NCBI GenBank assembly: GCA_024399655.1
Contig: JAKSNP010000003.1
Coordinates: 1 to 64,000 of the forward strand
Length of the DNA: 64,000 nt
Direction of reading: 5' to 3'
DNA from: Paludibacteraceae bacterium
GTDB taxonomy: Bacteria; Bacteroidota; Bacteroidia; Bacteroidales; Paludibacteraceae
Part shown: positions 1-64,000 of the stretch, in pieces
How the letters are laid out: each line of letters begins with the position of its first letter
Position numbering within the stretch: the first letter of the stretch is position 1
Translations under genes and position numbers: made by a program
The notes under the pieces: generated by a model
What the model was told of the DNA's origin: nothing
The model's input: the letters and a program-made list of their open reading frames with translations, nothing else
Databases searched by the model: none

Positions 1-90
1 GGTTGTGTGTGCTTGAAACTCTGCTTTGCTCAATGGTTCTCTGTAGTTCATAGTTTCTATCTTTTAGAGTGATTTATTGTTTTTTTTTAA

Positions 91-115
91 TGCCCAGAGG
101 GTTTCCCCTCCGGGC
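91..115. other. Hairpin after the first gene
   Basis: An imperfect GC-rich stem-loop (GCCCAGAGGG pairing with CCTCCGGGC) lies just beyond the stop of the first minus-strand gene. The run of T lies on the plus-strand 5' side, so on the minus transcript the hairpin is followed by A, not U. It may stop or stabilise the 3' end but is not a canonical intrinsic terminator. Bases 1-90 show nothing else recognisable. Confidence 0.35.
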
Positions 116-122
116 TGGTGGT

Positions 123-476
123 TTAAGCTTCAGCAACGGCTTGTTCAAAGCGGACTTGCTCTCTTGCGAATAAGAAGCGGACGGGGCAGAACTTGTAATT
201 GTCTTTCTCTACCGGTGCACCCCAAAATAGGTAGGCGTGCTGACCTTTCTTAACTTGTGCGCCTTTTGCTTTCCAACCATCAAAGGTGTTCAGTTCGACA
301 TCTACCAAGTTGTAGCACTCACGCAACAGTTGGTTGCACTTGAAATCGGTTCTGCCTGCTGTCTTGGCCACCTCTATCAAACCATTGGTGATGGTCTTTA
401 GATGCTCGCGATAATCTTGCATACGGGTGTTAGCTACTTCGTTCATGTTCTCGGATTTTTTAGTTGTTTTTGCCAT
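123..476 (-). CDS. Small ArdC N-terminal-like protein
   Basis: 117 aa from the ATG at 476. The stretch around residues 65-90 (DGWKAKGAQVKKGQHAYLFW) resembles the N-terminal domain of ArdC-type antirestriction proteins (DUF1738), which bind single-stranded DNA. No C-terminal peptidase-like domain is present, so this would be a free N domain. The start was chosen because the same context, CAAAATTTTACAACT-ATG-GCAAAA, precedes the unrelated gene at 3345-3686. An in-frame ATG at 542 would add 22 residues and corresponds to the start of the gene at 3723-3917. It is the first gene behind regulatory cassette 1. The antirestriction role is inference from weak similarity. Confidence 0.6.
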   Translation of the reverse strand: MAKTTKKSENMNEVANTRMQDYREHLKTITNGLIEVAKTAGRTDFKCNQLLRECYNLVDVELNTFDGWKAKGAQVKKGQHAYLFWGAPVEKDNYKFCPVRFLFAREQVRFEQAVAEA

Positions 477-539
477 AGTTGTAAAATTTTGAATTGTTAA
501 TATTTTAGTTGATTGATTTACTGTGTAAGAATTTGCTTT

Positions 540-760
540 CATTTTCAAATTTTGTTTTTTACACTGCTTTAAGAGGGTGTTCACATAACCGAACATAAAA
601 ACAAGGTTTTCGGCATTTTACTACCCCATCGGGGCTGGAGAAAATCCAATCAAAAATTAGCCTTCCGACATTTTTTATTAGAAACATGCTTGACCTTGTA
701 GTTTCGGGAGAATGCCCTAACTTTGCAGTGCTAAAATAACAATCATTATTTGGAAATGGG
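540..760. promoter_or_regulatory. Divergent regulatory cassette, copy 1
   Basis: The left half is a minus-strand leader containing GCTTTAAGAGGGTGTTC (566-582), shared with the copies at 3915 and 6080. The right half is a plus-strand Bacteroidota promoter: TTG 696-698, a 19-bp gap, then TAACTTTG 718-725. It is followed by a conserved leader ending in ACAATCATTATTTG just before an ATG at 756. The cassette drives the ArdC-like gene leftward and a 41-codon ORF or RNA rightward. No convincing -7 box was found for the minus direction. Confidence 0.7.
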
Positions 761-881
761 AGCCACAAAATTCTCCAGTAAATCAACCAACATTAACTTT
801 ATTCAAATCAACTATATTGGCAGAGACAACGGCACACAAAATCCCTACAATGAACGGCTAATGCCCATTGCAGCAAGATAG
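756..881 (+). CDS. Putative 41-aa small protein behind cassette 1
   Basis: This short ORF begins directly after the conserved plus-strand leader of cassette 1, about 25 nt from the predicted transcription start. The product starts MGATKFSSKSTNINF and ends NERLMPIAAR. It has no recognisable domain, signal or membrane segment. The equivalent position in cassette 2 also carries an ATG-started short ORF (4112-4234) with weak similarity near NRLPI. It could be a real microprotein, a leader peptide, or an accidental ORF inside a regulatory RNA. Confidence 0.35.
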   Translation: MGATKFSSKSTNINFIQINYIGRDNGTQNPYNERLMPIAAR

Positions 882-1235
882 CGAGTACCGCTGACCTAAT
901 AACCAAATGATAGAGAGTCAAGTTAGCGGCAAGATGGAAAGGTGTTGCAACCAACGCGCGAGTGTAGCGACATGGTGACGAACCACGACCTTGGTTGGAA
1001 ACCAAAAGTCAAGTGAAAAGAAAGGTAACGCCTACCTTGGGGAGTACCGATAAAATAAGAAAGATAATGCCCACAAGTTGCCTTGTCTGCCTATACGCAT
1101 AAAGCAAGCAATCGCATTCAATTGAACACGATTGCTTGCTCCATCAGCCCCAAGGGGAATTATCCTAAGAGCATTTACAATAATCACTCAGATAGGAAAA
1201 CTATTCAGAGAACCTCCGCACAGCAGAGTGAGCCA
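882..1235 (+). other. Transcribed-looking region without a clear gene; ends in a perfect hairpin
   Basis: Downstream of the cassette 1 promoter there is no ORF of convincing length. A 12-bp perfect stem (AGCAAGCAATCG 1103-1114 with CGATTGCTTGCT 1129-1140, 14-nt loop) is the only strong structure. It has no U-tract. A plus transcript continuing past it would be antisense to the gene at 1236-1634. Confidence 0.35.
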
Positions 1236-1634
1236 CTACAACCCCTCGATAACGTCCCAAAAGCATTTTGGAAGGTACACATTAGGCACATTAACTGCGT
1301 CTTGGAACAGAGGAGCGACCTCCTTTGGCGAATACCCTGCGATGCCGCATCCGACAGCGGTAACGAGGAAGATAAGATTCGGATGTTGTTTGGCACAATC
1401 AATGAACGTTGCCACCGCACGGCGAAAAGATGTCTCGCCTTCCATCGTTGGAAGGGCATAACAATGACCGGTAAGACCTTCACCTACGCCCCATACAGCA
1501 CCAAAGGTACGAAAGGCAAAGTAGGCAGCACCGCCTCCGTGGTGTCCCTCGATATTACTGCCGAATACGAATACCTCGTTCTTTTTCAGCGATTGGATAT
1601 TGTCCGGCGCGATACGGGTGGTAAATTTACACAT
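1236..1634 (-). CDS. A1S_2505-like phage-associated protein
   Basis: 132 aa. The N-terminal VFVFGSNIEGHHGGGAA and the later FLVTAVGCGIAGYSPKEVAP match the pattern of the A1S_2505 family of phage non-structural proteins, a macrodomain-like fold with conserved GSN and GCGxAG loops. Family length is similar, so it looks intact. The precise biochemical role is not established; a nucleotide or ADP-ribose ligand is only an inference from the fold. It is a typical accessory gene of prophages and integrated elements. Start is the ATG at 1634. Confidence 0.65.
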   Translation of the reverse strand: MCKFTTRIAPDNIQSLKKNEVFVFGSNIEGHHGGGAAYFAFRTFGAVWGVGEGLTGHCYALPTMEGETSFRRAVATFIDCAKQHPNLIFLVTAVGCGIAGYSPKEVAPLFQDAVNVPNVYLPKCFWDVIEGL

Positions 1635-1702
1635 AAATTGTGAATTGAGTTAAATTAACTGCTCAAAGGGCACTTCAAGCTCAAACAAAATTACCAAACC
1701 AA

Positions 1703-2434
1703 TTACAAGATGTCGTCAGTTTCAAAAGTCAAGTAATTAAATTTGTCATCACCATCTTCTTCGGCATTTCTAAGACTTTTGCTTTTCCCATTGACAAACA
1801 CATATTTAAGTCCATTCAAAGAGTTTGAATTCTCTAAACTATTTGATGTACCATAAAATGCTCGGTGATTTTTGCTAAGATATTTGGCACGTTCCATAAT
1901 GACCCAACGGTATATATTAGCCCACGGAGTATGCATAGGATTGATAACTATATCAACAGACGAAAACAATTGCTCAAATTCCTTTTGCATACTTGGCACT
2001 GCAATAGTAGGTTTGCCGTTTTTGTGGCATCTAATAATGCTACTTTCTCCACATAAAAGTAATAGACATTTTTTTCCATCAATTTCGAATTGACGATGTT
2101 CACGCAATTCCTTAAGTAACTTTTGAGCAATGTCTATATTTATTTGTCCTGATTGAGAAAATACCTGTCGCGAATTCATGGGCTGAATGCGCCCATTTTG
2201 AAGCAAGAACAATTCGCCATGTCGCTGACGATCAATAATAACCTCTATTACCGCAGTCACTCTATTGCCTTTCTTTATGGCACTTTCTAATTTGGGTAAA
2301 TCTCTTTTAGATCCTAGAGCCCAACCCGGAAACACAATCAGACCTTTTTTAAGCGTATTAACGCGGGAAATGGTATACTCTAAACGACTCCTATTAGTAC
2401 AACCATATTGTGATGAAATGATACAAATTTTCAT
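1703..2434 (-). CDS. Nitrilase-superfamily-like protein, possibly without the catalytic Glu
   Basis: 243 aa from the ATG at 2434. Three segments fit the carbon-nitrogen hydrolase fold: LIVFPGWALGS near residue 33, LLLLCGESSI near the middle, and VDIVINPMHTPW after it. The Cys of CGE is placed like the catalytic Cys of the family, followed by an acidic residue. The expected FPE glutamate, however, is FPG here. The catalytic Lys cannot be assigned. It may be a degenerate or specialised amidase. The promoter box at 2488-2495 leaves almost no leader for the upstream ATG at 2476, which supports the chosen start. Substrate unknown. Confidence 0.5.
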   Translation of the reverse strand: MKICIISSQYGCTNRSRLEYTISRVNTLKKGLIVFPGWALGSKRDLPKLESAIKKGNRVTAVIEVIIDRQRHGELFLLQNGRIQPMNSRQVFSQSGQINIDIAQKLLKELREHRQFEIDGKKCLLLLCGESSIIRCHKNGKPTIAVPSMQKEFEQLFSSVDIVINPMHTPWANIYRWVIMERAKYLSKNHRAFYGTSNSLENSNSLNGLKYVFVNGKSKSLRNAEEDGDDKFNYLTFETDDIL

Positions 2435-2487
2435 AAATTTCCCGTTCAATAATAAAACAACAAAATATAAAATCATAAAATTGCCTG

Positions 2488-2495
2488 CAAAATTA
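2488..2495 (-). promoter_or_regulatory. -7 box of the nitrilase-like gene
   Basis: Minus-strand TAATTTTG fits TAnnTTTG. Transcription would begin near 2481, about 45 nt before the ATG at 2434. Confidence 0.5.
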
Positions 2496-2542
2496 CGATT
2501 TTTTTTTCAATTTTCCAAATGATATTCAATATTCAGTAATAA

Positions 2543-2563
2543 AGGAGGGGTGTTCAACCTCCT
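2543..2563 (-). terminator. Hairpin downstream of the Sel1-repeat gene
   Basis: AGGAGG (2543-2548) pairs with CCTCCT (2558-2563) immediately after the Sel1 gene. The U-rich tail on the minus strand is short, so termination would be weak. Confidence 0.35.
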
Positions 2564-2565
2564 CA

Positions 2566-3249
2566 CTATTTCTTTTTTACAATAAAACGTTCTAAATTAT
2601 GCTTTGCAGTAGGACAGCCTCCTATTTTGACAGCCATCTTATAATAATCATATGCTTTATGTAAGTCCACAGGTACACCATATCCCTCCTCATAAATTCG
2701 TCCAAGAGTATTAAGAGCATTTGCATCATTCGCCATACTTTTATCACTAACAAGAGCATAAGCTCGCTCATAATCTCGCAAATTTCCCGGAGCATAGAGG
2801 AGTTCCAATGCTAAATTGTTTTTTGCATCAAGAAATCCTGCTTCCATCGCTCTCTCGTACCAATGAATAGCTAACGCAATATCTTTTTTTACACCAAGTC
2901 CATTGGAATATGAAAAACCAAGATTGTTCATCGCGCCACTTTCTCCATTTTTAGCACAATCAAAATAAATTTCAAATGCTTTTTTATATTCTCGTTTACC
3001 AAACCAACCACATTGCAAACCATAAGCGTAAGTATTCCCTGCCCAATAATCACCCTTTTTATATAGGTCACTTAATATAATTCGACCTTTTCTAATATCT
3101 CCTTCTTTAATTAGGCGCATAGCTTTGTCTTCCATTATTTCTATCTCTGAAATAGGTTCAAACTCTAAGGGTTCCGGTGAGAGTTTTAAGCTAACAATAC
3201 CTTTCTTTGTCATAATCATCGCCTCTCCAAATTGATAAAATTTTCGCAT
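2566..3249 (-). CDS. Sel1-repeat (TPR-like) protein
   Basis: 227 aa. Helical repeats of the Sel1 type are evident: AFEIYFDCAKNGESGAMNNL, NGLGVKKDIALAIHWYERAM and EEGYGVPVDLHKAYDYYKMA, each about 36 residues and spanning roughly 75-220. The first 60 residues form a non-repeat head. There is no signal peptide, so it is probably cytosolic. Such proteins act as protein-protein scaffolds; the partner is unknown. The ATG at 3249 sits about 25 nt after the predicted transcription start; an ATG 10 codons later is possible. It has its own promoter and is therefore a separate unit within the mobile element. Confidence 0.75.
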   Translation of the reverse strand: MRKFYQFGEAMIMTKKGIVSLKLSPEPLEFEPISEIEIMEDKAMRLIKEGDIRKGRIILSDLYKKGDYWAGNTYAYGLQCGWFGKREYKKAFEIYFDCAKNGESGAMNNLGFSYSNGLGVKKDIALAIHWYERAMEAGFLDAKNNLALELLYAPGNLRDYERAYALVSDKSMANDANALNTLGRIYEEGYGVPVDLHKAYDYYKMAVKIGGCPTAKHNLERFIVKKK

Positions 3250-3279
3250 AATCTTTTATTCTTATATTGATTTTCATTG

Positions 3280-3287
3280 CAAAAGTA
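3280..3287 (-). promoter_or_regulatory. -7 box of the Sel1-repeat gene
   Basis: Minus-strand TACTTTTG fits TAnnTTTG, about 30 nt before the ATG at 3249. The 10-bp dyad at 3293-3319 covers its -33 region and could double as an operator. Confidence 0.55.
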
Positions 3288-3292
3288 CAACA

Positions 3293-3354
3293 AGACTACG
3301 CAAAAACACTGCGTAGTCTCAAAAAAAACATAAAAGGAGGGCTTCTAACCCTCC
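3293..3354 (-). terminator. Tandem hairpins after the 113-aa gene
   Basis: The first minus-strand hairpin (GGAGGG ... CCCTCC, 3336-3354) overlaps the stop region and is followed by a T-rich stretch with eight consecutive T, a credible intrinsic terminator. A second, perfect 10-bp stem (AGACTACGCA 3293-3302 with TGCGTAGTCT 3310-3319) follows. Confidence 0.6.
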
Positions 3355-3686
3355 TCTTCCTCCTCTTTACAGATTCGGTACCAGACTTTTTCCGTGCCAT
3401 CTTTTTCGTTGCAAGAACGATAGTAGAGCATATAAAGGTCTCCTCCGATATGGTAGGCGAAATAGTTCCACAATCGAATAAGCAGTTGAGGATCATTGCC
3501 ACCATGACCTTCAATTTGCAGGAGGTTCTCTCCGTCTTTGTTGTAGAGGTGCAGCAATACAGGTGCACTGTAACCGTCAATGAAGGTGGCTACATAGCCA
3601 CATCCGCCACATACACTTGGGAAATGGTACATATCCAAATAGGAAGCCAAATCCTTGTTGTCAAACTTAATGAGTTCTTTTGCCAT
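3345..3686 (-). CDS. Hypothetical protein, 113 aa
   Basis: Not recognised. It starts MAKELIKFDNKD and has a Cys-rich patch near residue 26 (VCGGCGYVA) that could bind metal. It is rich in aromatic residues and ends in a run of five Glu and a Gly. The leader and start (ACAACT-ATG-GCAAA) copy those of the ArdC-like gene at 123-476, although the proteins are unrelated. It is the second gene behind cassette 2, 36 nt after the 64-aa gene. Confidence 0.6.
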   Translation of the reverse strand: MAKELIKFDNKDLASYLDMYHFPSVCGGCGYVATFIDGYSAPVLLHLYNKDGENLLQIEGHGGNDPQLLIRLWNYFAYHIGGDLYMLYYRSCNEKDGTEKVWYRICKEEEEEG

Positions 3687-3722
3687 AGTTGTAAAATTTT
3701 AATGGTTGTTAATTATTGTTGA

Positions 3723-3917
3723 TTACCACGTTTGAGAGCAAACGTTAAAGTCGATATACTCGTCATAAATATCTCCCCAATCTGCATCTTCAGGTGAAAG
3801 AATGAAGTTAGCAACTTTCTTAACGCTTTTTGTAATTTCTGCAAAACCGAATAAATCTAATTGTGTTCCCATAACTGTTCCTTGTTTAGTGGTTGATATT
3901 AAAGAATTTGTTGTCAT
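3723..3917 (-). CDS. Hypothetical protein, 64 aa
   Basis: Not recognised. A small soluble product beginning MTTNSLISTTKQG and containing TQLDLFGFAEITK, a segment resembling short partner-binding motifs such as the clamp-binding QLxLF. The start lies in the conserved leader of cassette 2 (ACAAATTTGAA-ATG type context), so it is the proximal gene of that operon. The clamp-binding idea is inference from the QLDLF string alone. Confidence 0.5.
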   Translation of the reverse strand: MTTNSLISTTKQGTVMGTQLDLFGFAEITKSVKKVANFILSPEDADWGDIYDEYIDFNVCSQTW

Positions 3918-4115
3918 TTCAAATTTTGTTTTTTACACTGCTTTTAGAGGGTGTTCACACCACCGAACATAAATCAAGGTTTCCGAAAAACAATACCACT
4001 ATGCAATACTGGAGATTTTTTAAGATCACATCGCCGGAACATGCCTCGACCTTGTCGTTTCGGGAGAATGCCCTAACTTTGCAGTGATAAAATAACAATC
4101 ATTATTTGACAATGA
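3915..4115. promoter_or_regulatory. Divergent regulatory cassette, copy 2
   Basis: Near-duplicate of the cassette at 540-760. The minus-strand leader contains GCTTTTAGAGGGTGTTC (3940-3956). The plus promoter has TTG 4052-4054, a 19-bp spacer and TAACTTTG 4074-4081. The leader after the promoter again reads ACAATCATTATTTG and ends at an ATG (4112). It drives two orphan genes leftward and short ORFs or an RNA rightward. Confidence 0.7.
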
Positions 4116-4234
4116 CAGCTCTAAATTCTATACCAACCACCAATAAGGCAAACAGGTCAGAACACAATAGGTTGCCCATTCGGTTGCAGACATGGAGGAA
4201 AGCACCAAGTTGGTTACCATTTGTAACCGATTGA
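4112..4234 (+). CDS. Putative 40-aa small protein behind cassette 2
   Basis: ORF starting at the ATG that follows the conserved leader, positionally matching the 41-aa ORF at 756. The product is basic (NRSEHNRLPIRLQTWRKAP) with no known domain. It overlaps the next ORF in another frame, so at most one may be genuine. Confidence 0.3.
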   Translation: MTALNSIPTTNKANRSEHNRLPIRLQTWRKAPSWLPFVTD

Positions 4235-4341
4235 TTGGCGGAGATAAACGATGTATTGAGGCAGTCGCTCTCCATAGTATCAACGAGATAATAAGAAACG
4301 ACCTAAATGGACTATGGCACGAACGATGCCCGGACAACTAA
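4192..4341 (+). CDS. Putative 49-aa small protein
   Basis: Begins MEESTKLVTICNRLIGG and continues with an amphipathic helix-like stretch, CIEAVALHSINEIIRNDL. The composition looks more protein-like than the overlapping 40-aa ORF. It is transcribed from cassette 2 if the promoter is active. Not recognised. From 4342 to 4594 no further gene is seen. Confidence 0.35.
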   Translation: MEESTKLVTICNRLIGGDKRCIEAVALHSINEIIRNDLNGLWHERCPDN

Positions 4342-4594
4342 TTGGCAGACGGATTAGGTTCCACCAAGAAAGGCAGGATGGCTGAAGCTGCCTAATGGTT
4401 ACAATGCACCAGCGCACCCTACCTAACAAAAGCAAATAAACGTAAGGAATAGTGGCACTCAACTGCCGATTGTGGAACTCGCCACCAAGGAGAACTGCAC
4501 TACCATATCGTTACGAAAAAGGCGCGGAAAAAGAAAAGCGGCTGCACATATGTACAATCGCTTTCTCATTTCAAATAAGACACCGAAACTGCAT

Positions 4595-5002
4595 TTAATA
4601 TGGCAAAACAACAATACCATCCCTTGAGTAGTATTCTTTTGCTGCATCGCCATACCTAATGGTAAAACTGGCATATTCTTCTTTATCAGTAAAATAAACG
4701 GAGAAGTTCTCATCTTTATCCACCTTGTGCCACTGACCGCATCCTTGTGGATTATCAACCCATGAAACGACTAAGTCAGCACCACCGGATTTTACAACAT
4801 ATACCCACACATCGGCATCATATGGATCGGTTGTAACACGGACATCACCCCACACCTCAAATGTTTCAGTCACCATCCCTTTATCAAGAGTATATACGCA
4901 ATTTGAAACAGGATTAGGACAAGGTCCAGTTGCGCAAATTCTATCTCGAGCAATAGCAAACAACGACGTAAATAATAGTATCAAAGTAAGATAACCTTTC
5001 AT
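4595..5002 (-). CDS. Secreted DUF6150-like protein
   Basis: 135 aa with a signal peptide (MKGYLTLILLFTSLFAIA) and a mature part of short beta-type repeats: DADVWVYVV, GADLVVSWV, ENFSVYFTDKEEYASFTIRY. The repeated x-AD-L/V-x-V-Y pattern and the CGQW segment resemble DUF6150. Four Cys in the first 45 mature residues suggest disulfides outside the cytoplasm. No function is known for the family. It is monocistronic between cassette 2 and the cassette 3 operon. An exported protein is unusual cargo here and may act at the envelope. Confidence 0.55.
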   Translation of the reverse strand: MKGYLTLILLFTSLFAIARDRICATGPCPNPVSNCVYTLDKGMVTETFEVWGDVRVTTDPYDADVWVYVVKSGGADLVVSWVDNPQGCGQWHKVDKDENFSVYFTDKEEYASFTIRYGDAAKEYYSRDGIVVLPY

Positions 5003-5141
5003 AAAAGAGTAATTTATTCATACAAATCTCTACAAAAAATATGCCAAGAGAAGATTACAAAATTACCTCAACTATCCGGCACACAAAACAGCGAGCGACG
5101 CCCACAGGCAAAGCGAGCGCGCGACATAAAAAAAAGGTCAC

Positions 5142-5471
5142 TTACGCAACCTTTTCTATATGTGGGTACTTTACCCGTTCTTCTATATCGTACACTCTTG
5201 GAAAGTGTCGCGGTATGTTCATTATTCCCCAATCACCTTTGGGGTCATAATTCATAACGTGCCAAAGGGTTGAAATCGTATCTTCGGGAAAGAGCCAAGA
5301 AAGTTGAGAAAAAGCGCGGTAGGCAATTTCTTCAAATTGGCTCCAAGTGGTTTGATACGGCACCACTTCTGCGGCTATGCACGCGGTCATATCCTCTGCC
5401 TCATCATCAAAGACAAAGGGGTTGCTGTTCAAAGCAGATAAAATCACATCTTGCAAATCTTTTGTAAGCAT
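5142..5471 (-). CDS. Hypothetical protein, 109 aa
   Basis: Not recognised. Acidic and aromatic-rich (WSQFEEIAYRAFSQLSWLFP), probably a small helical cytosolic protein. It begins 19 nt after the stop of the 176-aa gene and so forms an operon with it behind cassette 3. An extended Trp/Tyr-rich C-terminal half hints at a binding surface, but nothing more can be said. Confidence 0.55.
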   Translation of the reverse strand: MLTKDLQDVILSALNSNPFVFDDEAEDMTACIAAEVVPYQTTWSQFEEIAYRAFSQLSWLFPEDTISTLWHVMNYDPKGDWGIMNIPRHFPRVYDIEERVKYPHIEKVA

Positions 5472-5490
5472 AACATCAAATTTTTGAGGG

Positions 5491-6021
5491 TTAATATGAT
5501 AGGTTGTATATATTGCAAAAACCTTTGCACGCGCGCATAAATTCAGAGTAGCTGAGCGTGCCCTCTTGACGCATTACGCTATTTATGCCGTACCAGTAGT
5601 AAACATCGTTGAGGTACTGCTCGGCACTATAAAAGCCGGTGCGGTCGTTGTCTTCTTTTGCGTTCTCCATTGCTTCACGCAAACGATAGATTGCGCTTTC
5701 AAATTGTGCGCTGAAAGGTTCGAGGAAATGCTCGTACTGCTCGCACTCTTCCGCGTCTGCAAGTGTCAAATTGATTTTGACGCCGTGCTCGGCTGCATAG
5801 TCAATTAAGATGGGGTGCAAGTCAAACTCGTCCTCCTCTGTAACAAAGAAACCACCATCAACCAACGCAGTCAATATACTTGCGGTTATGTTTGTTTCGC
5901 GGTGATTAACCTTAACAACACTCGTAGTAACATCAATGTTGTTACTAACATTACTTACTTGTTTCTCACTACCTCTCTGGGTGCTCGGAACTTCATCAAA
6001 AGAAAAACTTAACTGTGACAT
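5491..6021 (-). CDS. Hypothetical protein, 176 aa
   Basis: Not recognised. The start at 6021 gives MSQLSFSFDEVPSTQ. Upstream in-frame sequence is low-quality and belongs to cassette 3. The N-terminal 50 residues are Ser/Asn/Thr-rich and probably disordered. The rest is helical (FSAQFESAIYRLREAMENAK) with a Tyr-rich patch, YLNDVYYWYG. It is the first gene of the cassette 3 operon and carries a QLSFSF motif near its N-terminus, similar in style to the QLDLF of the cassette 2 product. Confidence 0.55.
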   Translation of the reverse strand: MSQLSFSFDEVPSTQRGSEKQVSNVSNNIDVTTSVVKVNHRETNITASILTALVDGGFFVTEEDEFDLHPILIDYAAEHGVKINLTLADAEECEQYEHFLEPFSAQFESAIYRLREAMENAKEDNDRTGFYSAEQYLNDVYYWYGINSVMRQEGTLSYSEFMRACKGFCNIYNLSY

Positions 6022-6079
6022 ACTTATTGAATTTTTGTTGAACTTGCGTATAATGTAGTTTGCGTATGATTGAACCTTT

Positions 6080-6660
6080 AACGTTGCTTTAAGAGTGTGT
6101 TCCAGTAGAGGCGTGAGCAAGGTTTTTGCCAAAAATACTACCGCCACAGCCGAAGGGCGACGCAAGGAGTCTTGCCGTGGCGTGTGGAGATTTTTGAGAT
6201 AGTTGGTTTGCGGGCAAATTGATAGCTCTGTGAGTAGTGTAGGAAGGCAGGAAACAGGCGGAGTCTCGGTGCGGCCACAGTGCCAACCGTGCGCGTAACG
6301 AGACTCTGCCCCTGCCGTCATCGTACCGAAACGGAACACAATGCTATCAATGTACCTGATGTAAGTTGGAGCAAGGACCATCGAATAACGGAATATCACA
6401 GCAAGACTGCGACAAAGGAACAGTCTTGCCGTGACATGGAGTGCTGGCGTAGCGAGAATAGTAGCACATAGAAAAGCAGGAGGAACACAGCGAGAACTCC
6501 GGGACGGAGTCTTGCCGTGTTTCGTATGCCTTTCGTGCGAAAATGGAAGCGGAGCCGAGATAGTCCAAGCTCCAGTGTTGAAGGTTGCCCCCTAACCAAC
6601 TATCGGTGCAAAACATAGCCCGACCTTGAGCACACCGGAGAACACACTAACTTTGCAACG
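6080..6660. promoter_or_regulatory. Divergent regulatory cassette, copy 3 (expanded)
   Basis: Left half: GCTTTAAGAGTGTGTTC (6086-6102), followed by the AAGGTTTT seen in the other copies. Right half: TTG 6626-6628, a 19-bp spacer, TAACTTTG 6648-6655. Between the halves are about 430 bp more than in copies 1 and 2. This extra part is GC-richer and carries AGTCTTGCCGTG three times (6168, 6422, 6508). It drives the 176-aa and 109-aa genes leftward. Confidence 0.6.
6168..6519. repeat. Three AGTCTTGCCGTG repeats
   Basis: Exact 12-mers at 6168-6179, 6422-6433 and 6508-6519, two of them preceded by GG. They occur only inside the extra segment of cassette 3. They could be protein-binding sites or parts of a structured RNA. 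Confidence 0.6.
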
Positions 6661-6714
6661 GATAAAGGTGGTCACAATCGTACGCTGCTGCATGCAAAGT
6701 TCGACAATAAGGCA

Positions 6715-6780
6715 ATGAAACAAGTGTGTCACATTAGCCCTTTTCTATGCAGTTCCAAGCACTACAATAGCGTAAAGTAG
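6715..6780 (+). CDS. Possible 21-aa ORF behind cassette 3
   Basis: First ATG-started ORF after the cassette 3 plus promoter (MKQVCHISPFLCSSKHYNSV and one more residue). It is very short and without database-recognisable features. Unlike copies 1 and 2, the conserved leader is lost here, so the promoter more likely makes an RNA. Confidence 0.15.
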   Translation: MKQVCHISPFLCSSKHYNSVK

Positions 6781-6827
6781 TGAGAAAGGCAAGTAAAAAA
6801 ACAAAAACAAAAATAGATACCCATTTT

Positions 6828-7062
6828 TGGCACTCACAAATACTCACAACTCACAAAAATATTAAGTGCTTGATATTCATTATATTATTATTTTTCTATC
6901 TATAAAAATATATATAAATAACCCTAATTTTCTGTGAGTTTTGTGAGTTTTTCAAACTTTGTGAGTTTTTTGTGAGTTTTTGTGAGCGTTTTTTAGCATA
7001 CCGAAATTGGCACTAAACCCTTATAAATACTACATGTGAGCGTTGTGATTTTTTGTGAGCCT
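6828..7062. other. Probable replication origin: inverted iterons around an AT-rich core
   Basis: CTCACA occurs at 6833, 6843 and 6850. TGTGAG occurs at 6933, 6942, 6960, 6971, 6981, 7035 and 7054, with TGTGAT at 7044. The two sets face each other across an almost pure A/T stretch (6856-6930). Spacings are mostly 9-11 bp, one helical turn, as in initiator-bound iterons. The site lies just beyond the 3' end of the primase-helicase genes. Function is inferred from this layout. No terminator or gene is seen at 7063-7179. Confidence 0.55.
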
Positions 7063-7141
7063 CGAAATGTGGTCTTAAATTCATTTTATTTTTTGGCATA
7101 AAAAATGGCAGCGACTCTCCCGAGCAGCTACCACCACATTC

Positions 7142-7159
7142 AAAGCAAAAATAACCAAT
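7142..7159 (+). repeat. 18-bp direct repeat, copy 1
   Basis: AAAGCAAAAATAACCAAT is repeated exactly at 12003-12020 next to the tRNA-end junction. The two copies bracket the replication and regulator module. Confidence 0.6.
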
Positions 7160-7179
7160 AACGGATTACTCACATAGTT

Positions 7180-8451
7180 TTAGTCCCCTTCATCGGTTGC
7201 TAAATCAATAGAACCTTGCTGAGGGGATGGCGAACTATGATCGTCAATCTCATCACTGGTTTCCGTTAGGGATGCGACTTTGAGGTTGATGCCATACAAA
7301 GTCTGCACCGCTTTGTAATCAAAACAATAAGCTTGGTCTGTAATTTCTTTCGGGCAATACCTAGTTTCAGTAGTGCCATCTTTTCTAGTTCTGTTCACGG
7401 CAACTTGTTGCATTGTTCCATCGCTAAAAACGGTGAAACGCTTGGTTGTTGATAAACCATAGAAGATGGTTGAATCCGAGCGCAGGTAATAAGCAATACT
7501 TTTCTTCGATACCAATTCTTCCCCGGATTGTCTGCCGTGCATTTGGTACAACTCAAAAATACGGCGATGTCGGAGAAATAGTATCTCCTTGGGAGCATCA
7601 AACTTAATTACCTTGCTTGTTTCATCGTTATCCTTAATGCGCAGTTCCGTGAGCCATTCAATCTTGAAGTCGCCTGTTTCCGTGATATGTCCTTCCCTAA
7701 AGAGGAAGTCAACGATGTTCCAGAATGCTGCCACCTCAGATCCATCTTTTGTGAGGTTGTTTTGCTCTACCAGCATCTTTGCTGTAATGGATAGCAAATC
7801 CCCATAACTATAAGAAACACGAATAATGTTTCGCATAGCATGGAAAGCCGCTAAAGGAACGAGCCAGTTGTTAAACAAGCGGTCCTCGATATTCTTATCC
7901 TTTACGGCTTCGTATAAATCTTGAGCAGCCACTTGAGCAGATAACTTATAGTTAGCAATAAACTGTGGCCGATGCTTCAAGATGTCAAGTAATAGGTGGC
8001 TGCACCCCTGCTTACGTAACTCCACCAAATTTTGGAAACGCCGTCTTTCCTCTGGCGTGCGCTGTTCGTTGGTTTTGACTGTTCGCAGGAAAATCAATCG
8101 AGAGAAGAGTGCGATATCTTTATTCGGCATTTCTTGTCCGGATAGAATGACGCCGGCATCGACCTGCGTCGTTTCGCGCTTCTTATCTTTATCCATGGTC
8201 ATACGTGTGCGCCCGGTACCATCCCACAATCCTTTCAAGAACTCAATCTTGGTAACATCAATGATGTTCTTGTACTCATCTATATGTACGAGCGCATTTG
8301 AGCATTGCGCAACGGCTTCTGATAAGGCGGCAATGGTGGAGTTTAGTATATTGACAGCTTTATTATTGATGATAAAGAAAGCCATCAAAGAGTGTCCGAG
8401 TTCTGATTTACCAGTACCCTTGACACCAAAGATATTCAATATCGGAAACAT
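7180..8451 (-). CDS. Helicase part of a primase-helicase (AAA ATPase), split from its N-terminal half
   Basis: 423 aa beginning at MFPILNIFGVKGTGKSELGH, where GVKGTGKS is a Walker A loop. A Walker B-like ALVHIDEYKN follows near residue 58, then SRLIFLRT resembles sensor/arginine-finger regions. A helicase cannot normally begin three residues before its first core strand. The matching upstream half sits in the adjacent ORF (8436-10541) in another frame, ending in the FRDVI segment expected just before this one. The two ORFs overlap by 16 nt. Either a one-base frameshift broke a single DUF927-type helicase gene, or the ribosome shifts frame, or the chain is made from the overlapping ATG at 8451. 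It would unwind DNA at the element origin next to it. Confidence 0.75.
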   Translation of the reverse strand: MFPILNIFGVKGTGKSELGHSLMAFFIINNKAVNILNSTIAALSEAVAQCSNALVHIDEYKNIIDVTKIEFLKGLWDGTGRTRMTMDKDKKRETTQVDAGVILSGQEMPNKDIALFSRLIFLRTVKTNEQRTPEERRRFQNLVELRKQGCSHLLLDILKHRPQFIANYKLSAQVAAQDLYEAVKDKNIEDRLFNNWLVPLAAFHAMRNIIRVSYSYGDLLSITAKMLVEQNNLTKDGSEVAAFWNIVDFLFREGHITETGDFKIEWLTELRIKDNDETSKVIKFDAPKEILFLRHRRIFELYQMHGRQSGEELVSKKSIAYYLRSDSTIFYGLSTTKRFTVFSDGTMQQVAVNRTRKDGTTETRYCPKEITDQAYCFDYKAVQTLYGINLKVASLTETSDEIDDHSSPSPQQGSIDLATDEGD

Positions 8452-10541
8452 CTTCGTATGATCGCAATTACATCACGGAAAACAGTGGCAAGCAGGAACG
8501 CATAAGCGACTTTGGCATTATCTCCAAAACTATCCACCAAGCGGGATATATATTCCTCCATACTGAAACTACCGTAGGTGGTGTGGATAAATTGGTGCTC
8601 AAAGTCGCTCTCACTTTTCTCACTATCATCCCTGATAGTCGATGCGGATGGGAGGTAGTAGTTGCGCTGTTCAAGAGTTCCCTCGTTCAGCTTGACAATA
8701 CCATACTCATCCGCTGCGTGCCATACGGCACCATCAAAGATACCATTGCCAAAGGCATAGAATAAAGTACGCTTTTGCCAACCGAGTTTGTGGATTAGGT
8801 AAGCCGTGTCCGTAGCTTTATAAAGGTACCGTTTAAGACTTGTCAATTGTTCGTCCTTTGCCAGCCACAGGAAGTTGCCCAAAGACTCAACCTTGGTTGC
8901 GAACTTAACACGACTTGCCAAATCCTCTTGCTTTAATTCTATGACTTCGCTAGTGCCATACATATTCGTAATCTTAAAGATACGAGACGATGCAGTAGCG
9001 TCTTTGATATGGAATAGTGGTTTAAGAACAAAATTAGACCATTCGTAGGTTTTACCTTTTTCGCCCACAGTGACATAGCAATGGTTCTTTTCAATAAAAC
9101 CATATTGCTCCAACTGCTCCCCATCAATATCCTTATCACGCTTCTGCCTGATGAGGTCTTTGGTGAGATTGCACTTGGCATTGGTGATGGCATCCGTCCA
9201 AGTTTTCTTGGTCGCCTTGATATAGGGTGTAATCTCATCAATTATGATATTGACTTGGTATTCAGTTTTGACATAACTGAGTAGGCGTGCAACTTCGCTG
9301 ACATTATGCTCCGTGTCATCGCCGTGCATAGCACTAAGTTTAGCGGCATACCAAACAATGAAATTTTCTTCGCTGACCATATCAAACTTATTCTTTGTTT
9401 GGAAATATGAGTCAGCGTCCATTTTTTCGGGCTTTTTGCCCTTTGTGGACTTTGATTTATCGCTGGAGGTAATTTCCTTTACCAACACCTTATCAAAGCC
9501 CATAGCGAGACATTTCTCGCCAAATTTCATTACCTTTTTTATGCCGGTACCATACTTTTCTCCTGCCTTTGGTGGATCAATGTCCGGGATAAAGCATAAT
9601 GTATGCGCATATCGTTGCAGTTGTTGCAATTGGTGTTCCGTCCAATCTGAGCCGAGACTGGCAACAGCATTATTGATTTCGAGGTATTGTAAGCGCAACA
9701 CATCGGGGCCACCTTCCATAAGGTAGAATTTATCTTCAGAAGCACCGTACTGTCGCGCTACATCCAAACCAAATACCGACTTGTCCTTTGAGTATAAAAG
9801 ACTATTCTTTGAATTGAGGTATTTAGGAGGTTCCTTGTCGCCTTTAGGTGTTGAACCTTTGGAAGCCGGAACATATCGTGCCGTGTATGCAATAATCAAC
9901 TGGCTGGCACTGCGTATAGGAATCATTACACGGCCACGAAAGAAATCATAAGTGTGAGACTTGTCCTCACTCTCGGCTAATAAGCCCAACTCAATTAAAA
10001 TTTGTTCGGATAGATGTTTCTCCTTCGCCCAATCTTTGAGTTTATGAAAATCGTTGTATGCGTAGCCAATTCCATACGCATCTACAAAATCAACACCCCA
10101 ACGTTTAGTGGCATAAGACAATGCAGCCAGGGCTTCAGGATTATCTTCACGGATATTCCGGACAAAGAACTGCTGCACCCGTTGGTAGGTGTTAATCATC
10201 AATTGTCGGCGATTATCTTCATCCCTTCGCTTGGCTTTCTCCTCTGGAGTTTCTTCTTCCTCTGTGAGGGTTATCTTATACCTATCGGCTAACTGCTTAA
10301 TGGCTTGAGGAAAAGAATAGCCATGCTTCTCCATAAGATAATCGACAGGATGACCATATTTGCCACACCCAAAGCATTTGTAACTGTTCCGGGCAGGGAA
10401 CACAACAAATGATGGGGTCTTCTCAGTATGGAAAGGGCAACAGCATCGGAGGTTCTTACCATATCGGGTAAGATCTTCCTCAACAACGTCCTCAATACGT
10501 GCAACATCAAGAACGCGGTCTATATCACTTCTTAGTATCAT
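8436..10541 (-). CDS. DnaG-like primase with TOPRIM domain and N-terminal helicase half
   Basis: 701 aa. Residues 1-100 are a CHC2-type zinc domain (CCPFHTEKTPSF ... YKCFGCGKYGH). Residues about 170-400 form the primase catalytic core with a TOPRIM-like region (FYLMEGGPDVLRL, LCFIPDIDPP). Residues about 460-701 resemble the N-terminal part of DUF927 helicases (YLIHKLGWQKRTLFYAFGNG). The reading frame ends at FRDVIAIIRRCFRY, while the helicase continues in the next frame at 8451. It presumably primes and supports replication of the element. It overlaps the upstream 124-aa gene by 17 nt, indicating translational coupling. Confidence 0.8.
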   Translation of the reverse strand: MILRSDIDRVLDVARIEDVVEEDLTRYGKNLRCCCPFHTEKTPSFVVFPARNSYKCFGCGKYGHPVDYLMEKHGYSFPQAIKQLADRYKITLTEEEETPEEKAKRRDEDNRRQLMINTYQRVQQFFVRNIREDNPEALAALSYATKRWGVDFVDAYGIGYAYNDFHKLKDWAKEKHLSEQILIELGLLAESEDKSHTYDFFRGRVMIPIRSASQLIIAYTARYVPASKGSTPKGDKEPPKYLNSKNSLLYSKDKSVFGLDVARQYGASEDKFYLMEGGPDVLRLQYLEINNAVASLGSDWTEHQLQQLQRYAHTLCFIPDIDPPKAGEKYGTGIKKVMKFGEKCLAMGFDKVLVKEITSSDKSKSTKGKKPEKMDADSYFQTKNKFDMVSEENFIVWYAAKLSAMHGDDTEHNVSEVARLLSYVKTEYQVNIIIDEITPYIKATKKTWTDAITNAKCNLTKDLIRQKRDKDIDGEQLEQYGFIEKNHCYVTVGEKGKTYEWSNFVLKPLFHIKDATASSRIFKITNMYGTSEVIELKQEDLASRVKFATKVESLGNFLWLAKDEQLTSLKRYLYKATDTAYLIHKLGWQKRTLFYAFGNGIFDGAVWHAADEYGIVKLNEGTLEQRNYYLPSASTIRDDSEKSESDFEHQFIHTTYGSFSMEEYISRLVDSFGDNAKVAYAFLLATVFRDVIAIIRRCFRY

Positions 10542-10899
10542 GGGCGGCTCTCTCTGTTGATTGATTGGTTAAAGTCCATTCTTCAATAGACTCACGGCGT
10601 TGTTCTGCGGTTTCATTAATAATAAGATCATACTGGGGTAAGCGTCTGCCTTTCCAATCTGTACACTTGCCTACATAAGACCAAGTAGCCAGTACCATAC
10701 ATGGTGCTTTGGAAAGACGATTACCAACCTTTATGACCGCCTCCGACTTTACCAGTCCTTTCGCACATCGGACTAGTCCGGGAGAGTCGTTCTCAAAATA
10801 AATCTCAGTTATCCGTAGTTCTTCCTTGTGCTCCTCCATGGCACGGAACCAACTATTGACATGCTTGAGATGTACATTCGTTTTTACATACGTTTTCAT
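10525..10899 (-). CDS. Hypothetical protein, 124 aa, replication operon
   Basis: Not recognised. A beta-strand-like region (RITEIYFENDSPGLVRCAKG, then EAVIKVGNRLS) is followed by a charged tail ending HDTKK. It overlaps the preceding gene by 47 nt if the ATG at 10899 is used; the ATG at 10839 would avoid the overlap. It overlaps the primase by 17 nt. Its position between a small helix-turn-helix gene and the primase suggests a replication accessory or DNA-binding role, which is inference. Confidence 0.55.
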   Translation of the reverse strand: MKTYVKTNVHLKHVNSWFRAMEEHKEELRITEIYFENDSPGLVRCAKGLVKSEAVIKVGNRLSKAPCMVLATWSYVGKCTDWKGRRLPQYDLIINETAEQRRESIEEWTLTNQSTERAAHDTKK

Positions 10900-11221
10900 A
10901 GACCTTACTTATTATATTGTTTGTTCGCTTTTGATCCTTACGTGGGACAGATACGCGCTGTAGCTCATAGCCGTCCTTTATTCTATCAATAACCAACTGG
11001 CGATAATTTGCAAAATTATCAAGGAAGTCTGACAAAATTTTCTCGAGCGCACGCGCTTCCAATAGACTAAAATTGCAGTGATTTTGTTTGTAGTAGAAGG
11101 TTGAACGTCCCCAACCTAACTCTACATCCATCACATCCCGGAACACTCTTTTTTGGTTTTGGGTCAAAGAATGATAAAAAACACTTAAATTTTGCATTTT
11201 TTTGTACGAAAATTTTGTCAT
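10853..11221 (-). CDS. Small HTH-like DNA-binding protein, 122 aa
   Basis: The central segment VELGWGRSTFYYKQNHCNFS, followed by EARALEKILSDFL, resembles small helix-turn-helix proteins common in Bacteroidota phages and elements, where a GWxxSTFY recognition helix is typical. The C-terminus is basic. It is the first gene of the replication operon, 22 nt after a predicted transcription start. It faces the XRE regulator, so it may be the anti-repressor or Cro-like partner in a two-gene switch. That role is inferred from layout only. Confidence 0.5.
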   Translation of the reverse strand: MTKFSYKKMQNLSVFYHSLTQNQKRVFRDVMDVELGWGRSTFYYKQNHCNFSLLEARALEKILSDFLDNFANYRQLVIDRIKDGYELQRVSVPRKDQKRTNNIISKVYENVCKNECTSQACQ

Positions 11222-11236
11222 ATCAATTATTTTTAC

Positions 11237-11257
11237 TAACTTTGCACCGCAAAATTA
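11237..11257. promoter_or_regulatory. Overlapping opposed promoters of the regulator switch
   Basis: A plus-strand TAACTTTG (11237-11244) reads toward the XRE gene. A minus-strand TAATTTTG (11250-11257) reads toward the replication operon. Their predicted start sites cross by several bases, so two polymerases cannot occupy both. The plus transcript would have a leader of about 160 nt. Confidence 0.5.
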
Positions 11258-11275
11258 CAAATAATATTTGAATTA

Positions 11276-11291
11276 CACAAATATAATTGTG
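11276..11291. promoter_or_regulatory. Dyad operator candidate
   Basis: CACAA-ATATAA-TTGTG, a 16-bp inverted repeat immediately beside the two opposed promoters, is a likely regulator binding site. Confidence 0.4.
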
Positions 11292-11414
11292 ATATTTCAA
11301 TTAAAAATGTGCATTTTCTGCAATTTTTAATAAATTTATTTGTAATACTAGTAAAATTATTATATTAAACGCGCGTTCCTTTAATAGTACACGCGACATT
11401 CAAAGCAAAGCAAA

Positions 11415-11816
11415 ATGTATAACGGAGAAAAAATCCGCTCCTTGCTATACGAGCAAGGTAAAAAGCCAACCGACTTAGCGGAGTATGTATTCAAAAATGG
11501 GCATCGGGCAATAACGCCACTTATTACGGGCAATCCGACTGCCGAGACACTGGAGAACGTAGCAGATTTCTTCAAAGTTTCCACCGAAGTATTTTTCAAA
11601 CGCCAAGTGCTACTTGAAAATGGGGAGAGCGATAGCTCTGCTCAAATTCCCTATATTGATTTAATTGTATCTGCCAAGGACGAATTAAATAAAACCCTTA
11701 AGGAACAGAATACACTTCTCACCAAGGAAAAGAAAAATCTGCAACGTGAGAACAAGGAGTTAAAGCAACAATTAGAGGATGCAAAAAAATTGATAGAAAA
11801 TTTGCGTAAGTCATAA
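11415..11816 (+). CDS. XRE-type helix-turn-helix regulator with coiled-coil tail
   Basis: 133 aa. Residues 1-60 are a Cro/CI-type helix-turn-helix (IRSLLYEQGKKPTDLAEYVF, then TLENVADFFKVSTEVFF). Residues 85-130 form a heptad-rich coiled coil (LKEQNTLLTKEKKNLQRENK), probably for dimerisation. It is the only plus-strand gene of clear size in the element and is divergent from the replication operon. A repressor controlling that operon through the dyad at 11276-11291 is the natural reading. The last 20 bases of the gene have a decayed copy at 13455-13497. Confidence 0.75.
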   Translation: MYNGEKIRSLLYEQGKKPTDLAEYVFKNGHRAITPLITGNPTAETLENVADFFKVSTEVFFKRQVLLENGESDSSAQIPYIDLIVSAKDELNKTLKEQNTLLTKEKKNLQRENKELKQQLEDAKKLIENLRKS

Positions 11817-11824
11817 TTTTTTAC

Positions 11825-11832
11825 TAATTTTG
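11825..11832 (+). promoter_or_regulatory. Second copy of the XRE-type promoter
   Basis: TAATTTTG within ACTAATTTTGCACCG, nearly identical to the ACTAACTTTGCACCG at 11235. It points into the gene-free junction region 11840-12100, where no credible ORF lies (only a 15-codon one at 11861). Confidence 0.45.
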
Positions 11833-11862
11833 CACCGTGTTTTGAGAGATAAAAACACCCAT

Positions 11863-11963
11863 GGTGGAATCGGGTCAAACGAATACCACCTTTGGGGGAA
11901 TCGGGTAAAGACCTAAATTGAAAGTTTCCTTTATCAACGAGGGTTAAAGTGGGGGAATTGGGT
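11863..11963 (+). repeat. Three direct repeats, arm-site candidates
   Basis: GGTGGAATCGGGT (11863), GGGGGAATCGGGT (11894) and GGGGGAATTGGGT (11951) lie 100-200 bp from the junction core. Spaced direct repeats at this distance resemble arm-type sites of tyrosine integrases; this is inference. Confidence 0.5.
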
Positions 11964-11972
11964 ACTCAAAAC

Positions 11973-11990
11973 ACCGACGAAATACCGACG
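11973..11990 (+). repeat. Tandem ACCGACG pair
   Basis: Two ACCGACG units with an 11-bp period. The same 11-bp-period ACCGAC pair occurs in inverted orientation at 13185-13201 beside a copy of the junction core. Confidence 0.55.
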
Positions 11991-12002
11991 AGACAAGCAA
12001 AA

Positions 12003-12020
12003 AAAGCAAAAATAACCAAT
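12003..12020 (+). repeat. 18-bp direct repeat, copy 2
   Basis: AAAGCAAAAATAACCAAT, identical to 7142-7159. Confidence 0.6.
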
Positions 12021-12066
12021 TATAAACCACTGGGTTTCAGCAAGTTACAAAATCCGTGTCGCTTGA

Positions 12067-12099
12067 ATTGAGTCGAGGGTTCGAATCCCTCGGGGGACA
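12067..12099 (+). other. Right attachment site: displaced tRNA 3' end
   Basis: GAGGG-TTCGAAT-CCCTC (12075-12091) is a complete T stem and loop, followed by a seven-base 3' acceptor strand GGGGGAC and discriminator A (12099). No matching 5' half (expected GTCCCCC) or anticodon arm lies upstream, so this is not a whole tRNA. It is the 3' end displaced by integration. The reconstituted tRNA should lie left of the window. Isotype not determined. Confidence 0.7.
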
Positions 12100-12138
12100 C
12101 AAAAGACAAGGACATCCATTTGGGTGTCCTTGTCTTTT
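12100..12138. terminator. Strong bidirectional terminator, original tRNA terminator
   Basis: AAAAGACAAGGACA pairs with TGTCCTTGTCTTTT around a short loop. It follows the tRNA end directly, as expected for the native terminator of the target tRNA gene. Bases 12139-12281 hold nothing recognisable. Confidence 0.85.
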
Positions 12139-12281
12139 ATATCTATAGAGACTATTTATGTCAAATGTATATCGGCATTTCGCTTGTGGAAGACTCAAAG
12201 TAAACTATTCTAAACTACGAATCGAAACATTTCTCCAAAGTCCGAATAAATTACCATAGATGATGCGGGATTATCCAGAAA

Positions 12282-12683
12282 TCATTCTTTTACAAATGAA
12301 CTTATTTCAATCAGGTTACCTTCAGGATCTGCGATATAGCAGGTCCGTTGTCCCCAAGGTTCGGTGGTTGGTGCAAAAACGGGCGTTGCCCCTAATTCGA
12401 TGGCACGAGAATATTCGTTATCCACATCTGCAAAAGTAGGAACATCGAACGATAGTTCCATAGTGCCATTTTTACCAAGAGGATAACTATATTGTTGCAA
12501 AGTCATCTGCTCAAAATCCTTGCGAGGATAAAGAATGAGCCGCATCTCATCCAGTCGCAACTCTACGTTTGGTTCAACACCATTCCAATCTGTATGAAAT
12601 CCAAACACATCGCGATAGAACGCCACAACTTTGGCATTGTCCGTAGTAAAAATTCCAATGGTATTAAAGTAAAAACGTTTCAT
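12282..12683 (-). CDS. VOC-family (glyoxalase/bleomycin-resistance fold) protein
   Basis: 133 aa with the paired beta-alpha-beta-beta-beta modules of the VOC superfamily. Module one is FNTIGIFTTDNAKVVAFYRD..FGF. Module two ends with WGQRTCYIADPEGNLIEISS, containing the usual DPEGN and metal-ligand Glu. Full length for a single-chain dimeric member. Substrate cannot be read from sequence. It is the first chromosomal gene beyond the element junction and is transcribed toward it. Confidence 0.85.
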   Translation of the reverse strand: MKRFYFNTIGIFTTDNAKVVAFYRDVFGFHTDWNGVEPNVELRLDEMRLILYPRKDFEQMTLQQYSYPLGKNGTMELSFDVPTFADVDNEYSRAIELGATPVFAPTTEPWGQRTCYIADPEGNLIEISSFVKE

Positions 12684-12719
12684 GACGAGATGATTAACTG
12701 CTAAGTTAATAAACCATAT

Positions 12720-13070
12720 CTAATTATAATGGCATTTTTTAATTCCAACTTCTGTCATAAGCCCTTGTTCTATCAGCCGATGGCAACGTTGTATATTGAG
12801 TTCCGTCCAATGGGAGTGCTTTCGTCGCGGTGAAATGCGTTGTAGGCAACCTGCACCTTCTGGATTTTTCTTGACTGTAGAATCTATCCAACCAAAGCAA
12901 AGAGCTTCTTCCACCACCTCCACATATCTAATCATTTCGCCGGCACCATTATCCAATGGCACAGCCGTTTTCGCGCGAGAGCAAAGCACCCACACCTCAT
13001 TTTCAATGGCAGCATTAGTGCATAACCATGCACGAAGTTCTTTTCTATTTAATGGACGAAGTATGTTCAT
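12720..13070 (-). pseudogene. Truncated YdeI/OmpD-associated-family protein
   Basis: 116 aa from the ATG at 13070. RYVEVVEEALCFGWIDSTVK and LQRISPRRKHSHWTELNIQR match the N-terminal two thirds of YdeI-like proteins, which are normally about 190 aa. The frame stops soon after LMTEVGIKKCHYN, so the C-terminal third is missing. Only 36 bp separate it from the VOC gene, leaving no room for the lost part. The predicted promoter (13082-13089) leaves a leader of about five bases. Probably a decayed gene in the scar zone. Confidence 0.65.
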
Positions 13071-13081
13071 TTTTGCGTTTG

Positions 13082-13089
13082 CAAAGGTA
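13082..13089 (-). promoter_or_regulatory. -7 box of the YdeI-like gene
   Basis: Minus-strand TACCTTTG; predicted start of transcription about five bases before the ATG at 13070. Confidence 0.55.
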
Positions 13090-13180
13090 CACAAAATTTT
13101 ACATGCATGCAAATTTGAAGGCAACAAAGTTCCATTTTTTAGTTTCAGACATCATTTTTCCGGCAGAATAACTGACAGCC

Positions 13181-13217
13181 GAGTGTCGGTCAAGTGTCGG
13201 TCAACCCTCGACTCAAT
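13181..13217 (-). repeat. Inverted att-like site
   Basis: ATTGAGTCGAGGGTT (minus strand, 13217-13203) is an exact 15-base copy of 12067-12081. It is followed by two ACCGAC units with the same 11-bp period as at 11973-11990. The right half of the tRNA T arm is absent, so this is an att relic or arm region, not a tRNA. Confidence 0.5.
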
Positions 13218-13225
13218 AAATAGTT

Positions 13226-13303
13226 CTAATAGAAAATCTTAAAATCGAGTTCTGCCTTACGAAGTTCCAAATCACGTTCCGTAGTTAGCAGTTGTTTCGT
13301 CAT
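13226..13303 (-). pseudogene. Possible gene fragment
   Basis: A 25-codon minus ORF, MTKQLLTTERDLELRKAELD plus five residues, has the composition of a real helical C-terminus but no gene body. An overlapping frame upstream (…FAIEEVYTRYDE) also looks coding, suggesting a frameshifted remnant. Identity unknown. Confidence 0.2.
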
Positions 13304-13454
13304 ATCGTGTATATACTTCCTCTATTGCAAATAAACAAGCAATGTAATTTATCCTGAATTGAGGCAGTTGTCCAAATAAGTTGCATTCTCATATAGATTT
13401 ACACTAATTTACTGCCAACAAGTATATAATTCCCCAAAATTTTTCAATTTTACA

Positions 13455-13497
13455 AATTTGAGAGCAAAATATTTGTAGAAATTTGCGTAAGTCATTA
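13455..13497 (+). pseudogene. Decayed copy of the XRE gene 3' end
   Basis: AAATTTGCGTAAGTCAT (13480-13496) matches the last codons of the regulator at 11415-11816, and about 25 bases before it align with small gaps. All of the gene body is missing. Together with the att-like site it marks a former related element. Nothing else is seen in 13071-13506. Confidence 0.45.
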
Positions 13498-13506
13498 TTC
13501 CAAGTC

Positions 13507-14154
13507 CTATTTTTTCGGTTGGAGTGATATAATATCTTTGGGTTCGAGGTTAGACTTGGGATAGCCTTCCGTGGCAACACGATACATGGCATTGACCATC
13601 TCTTTCATGGTGCAGATTTGCCCCAGCAAACGCAATAAAGGATAAAGTACCAATACAACTTTTTGCGCTTTGACTTGGTGGTTGGTTTGCCCTAAATAAG
13701 GACGCATAAACATCGGTCTCCAGCCATATGCGTGAGCAAAGCCCATAGCCTGTGTCTCACGCTCGGTGGAGGACTTGATCTGTTGCCACAGCAAGCGTCC
13801 CTTATCACTTGTTCCAGCTCCGGATAAATAGATATATGTCATGTCCTTTTTATTGGGGAGGATAGAGGCAAAATGTACCGGAATGTCGTGACTGATAATG
13901 CGATACGCATCTATCGGCGTACCAACTGATGTTATACCAGCGATAAAAAAACAAACATCGTACCCTCTTAAGTTTGGATCGTCCGCTTTAAGTGCCAACA
14001 AATCAGGTACGATATATTCTTTCAATTTAGGGTGCGTATGTCCACAAGGTCTGCGCCCAACAGAAAGGACATTCTCAATCCGTTCATCATCAAGCATGGC
14101 GAGTAAAACACCCTCACCCACATACCCTGTAGCTCCTGTTAGAATTACTTTCAT
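13507..14154 (-). CDS. NAD(P)-binding epimerase/dehydratase-like protein
   Basis: 215 aa with an N-terminal Rossmann motif (VILTGATGYVGEGVLLAMLD) and a later YIYLSGAG strand, typical of atypical short-chain dehydrogenases of the NmrA/YbjT kind. The length is short for extended SDRs. The Tyr-x-x-x-Lys pair is not obvious, so it may bind the cofactor without classical catalysis. It starts one base after glsB stops and thus belongs to the glsA-glsB transcription unit. A lipid-related role is suggested by context only. Confidence 0.75.
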   Translation of the reverse strand: MKVILTGATGYVGEGVLLAMLDDERIENVLSVGRRPCGHTHPKLKEYIVPDLLALKADDPNLRGYDVCFFIAGITSVGTPIDAYRIISHDIPVHFASILPNKKDMTYIYLSGAGTSDKGRLLWQQIKSSTERETQAMGFAHAYGWRPMFMRPYLGQTNHQVKAQKVVLVLYPLLRLLGQICTMKEMVNAMYRVATEGYPKSNLEPKDIISLQPKK

Positions 14155-14155
14155 A

Positions 14156-15244
14156 TTATTGTTGTTTGGCTTTTCGTGATTTGCGGCGTTGTTGTCTTTT
14201 GTTGGGACGGGTAAGCATGTTGTGAACAGATTGGAAGCGTTTTTTTAGCCAACGATTAACCAACCTATCCTCTTCTTCCGGATTGGTTAAAGCCCGACGA
14301 ACGGCTCTGCGATAACGAAGATATGTACCTATATGACGCGCTTTCTTGTCATCATAGATATTATCGAAGGGGATGAGCAATGCCGTATCTTCAATGTCGT
14401 GCATGGGTCTATTAACCGCAGTACCGCACATAAAAAGACGCGGCGTAATGGAAATAAATGCATTGAAATTGGGAGGAATACAAGTTCCACGTCTGCGAAT
14501 AGCGTTCTTCAACAATTTATAATCCTCCTGAACATCATCGCTAGTAAGAATAAGATTCATCAAGTCAGCCGAAGATTCGGGCAATATTTCCATCTCCGGA
14601 CAAGGACGCAACAGATGATTCTGATCGGCGAAATGCTTCCAAAGATAATGATAAAGCAAATCACGCGAAATCTTGTCGTAGGACGGATAGACAGTCACTT
14701 TTCCGAAATAATAAAGAATATCCGGATTGCGCATAATGATAGCCGCAAGTCCATCCCATAAATTATCCAAGGCAAAAATGCATTTGGCTCCAGCTTTGGA
14801 GCTTTGATATTCAGGAGCGACAAACAGTCGTCCTAATTCCACTATATGAGGAAGGTAGTTCTGAATAAAATCCCGGGTAAACTCAAATTGGTGGGAACTT
14901 GCCAAAATGGGTTGCCCATTTTCATCAAATAGCGTCTCTGTACCCAAAAGGAAACGAAATCCTCCCAGAATAGCTTCGAAATCCGGATCCCAAACAATCA
15001 GTTGTTTGTAGGGATGTTCCATCTTGTCGAATTCATCCAGGTCAACGGAATGACCAGTGGATCCTCCTGCTGTGCGAAAAGAAAGTTCGCGCAGACGGCC
15101 GATTTCAGTAGTGACATTTGGCGAGTCCTGCCAGGTAACTACATATAACTCGTTATTCCCTTTATTGGTATTGGTCAGTTTCTTGCTTTTGGTCAGTTCT
15201 TTTTTCAGCAGATTAACAGAGACTGCTTCAATAATCTTTTCCAT
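14156..15244 (-). CDS. glsB: N-acyltransferase, GlsB-like (commendamide/glycine lipid)
   Basis: 362 aa. The GNAT-type acyltransferase core (LRELSFRTAGGSTG, VWDPDFEAILGGFRFLLG, HIVELGRLFVAPEYQ) is the OlsB/hemolysin-like domain, residues about 45-200, with a long C-terminal extension ending in the basic tail RRKSRKAKQQ. In Bacteroides the GlsB N-acyltransferase joins a 3-hydroxy fatty acyl group to glycine, making commendamide, and GlsA adds the second chain. The neighbouring PlsC-type gene supports this assignment. The product would be a membrane glycine lipid. A related amino-acid N-acyltransferase remains possible. Confidence 0.7.
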   Translation of the reverse strand: MEKIIEAVSVNLLKKELTKSKKLTNTNKGNNELYVVTWQDSPNVTTEIGRLRELSFRTAGGSTGHSVDLDEFDKMEHPYKQLIVWDPDFEAILGGFRFLLGTETLFDENGQPILASSHQFEFTRDFIQNYLPHIVELGRLFVAPEYQSSKAGAKCIFALDNLWDGLAAIIMRNPDILYYFGKVTVYPSYDKISRDLLYHYLWKHFADQNHLLRPCPEMEILPESSADLMNLILTSDDVQEDYKLLKNAIRRRGTCIPPNFNAFISITPRLFMCGTAVNRPMHDIEDTALLIPFDNIYDDKKARHIGTYLRYRRAVRRALTNPEEEDRLVNRWLKKRFQSVHNMLTRPNKRQQRRKSRKAKQQ

Positions 15245-15270
15245 TGTATGAATTTGATTGTATATTGCAA

Positions 15271-16122
15271 TTAATCAATAGATGCCGGCCATGTATTGTG
15301 GATAATACCGGCCATTTCCACCATATGTGCATGACAAACTTCACGAAGTCGTGCCGCCTCTTCTTTACGCGGTCTGTTTATGTCGGGCAAAACAGGTTCC
15401 CCGATATGAATTGTCATCAAAGGCTCGTCAGAACGAAAAATTCGGAAGAAACCTTTCCGCTCGCGAAAAGATATAACGCATGGAATTATAGGTATATTAT
15501 ACTTATAGGCCATATTGAACGCTCCTATCTTAAAAGGACGGACAGGGCTATAGTATTTCCAACTGCAACTCTCCGGAAAAATATGCATCCATTGTTTGCG
15601 CCTATGCAACTCGTCAAAAGCCTCGTTGAAACATCTAAGACCGCTTCTATCTTCAGGAACCGGGATACCACCGACGTGCTTCATAAGGTAACCGTCTTTG
15701 CCCATGAAAGAATTACGATACATAGGAATCCAACTGCGGTGTTGCGTGGCTTGGAGTACGGATATCATATCCCAACGACCAATATGATTACAAATCGTCA
15801 TTGCTCCGTCGCGGAAAAGACGACGATTCTTCCATAGATGATTGCGGCCCTCAATTCGCAAACCATAATAGACGCGGTTAACAAAGAAAACGATAACGCG
15901 AACGACGGTGTATACAAAGAAACGATTAATACGAAATTTAAGAGATTTATCCAAATATGGATAACTATCATCAAAGACGAGGTCGCGAACATGTCCACGC
16001 ACCTTAATCATCATCGTATGAGGATTGTCCGCCGGGAAAACCTCCATCGGAGCAGGAACAAACACATCATCCTTGACAATAAAATCCTTGTAAGCAGGGC
16101 CATAATGAGAATAATCCTTCAT
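15271..16122 (-). CDS. glsA: 1-acyl-glycerophosphate-type acyltransferase, GlsA-like
   Basis: 283 aa with the PlsC block order: NHIGRWD (NHx4D catalytic motif, residues about 107-113), GGIPVPEDRSG, MHIFPESCSW (the FPE-x-S box) and IIPCVIS. No clear transmembrane helix beyond a hydrophobic FVYTVVRVIVFFVN stretch near residue 72. In glycine-lipid synthesis this enzyme O-acylates the hydroxyl of the GlsB product. First gene of a three-gene operon with glsB 26 bp downstream. It is preceded by an unusual structured leader (16123-16255). Confidence 0.7.
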   Translation of the reverse strand: MKDYSHYGPAYKDFIVKDDVFVPAPMEVFPADNPHTMMIKVRGHVRDLVFDDSYPYLDKSLKFRINRFFVYTVVRVIVFFVNRVYYGLRIEGRNHLWKNRRLFRDGAMTICNHIGRWDMISVLQATQHRSWIPMYRNSFMGKDGYLMKHVGGIPVPEDRSGLRCFNEAFDELHRRKQWMHIFPESCSWKYYSPVRPFKIGAFNMAYKYNIPIIPCVISFRERKGFFRIFRSDEPLMTIHIGEPVLPDINRPRKEEAARLREVCHAHMVEMAGIIHNTWPASID

Positions 16123-16254
16123 CGTAAATAGTTGGATTCTATCAATTTAGTACCTTTGTCTCACCAGCAGAACCCGATATCCGATTCGGCAAAGTTTACC
16201 CCAGGAGGGCCATAGTTAGCACACGGACAGTAACCTATCCAACTAAATCGAGTG
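16123..16254 (-). promoter_or_regulatory. Structured 5' leader of glsA, riboswitch-like
   Basis: The transcript from the -7 box at 16255-16262 would start a few bases before TAGTTGGAT. This pairs perfectly (9 bp) with ATCCAACTA located directly before the ATG, so the whole leader is closed by one stem. TAGTT can alternatively pair with AACTA about 30 bases later. CCC-TCCT-GGG forms an inner hairpin. Competing pairing near the start codon is what a translational switch would show. It matches no class I can name. Confidence 0.5.
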
Positions 16255-16262
16255 CAAAGGTA
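16255..16262 (-). promoter_or_regulatory. -7 box of the glsA operon
   Basis: Minus-strand TACCTTTG, 133 bases upstream of the glsA ATG. Confidence 0.6.
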
Positions 16263-16528
16263 CAACTTATTTCTGAGTTATGCAAATTAAAAAACGATTT
16301 TGTTGAACTATAAGTAAAATTAAGGCAATGATAAACCAATTGACCCGAATGTATAATTACACGTTGCAACAAATATCACATGTTTGGCGAAGTCAAGAAA
16401 ATGAATTTGCCGGACAAATCAGAAGTGTCCGCAGGATGAAAAACAGAGAAATAGCACAAATAATCTAAATCATTGTAATACAGGTGCTTATCAATTAAAA
16501 GCGAATGCCAACACCATAAAAAGGAAGT

Positions 16529-16571
16529 CGGGAATTTCAGGGAATTTCCCGCAAGTTCCTGGAAGTTCCCG
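16529..16571. repeat. Short tandem/inverted GGGAAnTTCC units
   Basis: Four units of about 10 bp (GGGAATTTCA, GGGAATTTCCC, GCAAGTTCCT, GGAAGTTCCC) form overlapping inverted repeats. The rest of 16263-16886 has no gene, promoter or terminator that I can support. Confidence 0.5.
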
Positions 16572-16886
16572 CCCCTGTCAATAGCGGTAATATAAATACA
16601 GAGTTCAATAAATCAGATGTAAAAAAATGACAAGAATCTGTTTCGCGAATCAAAAAAAACTTAAAAGGAAAACAAGGAAGATAATGCATAGGAAGGTAAT
16701 TGGAGCCAAATGCCTGACAAGATATGGAAACACCCTTGCAAGCCCCCGTTATGAACCCGTTATACCCCCCTTTTAATATCGGAATCAGTCACGAAATCAA
16801 AAATCGATGAAAAGATAATGAGCCATGTCAAACCAGCCTCTGAATCAATCATTCAAAGCCAACAGATGTGTAATATCTATTAGATA

Positions 16887-18575
16887 CTAATTCGGATAAA
16901 GGCCGCCAATTGTTTTACCGACATTGATAAGGTGGTCGGAAATACGCTCTGAATTAGAGGCCAATTCGATGTATTGCGCACCTACCAAAGCAGAACATTT
17001 ACCAGCAGCAAGGCGTTCGATATGGCGGTGCTCCATAAAATCATTCAAGTCATCAACTTTATCTTCAAAGTCATGCGCTTGCCAATAGGCTTCCCTATCG
17101 GTATTCATATATGCTTTCATCGTAAATTGATAAACATTGAACACCAATTCACGCATTTGCTCGATTTCCGCCACAGCTTCTTCAGAGAAACGCTCATTTG
17201 CATGAAGAAGTATATCGGCATATTCCGTGATATTTTCAGCATAGTCACCAATTCGTTCCAAATCGCTCACTGTGCGAATGGCATTGGTAAGGTACTGATG
17301 GTCGGCCTGTGGAATTTGTAAAGCATTGAGTCGGACAATGTAGTGCACCAATTCATGGTTGAGGTAATCCAGATTAGCTTCTGTCCCAGTAAAAATATCT
17401 TTTTCTGAAAAATCAAGAGCCGTAACCATGTGCAAAGACCGATCATAGTTCTGCATAGCCATCTGCGCCATGTGTTCAATCTCCAATTTGACTTGTCGAA
17501 CAGCGATAATTGGTGTACGAAGCATCTTCTCATCCACGAAAAAGAAATGCGGTTTGGTATATTCCGACTCCTTTGTCAAAGGCTCAGGAATAAAACGGCT
17601 GACCATAGAAACCAAGATATCCGTCAAGGGCAAAATAATCATGACGGTGGTCACATTAAAAATAGTGTGAAACATAGCCATCTGCAACTGCGGGGCGTGA
17701 GGAAAGAGATGCTCAAAGATAATCCCAAAGTTCATATTACCCTTTGACACAATAGACATGACACCCGCCACGAGCAAGAAAACGACAACACCAAAGCAGT
17801 TGAAGAACAAGTGGATAAGGGCAGTACGTTTTGCATTAAGTCCGCTAGTCAACCCCGCTATTATCGCCACTACGCATGAACCGATATTCGAGCCTAAAGT
17901 AATATATATACCTTGATTAAGCGAAATCAAGCCAGTAACAGCCATCGTGATAGCCACTGATGTCATAACAGAAGATGACTGAATGATTGCCGTAAAAACA
18001 GCCCCAATAAGCACCAATAAAATCGGGTTACTGATACGTGCAATAAACTGTCTAACAGAATCCAATCGGGCAAAATTCTCCATGGAATCAGACATCATCG
18101 ACAAGCCGACAAAGAGCATTCCGAATCCGGCTAAAATTCCACCCAAGGTTTTGATATTATCCTTTTTAGAAAAAACGGATACAAAAGCTCCAATTCCAGC
18201 AAAAGCAGCAAAGATAGCCGTTGTACTGAGTCCTCCACCACTACTAAGTCCCAAGGCAACAATCTGAGCAGTAATAGTAGTACCGATATTGGCACCATAA
18301 ATAATAGTAGCCGCCTGTGCGAGTGACATGATTCCCACATTGACGAAACCAATCACCATGACCGTAGTAGCACCTGATGATTGAATAGCAGCAGTACCTA
18401 AAGCGCCAATCCCGATACCGACCAAACGGCTTCGTCCGGTATTAGCAAAAAGTTTTTTGAGACGCTCGCCACCGGCAGATTCCAAATTGGATGACATCAT
18501 TTGACATGCAATCAAGAAAATACCGATACCTGCAATAAGAGCCAATATAGCAGAAACAACTGTCAGAGTGTCCAT
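16887..18575 (-). CDS. Na/Pi cotransporter family protein with PhoU-like C-terminus
   Basis: 562 aa. Two inverted transport repeats carry the family QSS motifs: GTAAIQSSGATTVMVIG near residue 60 and FTAIIQSSSVMTSVAIT near residue 195. About nine membrane segments run to residue 330. The cytoplasmic C-terminal 200 residues are helical and PhoU-like (VSDLERIGDYAENITEYADI, SERISDHLINVG). It imports phosphate with sodium; the PhoU part is thought to regulate. Own promoter at 18605-18612, monocistronic. Confidence 0.9.
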   Translation of the reverse strand: MDTLTVVSAILALIAGIGIFLIACQMMSSNLESAGGERLKKLFANTGRSRLVGIGIGALGTAAIQSSGATTVMVIGFVNVGIMSLAQAATIIYGANIGTTITAQIVALGLSSGGGLSTTAIFAAFAGIGAFVSVFSKKDNIKTLGGILAGFGMLFVGLSMMSDSMENFARLDSVRQFIARISNPILLVLIGAVFTAIIQSSSVMTSVAITMAVTGLISLNQGIYITLGSNIGSCVVAIIAGLTSGLNAKRTALIHLFFNCFGVVVFLLVAGVMSIVSKGNMNFGIIFEHLFPHAPQLQMAMFHTIFNVTTVMIILPLTDILVSMVSRFIPEPLTKESEYTKPHFFFVDEKMLRTPIIAVRQVKLEIEHMAQMAMQNYDRSLHMVTALDFSEKDIFTGTEANLDYLNHELVHYIVRLNALQIPQADHQYLTNAIRTVSDLERIGDYAENITEYADILLHANERFSEEAVAEIEQMRELVFNVYQFTMKAYMNTDREAYWQAHDFEDKVDDLNDFMEHRHIERLAAGKCSALVGAQYIELASNSERISDHLINVGKTIGGLYPN

Positions 18576-18604
18576 AAGGATAAATTTTGTTTACATTTTG
18601 GCTG

Positions 18605-18612
18605 CAAAAGTA
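18605..18612 (-). promoter_or_regulatory. -7 box of the Na/Pi cotransporter
   Basis: Minus-strand TACTTTTG about 30 bases before the ATG. Confidence 0.6.
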
Positions 18613-18754
18613 CAAAAAAAATCTCATATACGCAAATTTCACAGTAAAAAATACGATTGCAGAACAAAAAAAATCGAATGGAGCAAAATATAGAATCCTA
18701 ACATGCAATCATATTTACACAGAGAAATAAGTGAGACAGGGTGTGTAGGGAAAT

Positions 18755-18781
18755 AGAACCGCTGCACAAGGCAGCGATTCT
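18755..18781 (-). terminator. Hairpin after the 37-aa gene
   Basis: AGAATCGCTGC pairs with GCAGCGGTTCT on the minus strand (one G-T pair), five-base loop, little U-tract. It follows the small membrane-protein ORF. Confidence 0.5.
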
Positions 18782-18794
18782 ACTAAAATGAAGT

Positions 18795-18908
18795 TTACTC
18801 TTCAGTTTTATTTTCCTCATTATGACGATATTTGATACTCATAATAACAAAAGGCAGAACAGCTATGAGCAAAAAGATAACCGTAATGCAAACAATTGAT
18901 TTATCCAT
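18795..18908 (-). CDS. Small membrane protein, 37 aa
   Basis: One hydrophobic helix (IVCITVIFLLIAVLPFVIM) followed by a basic then acidic tail (KYRHNEENKTEE). This is the pattern of single-pass microproteins that join membrane complexes. It lies between the 118-aa lipoprotein gene and a hairpin, probably as the last gene of the long minus-strand operon. The function is unknown. Apart from this ORF and its hairpin, 18576-18978 is empty. Confidence 0.5.
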   Translation of the reverse strand: MDKSIVCITVIFLLIAVLPFVIMSIKYRHNEENKTEE

Positions 18909-18978
18909 ATATTTTGCAATTTTAAAGTGAATATTTGAATTGAACGGTACACCAGTACCCGTATTAAATCAAACAAGA

Positions 18979-19335
18979 TCACCAAAATGCAGAAAATGGA
19001 AATGCGATACACTCGCTTGTAAATAACAGTACAAGCCGTTGAGAGAAACGGACGATAGACGACAGTTTGCTATGTTGCAAGAAAATAGCGGCTATACTAT
19101 AAACCGAATTCTCCGTTTTGTATTTGATATTATCAGAAACAACAGGTAAGGGCATAACATTAACCCGCTGCCACTCAATAGACAAGGGGCATTGAAGCGG
19201 CATGCGTAGCTCATCATTCGGGCGTGACTCGGAAGGAGGAGTAAACGGCACAGCCGATGTATCGTACTTTTGGCACGAATACATCAGCAAAATGCTGAGC
19301 ACAAACAAAATACGAGTTACCTGTTTCTTCACCAT
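18979..19335 (-). CDS. Hypothetical lipoprotein, 118 aa
   Basis: Begins MVKKQVTRILFVLSILLMYS-C: a lipoprotein signal with the lipobox Cys near residue 21. The mature part has no known domain and ends with a hydrophobic Phe-rich stretch. The ATG overlaps the stop of the DUF1295 gene (TGATG), so translation is coupled, which decides the start against an upstream ATG. Function unknown. Confidence 0.6.
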   Translation of the reverse strand: MVKKQVTRILFVLSILLMYSCQKYDTSAVPFTPPSESRPNDELRMPLQCPLSIEWQRVNVMPLPVVSDNIKYKTENSVYSIAAIFLQHSKLSSIVRFSQRLVLLFTSECIAFPFSAFW

Positions 19336-20144
19336 CACCCTCTTAACCAATTGAAGCGTTTGACCGAATAAATCGGCAAAAGCGGAATCAAAATAGGCAC
19401 CCTCTTTTTGTAAGCCTGATATTCGGGATCCTCACCATAGTTTTTATCTTGACGGATCTCGAGGCGTCGAGCGCCACTAAACATGATATATACGATTCCG
19501 ATATAGCCAAACAAAGCCAGTAACCAATGCCACCATGCGGAATAACACCCGATTCCACTGATGAACACGCCCGTCCATAAAGTAACTTCACCCAGATAAT
19601 TGGGACAACGGACGATGCGATATAATCCCGTATCAACAAAGCGATCAGGATTGACTTTTTTGGCAGCACTTTTCTGATGGTCGGCCCAACTCTCCAACAA
19701 GACGCCCAATACGGCAACTGCGAATCCTATCCAGCCAATTATCTGCAGCGTAGCCACTCCGTCAGCCATGTTCTGAACCCGTACGATTATCGGGAACATC
19801 TGACAGATATAGAGTATAACACAACTGATCCAAATGGCCGAAAGTACTCCCTTGGAATACGAATCATTGGTCATCGCATCCAAAGAAACGGTCTTCGCAT
19901 ACGCTTTGCTCTTCAATTCACGCCGGAGCAAATAGGTAGCCAATCTGAAACCGTAAACAATGAGCAAGGCGATCAGAGCAAAAGCCAGCAAATTCAAAGC
20001 CCGGAAATGCATGACTATCAATGCTATTCCGATGCCGGCAATGCTATATCCGTAGCCTAGCGATATAAAATAAATAAATTTTTTCCACCCTACACTATCA
20101 ATAAGCAAAGTGAGCAGGGCAAGAATCAAGAGTGTTTTTCCCAT
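19335..20144 (-). CDS. DUF1295 integral membrane protein (isoprenylcysteine methyltransferase-like fold)
   Basis: 269 aa from MGKTLLILALL. About seven membrane helices. The C-terminal part has the family signature VDTGLYRIVRCPNYLGEVTL ... GEDPEYQAYKKRVPILIPL, shared with steroid 5-alpha-reductase C-terminal and ICMT-type enzymes that use a cofactor at the membrane face. Substrate unknown. An upstream ATG 16 codons earlier would overlap the rRNA methylase gene, so the later one is preferred. Confidence 0.8.
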   Translation of the reverse strand: MGKTLLILALLTLLIDSVGWKKFIYFISLGYGYSIAGIGIALIVMHFRALNLLAFALIALLIVYGFRLATYLLRRELKSKAYAKTVSLDAMTNDSYSKGVLSAIWISCVILYICQMFPIIVRVQNMADGVATLQIIGWIGFAVAVLGVLLESWADHQKSAAKKVNPDRFVDTGLYRIVRCPNYLGEVTLWTGVFISGIGCYSAWWHWLLALFGYIGIVYIMFSGARRLEIRQDKNYGEDPEYQAYKKRVPILIPLLPIYSVKRFNWLRG

Positions 20145-20170
20145 ACTATAAATGACTAATTCTAAAATAA

Positions 20171-20989
20171 TTATCTTTTTCTCAGTTCCCAAAATGCGAC
20201 AGCAGATGCAGCCGCCACGTTCAACGAATCCACGCCGTGTGACATCGGAATACGAACCACGTAATCCGCATTGTGAATCGTAGTTACAGGCAGTCCGTCA
20301 CCTTCACTCCCCATGATCAATGCCAAACGATCGATGCACTTGAGGCAAGGATCATCCAATGCCACACTATCATCCCTCAGAGCCATTGCCACGGTTTGGA
20401 AGCCATAGTCATGAAGCGATTCGACCGGCGCATTCATCCAAGTCCACGGAATGAGGAAGATATTCCCCATCGATACACGTACGGCTCTTCGATTCAAGGG
20501 GTCACACGAATACGGAGTCAACAATACGGCATCTATATCCAAGGCAGCAGCCGAGCGGAAAATAGCGCCAATATTCGTAGTATTGACAACGGCATCAATC
20601 ACGACCACGCGATGCGCATTTTTCACCACCTGCTCAACGGACGGATGTTGTTTGCGACGCATCGCACACAGCACGCTCCGCGTCAAAGTATAGCCGGTCA
20701 ATTCCCGCAACAATTCACGAGGACCGACATAAACGGGGATATTCTCCCCTTCCGGCAAAGAACCAATGCGTTTCAACAAATCAGCCGCATAGCCATCAAC
20801 ATGTTTTGCCTCCGTAAGAAGCGCAACCGGCTCGTAACCTGCATTGAGAGCCACATTAATCACCTTACAACTCTCAGCAATAAACAAGCCACGCCCCGAC
20901 AATTTATCATCGGTCAATTGAGCGTCAGTCAGGTTGGCGAATATGTCCAATCCCTCTTGGGTAAGAGATGTAACCTCAATAATATTCAT
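20171..20989 (-). CDS. SpoU/TrmH-family RNA 2'-O-ribose methyltransferase
   Basis: 272 aa. An N-terminal substrate-binding domain (residues 1-110) is followed by the SPOUT knot: VVVIDAVVNTTNIGAIFRSA (motif 1, N and R conserved), LALIMGSEGDGLP (motif 2) and VRIPMSHGVDSLNVAAASAV (motif 3). It methylates a ribose in rRNA or tRNA using S-adenosylmethionine; the exact site is not predictable. The start MNIIEVTSLTQE was chosen since upstream in-frame residues are not conserved-looking and overlap ddh. Confidence 0.85.
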   Translation of the reverse strand: MNIIEVTSLTQEGLDIFANLTDAQLTDDKLSGRGLFIAESCKVINVALNAGYEPVALLTEAKHVDGYAADLLKRIGSLPEGENIPVYVGPRELLRELTGYTLTRSVLCAMRRKQHPSVEQVVKNAHRVVVIDAVVNTTNIGAIFRSAAALDIDAVLLTPYSCDPLNRRAVRVSMGNIFLIPWTWMNAPVESLHDYGFQTVAMALRDDSVALDDPCLKCIDRLALIMGSEGDGLPVTTIHNADYVVRIPMSHGVDSLNVAAASAVAFWELRKR

Positions 20990-21071
20990 TTGCAAATTTC
21001 TTATTCTTGCATCAAGACGGCAAGGCCGTAAAAATTCATTGATGCTCGTCCGTTCCGCGGGCCAAGCGATA

Positions 21072-21932
21072 TTATACCAGATGGGCAATCAGGTCTTCGC
21101 GTTCGCCCGGCAGCAAATCAATCGGCGCCAATTCAACCGTAGTGAAAGAGCCGAACTGTTGGCGATCATGCATTCTTACCGCCGCACGAGCACAAGAAAC
21201 CATCATTTGGCCGGTAAGTGCGGGATTATTGATTCGCATCGTAAAGTCGACCTGTTGATTCGGCGTAATACCAGACATGCCATTTCTTTCGATATGCACG
21301 CCATGTTGGTGTGTATCCAGTTTTGCCACGGAATCAACCCGTTCCACTTCCGTATAATCGTGTGCGAAATAATCGTCATGCAAGATTGCCTCCTTCACTT
21401 TTTCAAACTCATAGCCTTCTTCCAGCTCGATATAGACATGACGATTATGACGTCCTTCGCCTGCGGGAAGTGTCATAGACAAAGCATCTTTCACACCCGG
21501 AATCGCTTTAGCAGCAACCGAATGTCCCATACTCCGTCCTGGGCCGAAATTGGTAAAAAGTTGCCCTTCTGGAACCAAGGCATGCATCATAACTCGAATC
21601 ACCGAATCAGAGCCAGGATCCCATCCAGCCGAAATGACGCTAACCGCCTTATATTGTTCAGCGACAGGACTCAATTGAGCGCGTAATTTGCAGATATCGT
21701 TATGAATATCAAAGGAATCAACCGTACAAATTCCCGCTTTCAGGAAAAGCGGCGCACAAACAGGTACTTCTCGCGTAGGAGTACAAAGCAGGACCACATC
21801 CGGTTTTTCGGCCAACAAAGTGACCATCTCATCATGATGGAAGACTCCCACCAATTCCATATCTTTGGCCTTTTTAACGGCTTGTTCAGCAGCTCGGCCA
21901 ATATTGCCATATCCAAATACAGCTATTTTCAT
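21072..21932 (-). CDS. ddh: meso-Diaminopimelate dehydrogenase
   Basis: 286 aa from the ATG at 21932 (a GTG three codons upstream is possible). NADP-binding MKIAVFGYGNIGRAAEQAV at the N-terminus, then CTVDSFDIHNDI and the signature SAGWDPGSDSVIR. It makes meso-diaminopimelate from tetrahydrodipicolinate in one step, supplying lysine and peptidoglycan. Length matches the family. Sits 24 bp after lemA in the long operon; no lysine riboswitch is seen. Confidence 0.9.
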   Translation of the reverse strand: MKIAVFGYGNIGRAAEQAVKKAKDMELVGVFHHDEMVTLLAEKPDVVLLCTPTREVPVCAPLFLKAGICTVDSFDIHNDICKLRAQLSPVAEQYKAVSVISAGWDPGSDSVIRVMMHALVPEGQLFTNFGPGRSMGHSVAAKAIPGVKDALSMTLPAGEGRHNRHVYIELEEGYEFEKVKEAILHDDYFAHDYTEVERVDSVAKLDTHQHGVHIERNGMSGITPNQQVDFTMRINNPALTGQMMVSCARAAVRMHDRQQFGSFTTVELAPIDLLPGEREDLIAHLV

Positions 21933-21955
21933 ACTTTTCACAACGTCAAGTTCTA

Positions 21956-22543
21956 TCAGAATTCCACAACCGGAGCTTTTTCAGCGCCAGCTTCCGCTTC
22001 AAAATAGGCTTTTTTATCAAATCCGAAGGAATTTGCAATAATATTATTGGGGAAGCGACGAATCAAAACGTTAAACTGCTTAGCAGCCTCATTAAAGGCA
22101 TTGCGAGCGACCGTAATGCGATTTTCGGTTCCTTCCAATTGAGATTGCAGTTCCAAGAAATTTTGATTGGCCTTCAAGTCCGGATAATTCTCCGAAATAG
22201 CGAGCAAACGTCCCAAAGCCTGCGAGAGTTCACCTTGGGCCTCTTGATAGGCCATCAATTGTTCGGGTGTAGCATTAGTGGGATCTATTGTAATTTGAGT
22301 AGCTTTGGCACGAGCAGCCACAACCTCTTCCAAAGTTTGGGACTCATGCTGTGCATACCCCTTAACGGTGGAAACCAAATTAGGAACAAGATCAGCACGG
22401 CGCTGGTACTGATTTTCAACCTGAGCCCAGGAAGTCTCCACATTCTCCTCTGCCGTTACCATAGCATTATAACGGCCGATACACCAAAAAACGACAGCTG
22501 CGACAGCTGCAATCACAATAATCCAAATTGATTTCTTACTCAT
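21956..22543 (-). CDS. lemA: LemA family protein
   Basis: 195 aa. One N-terminal membrane helix (IWIIVIAAVAAVVFWCIG) and a periplasmic helical bundle with the LemA signature ETSWAQVENQYQRRADLVPN and FLELQSQLEGTENRITVARN. Function is unclear in the family, but it is often next to TPM-domain (YgcG-like) proteins and metallopeptidases, exactly as here. Confidence 0.9.
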   Translation of the reverse strand: MSKKSIWIIVIAAVAAVVFWCIGRYNAMVTAEENVETSWAQVENQYQRRADLVPNLVSTVKGYAQHESQTLEEVVAARAKATQITIDPTNATPEQLMAYQEAQGELSQALGRLLAISENYPDLKANQNFLELQSQLEGTENRITVARNAFNEAAKQFNVLIRRFPNNIIANSFGFDKKAYFEAEAGAEKAPVVEF

Positions 22544-22573
22544 TTTTGTATAAATTAAAATTTCACAATATGC

Positions 22574-23461
22574 TCAAAACTTACCACCTGCTCCGCCGCC
22601 AAAGGTCATTCCTCCCCCAAAACTTCCTCCTCCGAAACTACCGCCGCCGAAGCCACCTCTTCCGCCGTATCCACCGGTGGAGGTATCAATCAAACGGGCA
22701 ATCGTATATGATTTATGCCAGGTACTTTGACAATGTTTGCATGTATAATGCGCGATACCTGCCCCAGCCGCCAGAAGGGTAGCCTCGCGAATAACCTCGT
22801 TGCTACGACGAGCGCCATGCTTCTTGCAATACGGACATTTAGGTTGCAAATAATAAGCCAACAACACCAAAATAATCACGAAAATGCTCATTCCCGCAAA
22901 GCCGCTCCAAGGAGCCGTAGTGACTTCTTTAGCCTTATATCCCAATAACAATTCGGCTTTAGCGGCATCCGTGGTCAAGACATCAGCAATAGCCTTACCA
23001 CCCGCCAACATACCATCAGCATAATATCCTTGCTTCAACAAAGGAATCATGATATCATAAATGATTTGCGTGCATTTCTCATCGGTCAACAAGCCTTCCA
23101 ATCCACCTCCCGTCGAGATACGGATATCGCGGGATTGCAACACCAGAAGCATCAACACACCCGTATTTTTGCCTTTAGCACCAATCCCCCATTTATTGAA
23201 CAATTCCACCGAAAAATCAAAAACATCCGCCATACCGATATCATCTACGGCCACAATGACCAATTCCACATCGGATTGCTCGTAGAGAGCGGCAGACAGG
23301 TTGTTCAGTTGTTCAACTTGGGCGTTAGAGAAAACGCCGTCAGGATTGCAAACATAAGCATTCGCATCCCGAACACGCGGATTGGGAAGCGTTTGAGGCG
23401 TGTAGTATGCCATTAGCGGCAAACTGCATAGCAACAGAGATATTATCAATAGTTTTCTCAT
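22574..23461 (-). CDS. TPM-domain (YgcG-like) membrane protein
   Basis: 295 aa. Signal peptide (LLIISLLLCSLPLMAYY), then a TPM domain (residues about 40-165: DGVFSNAQVEQLNNLSAALY, GVLMLLVLQSRDIRISTGGG), a membrane helix near 190, a CPYC…CKHC pair that looks like a cytoplasmic zinc ribbon, and a Gly-rich tail (GGGSFGGGSFGGGMTFGGG). The start ATG at 23461 shares one base with the upstream stop (TGATG). Confidence 0.9.
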   Translation of the reverse strand: MRKLLIISLLLCSLPLMAYYTPQTLPNPRVRDANAYVCNPDGVFSNAQVEQLNNLSAALYEQSDVELVIVAVDDIGMADVFDFSVELFNKWGIGAKGKNTGVLMLLVLQSRDIRISTGGGLEGLLTDEKCTQIIYDIMIPLLKQGYYADGMLAGGKAIADVLTTDAAKAELLLGYKAKEVTTAPWSGFAGMSIFVIILVLLAYYLQPKCPYCKKHGARRSNEVIREATLLAAGAGIAHYTCKHCQSTWHKSYTIARLIDTSTGGYGGRGGFGGGSFGGGSFGGGMTFGGGAGGKF

Positions 23462-24153
23462 CAATCACGCACGGTAATATGGAAACAACATTGTTTGTAT
23501 TCGTACTTCACATAGATATGGCCATCTCTTTGCTGATTGAGCAGGACCTGTCCTAAAACCAATTTCAGGTTGTCCTCGGTCATATAATCATGAGTTCGTT
23601 CATGTTTGTCGAATTTGGTATAAGCGATATCAAAAGTAGTGCCATAATTGTGGGCTGAATTAGATACGGCGTTCACATTTCCGCTTTTTTGCAAACGGGC
23701 AATATCATTTGCCGTTCTAAGAACGGAAGTAACACGGAAACGATACTCCGGCAGGCCGTTGCGTTCCAATATATCCGCCCATTCATCACCAATGGCATCC
23801 AGACGTTGCTTGGCAATCGGAACCAGATATGGAACGGAATGCGTCAATTCCTCCACCACATAATGCTTGTTGGTAGATATATAATCCAAACGATTATGCA
23901 GGCGTTCAGCATCCTCACGATCAGCCGGGGGATTAGACAGTCCGATACTTTGAGCCGCTTTGATATGTTTATGTTGGTTATCACGGAATTTTTCAGAATA
24001 TCTGATATTTTTTCCGGGGTAAGCGACCAAGTTGGTCTCCTCCAAAGGAGCCAACAGCGTTTCGGAATCGTCCGATTCATTTTGATTGCGATGGCAGGCC
24101 GTAAAAGAAAGAGTGGCTGCCAGCAAGATAATCAGAGTTTTTGGAGTATGCAT
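23461..24153 (-). CDS. DUF5715 lipoprotein, DD-peptidase-like fold
   Basis: 230 aa from MHTPKTLIILLAATLSFTAC (lipobox Cys about residue 20). The C-terminal half contains RVTSVLRTANDIARLQK and SAHNYGTTFDIAY, which copy the SxHxxGxAxD zinc-ligand motif of M15/VanY-type D-Ala-D-Ala peptidases, with a later HI near the end. Probably a cell-wall peptidase on the outer side of a membrane. It overlaps the upstream peptidase gene by 22 nt. Confidence 0.75.
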   Translation of the reverse strand: MHTPKTLIILLAATLSFTACHRNQNESDDSETLLAPLEETNLVAYPGKNIRYSEKFRDNQHKHIKAAQSIGLSNPPADREDAERLHNRLDYISTNKHYVVEELTHSVPYLVPIAKQRLDAIGDEWADILERNGLPEYRFRVTSVLRTANDIARLQKSGNVNAVSNSAHNYGTTFDIAYTKFDKHERTHDYMTEDNLKLVLGQVLLNQQRDGHIYVKYEYKQCCFHITVRD

Positions 24154-24551
24154 ACTATATATTCTTTCAATAGTTTTCTTCGTTGTGGCCAATCGGGTAT
24201 AAATTCGCTTTGACGGGCTTTGAACAAAGGGCCATGATTATGAATTTGCAAGTGGCTCAGTTCATGTACGATGATATAATCTTTCAAATCGTCATCAACC
24301 AACGCCAGTTGAAGATTGAATGTCAAAATCCGTTCACGATATCGGCAATTTCCCCATTGACTTTTCATGTTCCGCAATTTCCAAGTCACTTCCCCTTCGC
24401 CCATTTGAACTCGCCAATACTCCACTCTTCTATCAAGGAAGTCGATCAAGTTCCGTTTTTGTTCATCCGTCACTTCCTGTCGCCAATCCGGACGAGAACG
24501 GCGATGTCGTCGAAGCGATAATCTTCTGCCGAATATGTCGATATATTTCAT
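24132..24551 (-). CDS. YgjP/M48-type metallopeptidase domain protein
   Basis: 139 aa from MKYIDIFGRR. Contains KSQWGNCRYRERILTFNLQL and the zinc motif VHELSHLQIHNHGPLF (HExxH written as HELSH, third ligand His after it), the pattern of the YgjP-like (DUF45) family. Soluble, no signal. The promoter at 24579-24586 lies inside the longer possible ORF, which rules out the upstream start. First gene of the eight-gene operon. Confidence 0.85.
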   Translation of the reverse strand: MKYIDIFGRRLSLRRHRRSRPDWRQEVTDEQKRNLIDFLDRRVEYWRVQMGEGEVTWKLRNMKSQWGNCRYRERILTFNLQLALVDDDLKDYIIVHELSHLQIHNHGPLFKARQSEFIPDWPQRRKLLKEYIVCILQKL

Positions 24552-24578
24552 CAATGTGCTATATGGGTTTTCAAGCTG

Positions 24579-24586
24579 CAAAGATA
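24579..24586 (-). promoter_or_regulatory. -7 box of the eight-gene operon
   Basis: Minus-strand TATCTTTG; start of transcription near 24572, about 20 nt before the ATG at 24551. Confidence 0.6.
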
Positions 24587-24639
24587 CGAAAAAAATGTTG
24601 TAATCTAAAATTTCTCAACACATTTTTCCACAACGGTAT

Positions 24640-25857
24640 TCATTTTGCGACATTTTGATTATTCGGTTGGTCAACGATACGATCAATAATCATCATTAAC
24701 GCACCATCTCCACAAACATTGACGGCAGTTCCAATGCTGTCAAGGGCTATGCTTAAAGTGACGATCAAGGCACTCATCTCAGCATTGAATCCCAGCATCA
24801 CCTCTATCATACCTATAGCCGCCATAATCACTCCACCTGGAATACCCGGAGCAGCCAAAACCGTAATACTGAATACCAAAATAAAGCCAATCAATTGCGG
24901 AGTGGTATAAGGAACTCCGAACATCAGCATTGTGGCAACAGCCAAAGCCACTGTTCGAACGGAGGCTCCGCTCAGATGGATATTGGCACACATCGGAATT
25001 ACAAAATTCACCACATTCGGCTTGGCTCCCATCTTTTCCGCACAACGCAATGTGACCGGCAAAGTGGCCGCTGACGAACTTGAGGCCAACGCTGTCATAA
25101 AAGCGGGGAACATGCAATGGAATAATTTGAACGGATTGCGATGACTAATCCCCGCAGCAATCAAATATTGCAACAACAGGACCACCAGGAACATGATTAC
25201 CATGATACCAATCACTTTCAAATAAGCATGAGTAATCATTGCCATTTCCCCGGCAATTGTCATTTTCATGAACACGCCGAATATATAAATAGGAAGTAAA
25301 GGGAGTACCACCCGTTCGATAATCATCATGACCACATTGCGGAGTTCGAACACGGCTCCCTTGAGATAAGGCATATCAAATCTCAAGCAAGCCAAACCGA
25401 TCATGAAACTCAACAGCAAAGCGGACATTGTATCCATAATCGGGGGGAAAGCGAAAGTGAAATACGGTTCCAAATCGGATGAAGGAATCGCAGCAGAGGA
25501 GAAATCCGAGGAGTATTCATGCATATTGATGATTTTGGGGAATACCAGATCGCTTACTCCATAAGTAAAGAATCCAGCCAAAATAGTGGAGATATAGGCA
25601 AGCAGAATCGTCCAAACCAGCATTTTACCGGCTCCGTTCCCGGTTTCGGCAATCGCAGCCGTCACCAAAGCCAAAATCAGCAAGGGCACCACAAAGGAAA
25701 GAAGTGCGGAAAATATCCCATTGAACGTAGTGAAGATGCGAACAAACCATAAGGGAGCGAACTGCCCGAACACGATACCTAATGCTATCATCAGCACAAC
25801 GGCCAAAAGCAGATGGGATGACAGATATTTCCAAATCTTTTTACTGAATTCTCTCAT
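24640..25857 (-). CDS. Dicarboxylate/amino acid:cation symporter
   Basis: 405 aa, DAACS (GltP/SstT-like) family. About eight membrane helices plus hairpins. The serine-rich hairpin ALASSSSAATLPVT, NIHLSGASVRT, PGIPGGVIM and NVCGDGALMMIID carry the substrate and sodium positions; Asp in CGD is usual for amino-acid binding. It imports glutamate, aspartate, serine or similar. Single gene. Confidence 0.9.
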   Translation of the reverse strand: MREFSKKIWKYLSSHLLLAVVLMIALGIVFGQFAPLWFVRIFTTFNGIFSALLSFVVPLLILALVTAAIAETGNGAGKMLVWTILLAYISTILAGFFTYGVSDLVFPKIINMHEYSSDFSSAAIPSSDLEPYFTFAFPPIMDTMSALLLSFMIGLACLRFDMPYLKGAVFELRNVVMMIIERVVLPLLPIYIFGVFMKMTIAGEMAMITHAYLKVIGIMVIMFLVVLLLQYLIAAGISHRNPFKLFHCMFPAFMTALASSSSAATLPVTLRCAEKMGAKPNVVNFVIPMCANIHLSGASVRTVALAVATMLMFGVPYTTPQLIGFILVFSITVLAAPGIPGGVIMAAIGMIEVMLGFNAEMSALIVTLSIALDSIGTAVNVCGDGALMMIIDRIVDQPNNQNVAK

Positions 25858-25903
25858 GCTCTATTTTGGTTTAGAATATTATGAAAAAGCAACTATATAT
25901 ATA

Positions 25904-27115
25904 TTATCTTAATTTATTGCGTTCGAAATGGCCTTTGGCAAACGTGAAATAAAAGACGACACCAATAGTATAGAATATGATTCCCGTCCAGAATGCGGCA
26001 AAATAACCAAAATGCTCCGCCACGCTACCGCCGACAAACATACCGACGCCCATACCCAGGTCCCAAGCCGTAAGAATCGTGGAATTAGCCGTTCCCCGTT
26101 GCGTATGTTCCGCCAAATTGATGAACATGGTTTGACAAGCAGGCCATAAATGTCCGTTTCCCAAACCGATGATAAACGGAGCCAGATAGTAGCCGAACTC
26201 GTTATGCACGGAAGAGAAAAGAACGAAACCGCTTATCGATACCAATATACCCATGGAAGCATTACGAACCACCTTTCCTTCACGAAGTGATTTGCTTCCC
26301 GTAAGTCGCGAAATAATCAAACCGATAGCAAACAGAGCGAAAAACAATCCAGTACCGGTGGTAATTCCCAATTTCTCGCGTCCGTAGATAGCCACATAAG
26401 TGGTAACCACACTATATGCGAAAGCCAAAGCGAATACCACCAAAAACATCGCCCACCCCTTGAGCAAGAGGAAGCGATCCAAAGATATGGCCTGCTTACC
26501 ACGAACAATTTCGCGAGGTTTCAATTTAAGTGTAGAATCCACCAACACTCCAATCAACGAGCATAAGAGCGATAAGGTGAAAAGCATGTCATAACTATGG
26601 AATTTGCTGAAAAGCAACATGCCAATACTTGGCGCCAAGGCCGTAGCCACATTGTTGCTCAACCCGAAATAGCCAATACCTTCCGCTCTGCGAGACGAAG
26701 GCAAAACATCAATCATCACGGTACTCAAGCTGACGCCGGTCGCGCCAAAAGGTCCACCATGCAACATTCTAAATATCGCAAACATCGTCAACGATCCAGC
26801 GATAAGATATCCTCCGAAAAACGCGCAAGTCAGGAAATATGTGATCAGCAAAACCGTTTTGCGAGGCCAAGTATCCACAATATATCCGCTAAACGGGCGG
26901 ACCAACAATGCCGCCAATGCATAACCAGCCAAGACAAAACCGATAACTTCTTTATCCGCGTGATAAGTATCCGTTAGATAGAGGGGCAACAACGGCGTCA
27001 TCAACATAAAAGCGAAGAATAGCAAAAAATTGCTACTCCAGACTTTTAGATATTCACTATTCCACAATTTTTCCTGCTGTTCAGGAACGGCAGTCGTGCC
27101 TATTTCGTCAGCCAT
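25904..27115 (-). CDS. MFS transporter
   Basis: 403 aa, twelve predicted membrane helices. The loop 2-3 signature reads GYIVDTWPRKTVLL, the loop 8-9 equivalent SRLTGSKSLREG. Resembles the drug/sugar efflux group of the major facilitator family. Substrate cannot be inferred. Starts ATG at 27115, with the acidic N-tail ADEIGTTAVPEQQEKLW. Confidence 0.85.
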   Translation of the reverse strand: MADEIGTTAVPEQQEKLWNSEYLKVWSSNFLLFFAFMLMTPLLPLYLTDTYHADKEVIGFVLAGYALAALLVRPFSGYIVDTWPRKTVLLITYFLTCAFFGGYLIAGSLTMFAIFRMLHGGPFGATGVSLSTVMIDVLPSSRRAEGIGYFGLSNNVATALAPSIGMLLFSKFHSYDMLFTLSLLCSLIGVLVDSTLKLKPREIVRGKQAISLDRFLLLKGWAMFLVVFALAFAYSVVTTYVAIYGREKLGITTGTGLFFALFAIGLIISRLTGSKSLREGKVVRNASMGILVSISGFVLFSSVHNEFGYYLAPFIIGLGNGHLWPACQTMFINLAEHTQRGTANSTILTAWDLGMGVGMFVGGSVAEHFGYFAAFWTGIIFYTIGVVFYFTFAKGHFERNKLR

Positions 27116-27177
27116 TATATCCGCTTAATTTTAGTCGAACCAATCAATTTATATTTGCTTATTTTTGGAGACAGACG

Positions 27178-27810
27178 TCAAACTCCTTGCTTCAAAGTTT
27201 TCACAATCTCTTTGACGGCCTGTTCGTTGCATCTATGTCCGAATTTGTCAGACCACAAGATTTCCCACTCCAACTGCTGCAAAAACGCAGCATTCTTCTT
27301 AGAACCTTCATGACCAATCAATTCGTCATCGGTAGAAAACAAGGCAATATTACGTTTCCCTTTTATCATCACCTTATCTTGACGGAAAGTAATGAATTTG
27401 TGGATCATCGGTTCATCAATTATGAATTCGGTCTCCCCGTTTTCACGAGGCTGGGTATAAGGATGTTTTCCATATCCCATTTTGCGAAGAGACTTTTCTA
27501 TTTCAAGGGCAGGATTGACCGCCACCTTAATAGCGTCAGGACAATTGACAAATAGAGTCAGCAGCCCTCCCATGCTGGTACCAGCAATCAAAGCCGGCTG
27601 AAAAGCGGCAGCCCATTCGTTGAGAATATCCAACGACTCGTAAGGATCGTGTGTCACCTCCGGTGACAGCCATTCATAGGCATCCAGATATCGTCCGAAA
27701 GAAGATTTAGTACCGGACTTAGCACTAGACCCAAAGCCATGAATATATAATGCATACGGCTTTTGAGCAGGCTCCTGCCATGTATATGTAGTTATCTTTT
27801 TGTTTGCCAT
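27178..27810 (-). CDS. YqiA/YcfP-type alpha/beta hydrolase
   Basis: 210 aa from MANKKITTYTW. YALYIHGFGSSAKSGTK gives the oxyanion strand and LIAGTSMGGLLTLF the nucleophile elbow (GTSMGG, Ser). Later FSTDDELIG and FGHRCNE supply the Asp and His of the triad. UPF0227-like esterase of unknown substrate. Upstream ATG rejected because the extra 20 residues overlap little and look non-coding. Confidence 0.75.
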   Translation of the reverse strand: MANKKITTYTWQEPAQKPYALYIHGFGSSAKSGTKSSFGRYLDAYEWLSPEVTHDPYESLDILNEWAAAFQPALIAGTSMGGLLTLFVNCPDAIKVAVNPALEIEKSLRKMGYGKHPYTQPRENGETEFIIDEPMIHKFITFRQDKVMIKGKRNIALFSTDDELIGHEGSKKNAAFLQQLEWEILWSDKFGHRCNEQAVKEIVKTLKQGV

Positions 27811-27875
27811 TAGGATGTTATCAATATTCCAACTCTTTTTTGAGGACTCCGTTTCTTCTGACAAAATCAATCAGT

Positions 27876-28325
27876 TTATCGATTGGCGGAATCAATGAGG
27901 ATAGTGACAGGTCCGTCATTAATAAAATCCACTTTCATATCGGCCCCAAAACGTCCGGTAGCCACCTTCAATCCATATTCAGAAGTCAACACCTGATTAA
28001 AATAGTCATATAAGGGTTGAGCCATTTCAGGACGAGCAGCATCAATAAAAGAAGGCCGATTACCTTTACGGCAATCACCATATAAAGTAAATTGAGAAAT
28101 ACTGAGGATTTGGCCTTTCACCTGAGAGATATTGAGATTCATTTTGCCTTCTTCATCCTCGAAGACACGCAATCCACTCACTTTTTTGGCCAAATAATCC
28201 GCATCATCATGCGTGTCGTTATGAGTGATACCGACCAACAACATAAATCCCTTATCTATTTTGCCGACCAATTCGCCATCAATGCTCACTTGCGCACGCG
28301 ACGTTCGTTGTACTATCACACGCAT
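27876..28325 (-). CDS. dtd: D-aminoacyl-tRNA deacylase
   Basis: 149 aa, full length. [20 protein letters not shown] start, catalytic-side [17 protein letters not shown] and the cross-subunit [10 protein letters not shown] near the end (GP motif of Dtd) are all present. It removes D-amino acids mischarged on tRNA. Upstream of the hydrolase gene by 65 bp and 11 bp after the CNNM gene. Confidence 0.93.
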
Positions 28326-28336
28326 AACTTTTTCCG

Positions 28337-29386
28337 TTATTTTTTTGGCAATTGCTTATAGCGTTTCTGCCGTTGTTGCCAACGCTCTCGAGCATATTGC
28401 TGCATATCCGTAATCACATCGTTTTCGTCAATAATTTCCAATCCGAAAATGGTTTCAATAATATCTTCCATCGTCAGAATTCCCTGGAAACAGCCGTATT
28501 CATCTATAATAACAGCAATTTTGGACCGTTGTTTAAGCAAGAGATCAAATATATCGCCTATCGACATTTCCTCGTTAAACATCGGAACCGGCCGTTTGAT
28601 TTCCCCTAAAGTTTTCTGGAAACAATCCTCCGCCAAATCCTCCAAGGCATCATCGCGCAAAACATATCCCGTAATAAATTCAGGAGATTCGGCATAAACC
28701 GGTATACGCGAATAATGATCATATTGGTCATCAGCATAATATTCCTTCAGGGTCATCTTTTCAGAAGCGATAGAAGCCACGACTCGGGGAGTCATCACAT
28801 CTGATGCCTTCACATCGTCCAGACGCATGACATTACGGATAATTTTGTTTTCGTCCTCTTCGATTACGCCTTCCTCTTCACCGACACTAGCCAAAGCGAC
28901 CACCTCTTCACGACTCACGCTACTTTCATCGGACTCAGGGAATAAACGTGTTACATATTCAATCAACAAGACAAACGGATACATGATTACAATCAGGATA
29001 CGAATAGCACCAGCAGCCGGTCCCATAAGAGATTTCCAATATGTAGTTCCAATAGTCTTAGGAATTATCTCCGAAACGATCAAGATCAGGATTGTAACAA
29101 TGACAGACACCAATCCGAACCATTGACTACCGAACACAAGAGTGGCCTGTTGTCCTATACCAGCTGCTCCTATGGTGTTGGCAATCGTATTCAGCGACAA
29201 GATTGCGGCCAAGGGACGCTCCGGCTCAACTTTATAATCATGCATGCGAATAGCCGGCTTATATCCTTCTTCTTCGCGCATGGAAATATAACTCAAGGTA
29301 GTAGACATTAGGGTAGCTTCAAGAACAGAACATAAAAAAGAAACCCCTAAAGCAAGAAATAAATATAATAATAAATACGAAACCAT
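28337..29386 (-). CDS. CNNM/CBS-domain membrane protein (hemolysin family)
   Basis: 349 aa. N-terminal DUF21/CNNM domain with four hydrophobic helices (residues 1-160; [19 protein letters not shown] is typical), then a CBS pair ([40 protein letters not shown]). The usual CorC_HlyC C-terminal domain is absent; the chain ends 35 residues after CBS2 with a basic tail. Likely divalent cation (Mg/Co) export or sensing. Promoter at 29409-29416. Confidence 0.85.
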
Positions 29387-29408
29387 ATTGTATTTTGATA
29401 TTTGACTG

Positions 29409-29416
29409 CAAAGTTA
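29409..29416 (-). promoter_or_regulatory. -7 box of the CNNM-dtd operon
   Basis: Minus-strand TAACTTTG, 23 bases before the ATG. Confidence 0.6.
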
Positions 29417-29529
29417 CGATAATTTTCTGGAATAGACAAATATTTCAACAAAAAAATCTCAACAAGTAGAAGTATCAAATTGTAAGGAAGATGTTATACC
29501 CATCCTACTAAAGTGTCAGATCGTTAATA

Positions 29530-29563
29530 AATTTTAATCCTATACTAACCTATCGGAGACAGT
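29530..29563 (+). repeat. CTATACTAA intergenic repeat, copy A
   Basis: ATCCTATACTAA followed by ATCGGAGAC. Related sequences occur at 44023-44075 and 55003-55037. No gene is visible in 29417-29735. Confidence 0.45.
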
Positions 29564-29735
29564 AGCCAGAAAGTAGCCTAATCAAAAAGAAACACAATGT
29601 CATAAAGAGGAAATAAACAGTAACATTTTGCAGATTAACCAATTGGTATCCGTTAAACTCGATTTTTAGTAAGAAGGGGGAAACGAAGCCGTAGGAATCG
29701 TGCAACAATATATAAATATTATTATCAAGAACACA

Positions 29736-29766
29736 CAAAAGCCACTCCAGAACGGAGCGGCTTTTG
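29736..29766. terminator. V-ATPase operon terminator
   Basis: CAAAAGCCACTCC and GGAGCGGCTTTTG form a long stem with one G-T/A-C irregularity and a short loop, with T-rich ends on both strands; follows the subunit K gene. Confidence 0.85.
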
Positions 29767-29788
29767 TAAGAAAATTGCGACCTGTAGA

Positions 29789-30223
<435 letters not shown>

Positions 30224-30256
30224 TTATTTAGTTATTAAATTTTATCCCACAAGAGA

Positions 30257-32035
30257 TTATTTTTTGAAAGGCTGATACATTTTTCCGGAGCCTTCGTAGC
30301 CGGAGTTTTTGAAGTATTCGACAAAGGTCAAACGCAAGGGGTGAACAAATGCGCCAAGGCATGCCATCAGTAGGTTAAGAACGTGACCGAAAGTAACGAT
30401 CAGGATAAAGCCTATCCATGTTCCCACATTGGGATTTTCGCCCAAAACCATAGTACCTAAGTTATTGAAAGCCATACCAAGCATACCGCCGGCCAAGCCG
30501 AGTGCGTACAAACGGATGTAACTCAACACATCTCCCAGCACACCAGTTGCCATACCATAGGTATCCCACAAACCAGCACCGATGTTAATCAAGGGATTGC
30601 GACCGGGAGTATTGAAGATGAAGATACCCAAAGCCGAAATAGCGGCAATGATGATAAGCAGTACAGATGTAACTTGAGGACCGAATGCACCGATACCGGA
30701 CAGAATCAAGACAGAGATGACGCCGACAATAAGGATAAGCCATCCCCATGCGGAAATCGTCTCCTTGAAGCCGAAACGCTTAGTTGAGCAGATACATTTG
30801 ATTGTCATTGCAAGGCAGATATGGATAACACCAATCACCAGAGCCAAAACCATCATCACATCAAAATTCTGTCCCATAGCAGCCACAGGAATCATACCTT
30901 CAGCATTGCCGAACAGGCTCTTGAACATGATAGCTTTAGCACCTTGAGGCATCCAAGAGGCAGCCCACAAGTCAATTCCAAAGAAGCCCCCCATAAGATA
31001 GCCGACGATGGTAGAACCAACACCGAGAGCCATGATAATGCCTCCCAATCCATCGAACATCTCAATTTTGAGTTTTCCTTTAAAAATCAGATAACCGACC
31101 AGAATAAGAATAAGTCCGTAACCTGCATCGCCGATACACAAGGAGAAGAACAAAAGGAAGAAAGGTCCTAAAATGGGGGTCGGGTCAAATTCGCCATAGT
31201 TCGGCCAACCGTACATACCGGTCAAGCATTCGAACAAGCGAGTGAACCAATTGTTTCGAAGTTTGATAGGAGTCTTATCATCCTTAGCAGGATCTTCTTT
31301 CTCATAATAGCAATTCAGCGTAGCCAAGCGAGCATCCAAAGCATCGCAGTTGTCAATAGGACAGAAACCTTCCAGCAGGCTCAGACGTCCTTCAGCAGCT
31401 TTGTCAGTAGAAAGGGAAACACGTTGCCAATCAATACGTTGCTGAACTTCAACCAGTTCATCACGCAAGGGTTGTTCGTTTTGTTTCCACCAAGCCTCAA
31501 TACGTGCATCAGCAGCCACCAAAAGTCCTTTGAGTCCTTCGATATCTTTTTCAAGTTCGGCAGCAGAATGATCATTGAGGATTTGCTCCATGCAGTTTTC
31601 GTCTTCAATCATTTGATTGACTGATACGAAATAAGTGGTGGCGCCTACTTCAGCAACAGAAATACCCCACTCTTCTTGGAATTTTACAGTCGGGCAAGTA
31701 TAATAGCGCAAAGTGTAGCCTGCTTCCTTGAGTTCAGCCACTCGTTTGGAAGAGAAATTACCCCAGACCATCATACGGTCCATCTCTTTCTGAGTTGCGT
31801 TGATTTTACCTTCTACTTCTGCTCGTTCCTGCAAGAATTGGTCAGGTGCACCTTGACGGAGGATATGATTGATTTCATCAGCACGGTTGAGTGCAGCCTG
31901 CAATTGTTCGTCATCAGCTAACCCCTCAGACTTGAGAGTTACATGCAGCACACCGGCTTCACGCAATTCCGCAAGGAACTGCTCATACGCACTCGACATC
32001 ACGAGGAACGTATATTTCTTCATTTGCGTAATCAT
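30257..32035 (-). CDS. atpI: V-type ATPase subunit I (stator membrane subunit)
   Basis: 592 aa. The cytoplasmic N-half (residues 1-290) has helical stretches; the C-half has about seven membrane helices with GILGPFFLLFFSLCIGDAGY-like segments and YIRLYALGLAGGMLG, where the Arg pairs with the rotor carboxylate. Overlaps subunit D by 4 nt (ATGA). An ATG four codons in is an alternative start. Confidence 0.92.
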   Translation of the reverse strand: MITQMKKYTFLVMSSAYEQFLAELREAGVLHVTLKSEGLADDEQLQAALNRADEINHILRQGAPDQFLQERAEVEGKINATQKEMDRMMVWGNFSSKRVAELKEAGYTLRYYTCPTVKFQEEWGISVAEVGATTYFVSVNQMIEDENCMEQILNDHSAAELEKDIEGLKGLLVAADARIEAWWKQNEQPLRDELVEVQQRIDWQRVSLSTDKAAEGRLSLLEGFCPIDNCDALDARLATLNCYYEKEDPAKDDKTPIKLRNNWFTRLFECLTGMYGWPNYGEFDPTPILGPFFLLFFSLCIGDAGYGLILILVGYLIFKGKLKIEMFDGLGGIIMALGVGSTIVGYLMGGFFGIDLWAASWMPQGAKAIMFKSLFGNAEGMIPVAAMGQNFDVMMVLALVIGVIHICLAMTIKCICSTKRFGFKETISAWGWLILIVGVISVLILSGIGAFGPQVTSVLLIIIAAISALGIFIFNTPGRNPLINIGAGLWDTYGMATGVLGDVLSYIRLYALGLAGGMLGMAFNNLGTMVLGENPNVGTWIGFILIVTFGHVLNLLMACLGAFVHPLRLTFVEYFKNSGYEGSGKMYQPFKK

Positions 32036-32661
32036 ACGGCAGCCTCCTTCTTTGCTTGTTCGGCAAGCATAGCCTCACGCTCGCGCTTGCCTTTTACTAT
32101 CTTTTGTGAAGATTTGGAAAGGTTTTCCTCATCTTCCATAAAGCGTTTAATCTTACGAATGGCATCCTGATAGCCAGGAATTTGCACCTTCTCAAAGAGG
32201 TTTACTTTCTGAGTAGTCTTTTTGCGTGCATACTCAAGAAGGTCCACTTTGCGACGTACGAACTCTTGACGGATACCTACATCCGCAATGGCCTTAAGCT
32301 GGCTGAAACCGTCAGCAAACCATTTGGGACTTGAGAAAAGGGAGAACTCTTTGGTAGAGTAAACCACCTCTTCCAAAACCGGAACACGTACACCTGCAAT
32401 TTTCTTGATGGACATTTTTACATCATCCACATGAATCAAGCTGGTGTCGAATTCCCCCCAAAGGGCCAGCATCTGGTCATAATCTTTGATACGGCGGTTA
32501 ACTTCCTCGTCCAAAGCTTTGATCTCGTCCTTAGCCCGTTTCACTTCCAAACGGAGGGCGGTCTCCTTGCTCTGAAGCGTAGGAAGAGTACGTTGACGCA
32601 TCTTCAGATCCTTCTCCAGACCCTGCAGGGATGTTTTGTTGAATTGATATTGTATTGCCAT
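32032..32661 (-). CDS. atpD: V-type ATPase subunit D (central shaft)
   Basis: 209 aa, mostly two long antiparallel helices. FNKTSLQGLEKDLKMRQRTL at the N-terminus and the C-terminal KVNLFEKVQIPGYQDAIRKI are family signatures. It transmits rotation between the A/B head and the K ring. Starts 2 bp after the GIN-domain lipoprotein gene stops. Confidence 0.92.
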   Translation of the reverse strand: MAIQYQFNKTSLQGLEKDLKMRQRTLPTLQSKETALRLEVKRAKDEIKALDEEVNRRIKDYDQMLALWGEFDTSLIHVDDVKMSIKKIAGVRVPVLEEVVYSTKEFSLFSSPKWFADGFSQLKAIADVGIRQEFVRRKVDLLEYARKKTTQKVNLFEKVQIPGYQDAIRKIKRFMEDEENLSKSSQKIVKGKREREAMLAEQAKKEAAV

Positions 32662-32663
32662 AA

Positions 32664-33368
32664 TTATTCTTTTACATAATTGATGGAACTATTGATAATA
32701 TTTCCACTCTCTTCGTAGAGTCCACAAGTTCCTTTATAGAAAATCGTACTACTGTTTGCCGTTTTCACATACAACGAATCGGAGCAATTGAGATAAGCAG
32801 TAGAACTCCAAAGCGTCGTATTGTAGTCCTTCACATCAAGTTGGAAAGCATCAAAAGATGTTGAATGCAGGTCCAGTGTCACCTTTTCCGCTTTACCTGA
32901 CAAATTGATATTGGTGCCGTAGATCCATGAAGTAATCATCAGATTATCAACATCAATGTCAAAATTATCAATATTGATAGCGGAAGAGAAATCCATTGTC
33001 AATGACGGAGATACAATCGTAGCATCAGCATCCATGGAAACCATATTCCAAAACTTGATGTATGACAAACGAGTAGGCATCGGTAAGATTACCCAAGGTT
33101 GTTCGTCCCATGTATGCACAATCATATTATTGATAGAAATGGTCAACATTCCGTTATCATATTTGAATTGAAAGGCATCAATCAAATCTTCCTCAGCAGT
33201 AAGCACGATTTTAGTAGCTTTCTCACTAAAAGTCAATTTGATAGGGCAATTGCACGTAAGTGATGTAAAATCTTCAAACGGCAATGATACTGTCTTGGGA
33301 TGGGATTCATGTCTACATCCCGTAAACAGCGCAATAACAACCAGTAATATTAAGGATACTCGTTTCAT
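32664..33368 (-). CDS. GIN-domain (DUF2807-like) lipoprotein inside the V-ATPase operon
   Basis: 234 aa. Lipoprotein signal MKRVSLILLVVIALFTGC. The rest is parallel beta-strand repeats of Asp/Asn-rich type (ATIVSPSLTMDFSSAINIDN, LMITSWIYGTNINLSGKAEK) as in putative auto-transporter adhesin head GIN domains, although shorter contact motifs such as GAS are missing. It has no known place in the ATPase. Gaps of 16 bp to subunit B and 2 bp to subunit D put it firmly in the operon. Confidence 0.75.
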   Translation of the reverse strand: MKRVSLILLVVIALFTGCRHESHPKTVSLPFEDFTSLTCNCPIKLTFSEKATKIVLTAEEDLIDAFQFKYDNGMLTISINNMIVHTWDEQPWVILPMPTRLSYIKFWNMVSMDADATIVSPSLTMDFSSAINIDNFDIDVDNLMITSWIYGTNINLSGKAEKVTLDLHSTSFDAFQLDVKDYNTTLWSSTAYLNCSDSLYVKTANSSTIFYKGTCGLYEESGNIINSSINYVKE

Positions 33369-33384
33369 CTATTATCAGAAATAA

Positions 33385-34707
33385 TTATTTCCAATATTTG
33401 TCAACAAGAGCTTGTTTGATGTTAACCTCTTCGGGCTTGAAGTACTTGCAGAACAAACTCCAAGTAATATCCAGCATTTGAGTAGTATCAATATTGACAT
33501 CGATAGCCAAAATTTCGCGGCTATAGTCTTTAGCGAAGTTCAAGCAACGTTCATCGTAATCAGTAAGATCGAAACCGTTCTCCAATTTAGTTTTGGCATT
33601 GGCAGCGTCGGCATACAGACGAACAGCAGCGTTCATTACCTGCGGGTGGTCCTCACGGGTCTTCTTACCAGCAACCAACTGTTTCAAACGAGACAAGGAA
33701 CGGAAAGGATCGACGATGACCTTACCGATATCGCTATCACGACGCAGATACAACTGACCTTCGGTAATATAACCGGTGTTATCAGGAATAGCGTGAGTGA
33801 TATCACCACCTGACAAAGTGGTAACGGCGATAATGGTGATTGAACCGCCACCTGCTTCCTCTGGGAACTGAACGGCTTTCTCATAAATTTTAGCCAAGTC
33901 AGAATACAAGGAACCGGGCATAGAATCCTTAGAAGGAATCTGGTCCATACGGTTGGACACGATAGCCAAAGCATCGGCATACAATGTCATATCGGTCAAC
34001 AGAACCAATACTTTCTGGTGTTTTTCTACTGCAAAATATTCAGCAGCAGCCAGTGCCATATCAGGAATCAGCAGACGTTCAACGGCAGGATTCTCGGTAG
34101 TATTAACGAAAGAAACGATACGGTCAAGTACACCGGCGTTAGCAAACACATTCTTAAAATAGAGATAGTCATCGTTGGTCAGACCCATACCGCCCAAGAT
34201 AATTTTGTCAACTTGTGCGCGAAGAGCCACATTAGCCATTACTTGGTTGTAGGGTTGGTCAGGATCGGCGAAGAAAGGAATCTTCTGACCGGAAACCAGA
34301 GTATTGTTCAAGTCGATACCTGCGATACCGGTAGCGATCAACTCAGACGGTTGTTTACGACGAACGGGGTTAACGGAAGGACCACCGATTTCGATTTCTT
34401 TACCTTCGATTGCAGGTCCGCCATCGATAGGATCACCATAGGCGTTGAAGAAACGACCGGCCAGTTGGTCACTTACCTTCAAGCTAGGAGCTTTGCCCAA
34501 GAATACCACTTCAGCGTTGGTAGGAATACCTTCGGTACCTTGGAACACCTGCAGTGTAATCTCGTCACCCATAATCTTAACGACCTGAGCCAGTTTACCG
34601 TTCACGGTAGCCAGTTCGTCGTTACCTACTCCTTCGGCCTTCAGCGAGCAAGTCGCTTTAGTGATGGCCGTAATCTGTGTATAGATTTTCTGAAATGCTT
34701 TAGCCAT
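33385..34707 (-). CDS. atpB: V-type ATPase subunit B
   Basis: 440 aa, non-catalytic nucleotide-binding-like head subunit. Beta barrel at residues 1-80; SGQKIPFFADPDQPYNQVMA stands where the P-loop is in subunit A; LLTDMTLYADAL and GSITIIAVTTLSGGDITHAI are family blocks. Starts 2 bp after subunit A. Confidence 0.95.
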   Translation of the reverse strand: MAKAFQKIYTQITAITKATCSLKAEGVGNDELATVNGKLAQVVKIMGDEITLQVFQGTEGIPTNAEVVFLGKAPSLKVSDQLAGRFFNAYGDPIDGGPAIEGKEIEIGGPSVNPVRRKQPSELIATGIAGIDLNNTLVSGQKIPFFADPDQPYNQVMANVALRAQVDKIILGGMGLTNDDYLYFKNVFANAGVLDRIVSFVNTTENPAVERLLIPDMALAAAEYFAVEKHQKVLVLLTDMTLYADALAIVSNRMDQIPSKDSMPGSLYSDLAKIYEKAVQFPEEAGGGSITIIAVTTLSGGDITHAIPDNTGYITEGQLYLRRDSDIGKVIVDPFRSLSRLKQLVAGKKTREDHPQVMNAAVRLYADAANAKTKLENGFDLTDYDERCLNFAKDYSREILAIDVNIDTTQMLDITWSLFCKYFKPEEVNIKQALVDKYWK

Positions 34708-34709
34708 AG

Positions 34710-36461
34710 TTATTTCTGTTTTTCAGCGAGAAGCTCGTTTAACTTATTCTGATATTCTTCGAACGTCTCAGAATGGAACTCACTATAGTTCATCTGTTTG
34801 CAGAAGTTGATCACACGTTTGAAGAAATCATTTACGTCGATAAAGTTTTCGAAATCGTATTCATGAGCGCAGATATCCATTACGATATCAAGCATATAGC
34901 GTTGACGCTCCAAGGGGCATACTGCATCGATTTTATCAAATGCATCTTGTTGCAGGATAACGAAGTCGATAACTTCACTCTTCCAGAACTCAACATGGTA
35001 AGATACGGGTACACCGTCATCACCCAAGATGTTGATTTGCTCCTGAATTTCCTTACCGCGTTGCAGATAGGTCTTCATGCGGTTTACTTTGGGCAACCAG
35101 TTCTCATCGATCAGGTTGGTCATATATTCGGCGAATTCGGGATAATCGATATATTTGGAATACGAGTCGATCGGGTTAACTGCGGGGTAGCGTTTGTGGT
35201 CGGCACGGTTCTGCTCAAGAGCGTAGAAGCAGCGAGCCACTTTCTTGGTACCTTCAGTTACAGGCTCTTTCAAGTTACCACCGGCAGGAGATACGGTTCC
35301 GAGGAAAGTAACCGAACCGGTCTTACCATTATTAAGGTACACATAACCTGCGCGTGCGTAGAAAGCGCCGATAATTGCAGAAAGGTCCATCGGGAATGCA
35401 TCCTGACCAGGAAGTTCTTCCATACGGTTGGACATCTCACGAAGAGCCTGTGCCCAACGAGAAGTGGAGTCGGCCATCAACATTACACGCAGACCCATCG
35501 AGCGATAGTATTCGGCAATCGTCATTGAAGTATAAACGGAAGCCTCACGAGATGCAACAGGCATGTTGGAGGTATTGGCGATGATGATGGTACGCTCGGT
35601 CAGCTTGCGGCCGGTGTGCGGGTCAATCAATTCGGGGAACTCGGTGAAAGTTTCCACAACCTCATTGGCACGTTCACCGCAGGCTGCGATGATTACGATA
35701 TCAGCTTCAGCCTGTTTGGAAATTGCGTGTTGGAGCACGGTTTTACCTGTACCGAAAGGACCGGGAATGAAACCGGTACCACCTTCGCAGATAGGATTGG
35801 CGGTATCAATGGTACGAACACCTGTTTCCAACAGTTTGAATGGCCGTGGTTTGGATTTGTAAGCCAGGATTGCCTTTTTAACGGGCCATTTCTGAATCAT
35901 CGTAACGATATGGTCGTTACCTTCAGCATCGGTCAGAACAGCGATAGTATCCTCGATCTTATACTCTCCGGCTGCAACGATTGATTTAACAGTGTAGCTG
36001 CCTTCAAATACGAAAGGAACCATAATCTTGTGAGGTTGGTGGTTTTCATCCACTTCACCCAACCAAGCGGCTGCTTCCACTTTGTCGCCTACTTTGGCGA
36101 TAGGTTCGAATTTCCACAGTTTCTCTTTGTCGAGAGGGAAATTGTACTCACCACGTTGCAAGAACACGCCTGTCAGTTTATCCAAGTCATTCTGCAGACC
36201 GTCGTAGTTACGACCCAGCAGACCGGGACCGAGAGTCACTTCCAACATGTGGCCCGTAAATTCAACCAAGTTGCCGACTTTCAGTCCACGAGTGGATTCA
36301 AACACCTGGACGAACACATTATCGCCGGTAACTTTGATCACCTCTGCCATCAAGCGGGTTGTACCAACGCTGATATAGGCGATCTCATTTTGTGCTACAG
36401 GTCCATCTACCTGAACCGTTACGAGGTTGGAGATGATACCTTTTACTTTACCTTGTGTCAT
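34710..36461 (-). CDS. atpA: V-type ATPase subunit A (catalytic)
   Basis: 583 aa. P-loop GPFGTGKTVLQHAI near residue 232, with the A-subunit-specific insertion before it (residues about 110-190), the catalytic Glu region IIAACGERANEVVETF and MLMADSTSRWAQALREMSNR. Complete. With K it forms an ion-translocating ATPase that in anaerobes may work as a sodium pump. Confidence 0.96.
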   Translation of the reverse strand: MTQGKVKGIISNLVTVQVDGPVAQNEIAYISVGTTRLMAEVIKVTGDNVFVQVFESTRGLKVGNLVEFTGHMLEVTLGPGLLGRNYDGLQNDLDKLTGVFLQRGEYNFPLDKEKLWKFEPIAKVGDKVEAAAWLGEVDENHQPHKIMVPFVFEGSYTVKSIVAAGEYKIEDTIAVLTDAEGNDHIVTMIQKWPVKKAILAYKSKPRPFKLLETGVRTIDTANPICEGGTGFIPGPFGTGKTVLQHAISKQAEADIVIIAACGERANEVVETFTEFPELIDPHTGRKLTERTIIIANTSNMPVASREASVYTSMTIAEYYRSMGLRVMLMADSTSRWAQALREMSNRMEELPGQDAFPMDLSAIIGAFYARAGYVYLNNGKTGSVTFLGTVSPAGGNLKEPVTEGTKKVARCFYALEQNRADHKRYPAVNPIDSYSKYIDYPEFAEYMTNLIDENWLPKVNRMKTYLQRGKEIQEQINILGDDGVPVSYHVEFWKSEVIDFVILQQDAFDKIDAVCPLERQRYMLDIVMDICAHEYDFENFIDVNDFFKRVINFCKQMNYSEFHSETFEEYQNKLNELLAEKQK

Positions 36462-36481
36462 TATCTTGATTTTTTTGTTTT

Positions 36482-37198
36482 CTAAATATTAATGCCTTTT
36501 TTCATATCAGCCACCAGTGCACGGAACACTTTTTCGCCTTCTTCAACGGTCAGCAGGCCCCAGCGATTGAGCATTTCGCTCTGCAAATAGTAAGCCAGCA
36601 CATTCTCGGCCGAGAAATTGATAAAACGGGTAGCATCTTCAAGCCACATAAAGCGAATGGCATCCATACGCTTTTCACGCTCCATCAGATTGTCGATTTC
36701 AACGATTGACATCACTTCCTGCAAGTTGTCCATCACGCCACCCAGACCGAAGTCCTTCTGAGGCAGGTTCTTGCGCAGAATTTGAGCCACTTCGTTCTGA
36801 CCTACAATCATACGACGAACGTCAAAACCATGCTTGCGGCAAATTGTTGCCACGAGCACGTTGCACATATCCTGATTGTATTTGAACCAGTCGCGCACAA
36901 AACGGCTGCCGTGCTTGATTCCGTACTCGTAAAGGAGTTGGGTGCGGAGGTCGGTTTCCGACAACACTTCGCGAATCTCTTCCCACCAAGCAGGTTGACC
37001 GATGATAGAGTCGTCATACCGAGTCAACATATCGGTTATGATCTCGTCATCGCTCGTCATACGGAGCAGAGACAGCTGCGCTTTATCCTTGTCGGTCAGC
37101 GTTTCGTCAAGCAACGTCAGCAAAGCCTCCATTTTCAAAGGGGCTTCACCTCCGGCTCTCAACTCCGGCAGACCGGCTATTAAACATTCGTAACCCAT
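36482..37198 (-). CDS. DUF2764 protein, V-ATPase operon
   Basis: 238 aa from MGYECLIAGLPELR (one base after the stop of subunit E, which decides the start). All-helical, with LLYEYGIKHGSRFVRDWFKY and MDAIRFMWLEDATRFINFSA. DUF2764 genes occur in Bacteroidota, Chlamydiae and spirochete V-ATPase operons. No separate subunit C or F gene is present here, so DUF2764 is a plausible stand-in for the socket subunit C. Confidence 0.85.
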   Translation of the reverse strand: MGYECLIAGLPELRAGGEAPLKMEALLTLLDETLTDKDKAQLSLLRMTSDDEIITDMLTRYDDSIIGQPAWWEEIREVLSETDLRTQLLYEYGIKHGSRFVRDWFKYNQDMCNVLVATICRKHGFDVRRMIVGQNEVAQILRKNLPQKDFGLGGVMDNLQEVMSIVEIDNLMEREKRMDAIRFMWLEDATRFINFSAENVLAYYLQSEMLNRWGLLTVEEGEKVFRALVADMKKGINI

Positions 37199-37199
37199 C

Positions 37200-37784
37200 T
37201 TAGAACAGCATTTCAATCAGTTGGGGACGAAGGAACTCTTTGAAATAAGCCACAAACTCCTGATCGCCGAAGCTCAGTTTGTAGCCACCTTGTGCAGGAA
37301 CGATTTGGAAATCAGCCTTCAGGCCTTTCACTTCCGAAATCTTAACGCCTTTATTCAGCAAATCTTTTGCGTTTGCTTCAAAATAAGCAGTCAATGCGGC
37401 TGCATCTTTTGCGTCCACCGTCACATTGCCTTCTTTAGCCATCGATTCAGCCATTTTGGCAATAACGCCTTGCATAAATGCCTTGTCAGCAGTAGCGGCT
37501 TTTACGCTATCTTCTGCAATCTTGCCGGTAAGGAGGTTAGCGACTTCGGTACGGAGAGCATTCACGCTCTGCTCAGCGAACATCTTCAACTCAGAACGGG
37601 TGTTCTTGTCAAGTTCTGCAGCTTTCTGTTCAGCTGCCTGAACGCGTTCTGCTGCCTGTTTCTCTGCCTCTGCTACGATAGCGGCAGCCTTTTCTTCGGC
37701 CTTAGCAATGATTGCCTGGGCCTCCTGATTTCCTTTCTCTACGCCTTCTGCATAGATCTTGTTGGTAAGCTCTTCCAGTTTCAT
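37200..37784 (-). CDS. atpE: V-type ATPase subunit E (peripheral stalk)
   Basis: 194 aa. The N-terminal half is a long Ala/Glu/Lys helix (AEEKAAAIVAEAEKQAAERV); the C-terminal domain includes AQGGYKLSFGDQEFVAYFKE. It is the only stalk subunit seen; no G/H-type partner is encoded nearby. First gene of the operon, 66 nt after the predicted start of transcription. Confidence 0.88.
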   Translation of the reverse strand: MKLEELTNKIYAEGVEKGNQEAQAIIAKAEEKAAAIVAEAEKQAAERVQAAEQKAAELDKNTRSELKMFAEQSVNALRTEVANLLTGKIAEDSVKAATADKAFMQGVIAKMAESMAKEGNVTVDAKDAAALTAYFEANAKDLLNKGVKISEVKGLKADFQIVPAQGGYKLSFGDQEFVAYFKEFLRPQLIEMLF

Positions 37785-37823
37785 ATAATTGAGTTTTTTA
37801 TTAAGTTTCTTTATACTAAAAAA

Positions 37824-37865
37824 CGGGCATATTTTGCCCTAAACATAAAACGACCCGCAAAAGTA
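37824..37865 (-). promoter_or_regulatory. V-ATPase promoter and leader hairpin
   Basis: Minus-strand -7 box TACTTTTG at 37858-37865. The leader has a small hairpin, GGGCA with TGCCC, at 37824-37839. Bases 37866-38193 show no gene, only A/T-rich sequence. Confidence 0.55.
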
Positions 37866-38193
37866 CAAAAAAAATGGGACATGACCAAATTTTATCCCAC
37901 TTTTTTCAAAAATAATTAGTAAATTATTAAATTTCGGCAAATTACCTGTTTTTTTTTGTTTTTTCTTCCCATTTTTCTTCACAAAGCGACTTCTTTGAAA
38001 TATTTCGTAAAGCATGAAGCACACCATATACAAGCCACATCGGCGGCATAACAATTTAACATTTTTTCTTCAATCGGACATATCTTTTTCATCTTTTTTA
38101 CCGATAAACTATCGACAGTCGCCCGGCACTCTACCGACACCTGTTATACACATATTTTTTTAACAAAACGAGCAATTTTTCCGTTACAGTTCC

Positions 38194-38538
38194 CTACTCT
38201 TTTTTAGGTTGACGGACATAATGCGGCATGTCAAAAGGTATTTCAAGCGAAAGTTCAATCAGTCCGCCCATTTTACCGTCTTCGTACCAAGGAACCTGAT
38301 AAATCAGTTTCTTGATACCGTTTTTTTCTATCGTATAAGCATTGGTCCGTTCGTTGGCATACAAAGAACGCAGAATTTCAGCTGCACGAGGTGGATGACA
38401 ATGATAAAGGTTGTTGCCGATAATCTTCTCACCACCACTATTAACATCTGCGGAACGCTGGTTCATATCCAATATATTACCGTCCATATCACTTACCGTA
38501 ATGGCGACATTCTTCAAATTTTCAAAATAACGATCCAT
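38194..38538 (-). CDS. PAS-domain protein, 114 aa
   Basis: A single PAS fold: VAITVSDMDGNILDMNQRSA, NNLYHCHPPRAAEILRSL and the closing strands KKLIYQVPWYEDGKMGGLIE. No output domain is attached. The NLYHCHP segment with its Cys and His resembles small PAS proteins that sense ligands or redox state. It may bind a partner in trans. Monocistronic. Confidence 0.8.
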   Translation of the reverse strand: MDRYFENLKNVAITVSDMDGNILDMNQRSADVNSGGEKIIGNNLYHCHPPRAAEILRSLYANERTNAYTIEKNGIKKLIYQVPWYEDGKMGGLIELSLEIPFDMPHYVRQPKKE

Positions 38539-38661
38539 ATTTATTTTAATTATATTACAATATTATTAATTTTTCAATTAGTAGAATTCCGAACGATATC
38601 TTCCTATTTTATTAGACTTATTCTATAAGAAGATACGATTTCCCTATCAACAGTTACTCGT

Positions 38662-40014
38662 TTATAGCGCCCAGATTACCAAACCTGCCGAAATAATAAT
38701 TCCGGTAACGAGCAAGTCAATCAGACAGAAACCCATGATATCCCGTGCATCCAATTTTGCAATAGCCAAAGCAGGCAAAGCCCAGAAAGGTTGTATCAAA
38801 TTGGTCCATGCATCACCCCAGGCAATTGCAATTCCCGTCAATCCCGGATCCACATTCAGGGTTTGACCGGCCGAAAACATGATCGGAGCCTGTATAGCCC
38901 AATGTCCGCCACCAGACGGAACGAACATATTCAATATGGCGGCACAAAGGAAAGTAAGCAACGGATAAGTGGTAGGAGTGGAAGCGCTGATACAAGCATC
39001 GCTCAAAACGGTTCCCAAACATACACCACTGGCACCCACACCGGTAATGATGCCCATAATTCCCGCATAGAACGGGAATTGAAGAATAATACCTGCAGCA
39101 CCACGAGCGGAAGCGCCAAAAGCGCGCACATAAGCCAAAGGAGTACCGTGAAGGATTAGCCCCAAGAACAAGAAAAGCATGATAACTGCCCCCAAATCAA
39201 ACCCGCTATGTCGGATAAACAAATGGATAAACAGATAACTCAACCCCAACAATGAAATCATCCATGCAATCACATGAGAATATTCCATTCTCTGAGCGGG
39301 CGTTTTTTCGGCAGGAGCAGCAGGAGCTGTAGTTTCTTCGTTCAACAATGCGGGATCCACCACAAACACATCTTTCTTCGGATGCATCAAAGTATTGACT
39401 ACGGTAATCGCAACTATAATCAACAACACCATGATAATATTGTGGGGGTCAAGAATCGTTTGGGTGACAGGAACAGGTGATGTAAGCACTCCGTTAGTAG
39501 CTTTTGCCAAGGAATCTCCGGGAGTAGCCATTGTTAAAGGAATAGATCCACTCAATCCTGCATGCCAAACTACAAATCCGCTATATGCAGAAGCTATCAA
39601 CAAGCGATAATCCACACCTTGAACTTTGCGGGCAATTTCTTTAGCGAAGATAACACCCACTATAAGTCCGAATCCCCAGTTGAGCCAGCATGCTATAGCA
39701 GAAACAGCGGTAACGATAGCAATAGCAGCAGCCGGTGTTTTGGGCAGAGAAGCCAAAGCGCGAATGCCTTTCTTGACAGGAGGAGCAGCCGCCAAAGCAG
39801 AACCGGACACCAACACTAAAGCCATTTGCATAGCAAACGACAGCAATCCCCAGACACCGCCTCCCCAATGTTCTATCACCTCAATTGGAGTCTGATGGCA
39901 AATCGGCATTGCCAAAATAGCAGCTACAAATGTAAGAAGGACTGCAAAGATAAAAGGTTCAGGCAACCATCTCTGAACCATTTTGACGCAAGCGTTTATT
40001 ATTTTCTGAAACAC
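38662..40014 (-). CDS. atoE: AtoE-type short-chain fatty acid transporter
   Basis: 450 aa with about eleven membrane helices. WLPEPFIFAVLLTF, CWLNWGFGLIVGVIFAKEIA and VPSGGGHWAIQAPIMFSAG are characteristic of the family. It likely moves short-chain fatty acids such as butyrate or acetoacetate. The start codon is GTG at 40014; the next ATG (39981) would cut into the first conserved segment. The 60-aa membrane protein gene follows upstream by 44 bp. Confidence 0.88.
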   Translation of the reverse strand: MFQKIINACVKMVQRWLPEPFIFAVLLTFVAAILAMPICHQTPIEVIEHWGGGVWGLLSFAMQMALVLVSGSALAAAPPVKKGIRALASLPKTPAAAIAIVTAVSAIACWLNWGFGLIVGVIFAKEIARKVQGVDYRLLIASAYSGFVVWHAGLSGSIPLTMATPGDSLAKATNGVLTSPVPVTQTILDPHNIIMVLLIIVAITVVNTLMHPKKDVFVVDPALLNEETTAPAAPAEKTPAQRMEYSHVIAWMISLLGLSYLFIHLFIRHSGFDLGAVIMLFLFLGLILHGTPLAYVRAFGASARGAAGIILQFPFYAGIMGIITGVGASGVCLGTVLSDACISASTPTTYPLLTFLCAAILNMFVPSGGGHWAIQAPIMFSAGQTLNVDPGLTGIAIAWGDAWTNLIQPFWALPALAIAKLDARDIMGFCLIDLLVTGIIISAGLVIWAL

Positions 40015-40058
40015 GGTTAATAGAAAATTAGATATTCTTTATTAGTTGAAATCAGTTA

Positions 40059-40241
40059 TTATTGCCGTGACGCATTTTCATCATTCCGTTCACGAGCACG
40101 GATAGCACCACGGAAGATTACGATAACGGCACCAGCCACCAATACATAATCGGCGTAACCGCTCCATCGGGTGAAAGTCATAACCGCTCCACATAGCAAG
40201 ACGACAAGCCCGACAATCAACAATATTTGAGACCAACGCAT
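40059..40241 (-). CDS. Small two-helix membrane protein, 60 aa
   Basis: MRWSQILLIVGLVVLLCGAV and YVLVAGAVIVIFRGAI form two membrane helices, followed by a charged tail RARERNDENASRQ. No family recognised with certainty; the layout recalls the GldL-like helical pair of Bacteroidota. The upstream in-frame ATG would add residues read from promoter-like A/T sequence. Confidence 0.55.
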   Translation of the reverse strand: MRWSQILLIVGLVVLLCGAVMTFTRWSGYADYVLVAGAVIVIFRGAIRARERNDENASRQ

Positions 40242-40310
40242 AAAATGAACAAGATTAATGATAATATTATATAAACTGTCTGTCCGTAATACCCTATTGA
40301 TATACAATTA

Positions 40311-40340
40311 TACGGGGATGACAACTATATCATCCCCGTA
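40311..40340 (-). terminator. Hairpin after nifJ
   Basis: TACGGGGATGA pairs with TCATCCCCGTA around an 8-base loop, 6 bp after the nifJ stop; the U-tract is weak. Confidence 0.65.
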
Positions 40341-40345
40341 TTGTA

Positions 40346-43300
40346 TTACCAGTTCGTATTGAGCATACGCTGATAGCTGCGATAGCGCCATTGAGCATTT
40401 TCCTTAGCAGCTTCAAAGAGTTGTTCTGCTTCTTCCGGGAATTGTTTCATGACGCTTGCATAACGAACTTCCCCTTTGAGGAATTCCTGGAATTTATCCC
40501 AATCAGGTTCTTTCGAATCGAGTTGGAACGGATTCTTACCTTCTTTTTCCAAATCGGGATTGTAGCGCCACAAATGCCAATAACCACATTCTACCGCACG
40601 TCTCTCTTCTTCCTGCGACTTGCCCATTCCCGATTTCAATCCGTGGTTGATACAAGGAGCATATGCGATCACGATAGAAGGACCATGGTATGCCACCGCT
40701 TCTCGTATAGCTTTCAGGGTTTGAGCCTGATCAGCACCCATTGCGACTTGAGCCACATAGACATAACCGTAAGTAGTGGCAATCATGCCGAGGTCTTTTT
40801 TGCGAACGCGTTTTCCTGATGCTGCGAATTTGGCAATAGCTCCAAGCGGAGTAGCTTTGGAAGCCTGGCCACCGGTATTGGAATATACTTCCGTATCCAA
40901 AACGAGGATATTGACATCTTCACCAGAAGCAATCACATGGTCCAATCCTCCGTAACCGATATCATAGGAAGCACCATCGCCACCGACAATCCAATGAGCA
41001 CGTTTCACGATAAAGGATTTGAGTTCGAGCACTTGACGGCAATAATCACTAGCACATGCTTCGCAACCACGAATAATGGGTTGATACAAATGACGAGTGA
41101 CCTCCACTTCATTCTGTCCGTCAATCCACTCACGGAACATAGCCTTGAGCGCATCAGGACAAGTGGTATCGTTAGCGATAGCCTCTTCCATTATATGAGT
41201 CAAACGGATACGCATACGTTTATTGGCCAATTGCATACCCAAACCGAATTCACAGAAATCCTCGAACAGGCTATTCGCCCAAGCAGGACCACGACCATCA
41301 GCATCTTTGGTATAAGGCGTGGAAGGGATAGAGCCTGAATAGATGGAGGAGCAACCGGTAGCGTTGCTGACCATTTCACGGTCGCCGAAGAGTTGACTTA
41401 TCAATTTAAGATACGGTGTCTCGCCGCAACCGGAACAAGCACCCGAGAACTCGAACAACGGTGTAGCGAACTGCGAGTTCTTGACAGACTGCTCGATATC
41501 CACCAGTCTCTGTTTGGACTTGATATTGGTGACACAATATTTCCAATTGTCGGCCTGGTGCATTTTTTCTTCCAGAGGCATCATCTTGAGCGCTTTACCC
41601 GTTTTGGGATTGCCGGGACAAACATCCACACAGTTGCCACAGCCGAGACAGTCAAGAATATCCACCTGAATACGGAAATGCATGCCTTTCATGGAAGCGG
41701 GCGCTTTCATTTCGCGTGTAACGAAGTGAGGACGGTTTTCAACGGCTTTCACTTCATTCTCATCCAAGACGAAAGGACGTATGCAAGCGTGAGGACAAAC
41801 ATAAGAACAACGGTTACACTCAATACAATTTTCGCCGATCCAAGTGGGCACAAATGCAGAAACTCCACGTTTCTCATAAGCAGCAGTACCTGGCATCCAA
41901 GTACCGTCCACGCTATCTTTAAAGGCAGAAACCGGAAGCAGATCACCATTTTGCGCGTTAATAGGTCGAACTACATCTGCAATAAATTTGGATTCACCTG
42001 CGAATTGGGTCTGTCCGTCAGGCTGAAGCGCAGCCCATGAAGGATTGACATAGAGTTGTTTGTATTCAGCGCCACGATCAACCGCTGCGTAATTCTTGTT
42101 GACCACATCTTCACCTTTCTTGCCATATGACTTGACGATGAAATGTTTCATTTCGTCAACAGCCTTGTCAACAGGAATAACATTGGTGATACGGAAGAAA
42201 GCAGATTGGAGAATCGTATTGGTGCGGTTGCCCAACCCTATTTCCTGCGCGATACGAGTAGCGTTGATATAATATACCGTGATATTATGTTCAGCAAAAT
42301 AGCGTTTAATATAGTTGGGGAGATTTTTCTCCAATTCATATCCTTCCCAGATGGTGTTGAGCAGGAAAGTACCACCGTCCTGCAAGCCACGCGTGACATC
42401 ATACATACGGAGATATGCCTGTACATGGCAAGCCACGAAATTGGGGGTAGTGACCAAATAAGTAGAACGAATAGGTTCGTCTCCGAAACGCAAATGCGAG
42501 CAAGTAAATCCTCCCGATTTTTTAGAATCGTAAGAGAAATAAGCCTGGCAATATTTATCGGTGGTTTCACCAATAATCTTGACGCTGTTTTTGTTGGCTC
42601 CGACCGTACCGTCCGCACCAAGGCCGTAGAATTTGGCTTGGAACATGTTAGCTCCCCCCATTGCGATTTCATCTTCTTGAGGAAGCGAAGTGAAAGTGAC
42701 ATCATCTACAATACCGATAGTGAAGTGGTTCTTGGGGCGACGCATCTTCAGATTGTCATAGACAGCCAGCAATTGAGCGGGAGTAGTATCACGGCTACCT
42801 AAGCCGTAGCGACCGCCAACGATAATCGGATTACAAGGCATATCGTTGTTGGCGAATGCCTCGACAACATCCATATAAAGAGGTTCTCCCTGCGCACCTG
42901 GTTCTTTTGTACGATCAAGAACGGCAATACGCTGAACAGAACGCGGCATAACAGCCTGCAGGTATTTGATAGAGAACGGACGATAGAGATGCACGCTGAT
43001 CAAGCCCACTTTCTCACCTTGCGCCATCAAATGGTCAACCACTTCGCGAGCACATTCCGTAACCGACCCCATAGCAATAATAATCCGTTCCGCATCAGGA
43101 TCACCATAATAGCAGAAAGGAGCATAGGTGCGACCTGTGATAGCGCTTATTTTCTGCATATACCCATTCACGATATCGGGAACCGCATCATAATATTTAT
43201 TACAAATTTCACGATGAGGGAAGAAAGTGTCAGGATTTTCGGCCATACCACGCATCACGGGTTTATCCGGACGCAAAGCGCGGGCGCGGAACTCTTCCAA

Positions 43301-43900
43301 GGCTTCACGATCGAGCAACGGAGCCAGGTCCTCGTTGTCAAGTCGTTCAATTTTCTGGATTTCGTGAGAAGTACGGAATCCGTCAAAGAAATTGACAAAC
43401 GGTACACGAGCAGAAATAGCGCTCAGATGTGCCACTCCGGCCAGATCCATCACTTCCTGCACACTACCCTCAGCCAGCATAGCGAAACCGGTTTGACGCG
43501 TAGACATCACATCCTGATGATCACCGAAGATACAAAGAGAATGACTTGCAAGCGTACGAGCCGACACATGGAAAACACCGGGAAGGAGTTCGCCTGCAAT
43601 CTTATACATATTGGGAATCATCAGCAGCAAACCCTGGCTGGCAGTATAAGTAGTGGTAAGCGCTCCTGCCTGCAAACTACCGTGAACCGCACCTGCGGCT
43701 CCGGCCTCACTTTGCATTTCCTGTACCAAGACCGTTTCACCGAACAAGTTCTTACGACCTTGCGCAGCCCACTCGTCAACATATTCAGCCATCGTGCTGG
43801 AAGGAGTAATAGGATAGATGGCAGCCACCTCGGAGAACATATAGGAGATATGAGCGGCAGCTTGATTACCATCACAAGTGATAAATTTTTTCTGTTTCAT
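40346..43900 (-). CDS. nifJ: Pyruvate:ferredoxin (flavodoxin) oxidoreductase
   Basis: 1184 aa, all domains fused. Domain I and transketolase-like domain II at the N-terminus (ITPSSTMAEYVDEWAAQG). The gamma domain follows, then a 2[4Fe-4S] insert with CIECNRCSYVCPHACIRP and CLGCGNCVDVCPGNP. The C-terminal TPP domain has GACSGCGETPYLK, VGGDGASYDIGYGG and LDTEVYSNTGGQ. It splits pyruvate into acetyl-CoA and CO2, reducing ferredoxin; the small ferredoxin gene at 45436 is a possible acceptor. Oxygen-sensitive, supporting anaerobic life. Confidence 0.97.
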   Translation of the reverse strand: MKQKKFITCDGNQAAAHISYMFSEVAAIYPITPSSTMAEYVDEWAAQGRKNLFGETVLVQEMQSEAGAAGAVHGSLQAGALTTTYTASQGLLLMIPNMYKIAGELLPGVFHVSARTLASHSLCIFGDHQDVMSTRQTGFAMLAEGSVQEVMDLAGVAHLSAISARVPFVNFFDGFRTSHEIQKIERLDNEDLAPLLDREALEEFRARALRPDKPVMRGMAENPDTFFPHREICNKYYDAVPDIVNGYMQKISAITGRTYAPFCYYGDPDAERIIIAMGSVTECAREVVDHLMAQGEKVGLISVHLYRPFSIKYLQAVMPRSVQRIAVLDRTKEPGAQGEPLYMDVVEAFANNDMPCNPIIVGGRYGLGSRDTTPAQLLAVYDNLKMRRPKNHFTIGIVDDVTFTSLPQEDEIAMGGANMFQAKFYGLGADGTVGANKNSVKIIGETTDKYCQAYFSYDSKKSGGFTCSHLRFGDEPIRSTYLVTTPNFVACHVQAYLRMYDVTRGLQDGGTFLLNTIWEGYELEKNLPNYIKRYFAEHNITVYYINATRIAQEIGLGNRTNTILQSAFFRITNVIPVDKAVDEMKHFIVKSYGKKGEDVVNKNYAAVDRGAEYKQLYVNPSWAALQPDGQTQFAGESKFIADVVRPINAQNGDLLPVSAFKDSVDGTWMPGTAAYEKRGVSAFVPTWIGENCIECNRCSYVCPHACIRPFVLDENEVKAVENRPHFVTREMKAPASMKGMHFRIQVDILDCLGCGNCVDVCPGNPKTGKALKMMPLEEKMHQADNWKYCVTNIKSKQRLVDIEQSVKNSQFATPLFEFSGACSGCGETPYLKLISQLFGDREMVSNATGCSSIYSGSIPSTPYTKDADGRGPAWANSLFEDFCEFGLGMQLANKRMRIRLTHIMEEAIANDTTCPDALKAMFREWIDGQNEVEVTRHLYQPIIRGCEACASDYCRQVLELKSFIVKRAHWIVGGDGASYDIGYGGLDHVIASGEDVNILVLDTEVYSNTGGQASKATPLGAIAKFAASGKRVRKKDLGMIATTYGYVYVAQVAMGADQAQTLKAIREAVAYHGPSIVIAYAPCINHGLKSGMGKSQEEERRAVECGYWHLWRYNPDLEKEGKNPFQLDSKEPDWDKFQEFLKGEVRYASVMKQFPEEAEQLFEAAKENAQWRYRSYQRMLNTNW

Positions 43901-44022
43901 ATAATTGATCTATTTCTTTATTTTTCTTTATTTTTCGGCGGAAATACCGCCACAGCCTCTGCATTTAATCGGTAGGAAGGAATTCGAAATCTTAAAAATA
44001 GGAAATTGTTAACGTATTGTTA

Positions 44023-44075
44023 AATCCTATACTAATAGTATACTGACCCTTCGGTGATACATCGGAGACGATTAA
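44023..44075 (+). repeat. CTATACTAA intergenic repeat, copy B
   Basis: ATCCTATACTAATAGTATAC followed by TGACCC and ATCGGAGAC, with the small dyad TATACT-AAT-AGTATA. It lies upstream of nifJ; no clear -7 box was found in 43901-44114. Confidence 0.45.
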
Positions 44076-44114
44076 CAGGCCTATTCAAATCCAAATCTTA
44101 AATATCGACATTTT

Positions 44115-45299
44115 TCAATATAGGAATCCGAAAAGCCATAAGGGAATCAATTTTCCGGAACCTTTTTGCATATTTCCAATCGCTGCATAACGGAATCCGC
44201 ATTTTCGCGGCATTTCCGCGCAAACATCAAAGCGCGTCTGTCCATCCACCACAAAAGCTGCATTATCGGTAGCATTAACCTTATGTTTGACATACACAGA
44301 GGAATAGAAGAAAGTTTCAGCCAACGACTGAGCATCTATGATTCGACTGGGCAAAGCGAAACAAAGATTAGGATTCTGCATATATATTTTAGCCGGTTTC
44401 ATCGGGAACTCCTTTCCGTCTTTATAAAGGAGATTGATCAGCCGTGCATCTTCCAAGGATTTGATGTAGTTAAGCAAAGTTGCTCTTGAGATATCGATAT
44501 CTTCCGCCAATTGGGTCACATTGAGTCCACAAGGGATCTCCATCATCATTTTATAAAGCAACTTTCGTATTTTGCCGAGTGATGCGACATCAAACTGTTT
44601 GATTATCAGCACATCCACCTCAATCATCATATTCATCATGCGGACCATTATCTCGTTATAGAATCCAGTATCGATGAGAGCCGGATAATATCCTTGGCGT
44701 AAATACGCATCAAAATAGTCCAAAGGATTAACCTTAGCGAGGATTTTGTCAGTTATATTCTCGTGTCGCAAAAGGATATCCTGCATCGTAAATACAGGGA
44801 AGTTGGAACCTGTTTTCAGATTCAGGTATTCACGGAAACTATAACCTCTTAAATTATAAACCCGCACAATATGTCCGATATCCGAATTATTTTCGGTCAG
44901 CCTCATTACGGGCGAAGCTGAAAAAATGATTTGCAAGTTAGTAAAATGGAAGAAGCAATCACGCAGTTCTTTTGACCAATTGGCATACTTGAACATCTGA
45001 TCAAGCAAAAGCGTCCTTCCACCCTGCCGAACAAATTCGCTCGCAAACTCATAAAGGGAATGATCTGCGAAATAGAAGTTGTTGAAATTGACATAGAGTA
45101 TAGTCCTCATCAATTCAGGATGAGCCTCAGTCTGCTGTTTGGCATAGGCTAGCAGGAAATCCGTTTTCCCGACGCCTCGTCCTCCTTTAATAGCAATGAG
45201 TCGATCATTCCAATTAATCACATTCATGAGTTCCCTATCGGCAGAATTCTCAAGATGTTGCACCAAATAATCATGTGTTTGATAAAAACTCTCAAGCAT
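44115..45299 (-). CDS. AAA-family ATPase with DUF4143 C-terminal domain
   Basis: 394 aa. Walker A AIKGGRGVGKTDFLLA at about residue 35; Walker B-like TLLLDQMFKY; a winged-helix segment NVTQLAEDIDISRATLLNYI at about 265-285; then DUF4143-like IYMQNPNLCFALP. Members (AAA_14/DUF4143) are abundant in Bacteroidales and of unsettled function, sometimes linked to mobile DNA. Own promoter at 45328-45335. Confidence 0.85.
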   Translation of the reverse strand: MLESFYQTHDYLVQHLENSADRELMNVINWNDRLIAIKGGRGVGKTDFLLAYAKQQTEAHPELMRTILYVNFNNFYFADHSLYEFASEFVRQGGRTLLLDQMFKYANWSKELRDCFFHFTNLQIIFSASPVMRLTENNSDIGHIVRVYNLRGYSFREYLNLKTGSNFPVFTMQDILLRHENITDKILAKVNPLDYFDAYLRQGYYPALIDTGFYNEIMVRMMNMMIEVDVLIIKQFDVASLGKIRKLLYKMMMEIPCGLNVTQLAEDIDISRATLLNYIKSLEDARLINLLYKDGKEFPMKPAKIYMQNPNLCFALPSRIIDAQSLAETFFYSSVYVKHKVNATDNAAFVVDGQTRFDVCAEMPRKCGFRYAAIGNMQKGSGKLIPLWLFGFLY

Positions 45300-45327
45300 A
45301 CTTCTTCGGCATTTTACTATTTGGGCG

Positions 45328-45335
45328 CAAAATTA
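45328..45335 (-). promoter_or_regulatory. -7 box of the AAA/DUF4143 gene
   Basis: Minus-strand TAATTTTG about 30 bases before the ATG at 45299. Confidence 0.55.
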
Positions 45336-45377
45336 CAAAAAAAAAATGATATTTGCAAGTATCAAACGATTTTTTTA

Positions 45378-45410
45378 TAAAAAAAAGGACTGGCCCAAGG
45401 CCAATCCTTT
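45378..45410 (-). terminator. Ferredoxin terminator
   Basis: AAAGGATTGGCC-TTG-GGCCAGTCCTTT with a run of T on the minus strand, a textbook intrinsic terminator 26 bp after the ferredoxin stop. Confidence 0.9.
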
Positions 45411-45435
45411 ATTAGCATTATCATATTCCGCAGAA

Positions 45436-45600
45436 TTAGAGCGAAATAGCGCCACTGGGGCAAGCATCAGCGCAAGTACCGCACTCGGTGCACATATCGG
45501 GATCAATACGATAGATATCACCTTCGGAGATAGCGCCCATCGGGCATTCGTCTTTGCAAGTACCGCATGCAATGCAATCGGTAGAAATTTTGTAAGCCAT
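45436..45600 (-). CDS. 2[4Fe-4S] ferredoxin
   Basis: 54 aa with two CxxCxxCxxxCP clusters: CIACGTCKDECP and CTECGTCADACP. Clostridial-type, soluble, low-potential electron carrier, probably serving NifJ and related enzymes. The start is MAYKISTD; a longer frame upstream runs across the promoter at 45648-45655 and is rejected. Confidence 0.95.
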   Translation of the reverse strand: MAYKISTDCIACGTCKDECPMGAISEGDIYRIDPDMCTECGTCADACPSGAISL

Positions 45601-45647
45601 AATGATAAGTTTTATAAAGTTTGTAATAATATTTTCCAAATACGCTG

Positions 45648-45655
45648 CAAAGGTA
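45648..45655 (-). promoter_or_regulatory. -7 box of the ferredoxin gene
   Basis: Minus-strand TACCTTTG, 48 bases before the ATG. Confidence 0.6.
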
Positions 45656-45686
45656 CAACATTTTTTTGACCTGTGCAAATAATTTT

Positions 45687-46307
45687 TTATTTTTTTTGTT
45701 GGAGAGCAGCCAATAACTTCTGATTGGGAGTTGTAGGAGCATCGGAAGCCAGTTCTTTTTTGTGTGCAAAAGCGGTCCATGTTTTAGCTCCACCCTCGCT
45801 AACAGGCAATCCCAATTGCAAGAAATGACAATAGGCAATACCTAATGCGTCGGTGGCATCCAATTTCTTTGGCATCTGTTCAGGAAGGATATGCAAAAAA
45901 CGTTGCAACATATCGGCCACCTGCTCTTTGGTGGCATGTCCGTTACCGGTGATAGCCATTTTGACTTTCATCGGCGAATACTCCTGAACAGGTACATCTC
46001 GTGAGAGAGCCGCAGCAATTGCAACTCCCTGAGCATGAACGATTTTAATCATCGTTTGTGGGTTTTTGTCAACAAACTGAGATTCGATAGCAAGGCAGGT
46101 AGGATGATAACGGTCAATCAAGTCTTGCAAGAAGAAAAACTCCTTTTGCAGTCTCGCATATTGTTCGCCCTCCTTATGCACATCCAAAGCATCGAAAGTA
46201 ATGATTTCGGCATGTTGTCCGGAAGTATGCAACAAAGCATATCCCATACAGATTGTACCGGGATCCACACCTAAAATCACATGTTCTTTAACGAGTTTAT
46301 CTTGCAT
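45687..46307 (-). CDS. ruvC: Holliday junction endonuclease RuvC
   Basis: 206 aa from the ATG at 46307 (a TTG three codons upstream is less likely). The acidic active-site residues are in ILGVDPGTICMGYALL, CLAIESQFV and KLDATDALGIAYCH. It resolves Holliday junctions. The C-terminal 25 residues are a polar extension. Downstream of divIC by 63 bp. Confidence 0.95.
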   Translation of the reverse strand: MQDKLVKEHVILGVDPGTICMGYALLHTSGQHAEIITFDALDVHKEGEQYARLQKEFFFLQDLIDRYHPTCLAIESQFVDKNPQTMIKIVHAQGVAIAAALSRDVPVQEYSPMKVKMAITGNGHATKEQVADMLQRFLHILPEQMPKKLDATDALGIAYCHFLQLGLPVSEGGAKTWTAFAHKKELASDAPTTPNQKLLAALQQKK

Positions 46308-46312
46308 AGCAA

Positions 46313-46378
46313 TCAATACAAAGCGAGCTTAGTGAAATTGAAGACGGCGAAGAACAACAAGCCGTAAAATTTATTCAT
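46313..46378 (-). CDS. Possible 21-aa hydrophobic peptide between divIC and ruvC
   Basis: MNKFYGLLFFAVFNFTKLAL plus one residue. Its ATG overlaps the last codons of divIC, so ribosomes finishing divIC could enter it. It may be a microprotein, or the N-terminal relic of a membrane gene. Confidence 0.2.
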   Translation of the reverse strand: MNKFYGLLFFAVFNFTKLALY

Positions 46379-46673
46379 CGACCAAATAGACATCTTCGTT
46401 TTCCGCGTGCATATAATAATGTTCGCGCGCGAAACGTTCCAACGAATCGACCGACTGGAGTGTTTCGATATGATGTTGTGAGCGTTGGATATCCTGATTG
46501 ACGATTTCGAGTTGTTTTTCCACCTCGTGTATGCGCCTGCTGCGTTGCAAGCCCCGAAGAACACTCTGTTCACCGACAAACAAAATTATCACGCCGAATG
46601 TGACGAGCACAAGTACATACTTGTTGAGTATATACTTGCGCACGACATTATTCCAGAAATTTTTCCAATCCAT
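46371..46673 (-). CDS. Septum formation initiator (DivIC/FtsB family)
   Basis: 100 aa. Short cytoplasmic N-terminus, one membrane helix (YVLVLVTFGVIILFVGEQSV), then a periplasmic coiled coil (IHEVEKQLEIVNQDIQRSQH) and SLERFAREHYYMHAENEDVY, the FtsB-type C-terminal signature. A cell-division scaffold working with FtsL/FtsQ. Confidence 0.88.
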   Translation of the reverse strand: MDWKNFWNNVVRKYILNKYVLVLVTFGVIILFVGEQSVLRGLQRSRRIHEVEKQLEIVNQDIQRSQHHIETLQSVDSLERFAREHYYMHAENEDVYLVDE

Positions 46674-46682
46674 AGGAAGAAA

Positions 46683-47084
46683 TTATTTGCCAGCGATGCA
46701 ATCGATTTCCACCATAGCATTCATAGGAAGAGCAGCCACTTCGTAGCAAACGCGAGCGGGATATGCAGGGTTGAGCCCGGCTTCTTTGGCAGCCTGTTCG
46801 AACACTTCAGCATATACTGCGTTCATAGCGGCGAAATTCTTGATATCAGACAAAAGAACGGTAGTTTTAACGATATCGGTAAGACGCATGTCTGCTTCTT
46901 TAAGGATATTTTCGATATTCTTGAGCGACTGACGGGTTTGAGCCTCGATGCCTTCGGGCATTTTGCCTTCAGCAGGATTAACGGGGAGTTGTCCACTCAT
47001 AAATACAGTACCGTTGAGGTTGACAGCTTGGCAATAAGGACCAACAGCCTTAGGAGCCAAAGGAGATGCTAATACTTGTTTCAT
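46683..47084 (-). CDS. ridA: RidA-family enamine/imine deaminase
   Basis: 133 aa, single-domain trimeric fold. PLAPKAVGPYCQAVNLNGTV and YPARVCYEVAALPMNAMVEI are the two signatures; the catalytic Arg is in PAR. It hydrolyses reactive 2-aminoacrylate-type intermediates. Ten bp upstream of divIC. Confidence 0.93.
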   Translation of the reverse strand: MKQVLASPLAPKAVGPYCQAVNLNGTVFMSGQLPVNPAEGKMPEGIEAQTRQSLKNIENILKEADMRLTDIVKTTVLLSDIKNFAAMNAVYAEVFEQAAKEAGLNPAYPARVCYEVAALPMNAMVEIDCIAGK

Positions 47085-47158
47085 AAATTCAGATATTTTT
47101 AAGACGTTAGTTTTTCGTAAATAACTTGCTATTCTGTCCTTGTTGAGAAAATAGGGAA

Positions 47159-47869
47159 TCAGTTACCATAGATGAATTTGGGCTCGAGATAAGTGGCTTC
47201 AATATTATTGATAGCATCCATCTCGTCATCAGTAAGATTACGCGAAGATTGGCATGACAACTCCATCAGGCGTTCTTCCAATTCTTCGGTAGAATTAATA
47301 CCACGGCATGCCTCCATCGTTTTAAGATTGATTACACGTTGACGAACGGATTCAACACCATGTTTCTGCAATTTTTCACGAGACGGAGTAATAGCTTGCT
47401 GCAACGCATCAAAATCCACATCATACAACATCGTTCCATGAACAATAGTACCCGTAGGCAATGCATAACAAGCATTACCGCTCACCTTATGCTCTCCTAC
47501 AAGAATATCGTTATGTTCGGATTTTACAGCCGGAAAGCCTATCTCACGCAAAGCAGCCGACATCGTATCCAGATATCGTTGGAAAACCTCTTCCGAATGA
47601 GTGTCAGGAGTAATGAAGGAAGTCATCAAATTGCCTCGATCGGCATATACGCATCCACCTCCACTCTTGCGGCGATAGAATTGTACACCATGAGTGCGAC
47701 AGAATTCCAGATTCACCTCGTTTTCAATTACTTGATGACGGCCGAAAATAACAGTAGGATCAACAATCCACATAAAAAGTGTATCTTCTTTCACCGTTTG
47801 CGCCAGATATTCTTCAGCCGCCAAATACCAAACCAAACGTTTGTTGTCAGGAACAATTACTCGTAACAT
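47159..47869 (-). CDS. Lipoate-protein ligase-like protein
   Basis: 236 aa from MLRVIVPDNKRLVW. VIFGRHQVIENEVNLEFC, YRRKSGGGCVYADRGNLMTS and ILVGEHKVSGNACYAL (catalytic-site Lys) match LplA. The accessory C-terminal domain is present only in part. It attaches lipoate or octanoate to glycine-cleavage or dehydrogenase proteins. Overlaps the end of guaD by 13 bp. Confidence 0.85.
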   Translation of the reverse strand: MLRVIVPDNKRLVWYLAAEEYLAQTVKEDTLFMWIVDPTVIFGRHQVIENEVNLEFCRTHGVQFYRRKSGGGCVYADRGNLMTSFITPDTHSEEVFQRYLDTMSAALREIGFPAVKSEHNDILVGEHKVSGNACYALPTGTIVHGTMLYDVDFDALQQAITPSREKLQKHGVESVRQRVINLKTMEACRGINSTEELEERLMELSCQSSRNLTDDEMDAINNIEATYLEPKFIYGN

Positions 47870-49119
47870 ATTTCTTTCAATTCTTTTCCGTTGCAAAAGC
47901 GATGTCGAATATCACGATCATCGCCCAAATAAATATATCGTTCAATCCGATGTTCGAGCGAATAATTATCGTAGTTGAGATAGGAATCATCCACGACCAA
48001 AGCATCAAACATATACCCAGGTTCGAAAGAGCCAACTTTTCCGAAGAAAGCCCCCCCCGATTTGGTAGCCAAATAGAAGGCTTCGCTCAAACTGAGATAC
48101 TTCACTTTTCCCCTGGACTGCGCATAATGCAACTTGCTTATTTGAATAGCATATTGGATGACGCGCAACATAGAGAGATAATGCCCCGCCGATACATCCG
48201 TACCCAAAGCCACTTTCACTCCTTCGTTCAAGAAATGCCTTATCGGAGCCATACCTGAAGCCAAATTGCTATTGGACGTAGGGCAATGCACCACGAATAC
48301 CCCGTTATCACGTAATAAACGAAGTTCTTCGCCGTCGGTGTAGCAGCAATGCGCCATCAAGGTAGGCGTTTGCCCGAAAAGACCATAGCGATTGTAGGCA
48401 TCTCCATAGCAAGACGCTTCCACCTCCAGACTTTGTACCCACTCCACTTCCGACAAATTTTCGCTCAAGTGAGATTGCACAGGCATACCGGAGGAAGCCG
48501 CCAATTGTCCGATTCGCGACAACATATCCGGCGTACAAGCCGGAATAAAACGCGGTGTAAGAATCGGTTTTACCAAATCCGTCTGCCGTTGGAAGGCATC
48601 CTGATAATAAGTGCAAGCATCCTCAGCCGTATTGGTCAATTGATCCGGGCAATTCCGATTCATCGCCACCAGCCCTACATAGGCAGACATACCGGCTTCT
48701 TCAAACAAAGCAGCCAACAAATCCGTAGCCTGGGGATGAATGGTGGCAAACACGGCACTACGCATCGTACCCTGCATCCACAATTCGTGAACAAAACGGC
48801 GATATATACGTTCGGCATACCGGATATCCGAAAATTTCATTTCCTCAGGGAAGGTATATTTCTGCAACCAGGGCAACAGTTCCTCATCCAAAGCCAATCC
48901 CAAGTTACGATATTGCGGAGCATGCACATGCATATCGCAAAAAGCGGGAATCAAGAGACAATCTCCAAAATCCGTAACGGGCGTGGAAACGAAGGAATCA
49001 GGCAATGACTCGTAAACACCTTGAATCCGTCCGTCGTCATTCACCACCACATATCCGTGCTCCAAAATTTTGAAGCGTTCAGGAGTAGGTGTACAAATTA
49101 TATTGGCTCTATATATCAT
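47857..49119 (-). CDS. guaD: Guanine deaminase
   Basis: 420 aa amidohydrolase. Metal-site motifs FCDMHVHAPQYRNLG, VQSHLSENLSEVEWV, MAHCCYTDGEELRLL and ALGTDVSAGHYLSML, in order. The HVHAPQ form is diagnostic for guanine deaminase. It turns guanine into xanthine for salvage or nitrogen use. Overlaps GtrA by 4 nt (ATGA). Confidence 0.9.
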   Translation of the reverse strand: MIYRANIICTPTPERFKILEHGYVVVNDDGRIQGVYESLPDSFVSTPVTDFGDCLLIPAFCDMHVHAPQYRNLGLALDEELLPWLQKYTFPEEMKFSDIRYAERIYRRFVHELWMQGTMRSAVFATIHPQATDLLAALFEEAGMSAYVGLVAMNRNCPDQLTNTAEDACTYYQDAFQRQTDLVKPILTPRFIPACTPDMLSRIGQLAASSGMPVQSHLSENLSEVEWVQSLEVEASCYGDAYNRYGLFGQTPTLMAHCCYTDGEELRLLRDNGVFVVHCPTSNSNLASGMAPIRHFLNEGVKVALGTDVSAGHYLSMLRVIQYAIQISKLHYAQSRGKVKYLSLSEAFYLATKSGGAFFGKVGSFEPGYMFDALVVDDSYLNYDNYSLEHRIERYIYLGDDRDIRHRFCNGKELKEICYE

Positions 49120-49538
49120 TTTTTCTTAAAGAAAATCTTCAACACGAAATAATTGACGATTCCTGCTATAAAAATAGCAAGGAATCCGGCCCATTTCTCG
49201 TTCATGCCTATTTGCGGCAACATTAGGCAATAGAGCAAAAGCATCTGCAGCAAATAATTAACTATTCGTCCGGAAACAAAGCCTCCCAGATTTTTCCATT
49301 GCGGTCGAGTTTCGAACACATAATAACTCTGCAGCAGATAATTGCTAATCATCTCCAGGACATAACCGATAGTGAATGCCACATTCACCAAGCCGGTCAT
49401 ATCGGGACTAAAACGATGGAACAAATAGAGAAACAGATAATACCATCCGTATTGGATAGCCGTTCCACTCAGTCCGACAATCGTAAAACGAGTCATCGAA
49501 CGCACCGGTTCATTCAATTTAGCCGTCAATAATTTCAT
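49116..49538 (-). CDS. GtrA-family membrane protein
   Basis: 140 aa, four membrane helices, SMTRFTIVGLSGTAIQYGWY start typical of GtrA. Such proteins are thought to move lipid-linked sugars across the membrane or to assist glycosyltransferases, but none lies beside it. Joined to guaD by an ATGA overlap. Confidence 0.85.
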   Translation of the reverse strand: MKLLTAKLNEPVRSMTRFTIVGLSGTAIQYGWYYLFLYLFHRFSPDMTGLVNVAFTIGYVLEMISNYLLQSYYVFETRPQWKNLGGFVSGRIVNYLLQMLLLYCLMLPQIGMNEKWAGFLAIFIAGIVNYFVLKIFFKKK

Positions 49539-49575
49539 AGCAACTATTTGTTTTGCAATAGACTTTAGCCTTCAA

Positions 49576-52197
49576 TCAAAGCATTTTCAGCATTTCTTCC
49601 ATAGCTGAATTCAAGCCGTTTACATCACGACCGCCTGCAGTAGCCAACATAGGTTGTCCACCACCACCGCCTTGAATCAGTTTAGCACAAGCCTTTATGA
49701 TAGCACCTGCTGATTTGCCTTCAGCAATCATCTGTTGCGAGAGGAAGACAGTAAGAGCAGGTTTGCCTTCGCATTGAGTAGCAGCCACCAAAGCAAATCG
49801 TTCGTTATCGAATTTAGCTTTCAATGTAGGCACAAGATCGCGAGCGAAATTGGCTGGATATTCTCCAATCAGTTTCAACAAACGAAGTGAGCCGACCGTT
49901 TCTACTTTGGAAAGCAGTTCGTTGGCTTTTTGAGCCATAGCCTGTGCCTCCAATTCTTCAATATGTTTCTTCAAAGCTGCGTTTTCTTCCTGCAATTTAC
50001 GTATGCTACCCATCAAGTCTTTGGTATTATTGAACATATCTTTGGCTTGTTGCAGCATATCGGCATCTGCCTGCATCATTTCTTCTGCTTTAGCGGCAGT
50101 AACCGCTTCAATACGGCGAACACCTGCAGCCACGCTGGTTTCCATGAGGATATGCACATTTCCGATGCGACCTGTACTGCTAACATGGCAACCACCACAC
50201 AATTCAATACTAGGTCCGTATTTGATTACACGGACATCGTCACCGTATTTTTCGCCGAACAAGGCCATAGCCCCCATTTCTTTTGCTTTTGCTATAGGAG
50301 TATGGCGACTTTCTTCCAGATGGTAGTCCATACGAATCAAGGCATTAGCCACCTGTTCCACCTGACGGAGTTCTTCGGGCGTCACTTTCTGGAAGTGAGA
50401 GAAGTCGAAACGCAGACTGTCGGGCGTAACCAGACTACCCTTTTGCTCTACGTGTTTACCCAACACCTGACGAAGAGCATAGTGTACAATATGCGTAGCA
50501 GAGTGGTTGCAGCTGATTGCCTGACGACGGTCGGCATCCACCTTAGCCGTCAATCGAGCACCGGGTACGACCAACCATTCGGGCAAATTCTCCACGATAT
50601 GCACGGGAAGACCGTTTTCGCGTTTCGTATCCAATACGCGACACACATTATCACCAATCATCAAGATACCCGTATCACCAACTTCACCACCCATTTCAGC
50701 ATAGAAAGGTGTTTTGTCGAGAACAATCTGATAGGTATCCTTGCCTTTTTGTGACACTTTACGGAATTTAAGAACTTCCACTTCGGTTTCAAGGAAATCG
50801 TAGCCTACGAATTCCGTCTCGCCCTCCTTCAGTACGGTCCAATCGCCCAAATCCTGTTTATTGGCATTCCGACCCATTTCTTTCTGATGAGCTAGCGCTT
50901 TATTGTATTCCTCTTCATTGGTGGTCATATTGTTCTCTCGCAGGATGAGTTCAGTCAGATCCAAGGGGAATCCGTAAGTATCTTTCAGAGTGAACACCTC
51001 CACACCACTGATTTCCGTTTTTCCGGCTTTGCGTGCTTCCGCCATCAATTTATCCAACAAGCCAATACCTTTATCAAGGGTTTTGAGGAATGCTTCTTCC
51101 TCTGCCTTGATAACCGGTGTAATCTGTTTTTCCTGTTTCTTCAGTTCAGGATATGCCTCACCCATATCTTCAATCAACTGGGGTACCAGTTTATACATAA
51201 ATGCTTCGCGTTGGTTCAAGAAAGTGTAACCATAGCGAACGGCCCGTCGCAAGATGCGGCGAATCACATACCCGGCTTTCTCGTTGCTGGGCAGTTGTCC
51301 GTCGGTAATAGCGAAGGAGATGGTACGGATATGGTCGGCAATCACTCGCATAGCCACATCGACATCTTCTTTCTTGCCGTATTCCACACCCGTCAATTCG
51401 CCGATACGACGCAACATGGGTTGGAACACATCGGTATCATAATTGGACTGTTTGCCTTGAATAGTACGCACCAAGCGTTCAAAACCCATACCAGTGTCTA
51501 TCACTTTCATCGGAAGAGTTTCGAGCGAGCCGTCGGCTTTGCGTACATATTGCATGAATACGAGATTCCATATCTCAATCACTTGCGGATGATCTTTGTT
51601 GACCATTTCACGTCCTGGAACTTTGGATTTCTCCTCTTCGCTACGTGAATCCACATGGATTTCAGAGCATGGGCCGCAAGGACCTGTATCACCCATTTCC
51701 CAGAAGTTATCGTGTTTGTTGCCGTTAATAATATGATCTTTGGGCAGATGTTTTTCCCAAATGGCGGCAGCTTCGTTGTCACGTTCTATACCATCTGCAG
51801 GCGAACCTTCAAATACGGTAGCATACAAATTGTCAGGATTGATTTTGAGTACATCCACGATATATTCCCATGCAAAATCGATTGCTTCCTGTTTGAAATA
51901 ATCTCCGAAAGACCAGTTGCCCAACATTTCGAACATGGTGTGATGGTAGGTATCGTGTCCCACCTCTTCCAAATCGTTATGTTTGCCGCTTACGCGCAGG
52001 CATTTCTGACTATCGGCGACTCGTGCGTATTTAATCGGGTCGTTACCCAAAATAATTCCCTTCCAGGGATTCATACCTGCGTTGGTAAACATCAACGTTG
52101 GGTCATCCTTTATTACCATTGGTGCCGAAGGCACAATCTGATGTTGTTTGCTGGCGAAAAAGTCCAAAAAGGACTGTCTAATCTCTTTGCTGGTCAT
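49576..52197 (-). CDS. alaS: Alanyl-tRNA synthetase
   Basis: 873 aa, complete. Class II core ([35 protein letters not shown]), editing domain with zinc ligands [14 protein letters not shown] and [14 protein letters not shown], a coiled-coil segment and the C-terminal DHHA1 GGGGGQP motif. The ATG at 52197 is used; it overlaps pdxA by 20 nt. The nine-codon longer form seems unlikely. Confidence 0.96.
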
Positions 52198-53251
52198 CTT
52201 TATGTTTTTGTTCTCTTGGTTCAACGATTAGTGGATCTTTTTTCAGTTCGTTACTCAAAGCTCTGTTTTTAAGCAGGTCCAGTGCGGTGTATAGAGCATG
52301 GGCAAAACTTTCGGGATTGGCGGTATTCTTTCCTGCCAGATCATAAGCCGTACCGTGGTCAGGCGAAGTACGGATGATATCCAATCCGGCGGTATAGTTG
52401 ACGCCGTTCATGTCAAGGCTCTTGAATGGAATGAGTCCCTGATCATGATACATGGCGAGAATAGCATCAAAGTGGACATATTTGCCGGCCCCGAAGAATC
52501 CGTCAGCCGAATAGGGGCCGAACGCCCAAATACCTTCTTCGTTGGCTTTATCCACAGCAGGACGAATGATATCTTTCTCTTCCGTACCAATCAGTCCGTT
52601 GTCGCCGGCATGCGGATTAAGAGCCATCACGGCGATTCGCGGTCTGCGGATCAGGAAATCATTCTGCAGGGCAGAATTCAAGACGCGGAGTTTATGCAGG
52701 ATGCGTTCTTCCGTAATCATTTCCGCCAATTTTGAAATAGGGGTATGATTGCAAACCAAAGCGATTCGCATCACATCGCTCACCATCATCATCAACGCCT
52801 CTCCATTATGGCCGAACATATTGGACAGATATTCGGTATGCCCCGAAAAACGGAACGAGTCGCTTTGGATATTCTCTTTATTGATAGGTGCAGTAACAAT
52901 GGCATCAACCAATCCCGCCTTCAAATCACGGCAAGCACGCTCCAGACTGGCATAGGATGCTCTTCCTGCTTCCGGAGTATTTTCGCCCAATTTGACTGGA
53001 GTGTCATCGGGATAACAAGTAATCATATTCAGTCTGCCGTCTTTTGCTTCTTTGGGAGATTGGCAGATATTAAACTGCAGATTATGATATTCGTCTCCCA
53101 AAGTCTGAGCATGAATCTTAGCCACTTTGGCGTTGCCATAGACCACAGGTCGGCATATTTCGCAGATATGAGGGTCGGCAATACCTTTGAGGAGAATCTC
53201 ATAGCCCACTCCATTGATATCACCAGCCGTAATTGCTATAGTAGGTTTCAT
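52178..53251 (-). CDS. pdxA: 4-Hydroxythreonine-4-phosphate dehydrogenase
   Basis: 357 aa. [18 protein letters not shown] start; metal-binding His residues in [22 protein letters not shown] and [12 protein letters not shown]. It makes the C3 partner of pyridoxine phosphate synthesis. The C-terminal 20 residues are a charged extension ([12 protein letters not shown]). Translationally coupled to the nitroreductase gene by a 4-nt overlap. Confidence 0.95.
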
Positions 53252-53799
53252 TCGATAGTATGTATTTTATTGTAAAGCAGTTTTTCAAAGTCGTAAGGTT
53301 TGCGTTCCTCGTCCTTGTAACCGAGCGAAATGACACACAACACCGACATATTTTCGGGTATTCCGACCAGGTTCTTGATATATTGTTCGGCCGAGACGCG
53401 CTCGACAGTCTCCCGACCCTCTTCCTTATGTTCGGAATAGCGTCCATAAATATGGCACCAGCAAGCGCCCAATCCCTGTTCGGTAGCAGCCAACAAAATA
53501 TTTTGAGCGGCAATAGCGCCATCAGGCATCCAAACATCGGTCAACGAAGCATCCAGAGCCACAACTATCGCGGCCATAGCGGTATTAAACATACCACTGC
53601 CGAAATCACGACAAGCGGCCATCTTGCGAATCATATCCTCGTTTTTCACCACATAAAACTCCCAAGGATTGACTCGTTTGCCTGAAGGGGACATCAGAGC
53701 GCAACGCAATATATAATCCAATTTCTCCTGTTCAACAGGTAAGTGCTGATACTTACGTACCGACCTTCTGACCTGACAAAGTTGTTCAAAATTTTCCAT
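53248..53799 (-). CDS. Nitroreductase-family FMN oxidoreductase
   Basis: 183 aa. RRSVRKYQHLPVEQEKLDYI is the FMN-binding N-terminus; APSGKR-like SPSGKRVNPWEFYVV and LGACWCHIYGR further on. Homodimeric, uses NAD(P)H; substrate open. First gene of the nitroreductase-pdxA-alaS operon with promoter at 53826-53833. Confidence 0.9.
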   Translation of the reverse strand: MENFEQLCQVRRSVRKYQHLPVEQEKLDYILRCALMSPSGKRVNPWEFYVVKNEDMIRKMAACRDFGSGMFNTAMAAIVVALDASLTDVWMPDGAIAAQNILLAATEQGLGACWCHIYGRYSEHKEEGRETVERVSAEQYIKNLVGIPENMSVLCVISLGYKDEERKPYDFEKLLYNKIHTIE

Positions 53800-53825
53800 T
53801 ATTCACCTAATTTATAAAATTGCTG

Positions 53826-53833
53826 CAAAGATA
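53826..53833 (-). promoter_or_regulatory. -7 box of the nitroreductase-pdxA-alaS operon
   Basis: Minus-strand TATCTTTG about 27 bases before the ATG. Confidence 0.6.
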
Positions 53834-53932
53834 CTGCTTTTTTTTTGAATATGCAAGTTTTCGTCTCTTTTTTCAATAAAAAAAGAGTTGTATTAAATTC
53901 ATTCAGTCGGAACAGCCGTAATTTATAGCAAA

Positions 53933-53975
53933 AAAAAGCGAAAGCAACCTGTCGGACAAAGAGTCAGACAGGCTG
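53933..53975 (-). terminator. Terminator of the secreted-protein gene
   Basis: GCAGCCTGTC and GACAGGTTGC form the stem, followed by a long run of T on the minus strand. Confidence 0.8.
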
Positions 53976-54017
53976 CTAAAACAACCGTATAAAAACGGCG
54001 GAAATGACAGAGTGGAA

Positions 54018-54923
54018 TTATTTGACCATTGCGCCTTGCATATTGTAGATATGCTCGCCGCGGAGGATATAAACCTGACCGTCTACCATCATTTTGACGG
54101 GTTGATTGTCGGTAGAAATGAGTTCATCGACAGCGGATTCCAATTTGGGAGTGGTAGCACGGAACACATCTACCGGTCCCCATTCGCCATTGCTGTTTTT
54201 GGCAGAAGTGATAACAACGTAAGATACTTCGGGATCGATTTGGAAATCGGTAGTCAGGTTTTCGTATTGGAACCAGCCAACCATATTGGGCATGGGTTCA
54301 TCTTGTTGAAGATCAGAATTGAAGCCTTCAACATCAGCATCATAATATTCAGCCAACACTACATTATAGCGATAGCAAGAAGCCTGGTCATTCATGGTAA
54401 AGGTCATCATTTGAGAGGGTTTGGATACATAATCCTCAACATCATCATCCCACCAACCTTCGGTTATTTCATAAGCGCCAAGCGTAACCGTAGCGTGAGC
54501 TTCACCTTCACCGCCTTGTGAAAGCGTGGTAACCAAAACGGTATCCAGATGAGCAACGGTACCATTAACATCAGTAACCAACACGAATACTTCGTAAACT
54601 GTTCCGGGAACCATGTCTGTATAAGTATAGTCATGTTCCTCCGTGCTTGAAATGCCCCATGCTTTTACCAGGTCTTCAAAGCAGGTGAATCCCATCCATG
54701 CGCCGAATTGCGCATACTGTTCAGCCATTGTTCCTTCAGCACCGGACACATAATAGAATGTACCCGCATCGGAATTGGGGGCAAAATGCAAGTCAAACGT
54801 CGTCTTGGTGATGTTGCTTGCAGTAACTTCAACTTGAGGATCACCCACTACCTCGGGTGTCTCCTGAGCAAACATAGCAGCGCTAAATAGCACAGCTATC
54901 AAAGAAGCGAAAAGTTTCTTCAT
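54018..54923 (-). CDS. Secreted beta-sandwich protein with short C-terminal signature
   Basis: 301 aa. Signal peptide MKKLFASLIAVLFSAAMFAQ. Two fibronectin-III-like segments (VEVTASNITKTTFDLHFAPN; MVPGTVYEVFVLVTDVNG) and a variable middle rich in Asp, Tyr and Trp. The end, MVDGQVYILRGEHIYNMQGA, is a short form of the C-terminal motif found on many secreted Bacteroidales proteins, similar to type IX sorting tails but truncated. Substrate or partner unknown. Own transcription unit with terminator. Confidence 0.7.
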   Translation of the reverse strand: MKKLFASLIAVLFSAAMFAQETPEVVGDPQVEVTASNITKTTFDLHFAPNSDAGTFYYVSGAEGTMAEQYAQFGAWMGFTCFEDLVKAWGISSTEEHDYTYTDMVPGTVYEVFVLVTDVNGTVAHLDTVLVTTLSQGGEGEAHATVTLGAYEITEGWWDDDVEDYVSKPSQMMTFTMNDQASCYRYNVVLAEYYDADVEGFNSDLQQDEPMPNMVGWFQYENLTTDFQIDPEVSYVVITSAKNSNGEWGPVDVFRATTPKLESAVDELISTDNQPVKMMVDGQVYILRGEHIYNMQGAMVK

Positions 54924-55002
54924 AAGATTGTTGTTTAAAGGGTTAATAATTGTTATGTTTGTTAATTTAAAATTGAATTCAAAATAGTCTCATCCTTCGC
55001 TC

Positions 55003-55037
55003 ATCCTATACTGACCCTATACTGATTCTATACTGTG
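55003..55037 (+). repeat. CTATACTGA intergenic repeat, copy C
   Basis: CCTATACTGA, CCTATACTGA and TCTATACTGT in tandem with a period of about 11 bp, upstream of the secreted-protein gene. Confidence 0.5.
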
Positions 55038-55111
55038 TTCAGATTTTAACATTTGGAAAGACAAATGCAAAACTTATCAATAAAAAAGGATTCAATCAGG
55101 ATGCACATGGC

Positions 55112-56272
55112 TTATTCCACGCTGTCCTTATCCACTACAACTTCATCGAGCGCGTTCAATTCCTGGGGCATTTTGAGGGTATAAAGCATAGCTTCAGCCT
55201 GGCGGAGCGCATTCCGTTTTTTCTGCCCGCTGGCAAAGATGAACACTTCAGCCGTTACCACGTACTGACCATATTCATCCACACGCGAATGACTCACGTA
55301 CGGGCCGCCCATGTTTTCCCCGTCGAGAATGAGCCACAAGCCTCTTATTTCAGCGGCATAAGCGTTGTTCTGCACACTCAAAGCACGGAATTGCGGCGGG
55401 AAGATATCGTATTCCGTACCCATGTGCGAGCCTTCCAATTGCGCCGTCACCAATTGCCCTAAAACCAAATCACGCTTGGCATTCAGATATTCGGGCGTAA
55501 AAGTATCGGCATCGCGGAAGGGATAGCGATAAAGCACCAAGTCGCGACGGATCGGCCCTTTGCTGTTGCAGCACCAAAGAAAATCCACTTTCTCGTCGTT
55601 CAGCAGTACTGTAGTATCCATAATCAACATATAATCCTCGCAGATGAGCATATCGCATCCCCACTTATTTTGCAGTTTGGTTCGAGCCTCCTGATTGGTC
55701 ATATTGCGATAGAACTTGTTCTGGCGATCGATTTCCTGCTTTACGAACCAATCACGGATAGCGGTTCCGAACTCATTCCAATAAGCCACAAACGCTTCCT
55801 GTGACGGAGCCTGAATACGGCAAACAGCCTGTGGTGTTGACCAATTATCACGCACACAAGTACATTTGGCCTGCGTATAGCGGTCAGGATTGAGATCTAC
55901 AATCAGGATGTTGCGCGTAGCCTTAAGGAAATCGTCAAATTCGGCTATTGATACATGCGAAAGTTGGAAATAATCCTCCATCTGCGGCAGGCAAGGCATA
56001 GGAGCCGCCATTACAGAACGCACCAGGTCGTAAGTCGTAGAAATCGGTTCGTCATAAGCAGAGCCGTTTCCATAAAGCGACGGCTGTTTGAGAGAGCTGA
56101 TTTCGTCCTGCGTGAGCGGATTTTCGTTCATAACTACCAGGCATTCGTAGATAGTGCCCGTGGCACTGGTCAGCGTACGCCCCGACTTTTTGCCGCAACC
56201 GCAGAAAAGGATTGCTGCAAAAACAAATACAGCCATGAAAAATCCGAATTTCGTTTTCATATTATCATTCAT
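55112..56272 (-). CDS. DUF4837 lipoprotein
   Basis: 386 aa. The lipobox signal FAAILFCGCGKK follows MKTKFGFFMAVFV; an ATG four codons in is an equal start. The mature part contains KATRNILIVDLNPDRYTQAK and GLWLILDGENMGGPYVSHSR, characteristic of DUF4837, a Bacteroidota family of unknown function often found beside membrane quality-control genes. Outer-membrane anchored by inference. Confidence 0.85.
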   Translation of the reverse strand: MNDNMKTKFGFFMAVFVFAAILFCGCGKKSGRTLTSATGTIYECLVVMNENPLTQDEISSLKQPSLYGNGSAYDEPISTTYDLVRSVMAAPMPCLPQMEDYFQLSHVSIAEFDDFLKATRNILIVDLNPDRYTQAKCTCVRDNWSTPQAVCRIQAPSQEAFVAYWNEFGTAIRDWFVKQEIDRQNKFYRNMTNQEARTKLQNKWGCDMLICEDYMLIMDTTVLLNDEKVDFLWCCNSKGPIRRDLVLYRYPFRDADTFTPEYLNAKRDLVLGQLVTAQLEGSHMGTEYDIFPPQFRALSVQNNAYAAEIRGLWLILDGENMGGPYVSHSRVDEYGQYVVTAEVFIFASGQKKRNALRQAEAMLYTLKMPQELNALDEVVVDKDSVE

Positions 56273-56303
56273 TTAAATTGCACATTTCATTTTATAAAAG
56301 TCG

Positions 56304-57191
56304 TCAGGATGGCGTCTGCAACCGTTTTCCCTGCCAAACCACCACACAAACCGACAATAGGATAAGCGCTATACCGCAAGCGTTGCGGAAAGTAAACGCT
56401 TCGTGGAACACCAGAATCCCTATCACCACGGCCGTCAGCGGTTCCAATGCCCCTAATATACTGGTTTCCGTAGAACCGATCCGATGCACGGCCAACGTGG
56501 TAAACAAGAACGACACACAGGTGGGAAATAGAGCCAACGCCAAAGCATCCATCCACAAATACCCATGTTGCGGCAAGGTTAGCGGACCGAAGAAAAGCAG
56601 ACAAACCACAAAGAGCGCCGTGGATACCACCAAAACATAAAAATTCATTTTCAGCGTAGGCATCCTTACCAGGCAACTATGCTTCACACCTATTAAATAT
56701 ATAGCATAAGTCAATGCCGATACAAACACCAACAGAACCCCCGTCGCATCCAAGTGAAGGCCTTTCCCTTGATAATAGAGCAACAATATACCCGCCAACG
56801 CCAGCAGCATACTGACGGCCACTTTCCAATTCATCCGTTCCTGATACCCCACTTTCATCAATACGGCCGTCAGGATGGGATAAACGAAGAGCAAAGTGGA
56901 TGCAATTCCCGCGTCCATATAGGTATAACTGACAAAGAGCGTAAGCGATGACAAAGCCATCATTATTCCCAAAACGATCAATGCAGGCAATTCGTGACGA
57001 TCAATGCGGAACGACATCCGCCTCGCCACCATCAAAAGGGCCAATAACGGAGCTGCCAAGCCGTAACGAAAGAGCAACGCCGACAAAGGATTGACACTAT
57101 CCGCATACAACGGAAGAGTGAACAACGGATTCAAACCGTAAGCCGCAGCTCCAAAGATGCCGAATAGATATCCTTTTGTACGATTGTTCAT
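56304..57191 (-). CDS. EamA/DMT-superfamily transporter
   Basis: 295 aa, ten membrane helices in two EamA repeats (GLNPLFTLPLYADSVNPLSA…; STETSILGALEPLTAVVIGI). Metabolite exporter or importer of unknown substrate. Lies 11 bp downstream of the alcohol dehydrogenase and 31 bp upstream of the DUF4837 gene, probably one operon. Confidence 0.85.
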   Translation of the reverse strand: MNNRTKGYLFGIFGAAAYGLNPLFTLPLYADSVNPLSALLFRYGLAAPLLALLMVARRMSFRIDRHELPALIVLGIMMALSSLTLFVSYTYMDAGIASTLLFVYPILTAVLMKVGYQERMNWKVAVSMLLALAGILLLYYQGKGLHLDATGVLLVFVSALTYAIYLIGVKHSCLVRMPTLKMNFYVLVVSTALFVVCLLFFGPLTLPQHGYLWMDALALALFPTCVSFLFTTLAVHRIGSTETSILGALEPLTAVVIGILVFHEAFTFRNACGIALILLSVCVVVWQGKRLQTPS

Positions 57192-57202
57192 TTAATTTTA
57201 CT

Positions 57203-58399
57203 TTACCAAAGGCAAGCGTTCAAAATAGCCATTATTTCCTTCTCTTCAACCAGTTTATATCCTCCGAAGGAAGTACCGAAACGGGCTTTGTAATTCTGGT
57301 CGGTACTTTTAGCGATAAGAGGCAGCATCTCCACCGTAGCCCCCACTTCGCACAAGGATTGCGGCAAGCCCAATTCACGGATAAACTGCTCCAAACGGGA
57401 GATTCCTTCCAAAGCAATCTGTTCGTCACCTTGTCCCTGGTCATCCACATTCCACACCATACGGGCAAAACGAACAAACTTAGACAAACCGTCACGATAG
57501 ATATAGCGGAAATAGGACGGAGTAATGATTGCCAATCCTGCACCGTGAGCGCAATCCGTGTAAGCACCCAACTGATGTTCGATTTGATGCACCATCCAGT
57601 CCTGAGTTTTGCTCAAACCCAATATTTTATTGAGCCCCATCGTAGCGCACCACATCAAGTTGCTACGAGCCTCGTAGTCGTCAGGCTTCTCCACCGCTAT
57701 CAGGGCAGAATGGACAAGCGATTTCATCACGCCTTCCAGGAGATAATCGCTGGTATTATCATCGTCTCCGGAAAAATACTGCTCCATCAGATGCGACAAA
57801 GTATCGAATATTCCGCTTACCATCTGATAGCGGGGAACCGTATAAGTCAGTTCCGGATTCAGAATCGCGAATTTGGGCGACATTTCAGCCAGAGGGAACA
57901 CCCGTCCTATCTTGAGTTGCAGATCCTCGTTGGTGATTACCGAACCGGAATTCATTTCGCTTCCCGTTCCTGCCATCGTCAAGATAGCCCCCACGGGTAC
58001 AACGGGATTGGAAAGCGGTTCCTGATTCTGATAATATCGTTCCCACAAATCTCCTTCCACATAGGCACCTGCCGAAATACCTTTGGCACAATCGATTACC
58101 GAGCCTCCTCCTACGGCCAAAATCAGGTCAACATGATGCCGACGCACCAGTTCGCACCCCTGCAACACCTGAGAGTAACGCGGGTTCGAATTTATTCCAG
58201 GCAACTCACAGACCGTCTTTCCTGCTGCAGCCAAAGTGGCAGTTATTTGGTCGTACAAACCGTTTTTTTTGATAGAAGATTTGCCATACACCAAAAGCAC
58301 CTGCGTTCCGTACTCTTTCAGTTCGTCAGCCAGATGCGTCAAAGCCGTTTTGCCGAAATGAATCCTTGTAGGATTCTGGAATGAAAAATCGTAAATCAT
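57203..58399 (-). CDS. Iron-containing alcohol dehydrogenase
   Basis: 398 aa from MIYDFSFQNPTRIHFG. NAD-binding VLLVYGKSSIKKNGL and AVGGGSVIDCAKGISAGA; metal-binding AGTGSEMNSGSVI, FDTLSHLMEQYF, and DCAHGAGLAIITP with the His ligand. Close to butanol-dehydrogenase types. Fermentative reduction of an aldehyde is likely. Promoter at 58421-58428 excludes the upstream ATG. Confidence 0.92.
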   Translation of the reverse strand: MIYDFSFQNPTRIHFGKTALTHLADELKEYGTQVLLVYGKSSIKKNGLYDQITATLAAAGKTVCELPGINSNPRYSQVLQGCELVRRHHVDLILAVGGGSVIDCAKGISAGAYVEGDLWERYYQNQEPLSNPVVPVGAILTMAGTGSEMNSGSVITNEDLQLKIGRVFPLAEMSPKFAILNPELTYTVPRYQMVSGIFDTLSHLMEQYFSGDDDNTSDYLLEGVMKSLVHSALIAVEKPDDYEARSNLMWCATMGLNKILGLSKTQDWMVHQIEHQLGAYTDCAHGAGLAIITPSYFRYIYRDGLSKFVRFARMVWNVDDQGQGDEQIALEGISRLEQFIRELGLPQSLCEVGATVEMLPLIAKSTDQNYKARFGTSFGGYKLVEEKEIMAILNACLW

Positions 58400-58420
58400 A
58401 CCTTCATCAGATTTTGCCTG

Positions 58421-58428
58421 CAAAGGTA
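58421..58428 (-). promoter_or_regulatory. -7 box of the alcohol dehydrogenase operon
   Basis: Minus-strand TACCTTTG, 22 bases before the ATG. Confidence 0.6.
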
Positions 58429-58538
58429 CGAAAAAAAAACGGAATCTACAAATTTTAAAGCAAAAAAAAGTCTTCTTTCACAATAATTTCTCTTTGGGCA
58501 AAAAATCATTTCGTTCCAATGAGAAAGAAATGCATCAT

Positions 58539-59810
58539 TCAAGCCTTTACACGCAGTATTTGGGCGAGATCGGTGGTATAGAGCGGACTACGATTCTCGG
58601 CCTTGTAAATTGCGGTTTTCTCCATTTCAGCCGACTGCAGTTGCGGACCAAGAAGAATGGAGTTGGAGCCACATTTGTCCCGAATGGTATCCAAGGTTTG
58701 CTGCAGGCGATTGTCTTTTTCACGATCGCGGTTGTCGAAAAGATCGGTCAGTACCGCTTTATCGGGTTGGATCTGCATCAATACGACACCCGCTTTCTTA
58801 TACATCACGCCCGGAGTGAATTGAGTTCTGAGAATACTGAGAGCCGCGGCAAGGAGTTCCTGTGTATTGGCCGTAGGTACGGGAAGTTTAACGGTTTGCG
58901 AAAGGTAGCAAGGCATGATATCCGTACGGAAACGGGAAGTGTATGCATATATCATCATCTGCGAGCATACCGAATGCTGCAGGCGCAGTTTACGCGCACA
59001 ACTATCGCAGAAATTAGCCAACTGCTGTTCCAACAAAGTAAGATCGGAGATACCCGTAGCAAACGTGCGTGAATACGAAATCGACTGTTTGGCCACCACT
59101 TCCGATGTATCGATGCAGTCCACTCCGTTCAATTCGCGCCATGTCAACATGCCTGGTTTATGCAAGAGGTTGCGAGCGAATTCTTCGCGTTTGGTGGCGA
59201 ATTCCCAAGCTGTTTTAATACCCACCGTCTCCAATTTGGCCCTCGCCTTCCTGCCGATTCCCCACACATCGCCTATCTCGAAATTTTCCAAAGCTATCTG
59301 CCGCTGTCTGTCGGTATCAATCATACAAGCTCCATGATACCCGGGGTATTTCTTGGCGTATTTGCTGGCCACTTTGGCCAACGTCTTGCTTCTGGCTATA
59401 CCGATTGATATAGGTATTCCAACCCCCTGATACACCTCCTTCACTATCTGTTCACAATACGTTCTGCGTTGCTCCAACGGAATATGCTCCACCGAGAAGA
59501 ACCCTTCGTCTACCGAATATTGCTCCATGCGGAAAGTATGACGACGCAGAATCGACATCACACGGGTCGATATATCGCCGTAGAGCGCAAAATTTGTGGA
59601 AAAGCAGGTTATTCCGTATTGTGCCACCAACCCTGAAATCTGAAAATAAGGCGCACCCATTTTAATGCCTAACGCTTTCACTTCGTTGGAACGGCTGATC
59701 ACGCATCCGTCGTTGCCCGAAAGAACCAACACCGGCTTATTCCATAAGTCGGGACGGAAAATACGTTCGCACGAAACGAAGAAATTATTGCAATCGGCCA
59801 GGGCGTACAT
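58539..59810 (-). CDS. umuC: UmuC-type translesion DNA polymerase
   Basis: 423 aa Y-family polymerase. YALADCNNFFVSCERIF (first catalytic Asp), QYSVDEGFFSVEHI (Asp-Glu pair), GIGRKARAKLETVGIKTAWE (helix-hairpin-helix) and the UmuC-specific C-terminal domain. It copies damaged DNA with activated UmuD. Separated from umuD by two unrelated genes, with only 1-base gaps between crcB and umuC. Confidence 0.95.
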   Translation of the reverse strand: MYALADCNNFFVSCERIFRPDLWNKPVLVLSGNDGCVISRSNEVKALGIKMGAPYFQISGLVAQYGITCFSTNFALYGDISTRVMSILRRHTFRMEQYSVDEGFFSVEHIPLEQRRTYCEQIVKEVYQGVGIPISIGIARSKTLAKVASKYAKKYPGYHGACMIDTDRQRQIALENFEIGDVWGIGRKARAKLETVGIKTAWEFATKREEFARNLLHKPGMLTWRELNGVDCIDTSEVVAKQSISYSRTFATGISDLTLLEQQLANFCDSCARKLRLQHSVCSQMMIYAYTSRFRTDIMPCYLSQTVKLPVPTANTQELLAAALSILRTQFTPGVMYKKAGVVLMQIQPDKAVLTDLFDNRDREKDNRLQQTLDTIRDKCGSNSILLGPQLQSAEMEKTAIYKAENRSPLYTTDLAQILRVKA

Positions 59811-59811
59811 G

Positions 59812-60186
59812 TCAATGCAGGATAATCGTTCTTCCCAATACGAAAAGGCTGAAACCGCCCACTATACTAATAGCCATATAGGCTATCATCATTCCCCATG
59901 CACCCGCATTCAACAGGCGGAACGCATCAGCGGTAAACGTAGAGAAAGTGGTGAAAGCGCCACACACACCGAACGAAAGCATCAGCAAGAGCGATTGCGA
60001 CACCTGGATGTAGCGTTGCCCTAATCCTATTAAAAGTCCCAGCAGGAAACAGCCCGTCAGATTCACCAACAATGTCGCCAACGGCATTTGCATTGGAGTC
60101 CAACGGCCGCACAGAAGCGTCACCAAGTAGCGCAACCCCGCTCCTGCGGCACCACCGAGCATCACATATAACAAATTACGCAACAT
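59812..60186 (-). CDS. crcB: FluC/CrcB fluoride channel
   Basis: 124 aa, four membrane helices: GGAAGAGLRYLVTLLCGRW, LLVNLTGCFLLGLLIGLG and GVCGAFTTFSTFTADAFRLL (fluoride path Phe residues and Asn in LVN). Exports fluoride as a dual-topology dimer. No fluoride riboswitch is visible, since the gene is internal to an operon with umuD and umuC. Confidence 0.93.
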   Translation of the reverse strand: MLRNLLYVMLGGAAGAGLRYLVTLLCGRWTPMQMPLATLLVNLTGCFLLGLLIGLGQRYIQVSQSLLLMLSFGVCGAFTTFSTFTADAFRLLNAGAWGMMIAYMAISIVGGFSLFVLGRTIILH

Positions 60187-60192
60187 ATGGGA

Positions 60193-60957
60193 TTAGGGTT
60201 GTTGTTGTTCCATACGGCGGAGCAGGATTTGTCTGTTGTCATGTTGCAAACAGATCGAGTCTTGCGAAAGAGCCTCTACCGACATATCGCCATAGAGAAA
60301 AGAGAAAAGCCGGCGCTCGTAGTAGTCCAGTTCGTAGCAATACATTTCCGTTTGGCAACAATCATCTATGTGAAGTACCCGATCGGAATAAAAATAATTT
60401 CCTCCCAAACCGTTGCAGCCGACAGACGCTCCCATCGTACTATCTTCACGAAACATAATCCAAGCGCAGAAAGACGACTCTTTTTCGCCTTCATGACGAC
60501 AAATATCGTTGATTGTCACATTTAGCCAATCCACGCTATCCACTTTACAGACCTGCCATTTACCGATTAAATCTGTATCGGCAAATTCGGTCACAAGTTC
60601 CATTTCGGGATAAACCTCAATACCGCCTTCCAAATGAAAGACATCCGTATAGCCCCATTCGGTCAGCATTTCGGCTGCTTTCTTACTGCGAATGGCATGC
60701 AGGCAATACACCGCTATGGCTGTGTTCTTGTCAAGCCCCAATTTCAGAAATTTTTGTTCGAAATCGTCGGATTTCACATCCAGATTCAGGGCATTGACGA
60801 TATGTCCGCTGGCATATTCATCCCACGTTCTCACATCAATCACCACCGCCTCTTTTTGTGTTACTTCCTCCTGGAATTCATCAAGCGGAAGAGTTCTTAT
60901 GGCAGGTCGGCAGGCCGCCAAAAACAGGCATAAGATTAACAAATAAGAATATTTCAT
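60193..60957 (-). CDS. Rhodanese-META (HslJ) fusion lipoprotein
   Basis: 254 aa. Lipoprotein signal (YSYLLILCLFLAAC), then a rhodanese domain at about residues 20-120 (EAVVIDVRTWDEYASGHIVN; active-site loop CLHAIRS), then a META/HslJ-type domain at about 130-245 (DLIGKWQVCKVDSVDW, ASVGCNGLGGNYF). Rhodanese transfers sulfane sulfur; META domains occur in heat-shock and envelope lipoproteins. The fusion suggests an envelope stress or sulfur-carrier role. Its ATG overlaps the umuD stop (TAATG). Confidence 0.8.
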   Translation of the reverse strand: MKYSYLLILCLFLAACRPAIRTLPLDEFQEEVTQKEAVVIDVRTWDEYASGHIVNALNLDVKSDDFEQKFLKLGLDKNTAIAVYCLHAIRSKKAAEMLTEWGYTDVFHLEGGIEVYPEMELVTEFADTDLIGKWQVCKVDSVDWLNVTINDICRHEGEKESSFCAWIMFREDSTMGASVGCNGLGGNYFYSDRVLHIDDCCQTEMYCYELDYYERRLFSFLYGDMSVEALSQDSICLQHDNRQILLRRMEQQQP

Positions 60958-61391
60958 TATCTTCTGGTTTTATGTATACTATGAGTCACCACCCCCCAAA
61001 CAGAGAAATTGTTTTCGGCCGTCACGCATATTTTCTCGAAATCGGGATTATGCGGCACCAGCCATGCACATTGGTCTCCGGGATGGTATTGAAATTCTTT
61101 CAAGGTGAATTCACCGTCAATAGCCGCCACTATAAAATCACCATTGTGCGGCTCTAGCGACTTGTCGATTACGATGATATCGCCGTCCAGCAACCCTGCA
61201 TCACGCATGCTGTCCCCGCTCACCATCGCATAAAAAGTAGTGTCAGGATGACGGTTAAGTTCCTTCACTATATCTATCCGTTCACCCGCATGTTCGGCGG
61301 CTGGAGAAGGGAATCCGGCGTGTATAGCATCCGCAAATTCCAGTTCCAAGCCCCGTGCATCCGCTATCGTAAGCGATTCTATCTTACTCAT
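60957..61391 (-). CDS. umuD: UmuD, self-cleaving translesion polymerase subunit
   Basis: 144 aa S24 peptidase. The cleavage region AGFPSPAAEHAGERIDI matches the CGFPSPAADY site of E. coli UmuD (cut after Ala). Catalytic Ser in YAMVSGDSMRDAGLLDGD and Lys in GEFTLKEFQ. Activated by RecA filaments after DNA damage, it would join UmuC 1.1 kb downstream. No LexA box could be identified with confidence. Confidence 0.93.
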   Translation of the reverse strand: MSKIESLTIADARGLELEFADAIHAGFPSPAAEHAGERIDIVKELNRHPDTTFYAMVSGDSMRDAGLLDGDIIVIDKSLEPHNGDFIVAAIDGEFTLKEFQYHPGDQCAWLVPHNPDFEKICVTAENNFSVWGVVTHSIHKTRR

Positions 61392-61406
61392 TTACAATCA
61401 ATTATA

Positions 61407-62372
61407 TCAATACACAACATCTTCTCCCAACAACCCTTTGAAGCTCTGCGGAGTGACATTATACTGCGAGGGTATCGACACATTTTCCACTATCGGTTCT
61501 GCGAATAAGGATTCCTTCGACACACGCAACTTATAGATATAGAATCTCGACGACATTCCTTCCCTACCGAACGCCACCAAATATTCGCCTACCCCATCAC
61601 CTGTCACATCGCATAGCGACAATTGCACTATATTGTCAAGAGCAGACGGCTCGGCGGCTATCTCAGGGAAACGGGTCAATCCGATGAAGCAATGGTTGTG
61701 TCGCAACCAGAGACAAAGATCATTATCACCTTCGCGTCTTAATATAAGAGCATCGGCACTTTCTCCCGACGAGTGTTCGTCACGCAAACGCAATTCATTG
61801 CCGTTCATCAGATTTTCTATCGTACATTCCACCGAACGCTGGCTTGGGGTAATAAATAGAGTTTCCGAGTATTGGCTTGGTTTCCTCGAATAATCGGCCA
61901 GCCATTGACGTTCGCCATTGTTCAGATAGAGGATATTGTCGATTTTGTATCCGTTAGTCTGATGCACCAACAGACACACCAGGTCGGTATGAAACCATTC
62001 GTGTTTTTGGTCATCTATAATCACTTCATACGCATTTTCGTATTCCGGGAAAAAGCGTATATTGATTTGGAATCGTTCGGGTACATCTTGAGCGCCTATA
62101 AATATATCCCAATCCGCGTCACACGAATAATCGGCCAGACGTTCGGTAATATAATCATTGGGATTCACATCCGGTTGATTGGGGAAATTATGTCCCAGCC
62201 AATGGTCATAGAAATCGAACAGAAATTCAAAAGCTTCAGCTTCCTCGGGTGACATCACGGTGAAGGTACTGTCGGAAACAGGCGTATTGCCGTCCGATTG
62301 GGCTGCATGTTTGCAGGAGAAACCTACCATCAATAACACACACAATGTGATAAAAAAGAAATAGCGTTTCAT
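61407..62372 (-). CDS. Hypothetical lipoprotein, 321 aa
   Basis: Lipoprotein signal FITLCVLLMVGFSC. No family named with certainty; the N-terminal third (FEFLFDFYDHWLGHNFPNQP) resembles DUF3828-type periplasmic proteins, and the C-terminal part has beta-propeller-like VTGDGVGEYLVAFGREG. Fifteen bp upstream of umuD, so it heads the umuDC operon. Confidence 0.65.
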   Translation of the reverse strand: MKRYFFFITLCVLLMVGFSCKHAAQSDGNTPVSDSTFTVMSPEEAEAFEFLFDFYDHWLGHNFPNQPDVNPNDYITERLADYSCDADWDIFIGAQDVPERFQINIRFFPEYENAYEVIIDDQKHEWFHTDLVCLLVHQTNGYKIDNILYLNNGERQWLADYSRKPSQYSETLFITPSQRSVECTIENLMNGNELRLRDEHSSGESADALILRREGDNDLCLWLRHNHCFIGLTRFPEIAAEPSALDNIVQLSLCDVTGDGVGEYLVAFGREGMSSRFYIYKLRVSKESLFAEPIVENVSIPSQYNVTPQSFKGLLGEDVVY

Positions 62373-62431
62373 ATAATGATTTATTCTCTTTTACGATTGT
62401 TTTCCTTTTCAACTACCTATTCTATATCCCT

Positions 62432-63583
62432 TCATCTGCTGCTTGCGCTATACGGTTCCGTCACATCATACTCCCCGTACTCACATCCCACATGTTCCGC
62501 CCTTACGCGGTCTATCAGTTTTTTACCGCAATAGAGTTCCACCGTACCTGTGCCATTACCGCCGTTCCACAGCCGTTTATGACGTTTTTCTCCGTTTGGA
62601 GCCTCGTAATTCACCCAAATCATATCCTCTTTCTTGCAGGTGATATCCGTTATCATACGGTATTTCCAAGTGGATTGCTCCACATGCCAGACGATATGCG
62701 TATCCGTTTCGTAGCAATTGAATTTGGTACGGCATCCTGTCCAAGGTTTCGAAAAATTGAACTCGTAGTCCCTGCCTTCATACCAGAAATCGGCCAACAA
62801 CTTGCGATCCAGCACCAGCGGACCTATCTTCGGTTTGCCTCCACCTATATCGAACACGCTGTCGGTGAGTCTCCTGCCCGTTATTTCCGATACGAGGTCG
62901 CACGACGACAGCCAAACCCAGGGTGTGGTAAAACCCTTGCCCCAGTTCTTGTCAGCATAGCCGTAGCACGTGTCAGGCTCCACGATATAGCGCCGTCCGT
63001 TCCAGATGATTTCTCCCTGATAAGCGGTTTTCATCCCTTCGGCATGCCAGAACATCTCAAACCATTGCTTCCGGCGCATGGGCGACGAAGCGCCGTAACC
63101 CACATTGAACGCCACCTGCTTGTTTATCTCCAGATTCCACGACATCTCACCCGCATCCGACATCCATTCCGGATGTTCCTCAGCTTGCCGTTCGCTCACC
63201 ACGATATGCCCGTTGGTATGCGTTTCGGTCACATAGCAGTCGCCTGCCGTCAATTCGAACGGAGCACCTTTATAAAGACGTATCTCGTGCCAACCGAAAA
63301 AGCGGTGAAGTTGGCCCTTGCCGTCGGCACCCCACGCGCCGGCTTTCACCATCACATACGATGGTTTGACGGGCGTATCGGTAGTTCCAGGCAACTGGCC
63401 AAACACGGGTTTCTTGGAGCCCAAGTCGGGATTGCAGGTAAAAAATTCTATAAAAAACGCTTTTCCCTCACCCGTCTCGGCATCATGGGCGGTCAAACTG
63501 TGCCACCACCAATCATACCCCAATCGGGCTTGCTTGCCGAACAACTGGAATTCATCGCGTTGTATATCGTGTATATTAGCCAT
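62432..63583 (-). CDS. Tocopherol-cyclase-like protein
   Basis: 383 aa, no signal. Two lipocalin-like beta-barrel halves. YDWWWHSLTAHDAETGEGKA, the middle block CYGYADKNWGKGFTTPWVWL and the late WHVEQSTWKYRMITDITC follow the tocopherol cyclase/CrtC-like pattern (GYADKNWG). Bacteroidales do not make tocopherol, so the substrate must be another lipid. It precedes the lipoprotein gene by 60 bp. Confidence 0.7.
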   Translation of the reverse strand: MANIHDIQRDEFQLFGKQARLGYDWWWHSLTAHDAETGEGKAFFIEFFTCNPDLGSKKPVFGQLPGTTDTPVKPSYVMVKAGAWGADGKGQLHRFFGWHEIRLYKGAPFELTAGDCYVTETHTNGHIVVSERQAEEHPEWMSDAGEMSWNLEINKQVAFNVGYGASSPMRRKQWFEMFWHAEGMKTAYQGEIIWNGRRYIVEPDTCYGYADKNWGKGFTTPWVWLSSCDLVSEITGRRLTDSVFDIGGGKPKIGPLVLDRKLLADFWYEGRDYEFNFSKPWTGCRTKFNCYETDTHIVWHVEQSTWKYRMITDITCKKEDMIWVNYEAPNGEKRHKRLWNGGNGTGTVELYCGKKLIDRVRAEHVGCEYGEYDVTEPYSASSR

Positions 63584-63632
63584 TTTCGTGTGGTAAATAG
63601 CAAATTCTCATTTTCGATTTCACAACGGCAGT

Positions 63633-64000
63633 TCACACCGGAATATCTTTAAATACCCCCTTCAACTGCCTCATCGCCGTACGGATCACCCAATCCGGCA
63701 GGTGGTTGATGATTGGCACGATGATATAGTTCCATCCACCAGGCATGCAACGTTTGCGTCGGCTCTTCATCAGCAGGTGTAAAGCGCGGTTCACCAACCG
63801 CTCCGGCGGCATCGTGATTCGCATTATCCTCAGAAATTTGGCGAAGCCTTCACCGAACGGCAGCAGTCCCGTATCCGTACTTCCCGGAGTTACGGCCAGC
63901 ACATGCACTCCGAACGGTTGCATCTCGTGCCAAAGAGCGCGTGAGAACGACAGTACATAACCTTTGCTCGCATTATAGCATTGGATACCCGGCATGCACA
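63633..64000 (-). CDS. Short-chain dehydrogenase/reductase, partial
   Basis: Only the C-terminal part is in the window; the gene continues past 64,000. YNASKGYVLSFSRALWHEMQ is the SDR YxxxK active-site helix, followed by VHVLAVTPGSTDTGLL. The C-terminal 50 residues are basic and amphipathic, suggesting contact with membrane or lipid. Together with the neighbouring cyclase-like gene it may act in lipid or isoprenoid modification, as inference. Confidence 0.8.
   Translation of the reverse strand, partial: CMPGIQCYNASKGYVLSFSRALWHEMQPFGVHVLAVTPGSTDTGLLPFGEGFAKFLRIMRITMPPERLVNRALHLLMKSRRKRCMPGGWNYIIVPIINHLPDWVIRTAMRQLKGVFKDIPV

Follow-up and report, generated by a model that had tools for sequence, protein, structure and literature searches.

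The 64-kb stretch of DNA analysed here (the window) carries three repeated blocks, each in front of a different set of minus-strand genes, and we asked what such a repeated unit does. The first-pass annotation had described a common minus-strand leader core and a plus-strand promoter, TTG-N19-TAACTTTG, and read them as a standard two-way control unit. Pattern matches in the window confirmed the blocks: the leader core (at most 3 substitutions) is found solely at 566-582, 3940-3956 and 6086-6102, and the exact TTG-N19-TAACTTTG pattern, sought on both strands, has four matches, three within the cassettes on the plus strand (696-725, 4052-4081, and 6626-6655) and a fourth beyond them (11215-11244), with a chance expectation of approximately 0.03 (11 fixed bases, by plain arithmetic and not a shuffle). 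Copies 1 and 2 are 95% identical over 57 nt of the leader region (543-599 and 3917-3973) and 91% identical over 75 nt of the promoter region (689-763 and 4045-4119), and their likeness extends approximately 38 nt beyond the promoter, in keeping with the roughly 40 bp reported earlier. Copy 3 shares 72% identity with copy 2 across 46 nt. The leader core and the promoter are complementary, each belonging to one arm of an imperfect inverted repeat, a relation that the first-pass annotation had not described; helix sequences vary from copy to copy and pairing is retained.

For the single-stranded plus strand, the same DNA hairpin is predicted in all three copies. In copy 1 (562-730, plus strand), the 5' arm (562-607) comprises the foot CACTGC (562-567), a bubble (568-573), a helix (574-582), CCGAA (589-593), and ACAAGGT (601-607), and the 3' arm (693-730) holds the -33 TTG (696-698), the -7 box TAACTTTG (718-725), and the foot GCAGTG (725-730). 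Copy 2 (3936-4086, plus strand) has its foot at 3936-3941 and 4081-4086, its -33 TTG at 4052-4054, and its -7 box at 4074-4081. Copy 3 (6082-6660, plus strand; fold z -7.6) pairs CGTTGC (6082-6087) with GCAACG (6655-6660) at the foot, carries the -33 TTG at 6626-6628 and the -7 box at 6648-6655, and encloses a structured loop of approximately 500 nt. Our covariance model, R1, scores copies 1 and 2 at 77 and 83 bits, both being members of its training set; copy 3 is missing from its matches in the window and genome scans, presumably because of the long loop. Around the -33 box CAAGG is paired with CCTTG, an A/T-rich inner stem lies above, and the hairpins share a conserved inner motif, AAAATAC..GGAGATTTT. 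The -7 box, TA[AC]CTTTG, belongs to the 3' arm; some hairpins (the window's included) leave it unpaired, whereas in others it is paired next to a short bulge in the opposite arm. The -33/-7 arrangement is the Bacteroidota promoter type.

We hypothesized that each cassette is a Bacteroidota analogue of the Frpo/ssi-type single-stranded DNA promoters, built on a Bacteroidota promoter, a reading to which we assign a probability of roughly 0.68. If the plus strand became single-stranded, for example during conjugative entry, it would fold back into the hairpin, with the promoter in the 3' arm, the 5' arm as template, and a putative start point at the hairpin foot. RNA polymerase bound to the folded duplex would initiate at this foot and move out along the 5' flank, so the transcript would run into the minus-strand cargo and not along the plus strand. 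That flank is the template of the minus-strand genes, which in the window encode an ArdC-like protein and small accessory proteins; elsewhere, the genes read from the hairpin would be ArdA or PcfK/AcrIIA9-PcfJ. Second-strand synthesis would abolish the hairpin; in the duplex the linear promoter faces away from the genes and the arm that faces them is mis-spaced, so expression would be confined to the entry phase, with a putative anti-defence purpose. Folding of single-stranded DNA explains both motifs with a single promoter. The hairpin, its covariation, strand preference, and orientation, and the gene association are computed results, from which transcription of the single strand is an inference.

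As the first-pass annotation had noted, the minus-strand cargo differs behind each copy. Copy 1 precedes the ArdC-like protein (123-473, minus strand), which matches Pfam ArdcN at E 0.004, under the curated cut-off, and has matches in 36 of the 178 genomes of the genus (the window's genome counted). Behind copy 2 lie, all on the minus strand, first a 64-aa ORF (3723-3917) and then ORFs at 3345-3686, 2566-3249 (a Sel1-repeat protein), 1703-2476, and 1236-1634 (a phrog_2072 protein); behind copy 3, on the same strand, lie a 178-aa ORF (5491-6027) and then ORFs at 5142-5471 and 4595-5002. PADLOC returned nothing for eight cargo proteins; no relatives turned up for two cargo proteins when viral contigs were searched, nor for the ArdC-like protein in a plasmid search.

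We found that relatives with different helix sequences adopt the same fold as the window copies. Across 244 promoters, our hairpin detector reported 19 cases against 0 in a reversed-upstream control at a score of at least 16, and 24 against 4 at 15, the 19 including a duplicate of copy 2 and one viral sequence in triplicate. A chosen set of 31 hairpins contained 52 double-change cells compared to 13.8 after shuffling (0/500). Since the 5' foot of the chosen set was positioned by complementarity and G.T was scored above other mismatches, the chosen-set and detector counts are partly selected. Covariation was likewise found in 26 held-out model matches (45 double-change cells vs 12.7 after shuffling; 0/500), which were aligned to R1, a procedure that favours the structure. 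By a strict mismatch count, the excess of G.T over A.C was not significant (26 vs 17, p 0.22; non-redundant, 20 vs 16, p 0.62), and 7 of 31 hairpins have A.C instead of G.C at one -33 pair. In the minimum-energy folds, half or more of the foot is formed in 28 of 33 cases; in the other five (L081, L083a, L083b, L181, and G640) the foot is absent or nearly so, G640 having none.

The hairpin favours one strand. In 41/43 held-out hairpins the promoter strand gives a more stable fold than the complement (composition-corrected p 1e-8), as it does in 25 of 26 clusters without a close training relative and in 26/33 of the chosen set; the held-out set is the cleaner of the two, although R1 uses 16 pairs on the promoter strand. 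For six of the 43 held-out rows there is a training row with at least 80% likeness over 70% of the length. The detector covered 80 of 120 viral loci and R1 covered 100, and of the 30 R1 matches there, 17 entered the held-out strand test. The 13 left out were training members (L148, L153, L159 twice, and L164), three matches in L176 (one near a training member and two weaker), L181, and further occurrences of an already counted sequence (L171, L149, L152, and L231). Genome-scan loci excluded from the held-out tests were L269, L293, and L294 (training), L291 and L292 (weak or partial), and rows without a locus.

Of the earlier control-unit proposal, the recurrence of one unit before different genes, within an element and across elements, is supported, but its two-way nature is not: a gene-facing -33/-7 duplex promoter is present in 0/32 hairpins (1/26 held-out), and the duplex plus promoter faces away from the genes, with a strict outward promoter in 19/26 held-out matches. 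An ATG-initiated ORF of 45 aa or more begins within 150 nt of the foot on 29/33 gene sides and on 10/33 plus sides. A plus-strand RNA may still arise from the duplex form.

The first-pass annotation took an absence of copies beyond the window as evidence against its reading; we found copies in Candidatus Colicola equi (genome G051, contig L012) and C. caccequi (G321, contig L026), and R1 matches in 24 of 395 Bacteroidota genomes. The architecture recurs in prophage-like elements adjoining ArdC/ArdA anti-restriction genes, and upstream of PcfK (AcrIIA9 family)-PcfJ in mob/tra-bearing conjugative elements of Bacteroides, Parabacteroides, and Prevotella. Several elements carry more than one hairpin, the copies of one element preceding different operons. 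In the four mob/tra-bearing elements that we looked up (G612:C19, CP103159, NZ_CP072340, and NZ_OY725750), the order is mob (minus), tra (plus), accessory genes (minus), with the hairpin on the plus strand in 4/4. The relaxase gene is typically the last to enter the recipient, according to the part of PMC11541004 consulted, and by this rule the plus strand would be the transferred strand in 4/4; the oriT position is inferred, and the hairpin-led genes are situated beyond the tra region. An R1 match is absent from 3/12 PcfK records, and in two more, L258 and L261, a distance of 3-5 kb that includes genes on the opposite strand separates PcfK from the main match. A PF03432 relaxase search of 13 hairpin-bearing genomes found two, both on other contigs, and a search of phage and plasmid DNA with copy 2 gave no match. 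Several kinds of candidate were set aside: of 23 genome-contig matches to the leader core alone, 21 had no second arm, the outward promoters at L088, L089, L094, and L098b formed no hairpin, and several of 17 pattern matches resemble ordinary promoters.

A single-strand origin (sso) is folded single-stranded DNA used by RNA polymerase, and we considered whether the hairpins are recognised chiefly to make a second-strand primer, with gene expression secondary. The same strand and structure and several copies per element would be expected, and there are precedents in the sources as far as consulted, namely the sso of the ICE ICEBs1 (PMC4595007) and the priming of DNA synthesis by Frpo itself (the review PMC9024699). 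We regard this as unlikely, given that the nearby ATG ORFs would be needless for priming alone and that one element's copies precede different operons. A little less likely again is a regulator acting in double-stranded DNA or RNA, in which the plus promoter would be active in the duplex (giving an antisense transcript or a small RNA), with the inverted repeat as an operator or a minus-strand mRNA leader. Read as a duplex promoter, the plus-side boxes fit the consensus well, and 400-500 nt without an assigned gene lie on the plus side of each window copy. However, the covarying helices are not those of a fixed operator; the complement strand, which a minus-strand leader would use, is the one that folds worse; and the presumed plus start point at the foot would leave the hairpin outside that plus RNA. 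Rfam 15 yielded just tRNAs above threshold for the window and ten loci, with two sub-threshold chance matches, and thus no family match for an RNA-level regulator. Very improbable is the earlier suggestion that the repeats serve recombination that swaps the genes behind them, for although the genes following the units are ordered differently in the window and in the related Colicola contig L012 and copies 1 and 2 are 91-95% alike within the repeats, across elements the promoter boxes and pairing are conserved and the helix sequences are too unlike for recombination.

The single-stranded promoter reading meets a difficulty in the window's own element, which is apparently prophage-like. It contains a primase and helicase module (7180-10541, minus strand) made up of an ORF with a DnaG-type zinc finger and toprim (8436-10541) and an ORF matching the C-terminal part of phage primases (7180-8451); the module is one 1,089-aa ORF in L101 and has adjacent matches in L102. 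Genes for a head protease or of terminase-like type are present in the sister loci L065, L101, and L164: a head protease is found in L101, which has the primase-helicase and ArdC-like genes in common with the window's element, and also in L065, from the same genome, and the window's contig stops short of that region. The visible part of the element has no relaxase or tra genes, and PF03432 had 0 matches in the window's genome (G000, 75% complete, with the element cut by the contig end). This prophage-like look is a point against an entry-phase promoter, as is the fact that we know of no source of single-stranded phage DNA. It is conceivable, if doubtful, that Bacteroidota prophages, including this one, use the same fold-back promoters for anti-restriction genes, which would imply a single-stranded template stage in infection or replication, or the exchange of one entry-phase module between phages and conjugative elements across the phylum.

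Single-strand promoters were worked out in F-type plasmids. If our reading is true, a separate version with a promoter code of its own operates in a major gut phylum, where conjugative elements of gut Bacteroidales carry it in front of anti-restriction and anti-Cas9-family genes. The genes behind the hairpin, some of them for defence evasion, would be readable once the mobile element enters a new cell, R1 would flag probable entry-phase genes in elements that lack annotation, and it would become possible to test directly when defence evasion takes place during Bacteroides conjugation.

The layout of NZ_OY725750 (mobABC, tra genes, and RteC), which we take to be that of a CTnDOT-type conjugative transposon, includes a hairpin upstream of PcfK-PcfJ; unlike this type, the window's element shows neither relaxase nor tra genes in its visible part. 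Compared by description with sso1 of ICEBs1 (PMC4595007, consulted in part), our hairpins are likewise folded single-stranded DNA, but they are placed directly before genes. Among the matches listed in the literature on Bacteroides and Bacteroidota, no Frpo-type promoter is described in the phylum, and a paper found there discusses Frpo for F only in the parts consulted. In the consulted parts of PMC9849209 and PMC11541004, the Frpo/ssi elements of the F and ColIb-P9 plasmids are non-coding stem-loops that rebuild promoter boxes on single-stranded plasmid DNA and are present as multiple copies, placed upstream of genes of the leading region and of anti-defence genes. By these published descriptions, our hairpins resemble Frpo/ssi as stem-loops holding promoter boxes, in multiple copies, upstream of anti-defence genes, and differ in that their boxes are of the Bacteroidota -33/-7 type instead of -35/-10, in their own inner motif, in the phylum, and in their presence in prophage-like elements as well.

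We found that the three blocks shared within the mobile element are borne out by sequence comparison, and that each precedes one of three minus-strand accessory-gene groups. The leader core and plus-strand promoter proposed in the first-pass annotation are both present, but they are not two separate signals: they are mutually complementary and form the arms of one hairpin (562..730, 3936..4086 and 6082..6660 on the plus strand; copies 1 to 3). The plus-strand DNA fold is the same in all three copies, built from a 6-bp basal helix (foot), a 6x6 bubble where the -7 box lies, a 9-bp helix and, at -33, outer pairs. Equally or more stable folds were obtained in 2/200 shuffles for copy 1 (z -2.7), 2/200 for copy 2 (z -2.3) and 0/100 for copy 3 (z -7.6). 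The helix AGGGTGTTC/GAATGCCCT is common to copies 1 and 2 and to one cassette (L012A) of a Candidatus Colicola equi contig, L012; it reads AGTGTGTTC/GAACACACT in copy 3 and AGCATATTC/GAATGTGCT in the second cassette of that contig (L012B), while the foot changes from CACTGC/GCAGTG to CGTTGC/GCAACG. Across these cassettes the arms vary in sequence and pairing is retained. Most other hairpins have loops of roughly 100 nt, unlike copy 3 (6119-6620, about 500 nt) and L012B (about 800 nt), whose loops give a near end-to-end DNA fold. The cassettes are most likely fold-back single-stranded DNA (ssDNA) promoters of Bacteroidota.

Covariation was tested on 31 members of the chosen set of hairpins, which was picked partly by pairing, and, separately, on 26 held-out matches to the covariance model. 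In the held-out matches 93.0% of cells were paired, compared to 83.7% after shuffling, and 45 double-change cells were found, compared to 12.7, a value reached by 0/500 shuffles. The promoter strand folds more stably than its complement in 41 of 43 held-out matches (exceptions L175 and L207), with a mean difference of -3.5 kcal/mol versus -1.1 in shuffles (paired p 1.2e-8). These 43 matches form 30 clusters, and the promoter strand is favoured in 25/26 clusters without a close training relative. Because the promoter strand is the more stable, the modelled folds argue for folding of the promoter-carrying strand rather than of a minus-strand mRNA. Counted against the reading are a strict wobble count without significance, one pair at which A.C replaces G.C in 7/31 and a foot that is absent or barely formed in 5/33 minimum-energy folds.

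The 3' arm holds the promoter boxes, and transcription would presumably start at the foot. The idea of a two-way control unit was not supported, as in duplex DNA the plus promoter faces away from the cargo. On folding of the plus strand, the template would extend into the 5' flank, where the cargo lies. Between hairpin and gene, no -33/-7 promoter facing the gene was present in 32/32 chosen-set hairpins and 25/26 held-out matches. An ATG ORF of at least 45 aa starts within 150 nt of the foot on 29/33 gene sides versus 10/33 other sides of the chosen set, and ORFs of at least 60 aa lie within 250 nt on 18/26 versus 8/26 sides of held-out matches, only 19/26 of which carry a strict outward promoter. 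ArdC-like relatives occur in 36/178 genomes of the genus, the window's genome counted. From 40 fetched stretches we scored 42 loci up to 1.5 kb upstream of the gene: a consensus promoter faces away from the ArdC-like gene at 18/42 and toward it at 3/42, and some of the 18 outward promoters do not form hairpins. The plus side of each window cassette holds 400-500 nt without an assigned gene (736-1140, 4090-4594 and 6660-7170); at 1103-1140, two 19-nt arms that are 89% complementary form an inverted repeat.

The mobile element spans position 1, which is a contig end (G000:C8) of a 1.4-Mb, 75% complete genome, to about 11.3 kb, and host-like genes follow from about 12 kb. It encodes a DnaG-type primase and helicase, small minus-strand accessory genes and, at the contig end, an ArdC-like gene. 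The primase and helicase parts (7180-10541) are two overlapping ORFs, compared to a single 1,089-aa ORF in L101, a prophage-like stretch. L012 has exact 99-bp ends (1-99 and 6311-6409), as would fit either a circle of 6,310 bp or a loop in the assembly; an ArdA gene is present, no replication gene was recognised by eye among its ORFs, and a C. caccequi-binned contig matches it at 99.98% identity across 6,096 bp.

The cassette architecture also occurs outside the window. A motif scan and detector with reversed-upstream controls found further hairpins, two in several elements; a pattern searched for in 295 Bacteroidales genomes matched 17 times, in 13 of them (reversed control, 0); and the covariance model matched in 24/395 Bacteroidota genomes, up to eight per genome (by E value only, <=1e-4 per genome). 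Among the prophage-like hosts, L101 and L065 (the latter from the window's genome) both encode a head maturation protease, L101 together with ArdC and ArdA; L164 has a terminase-like gene and a head protease, and an ArdA relative follows its hairpin. A second prophage-like element of the window's genome (G000:C9:98600-102621) has three matches. Both the window's element and its sisters are phage-like in appearance; ssDNA is not expected in phages, and this counts against an ssDNA promoter.

An integrative conjugative element (G612:C19) also carries the hairpin, with MobB relaxase, MobC, TraG, TraM, PcfK, PcfJ and integrase. With PcfK as query, 35 named plasmid-collection records were reached and 12 fetched, of which 9 have a match to the covariance model on the strand opposite PcfK. 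It lies within 1.5 kb upstream in L257, L260, L263, L264, L265, L267 and L268; in L258 and L261 the distance upstream is 3-5 kb and opposite-strand genes intervene. The remaining three of the 12 (L259, L262 and L266) had no match, which was counted against the reading; another promoter may be in use there. These three plasmid stretches carry PcfK and SSB genes, and two also a methylase gene. L257 and L261 have additional weaker matches (29-43 bits); that at L257 17252-17395 (43 bits) is in a stretch that also holds a gene for a BfmA/BtgA mobilization protein. In one PcfK record the annotation reads Cas9 inhibitor, AcrIIA9 family.

In all four elements with mob genes that were looked up, the gene order is mob(-), tra(+), accessory(-), hairpin(+). 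As the lagging region is the typical place of relaxase genes (PMC11541004), the strand transferred in those four elements would be the one that carries the hairpin. The location of the accessory genes beyond the tra genes was counted against this.

Among the papers listed, no title or abstract start describes ssDNA promoters in Bacteroidota, subscription papers and most preprints being outside the search; 'bacteroid' is absent from the main text of PMC11541004, and one listed paper that was looked into mentions Frpo in F only. In F, early leading genes are described as depending on Frpo, a single-strand promoter (PMC9849209), and many leading regions carry it (PMC11541004). The cassettes would share the working principle of Frpo; unlike Frpo, they use a different promoter code and have a conserved inner motif of their own.
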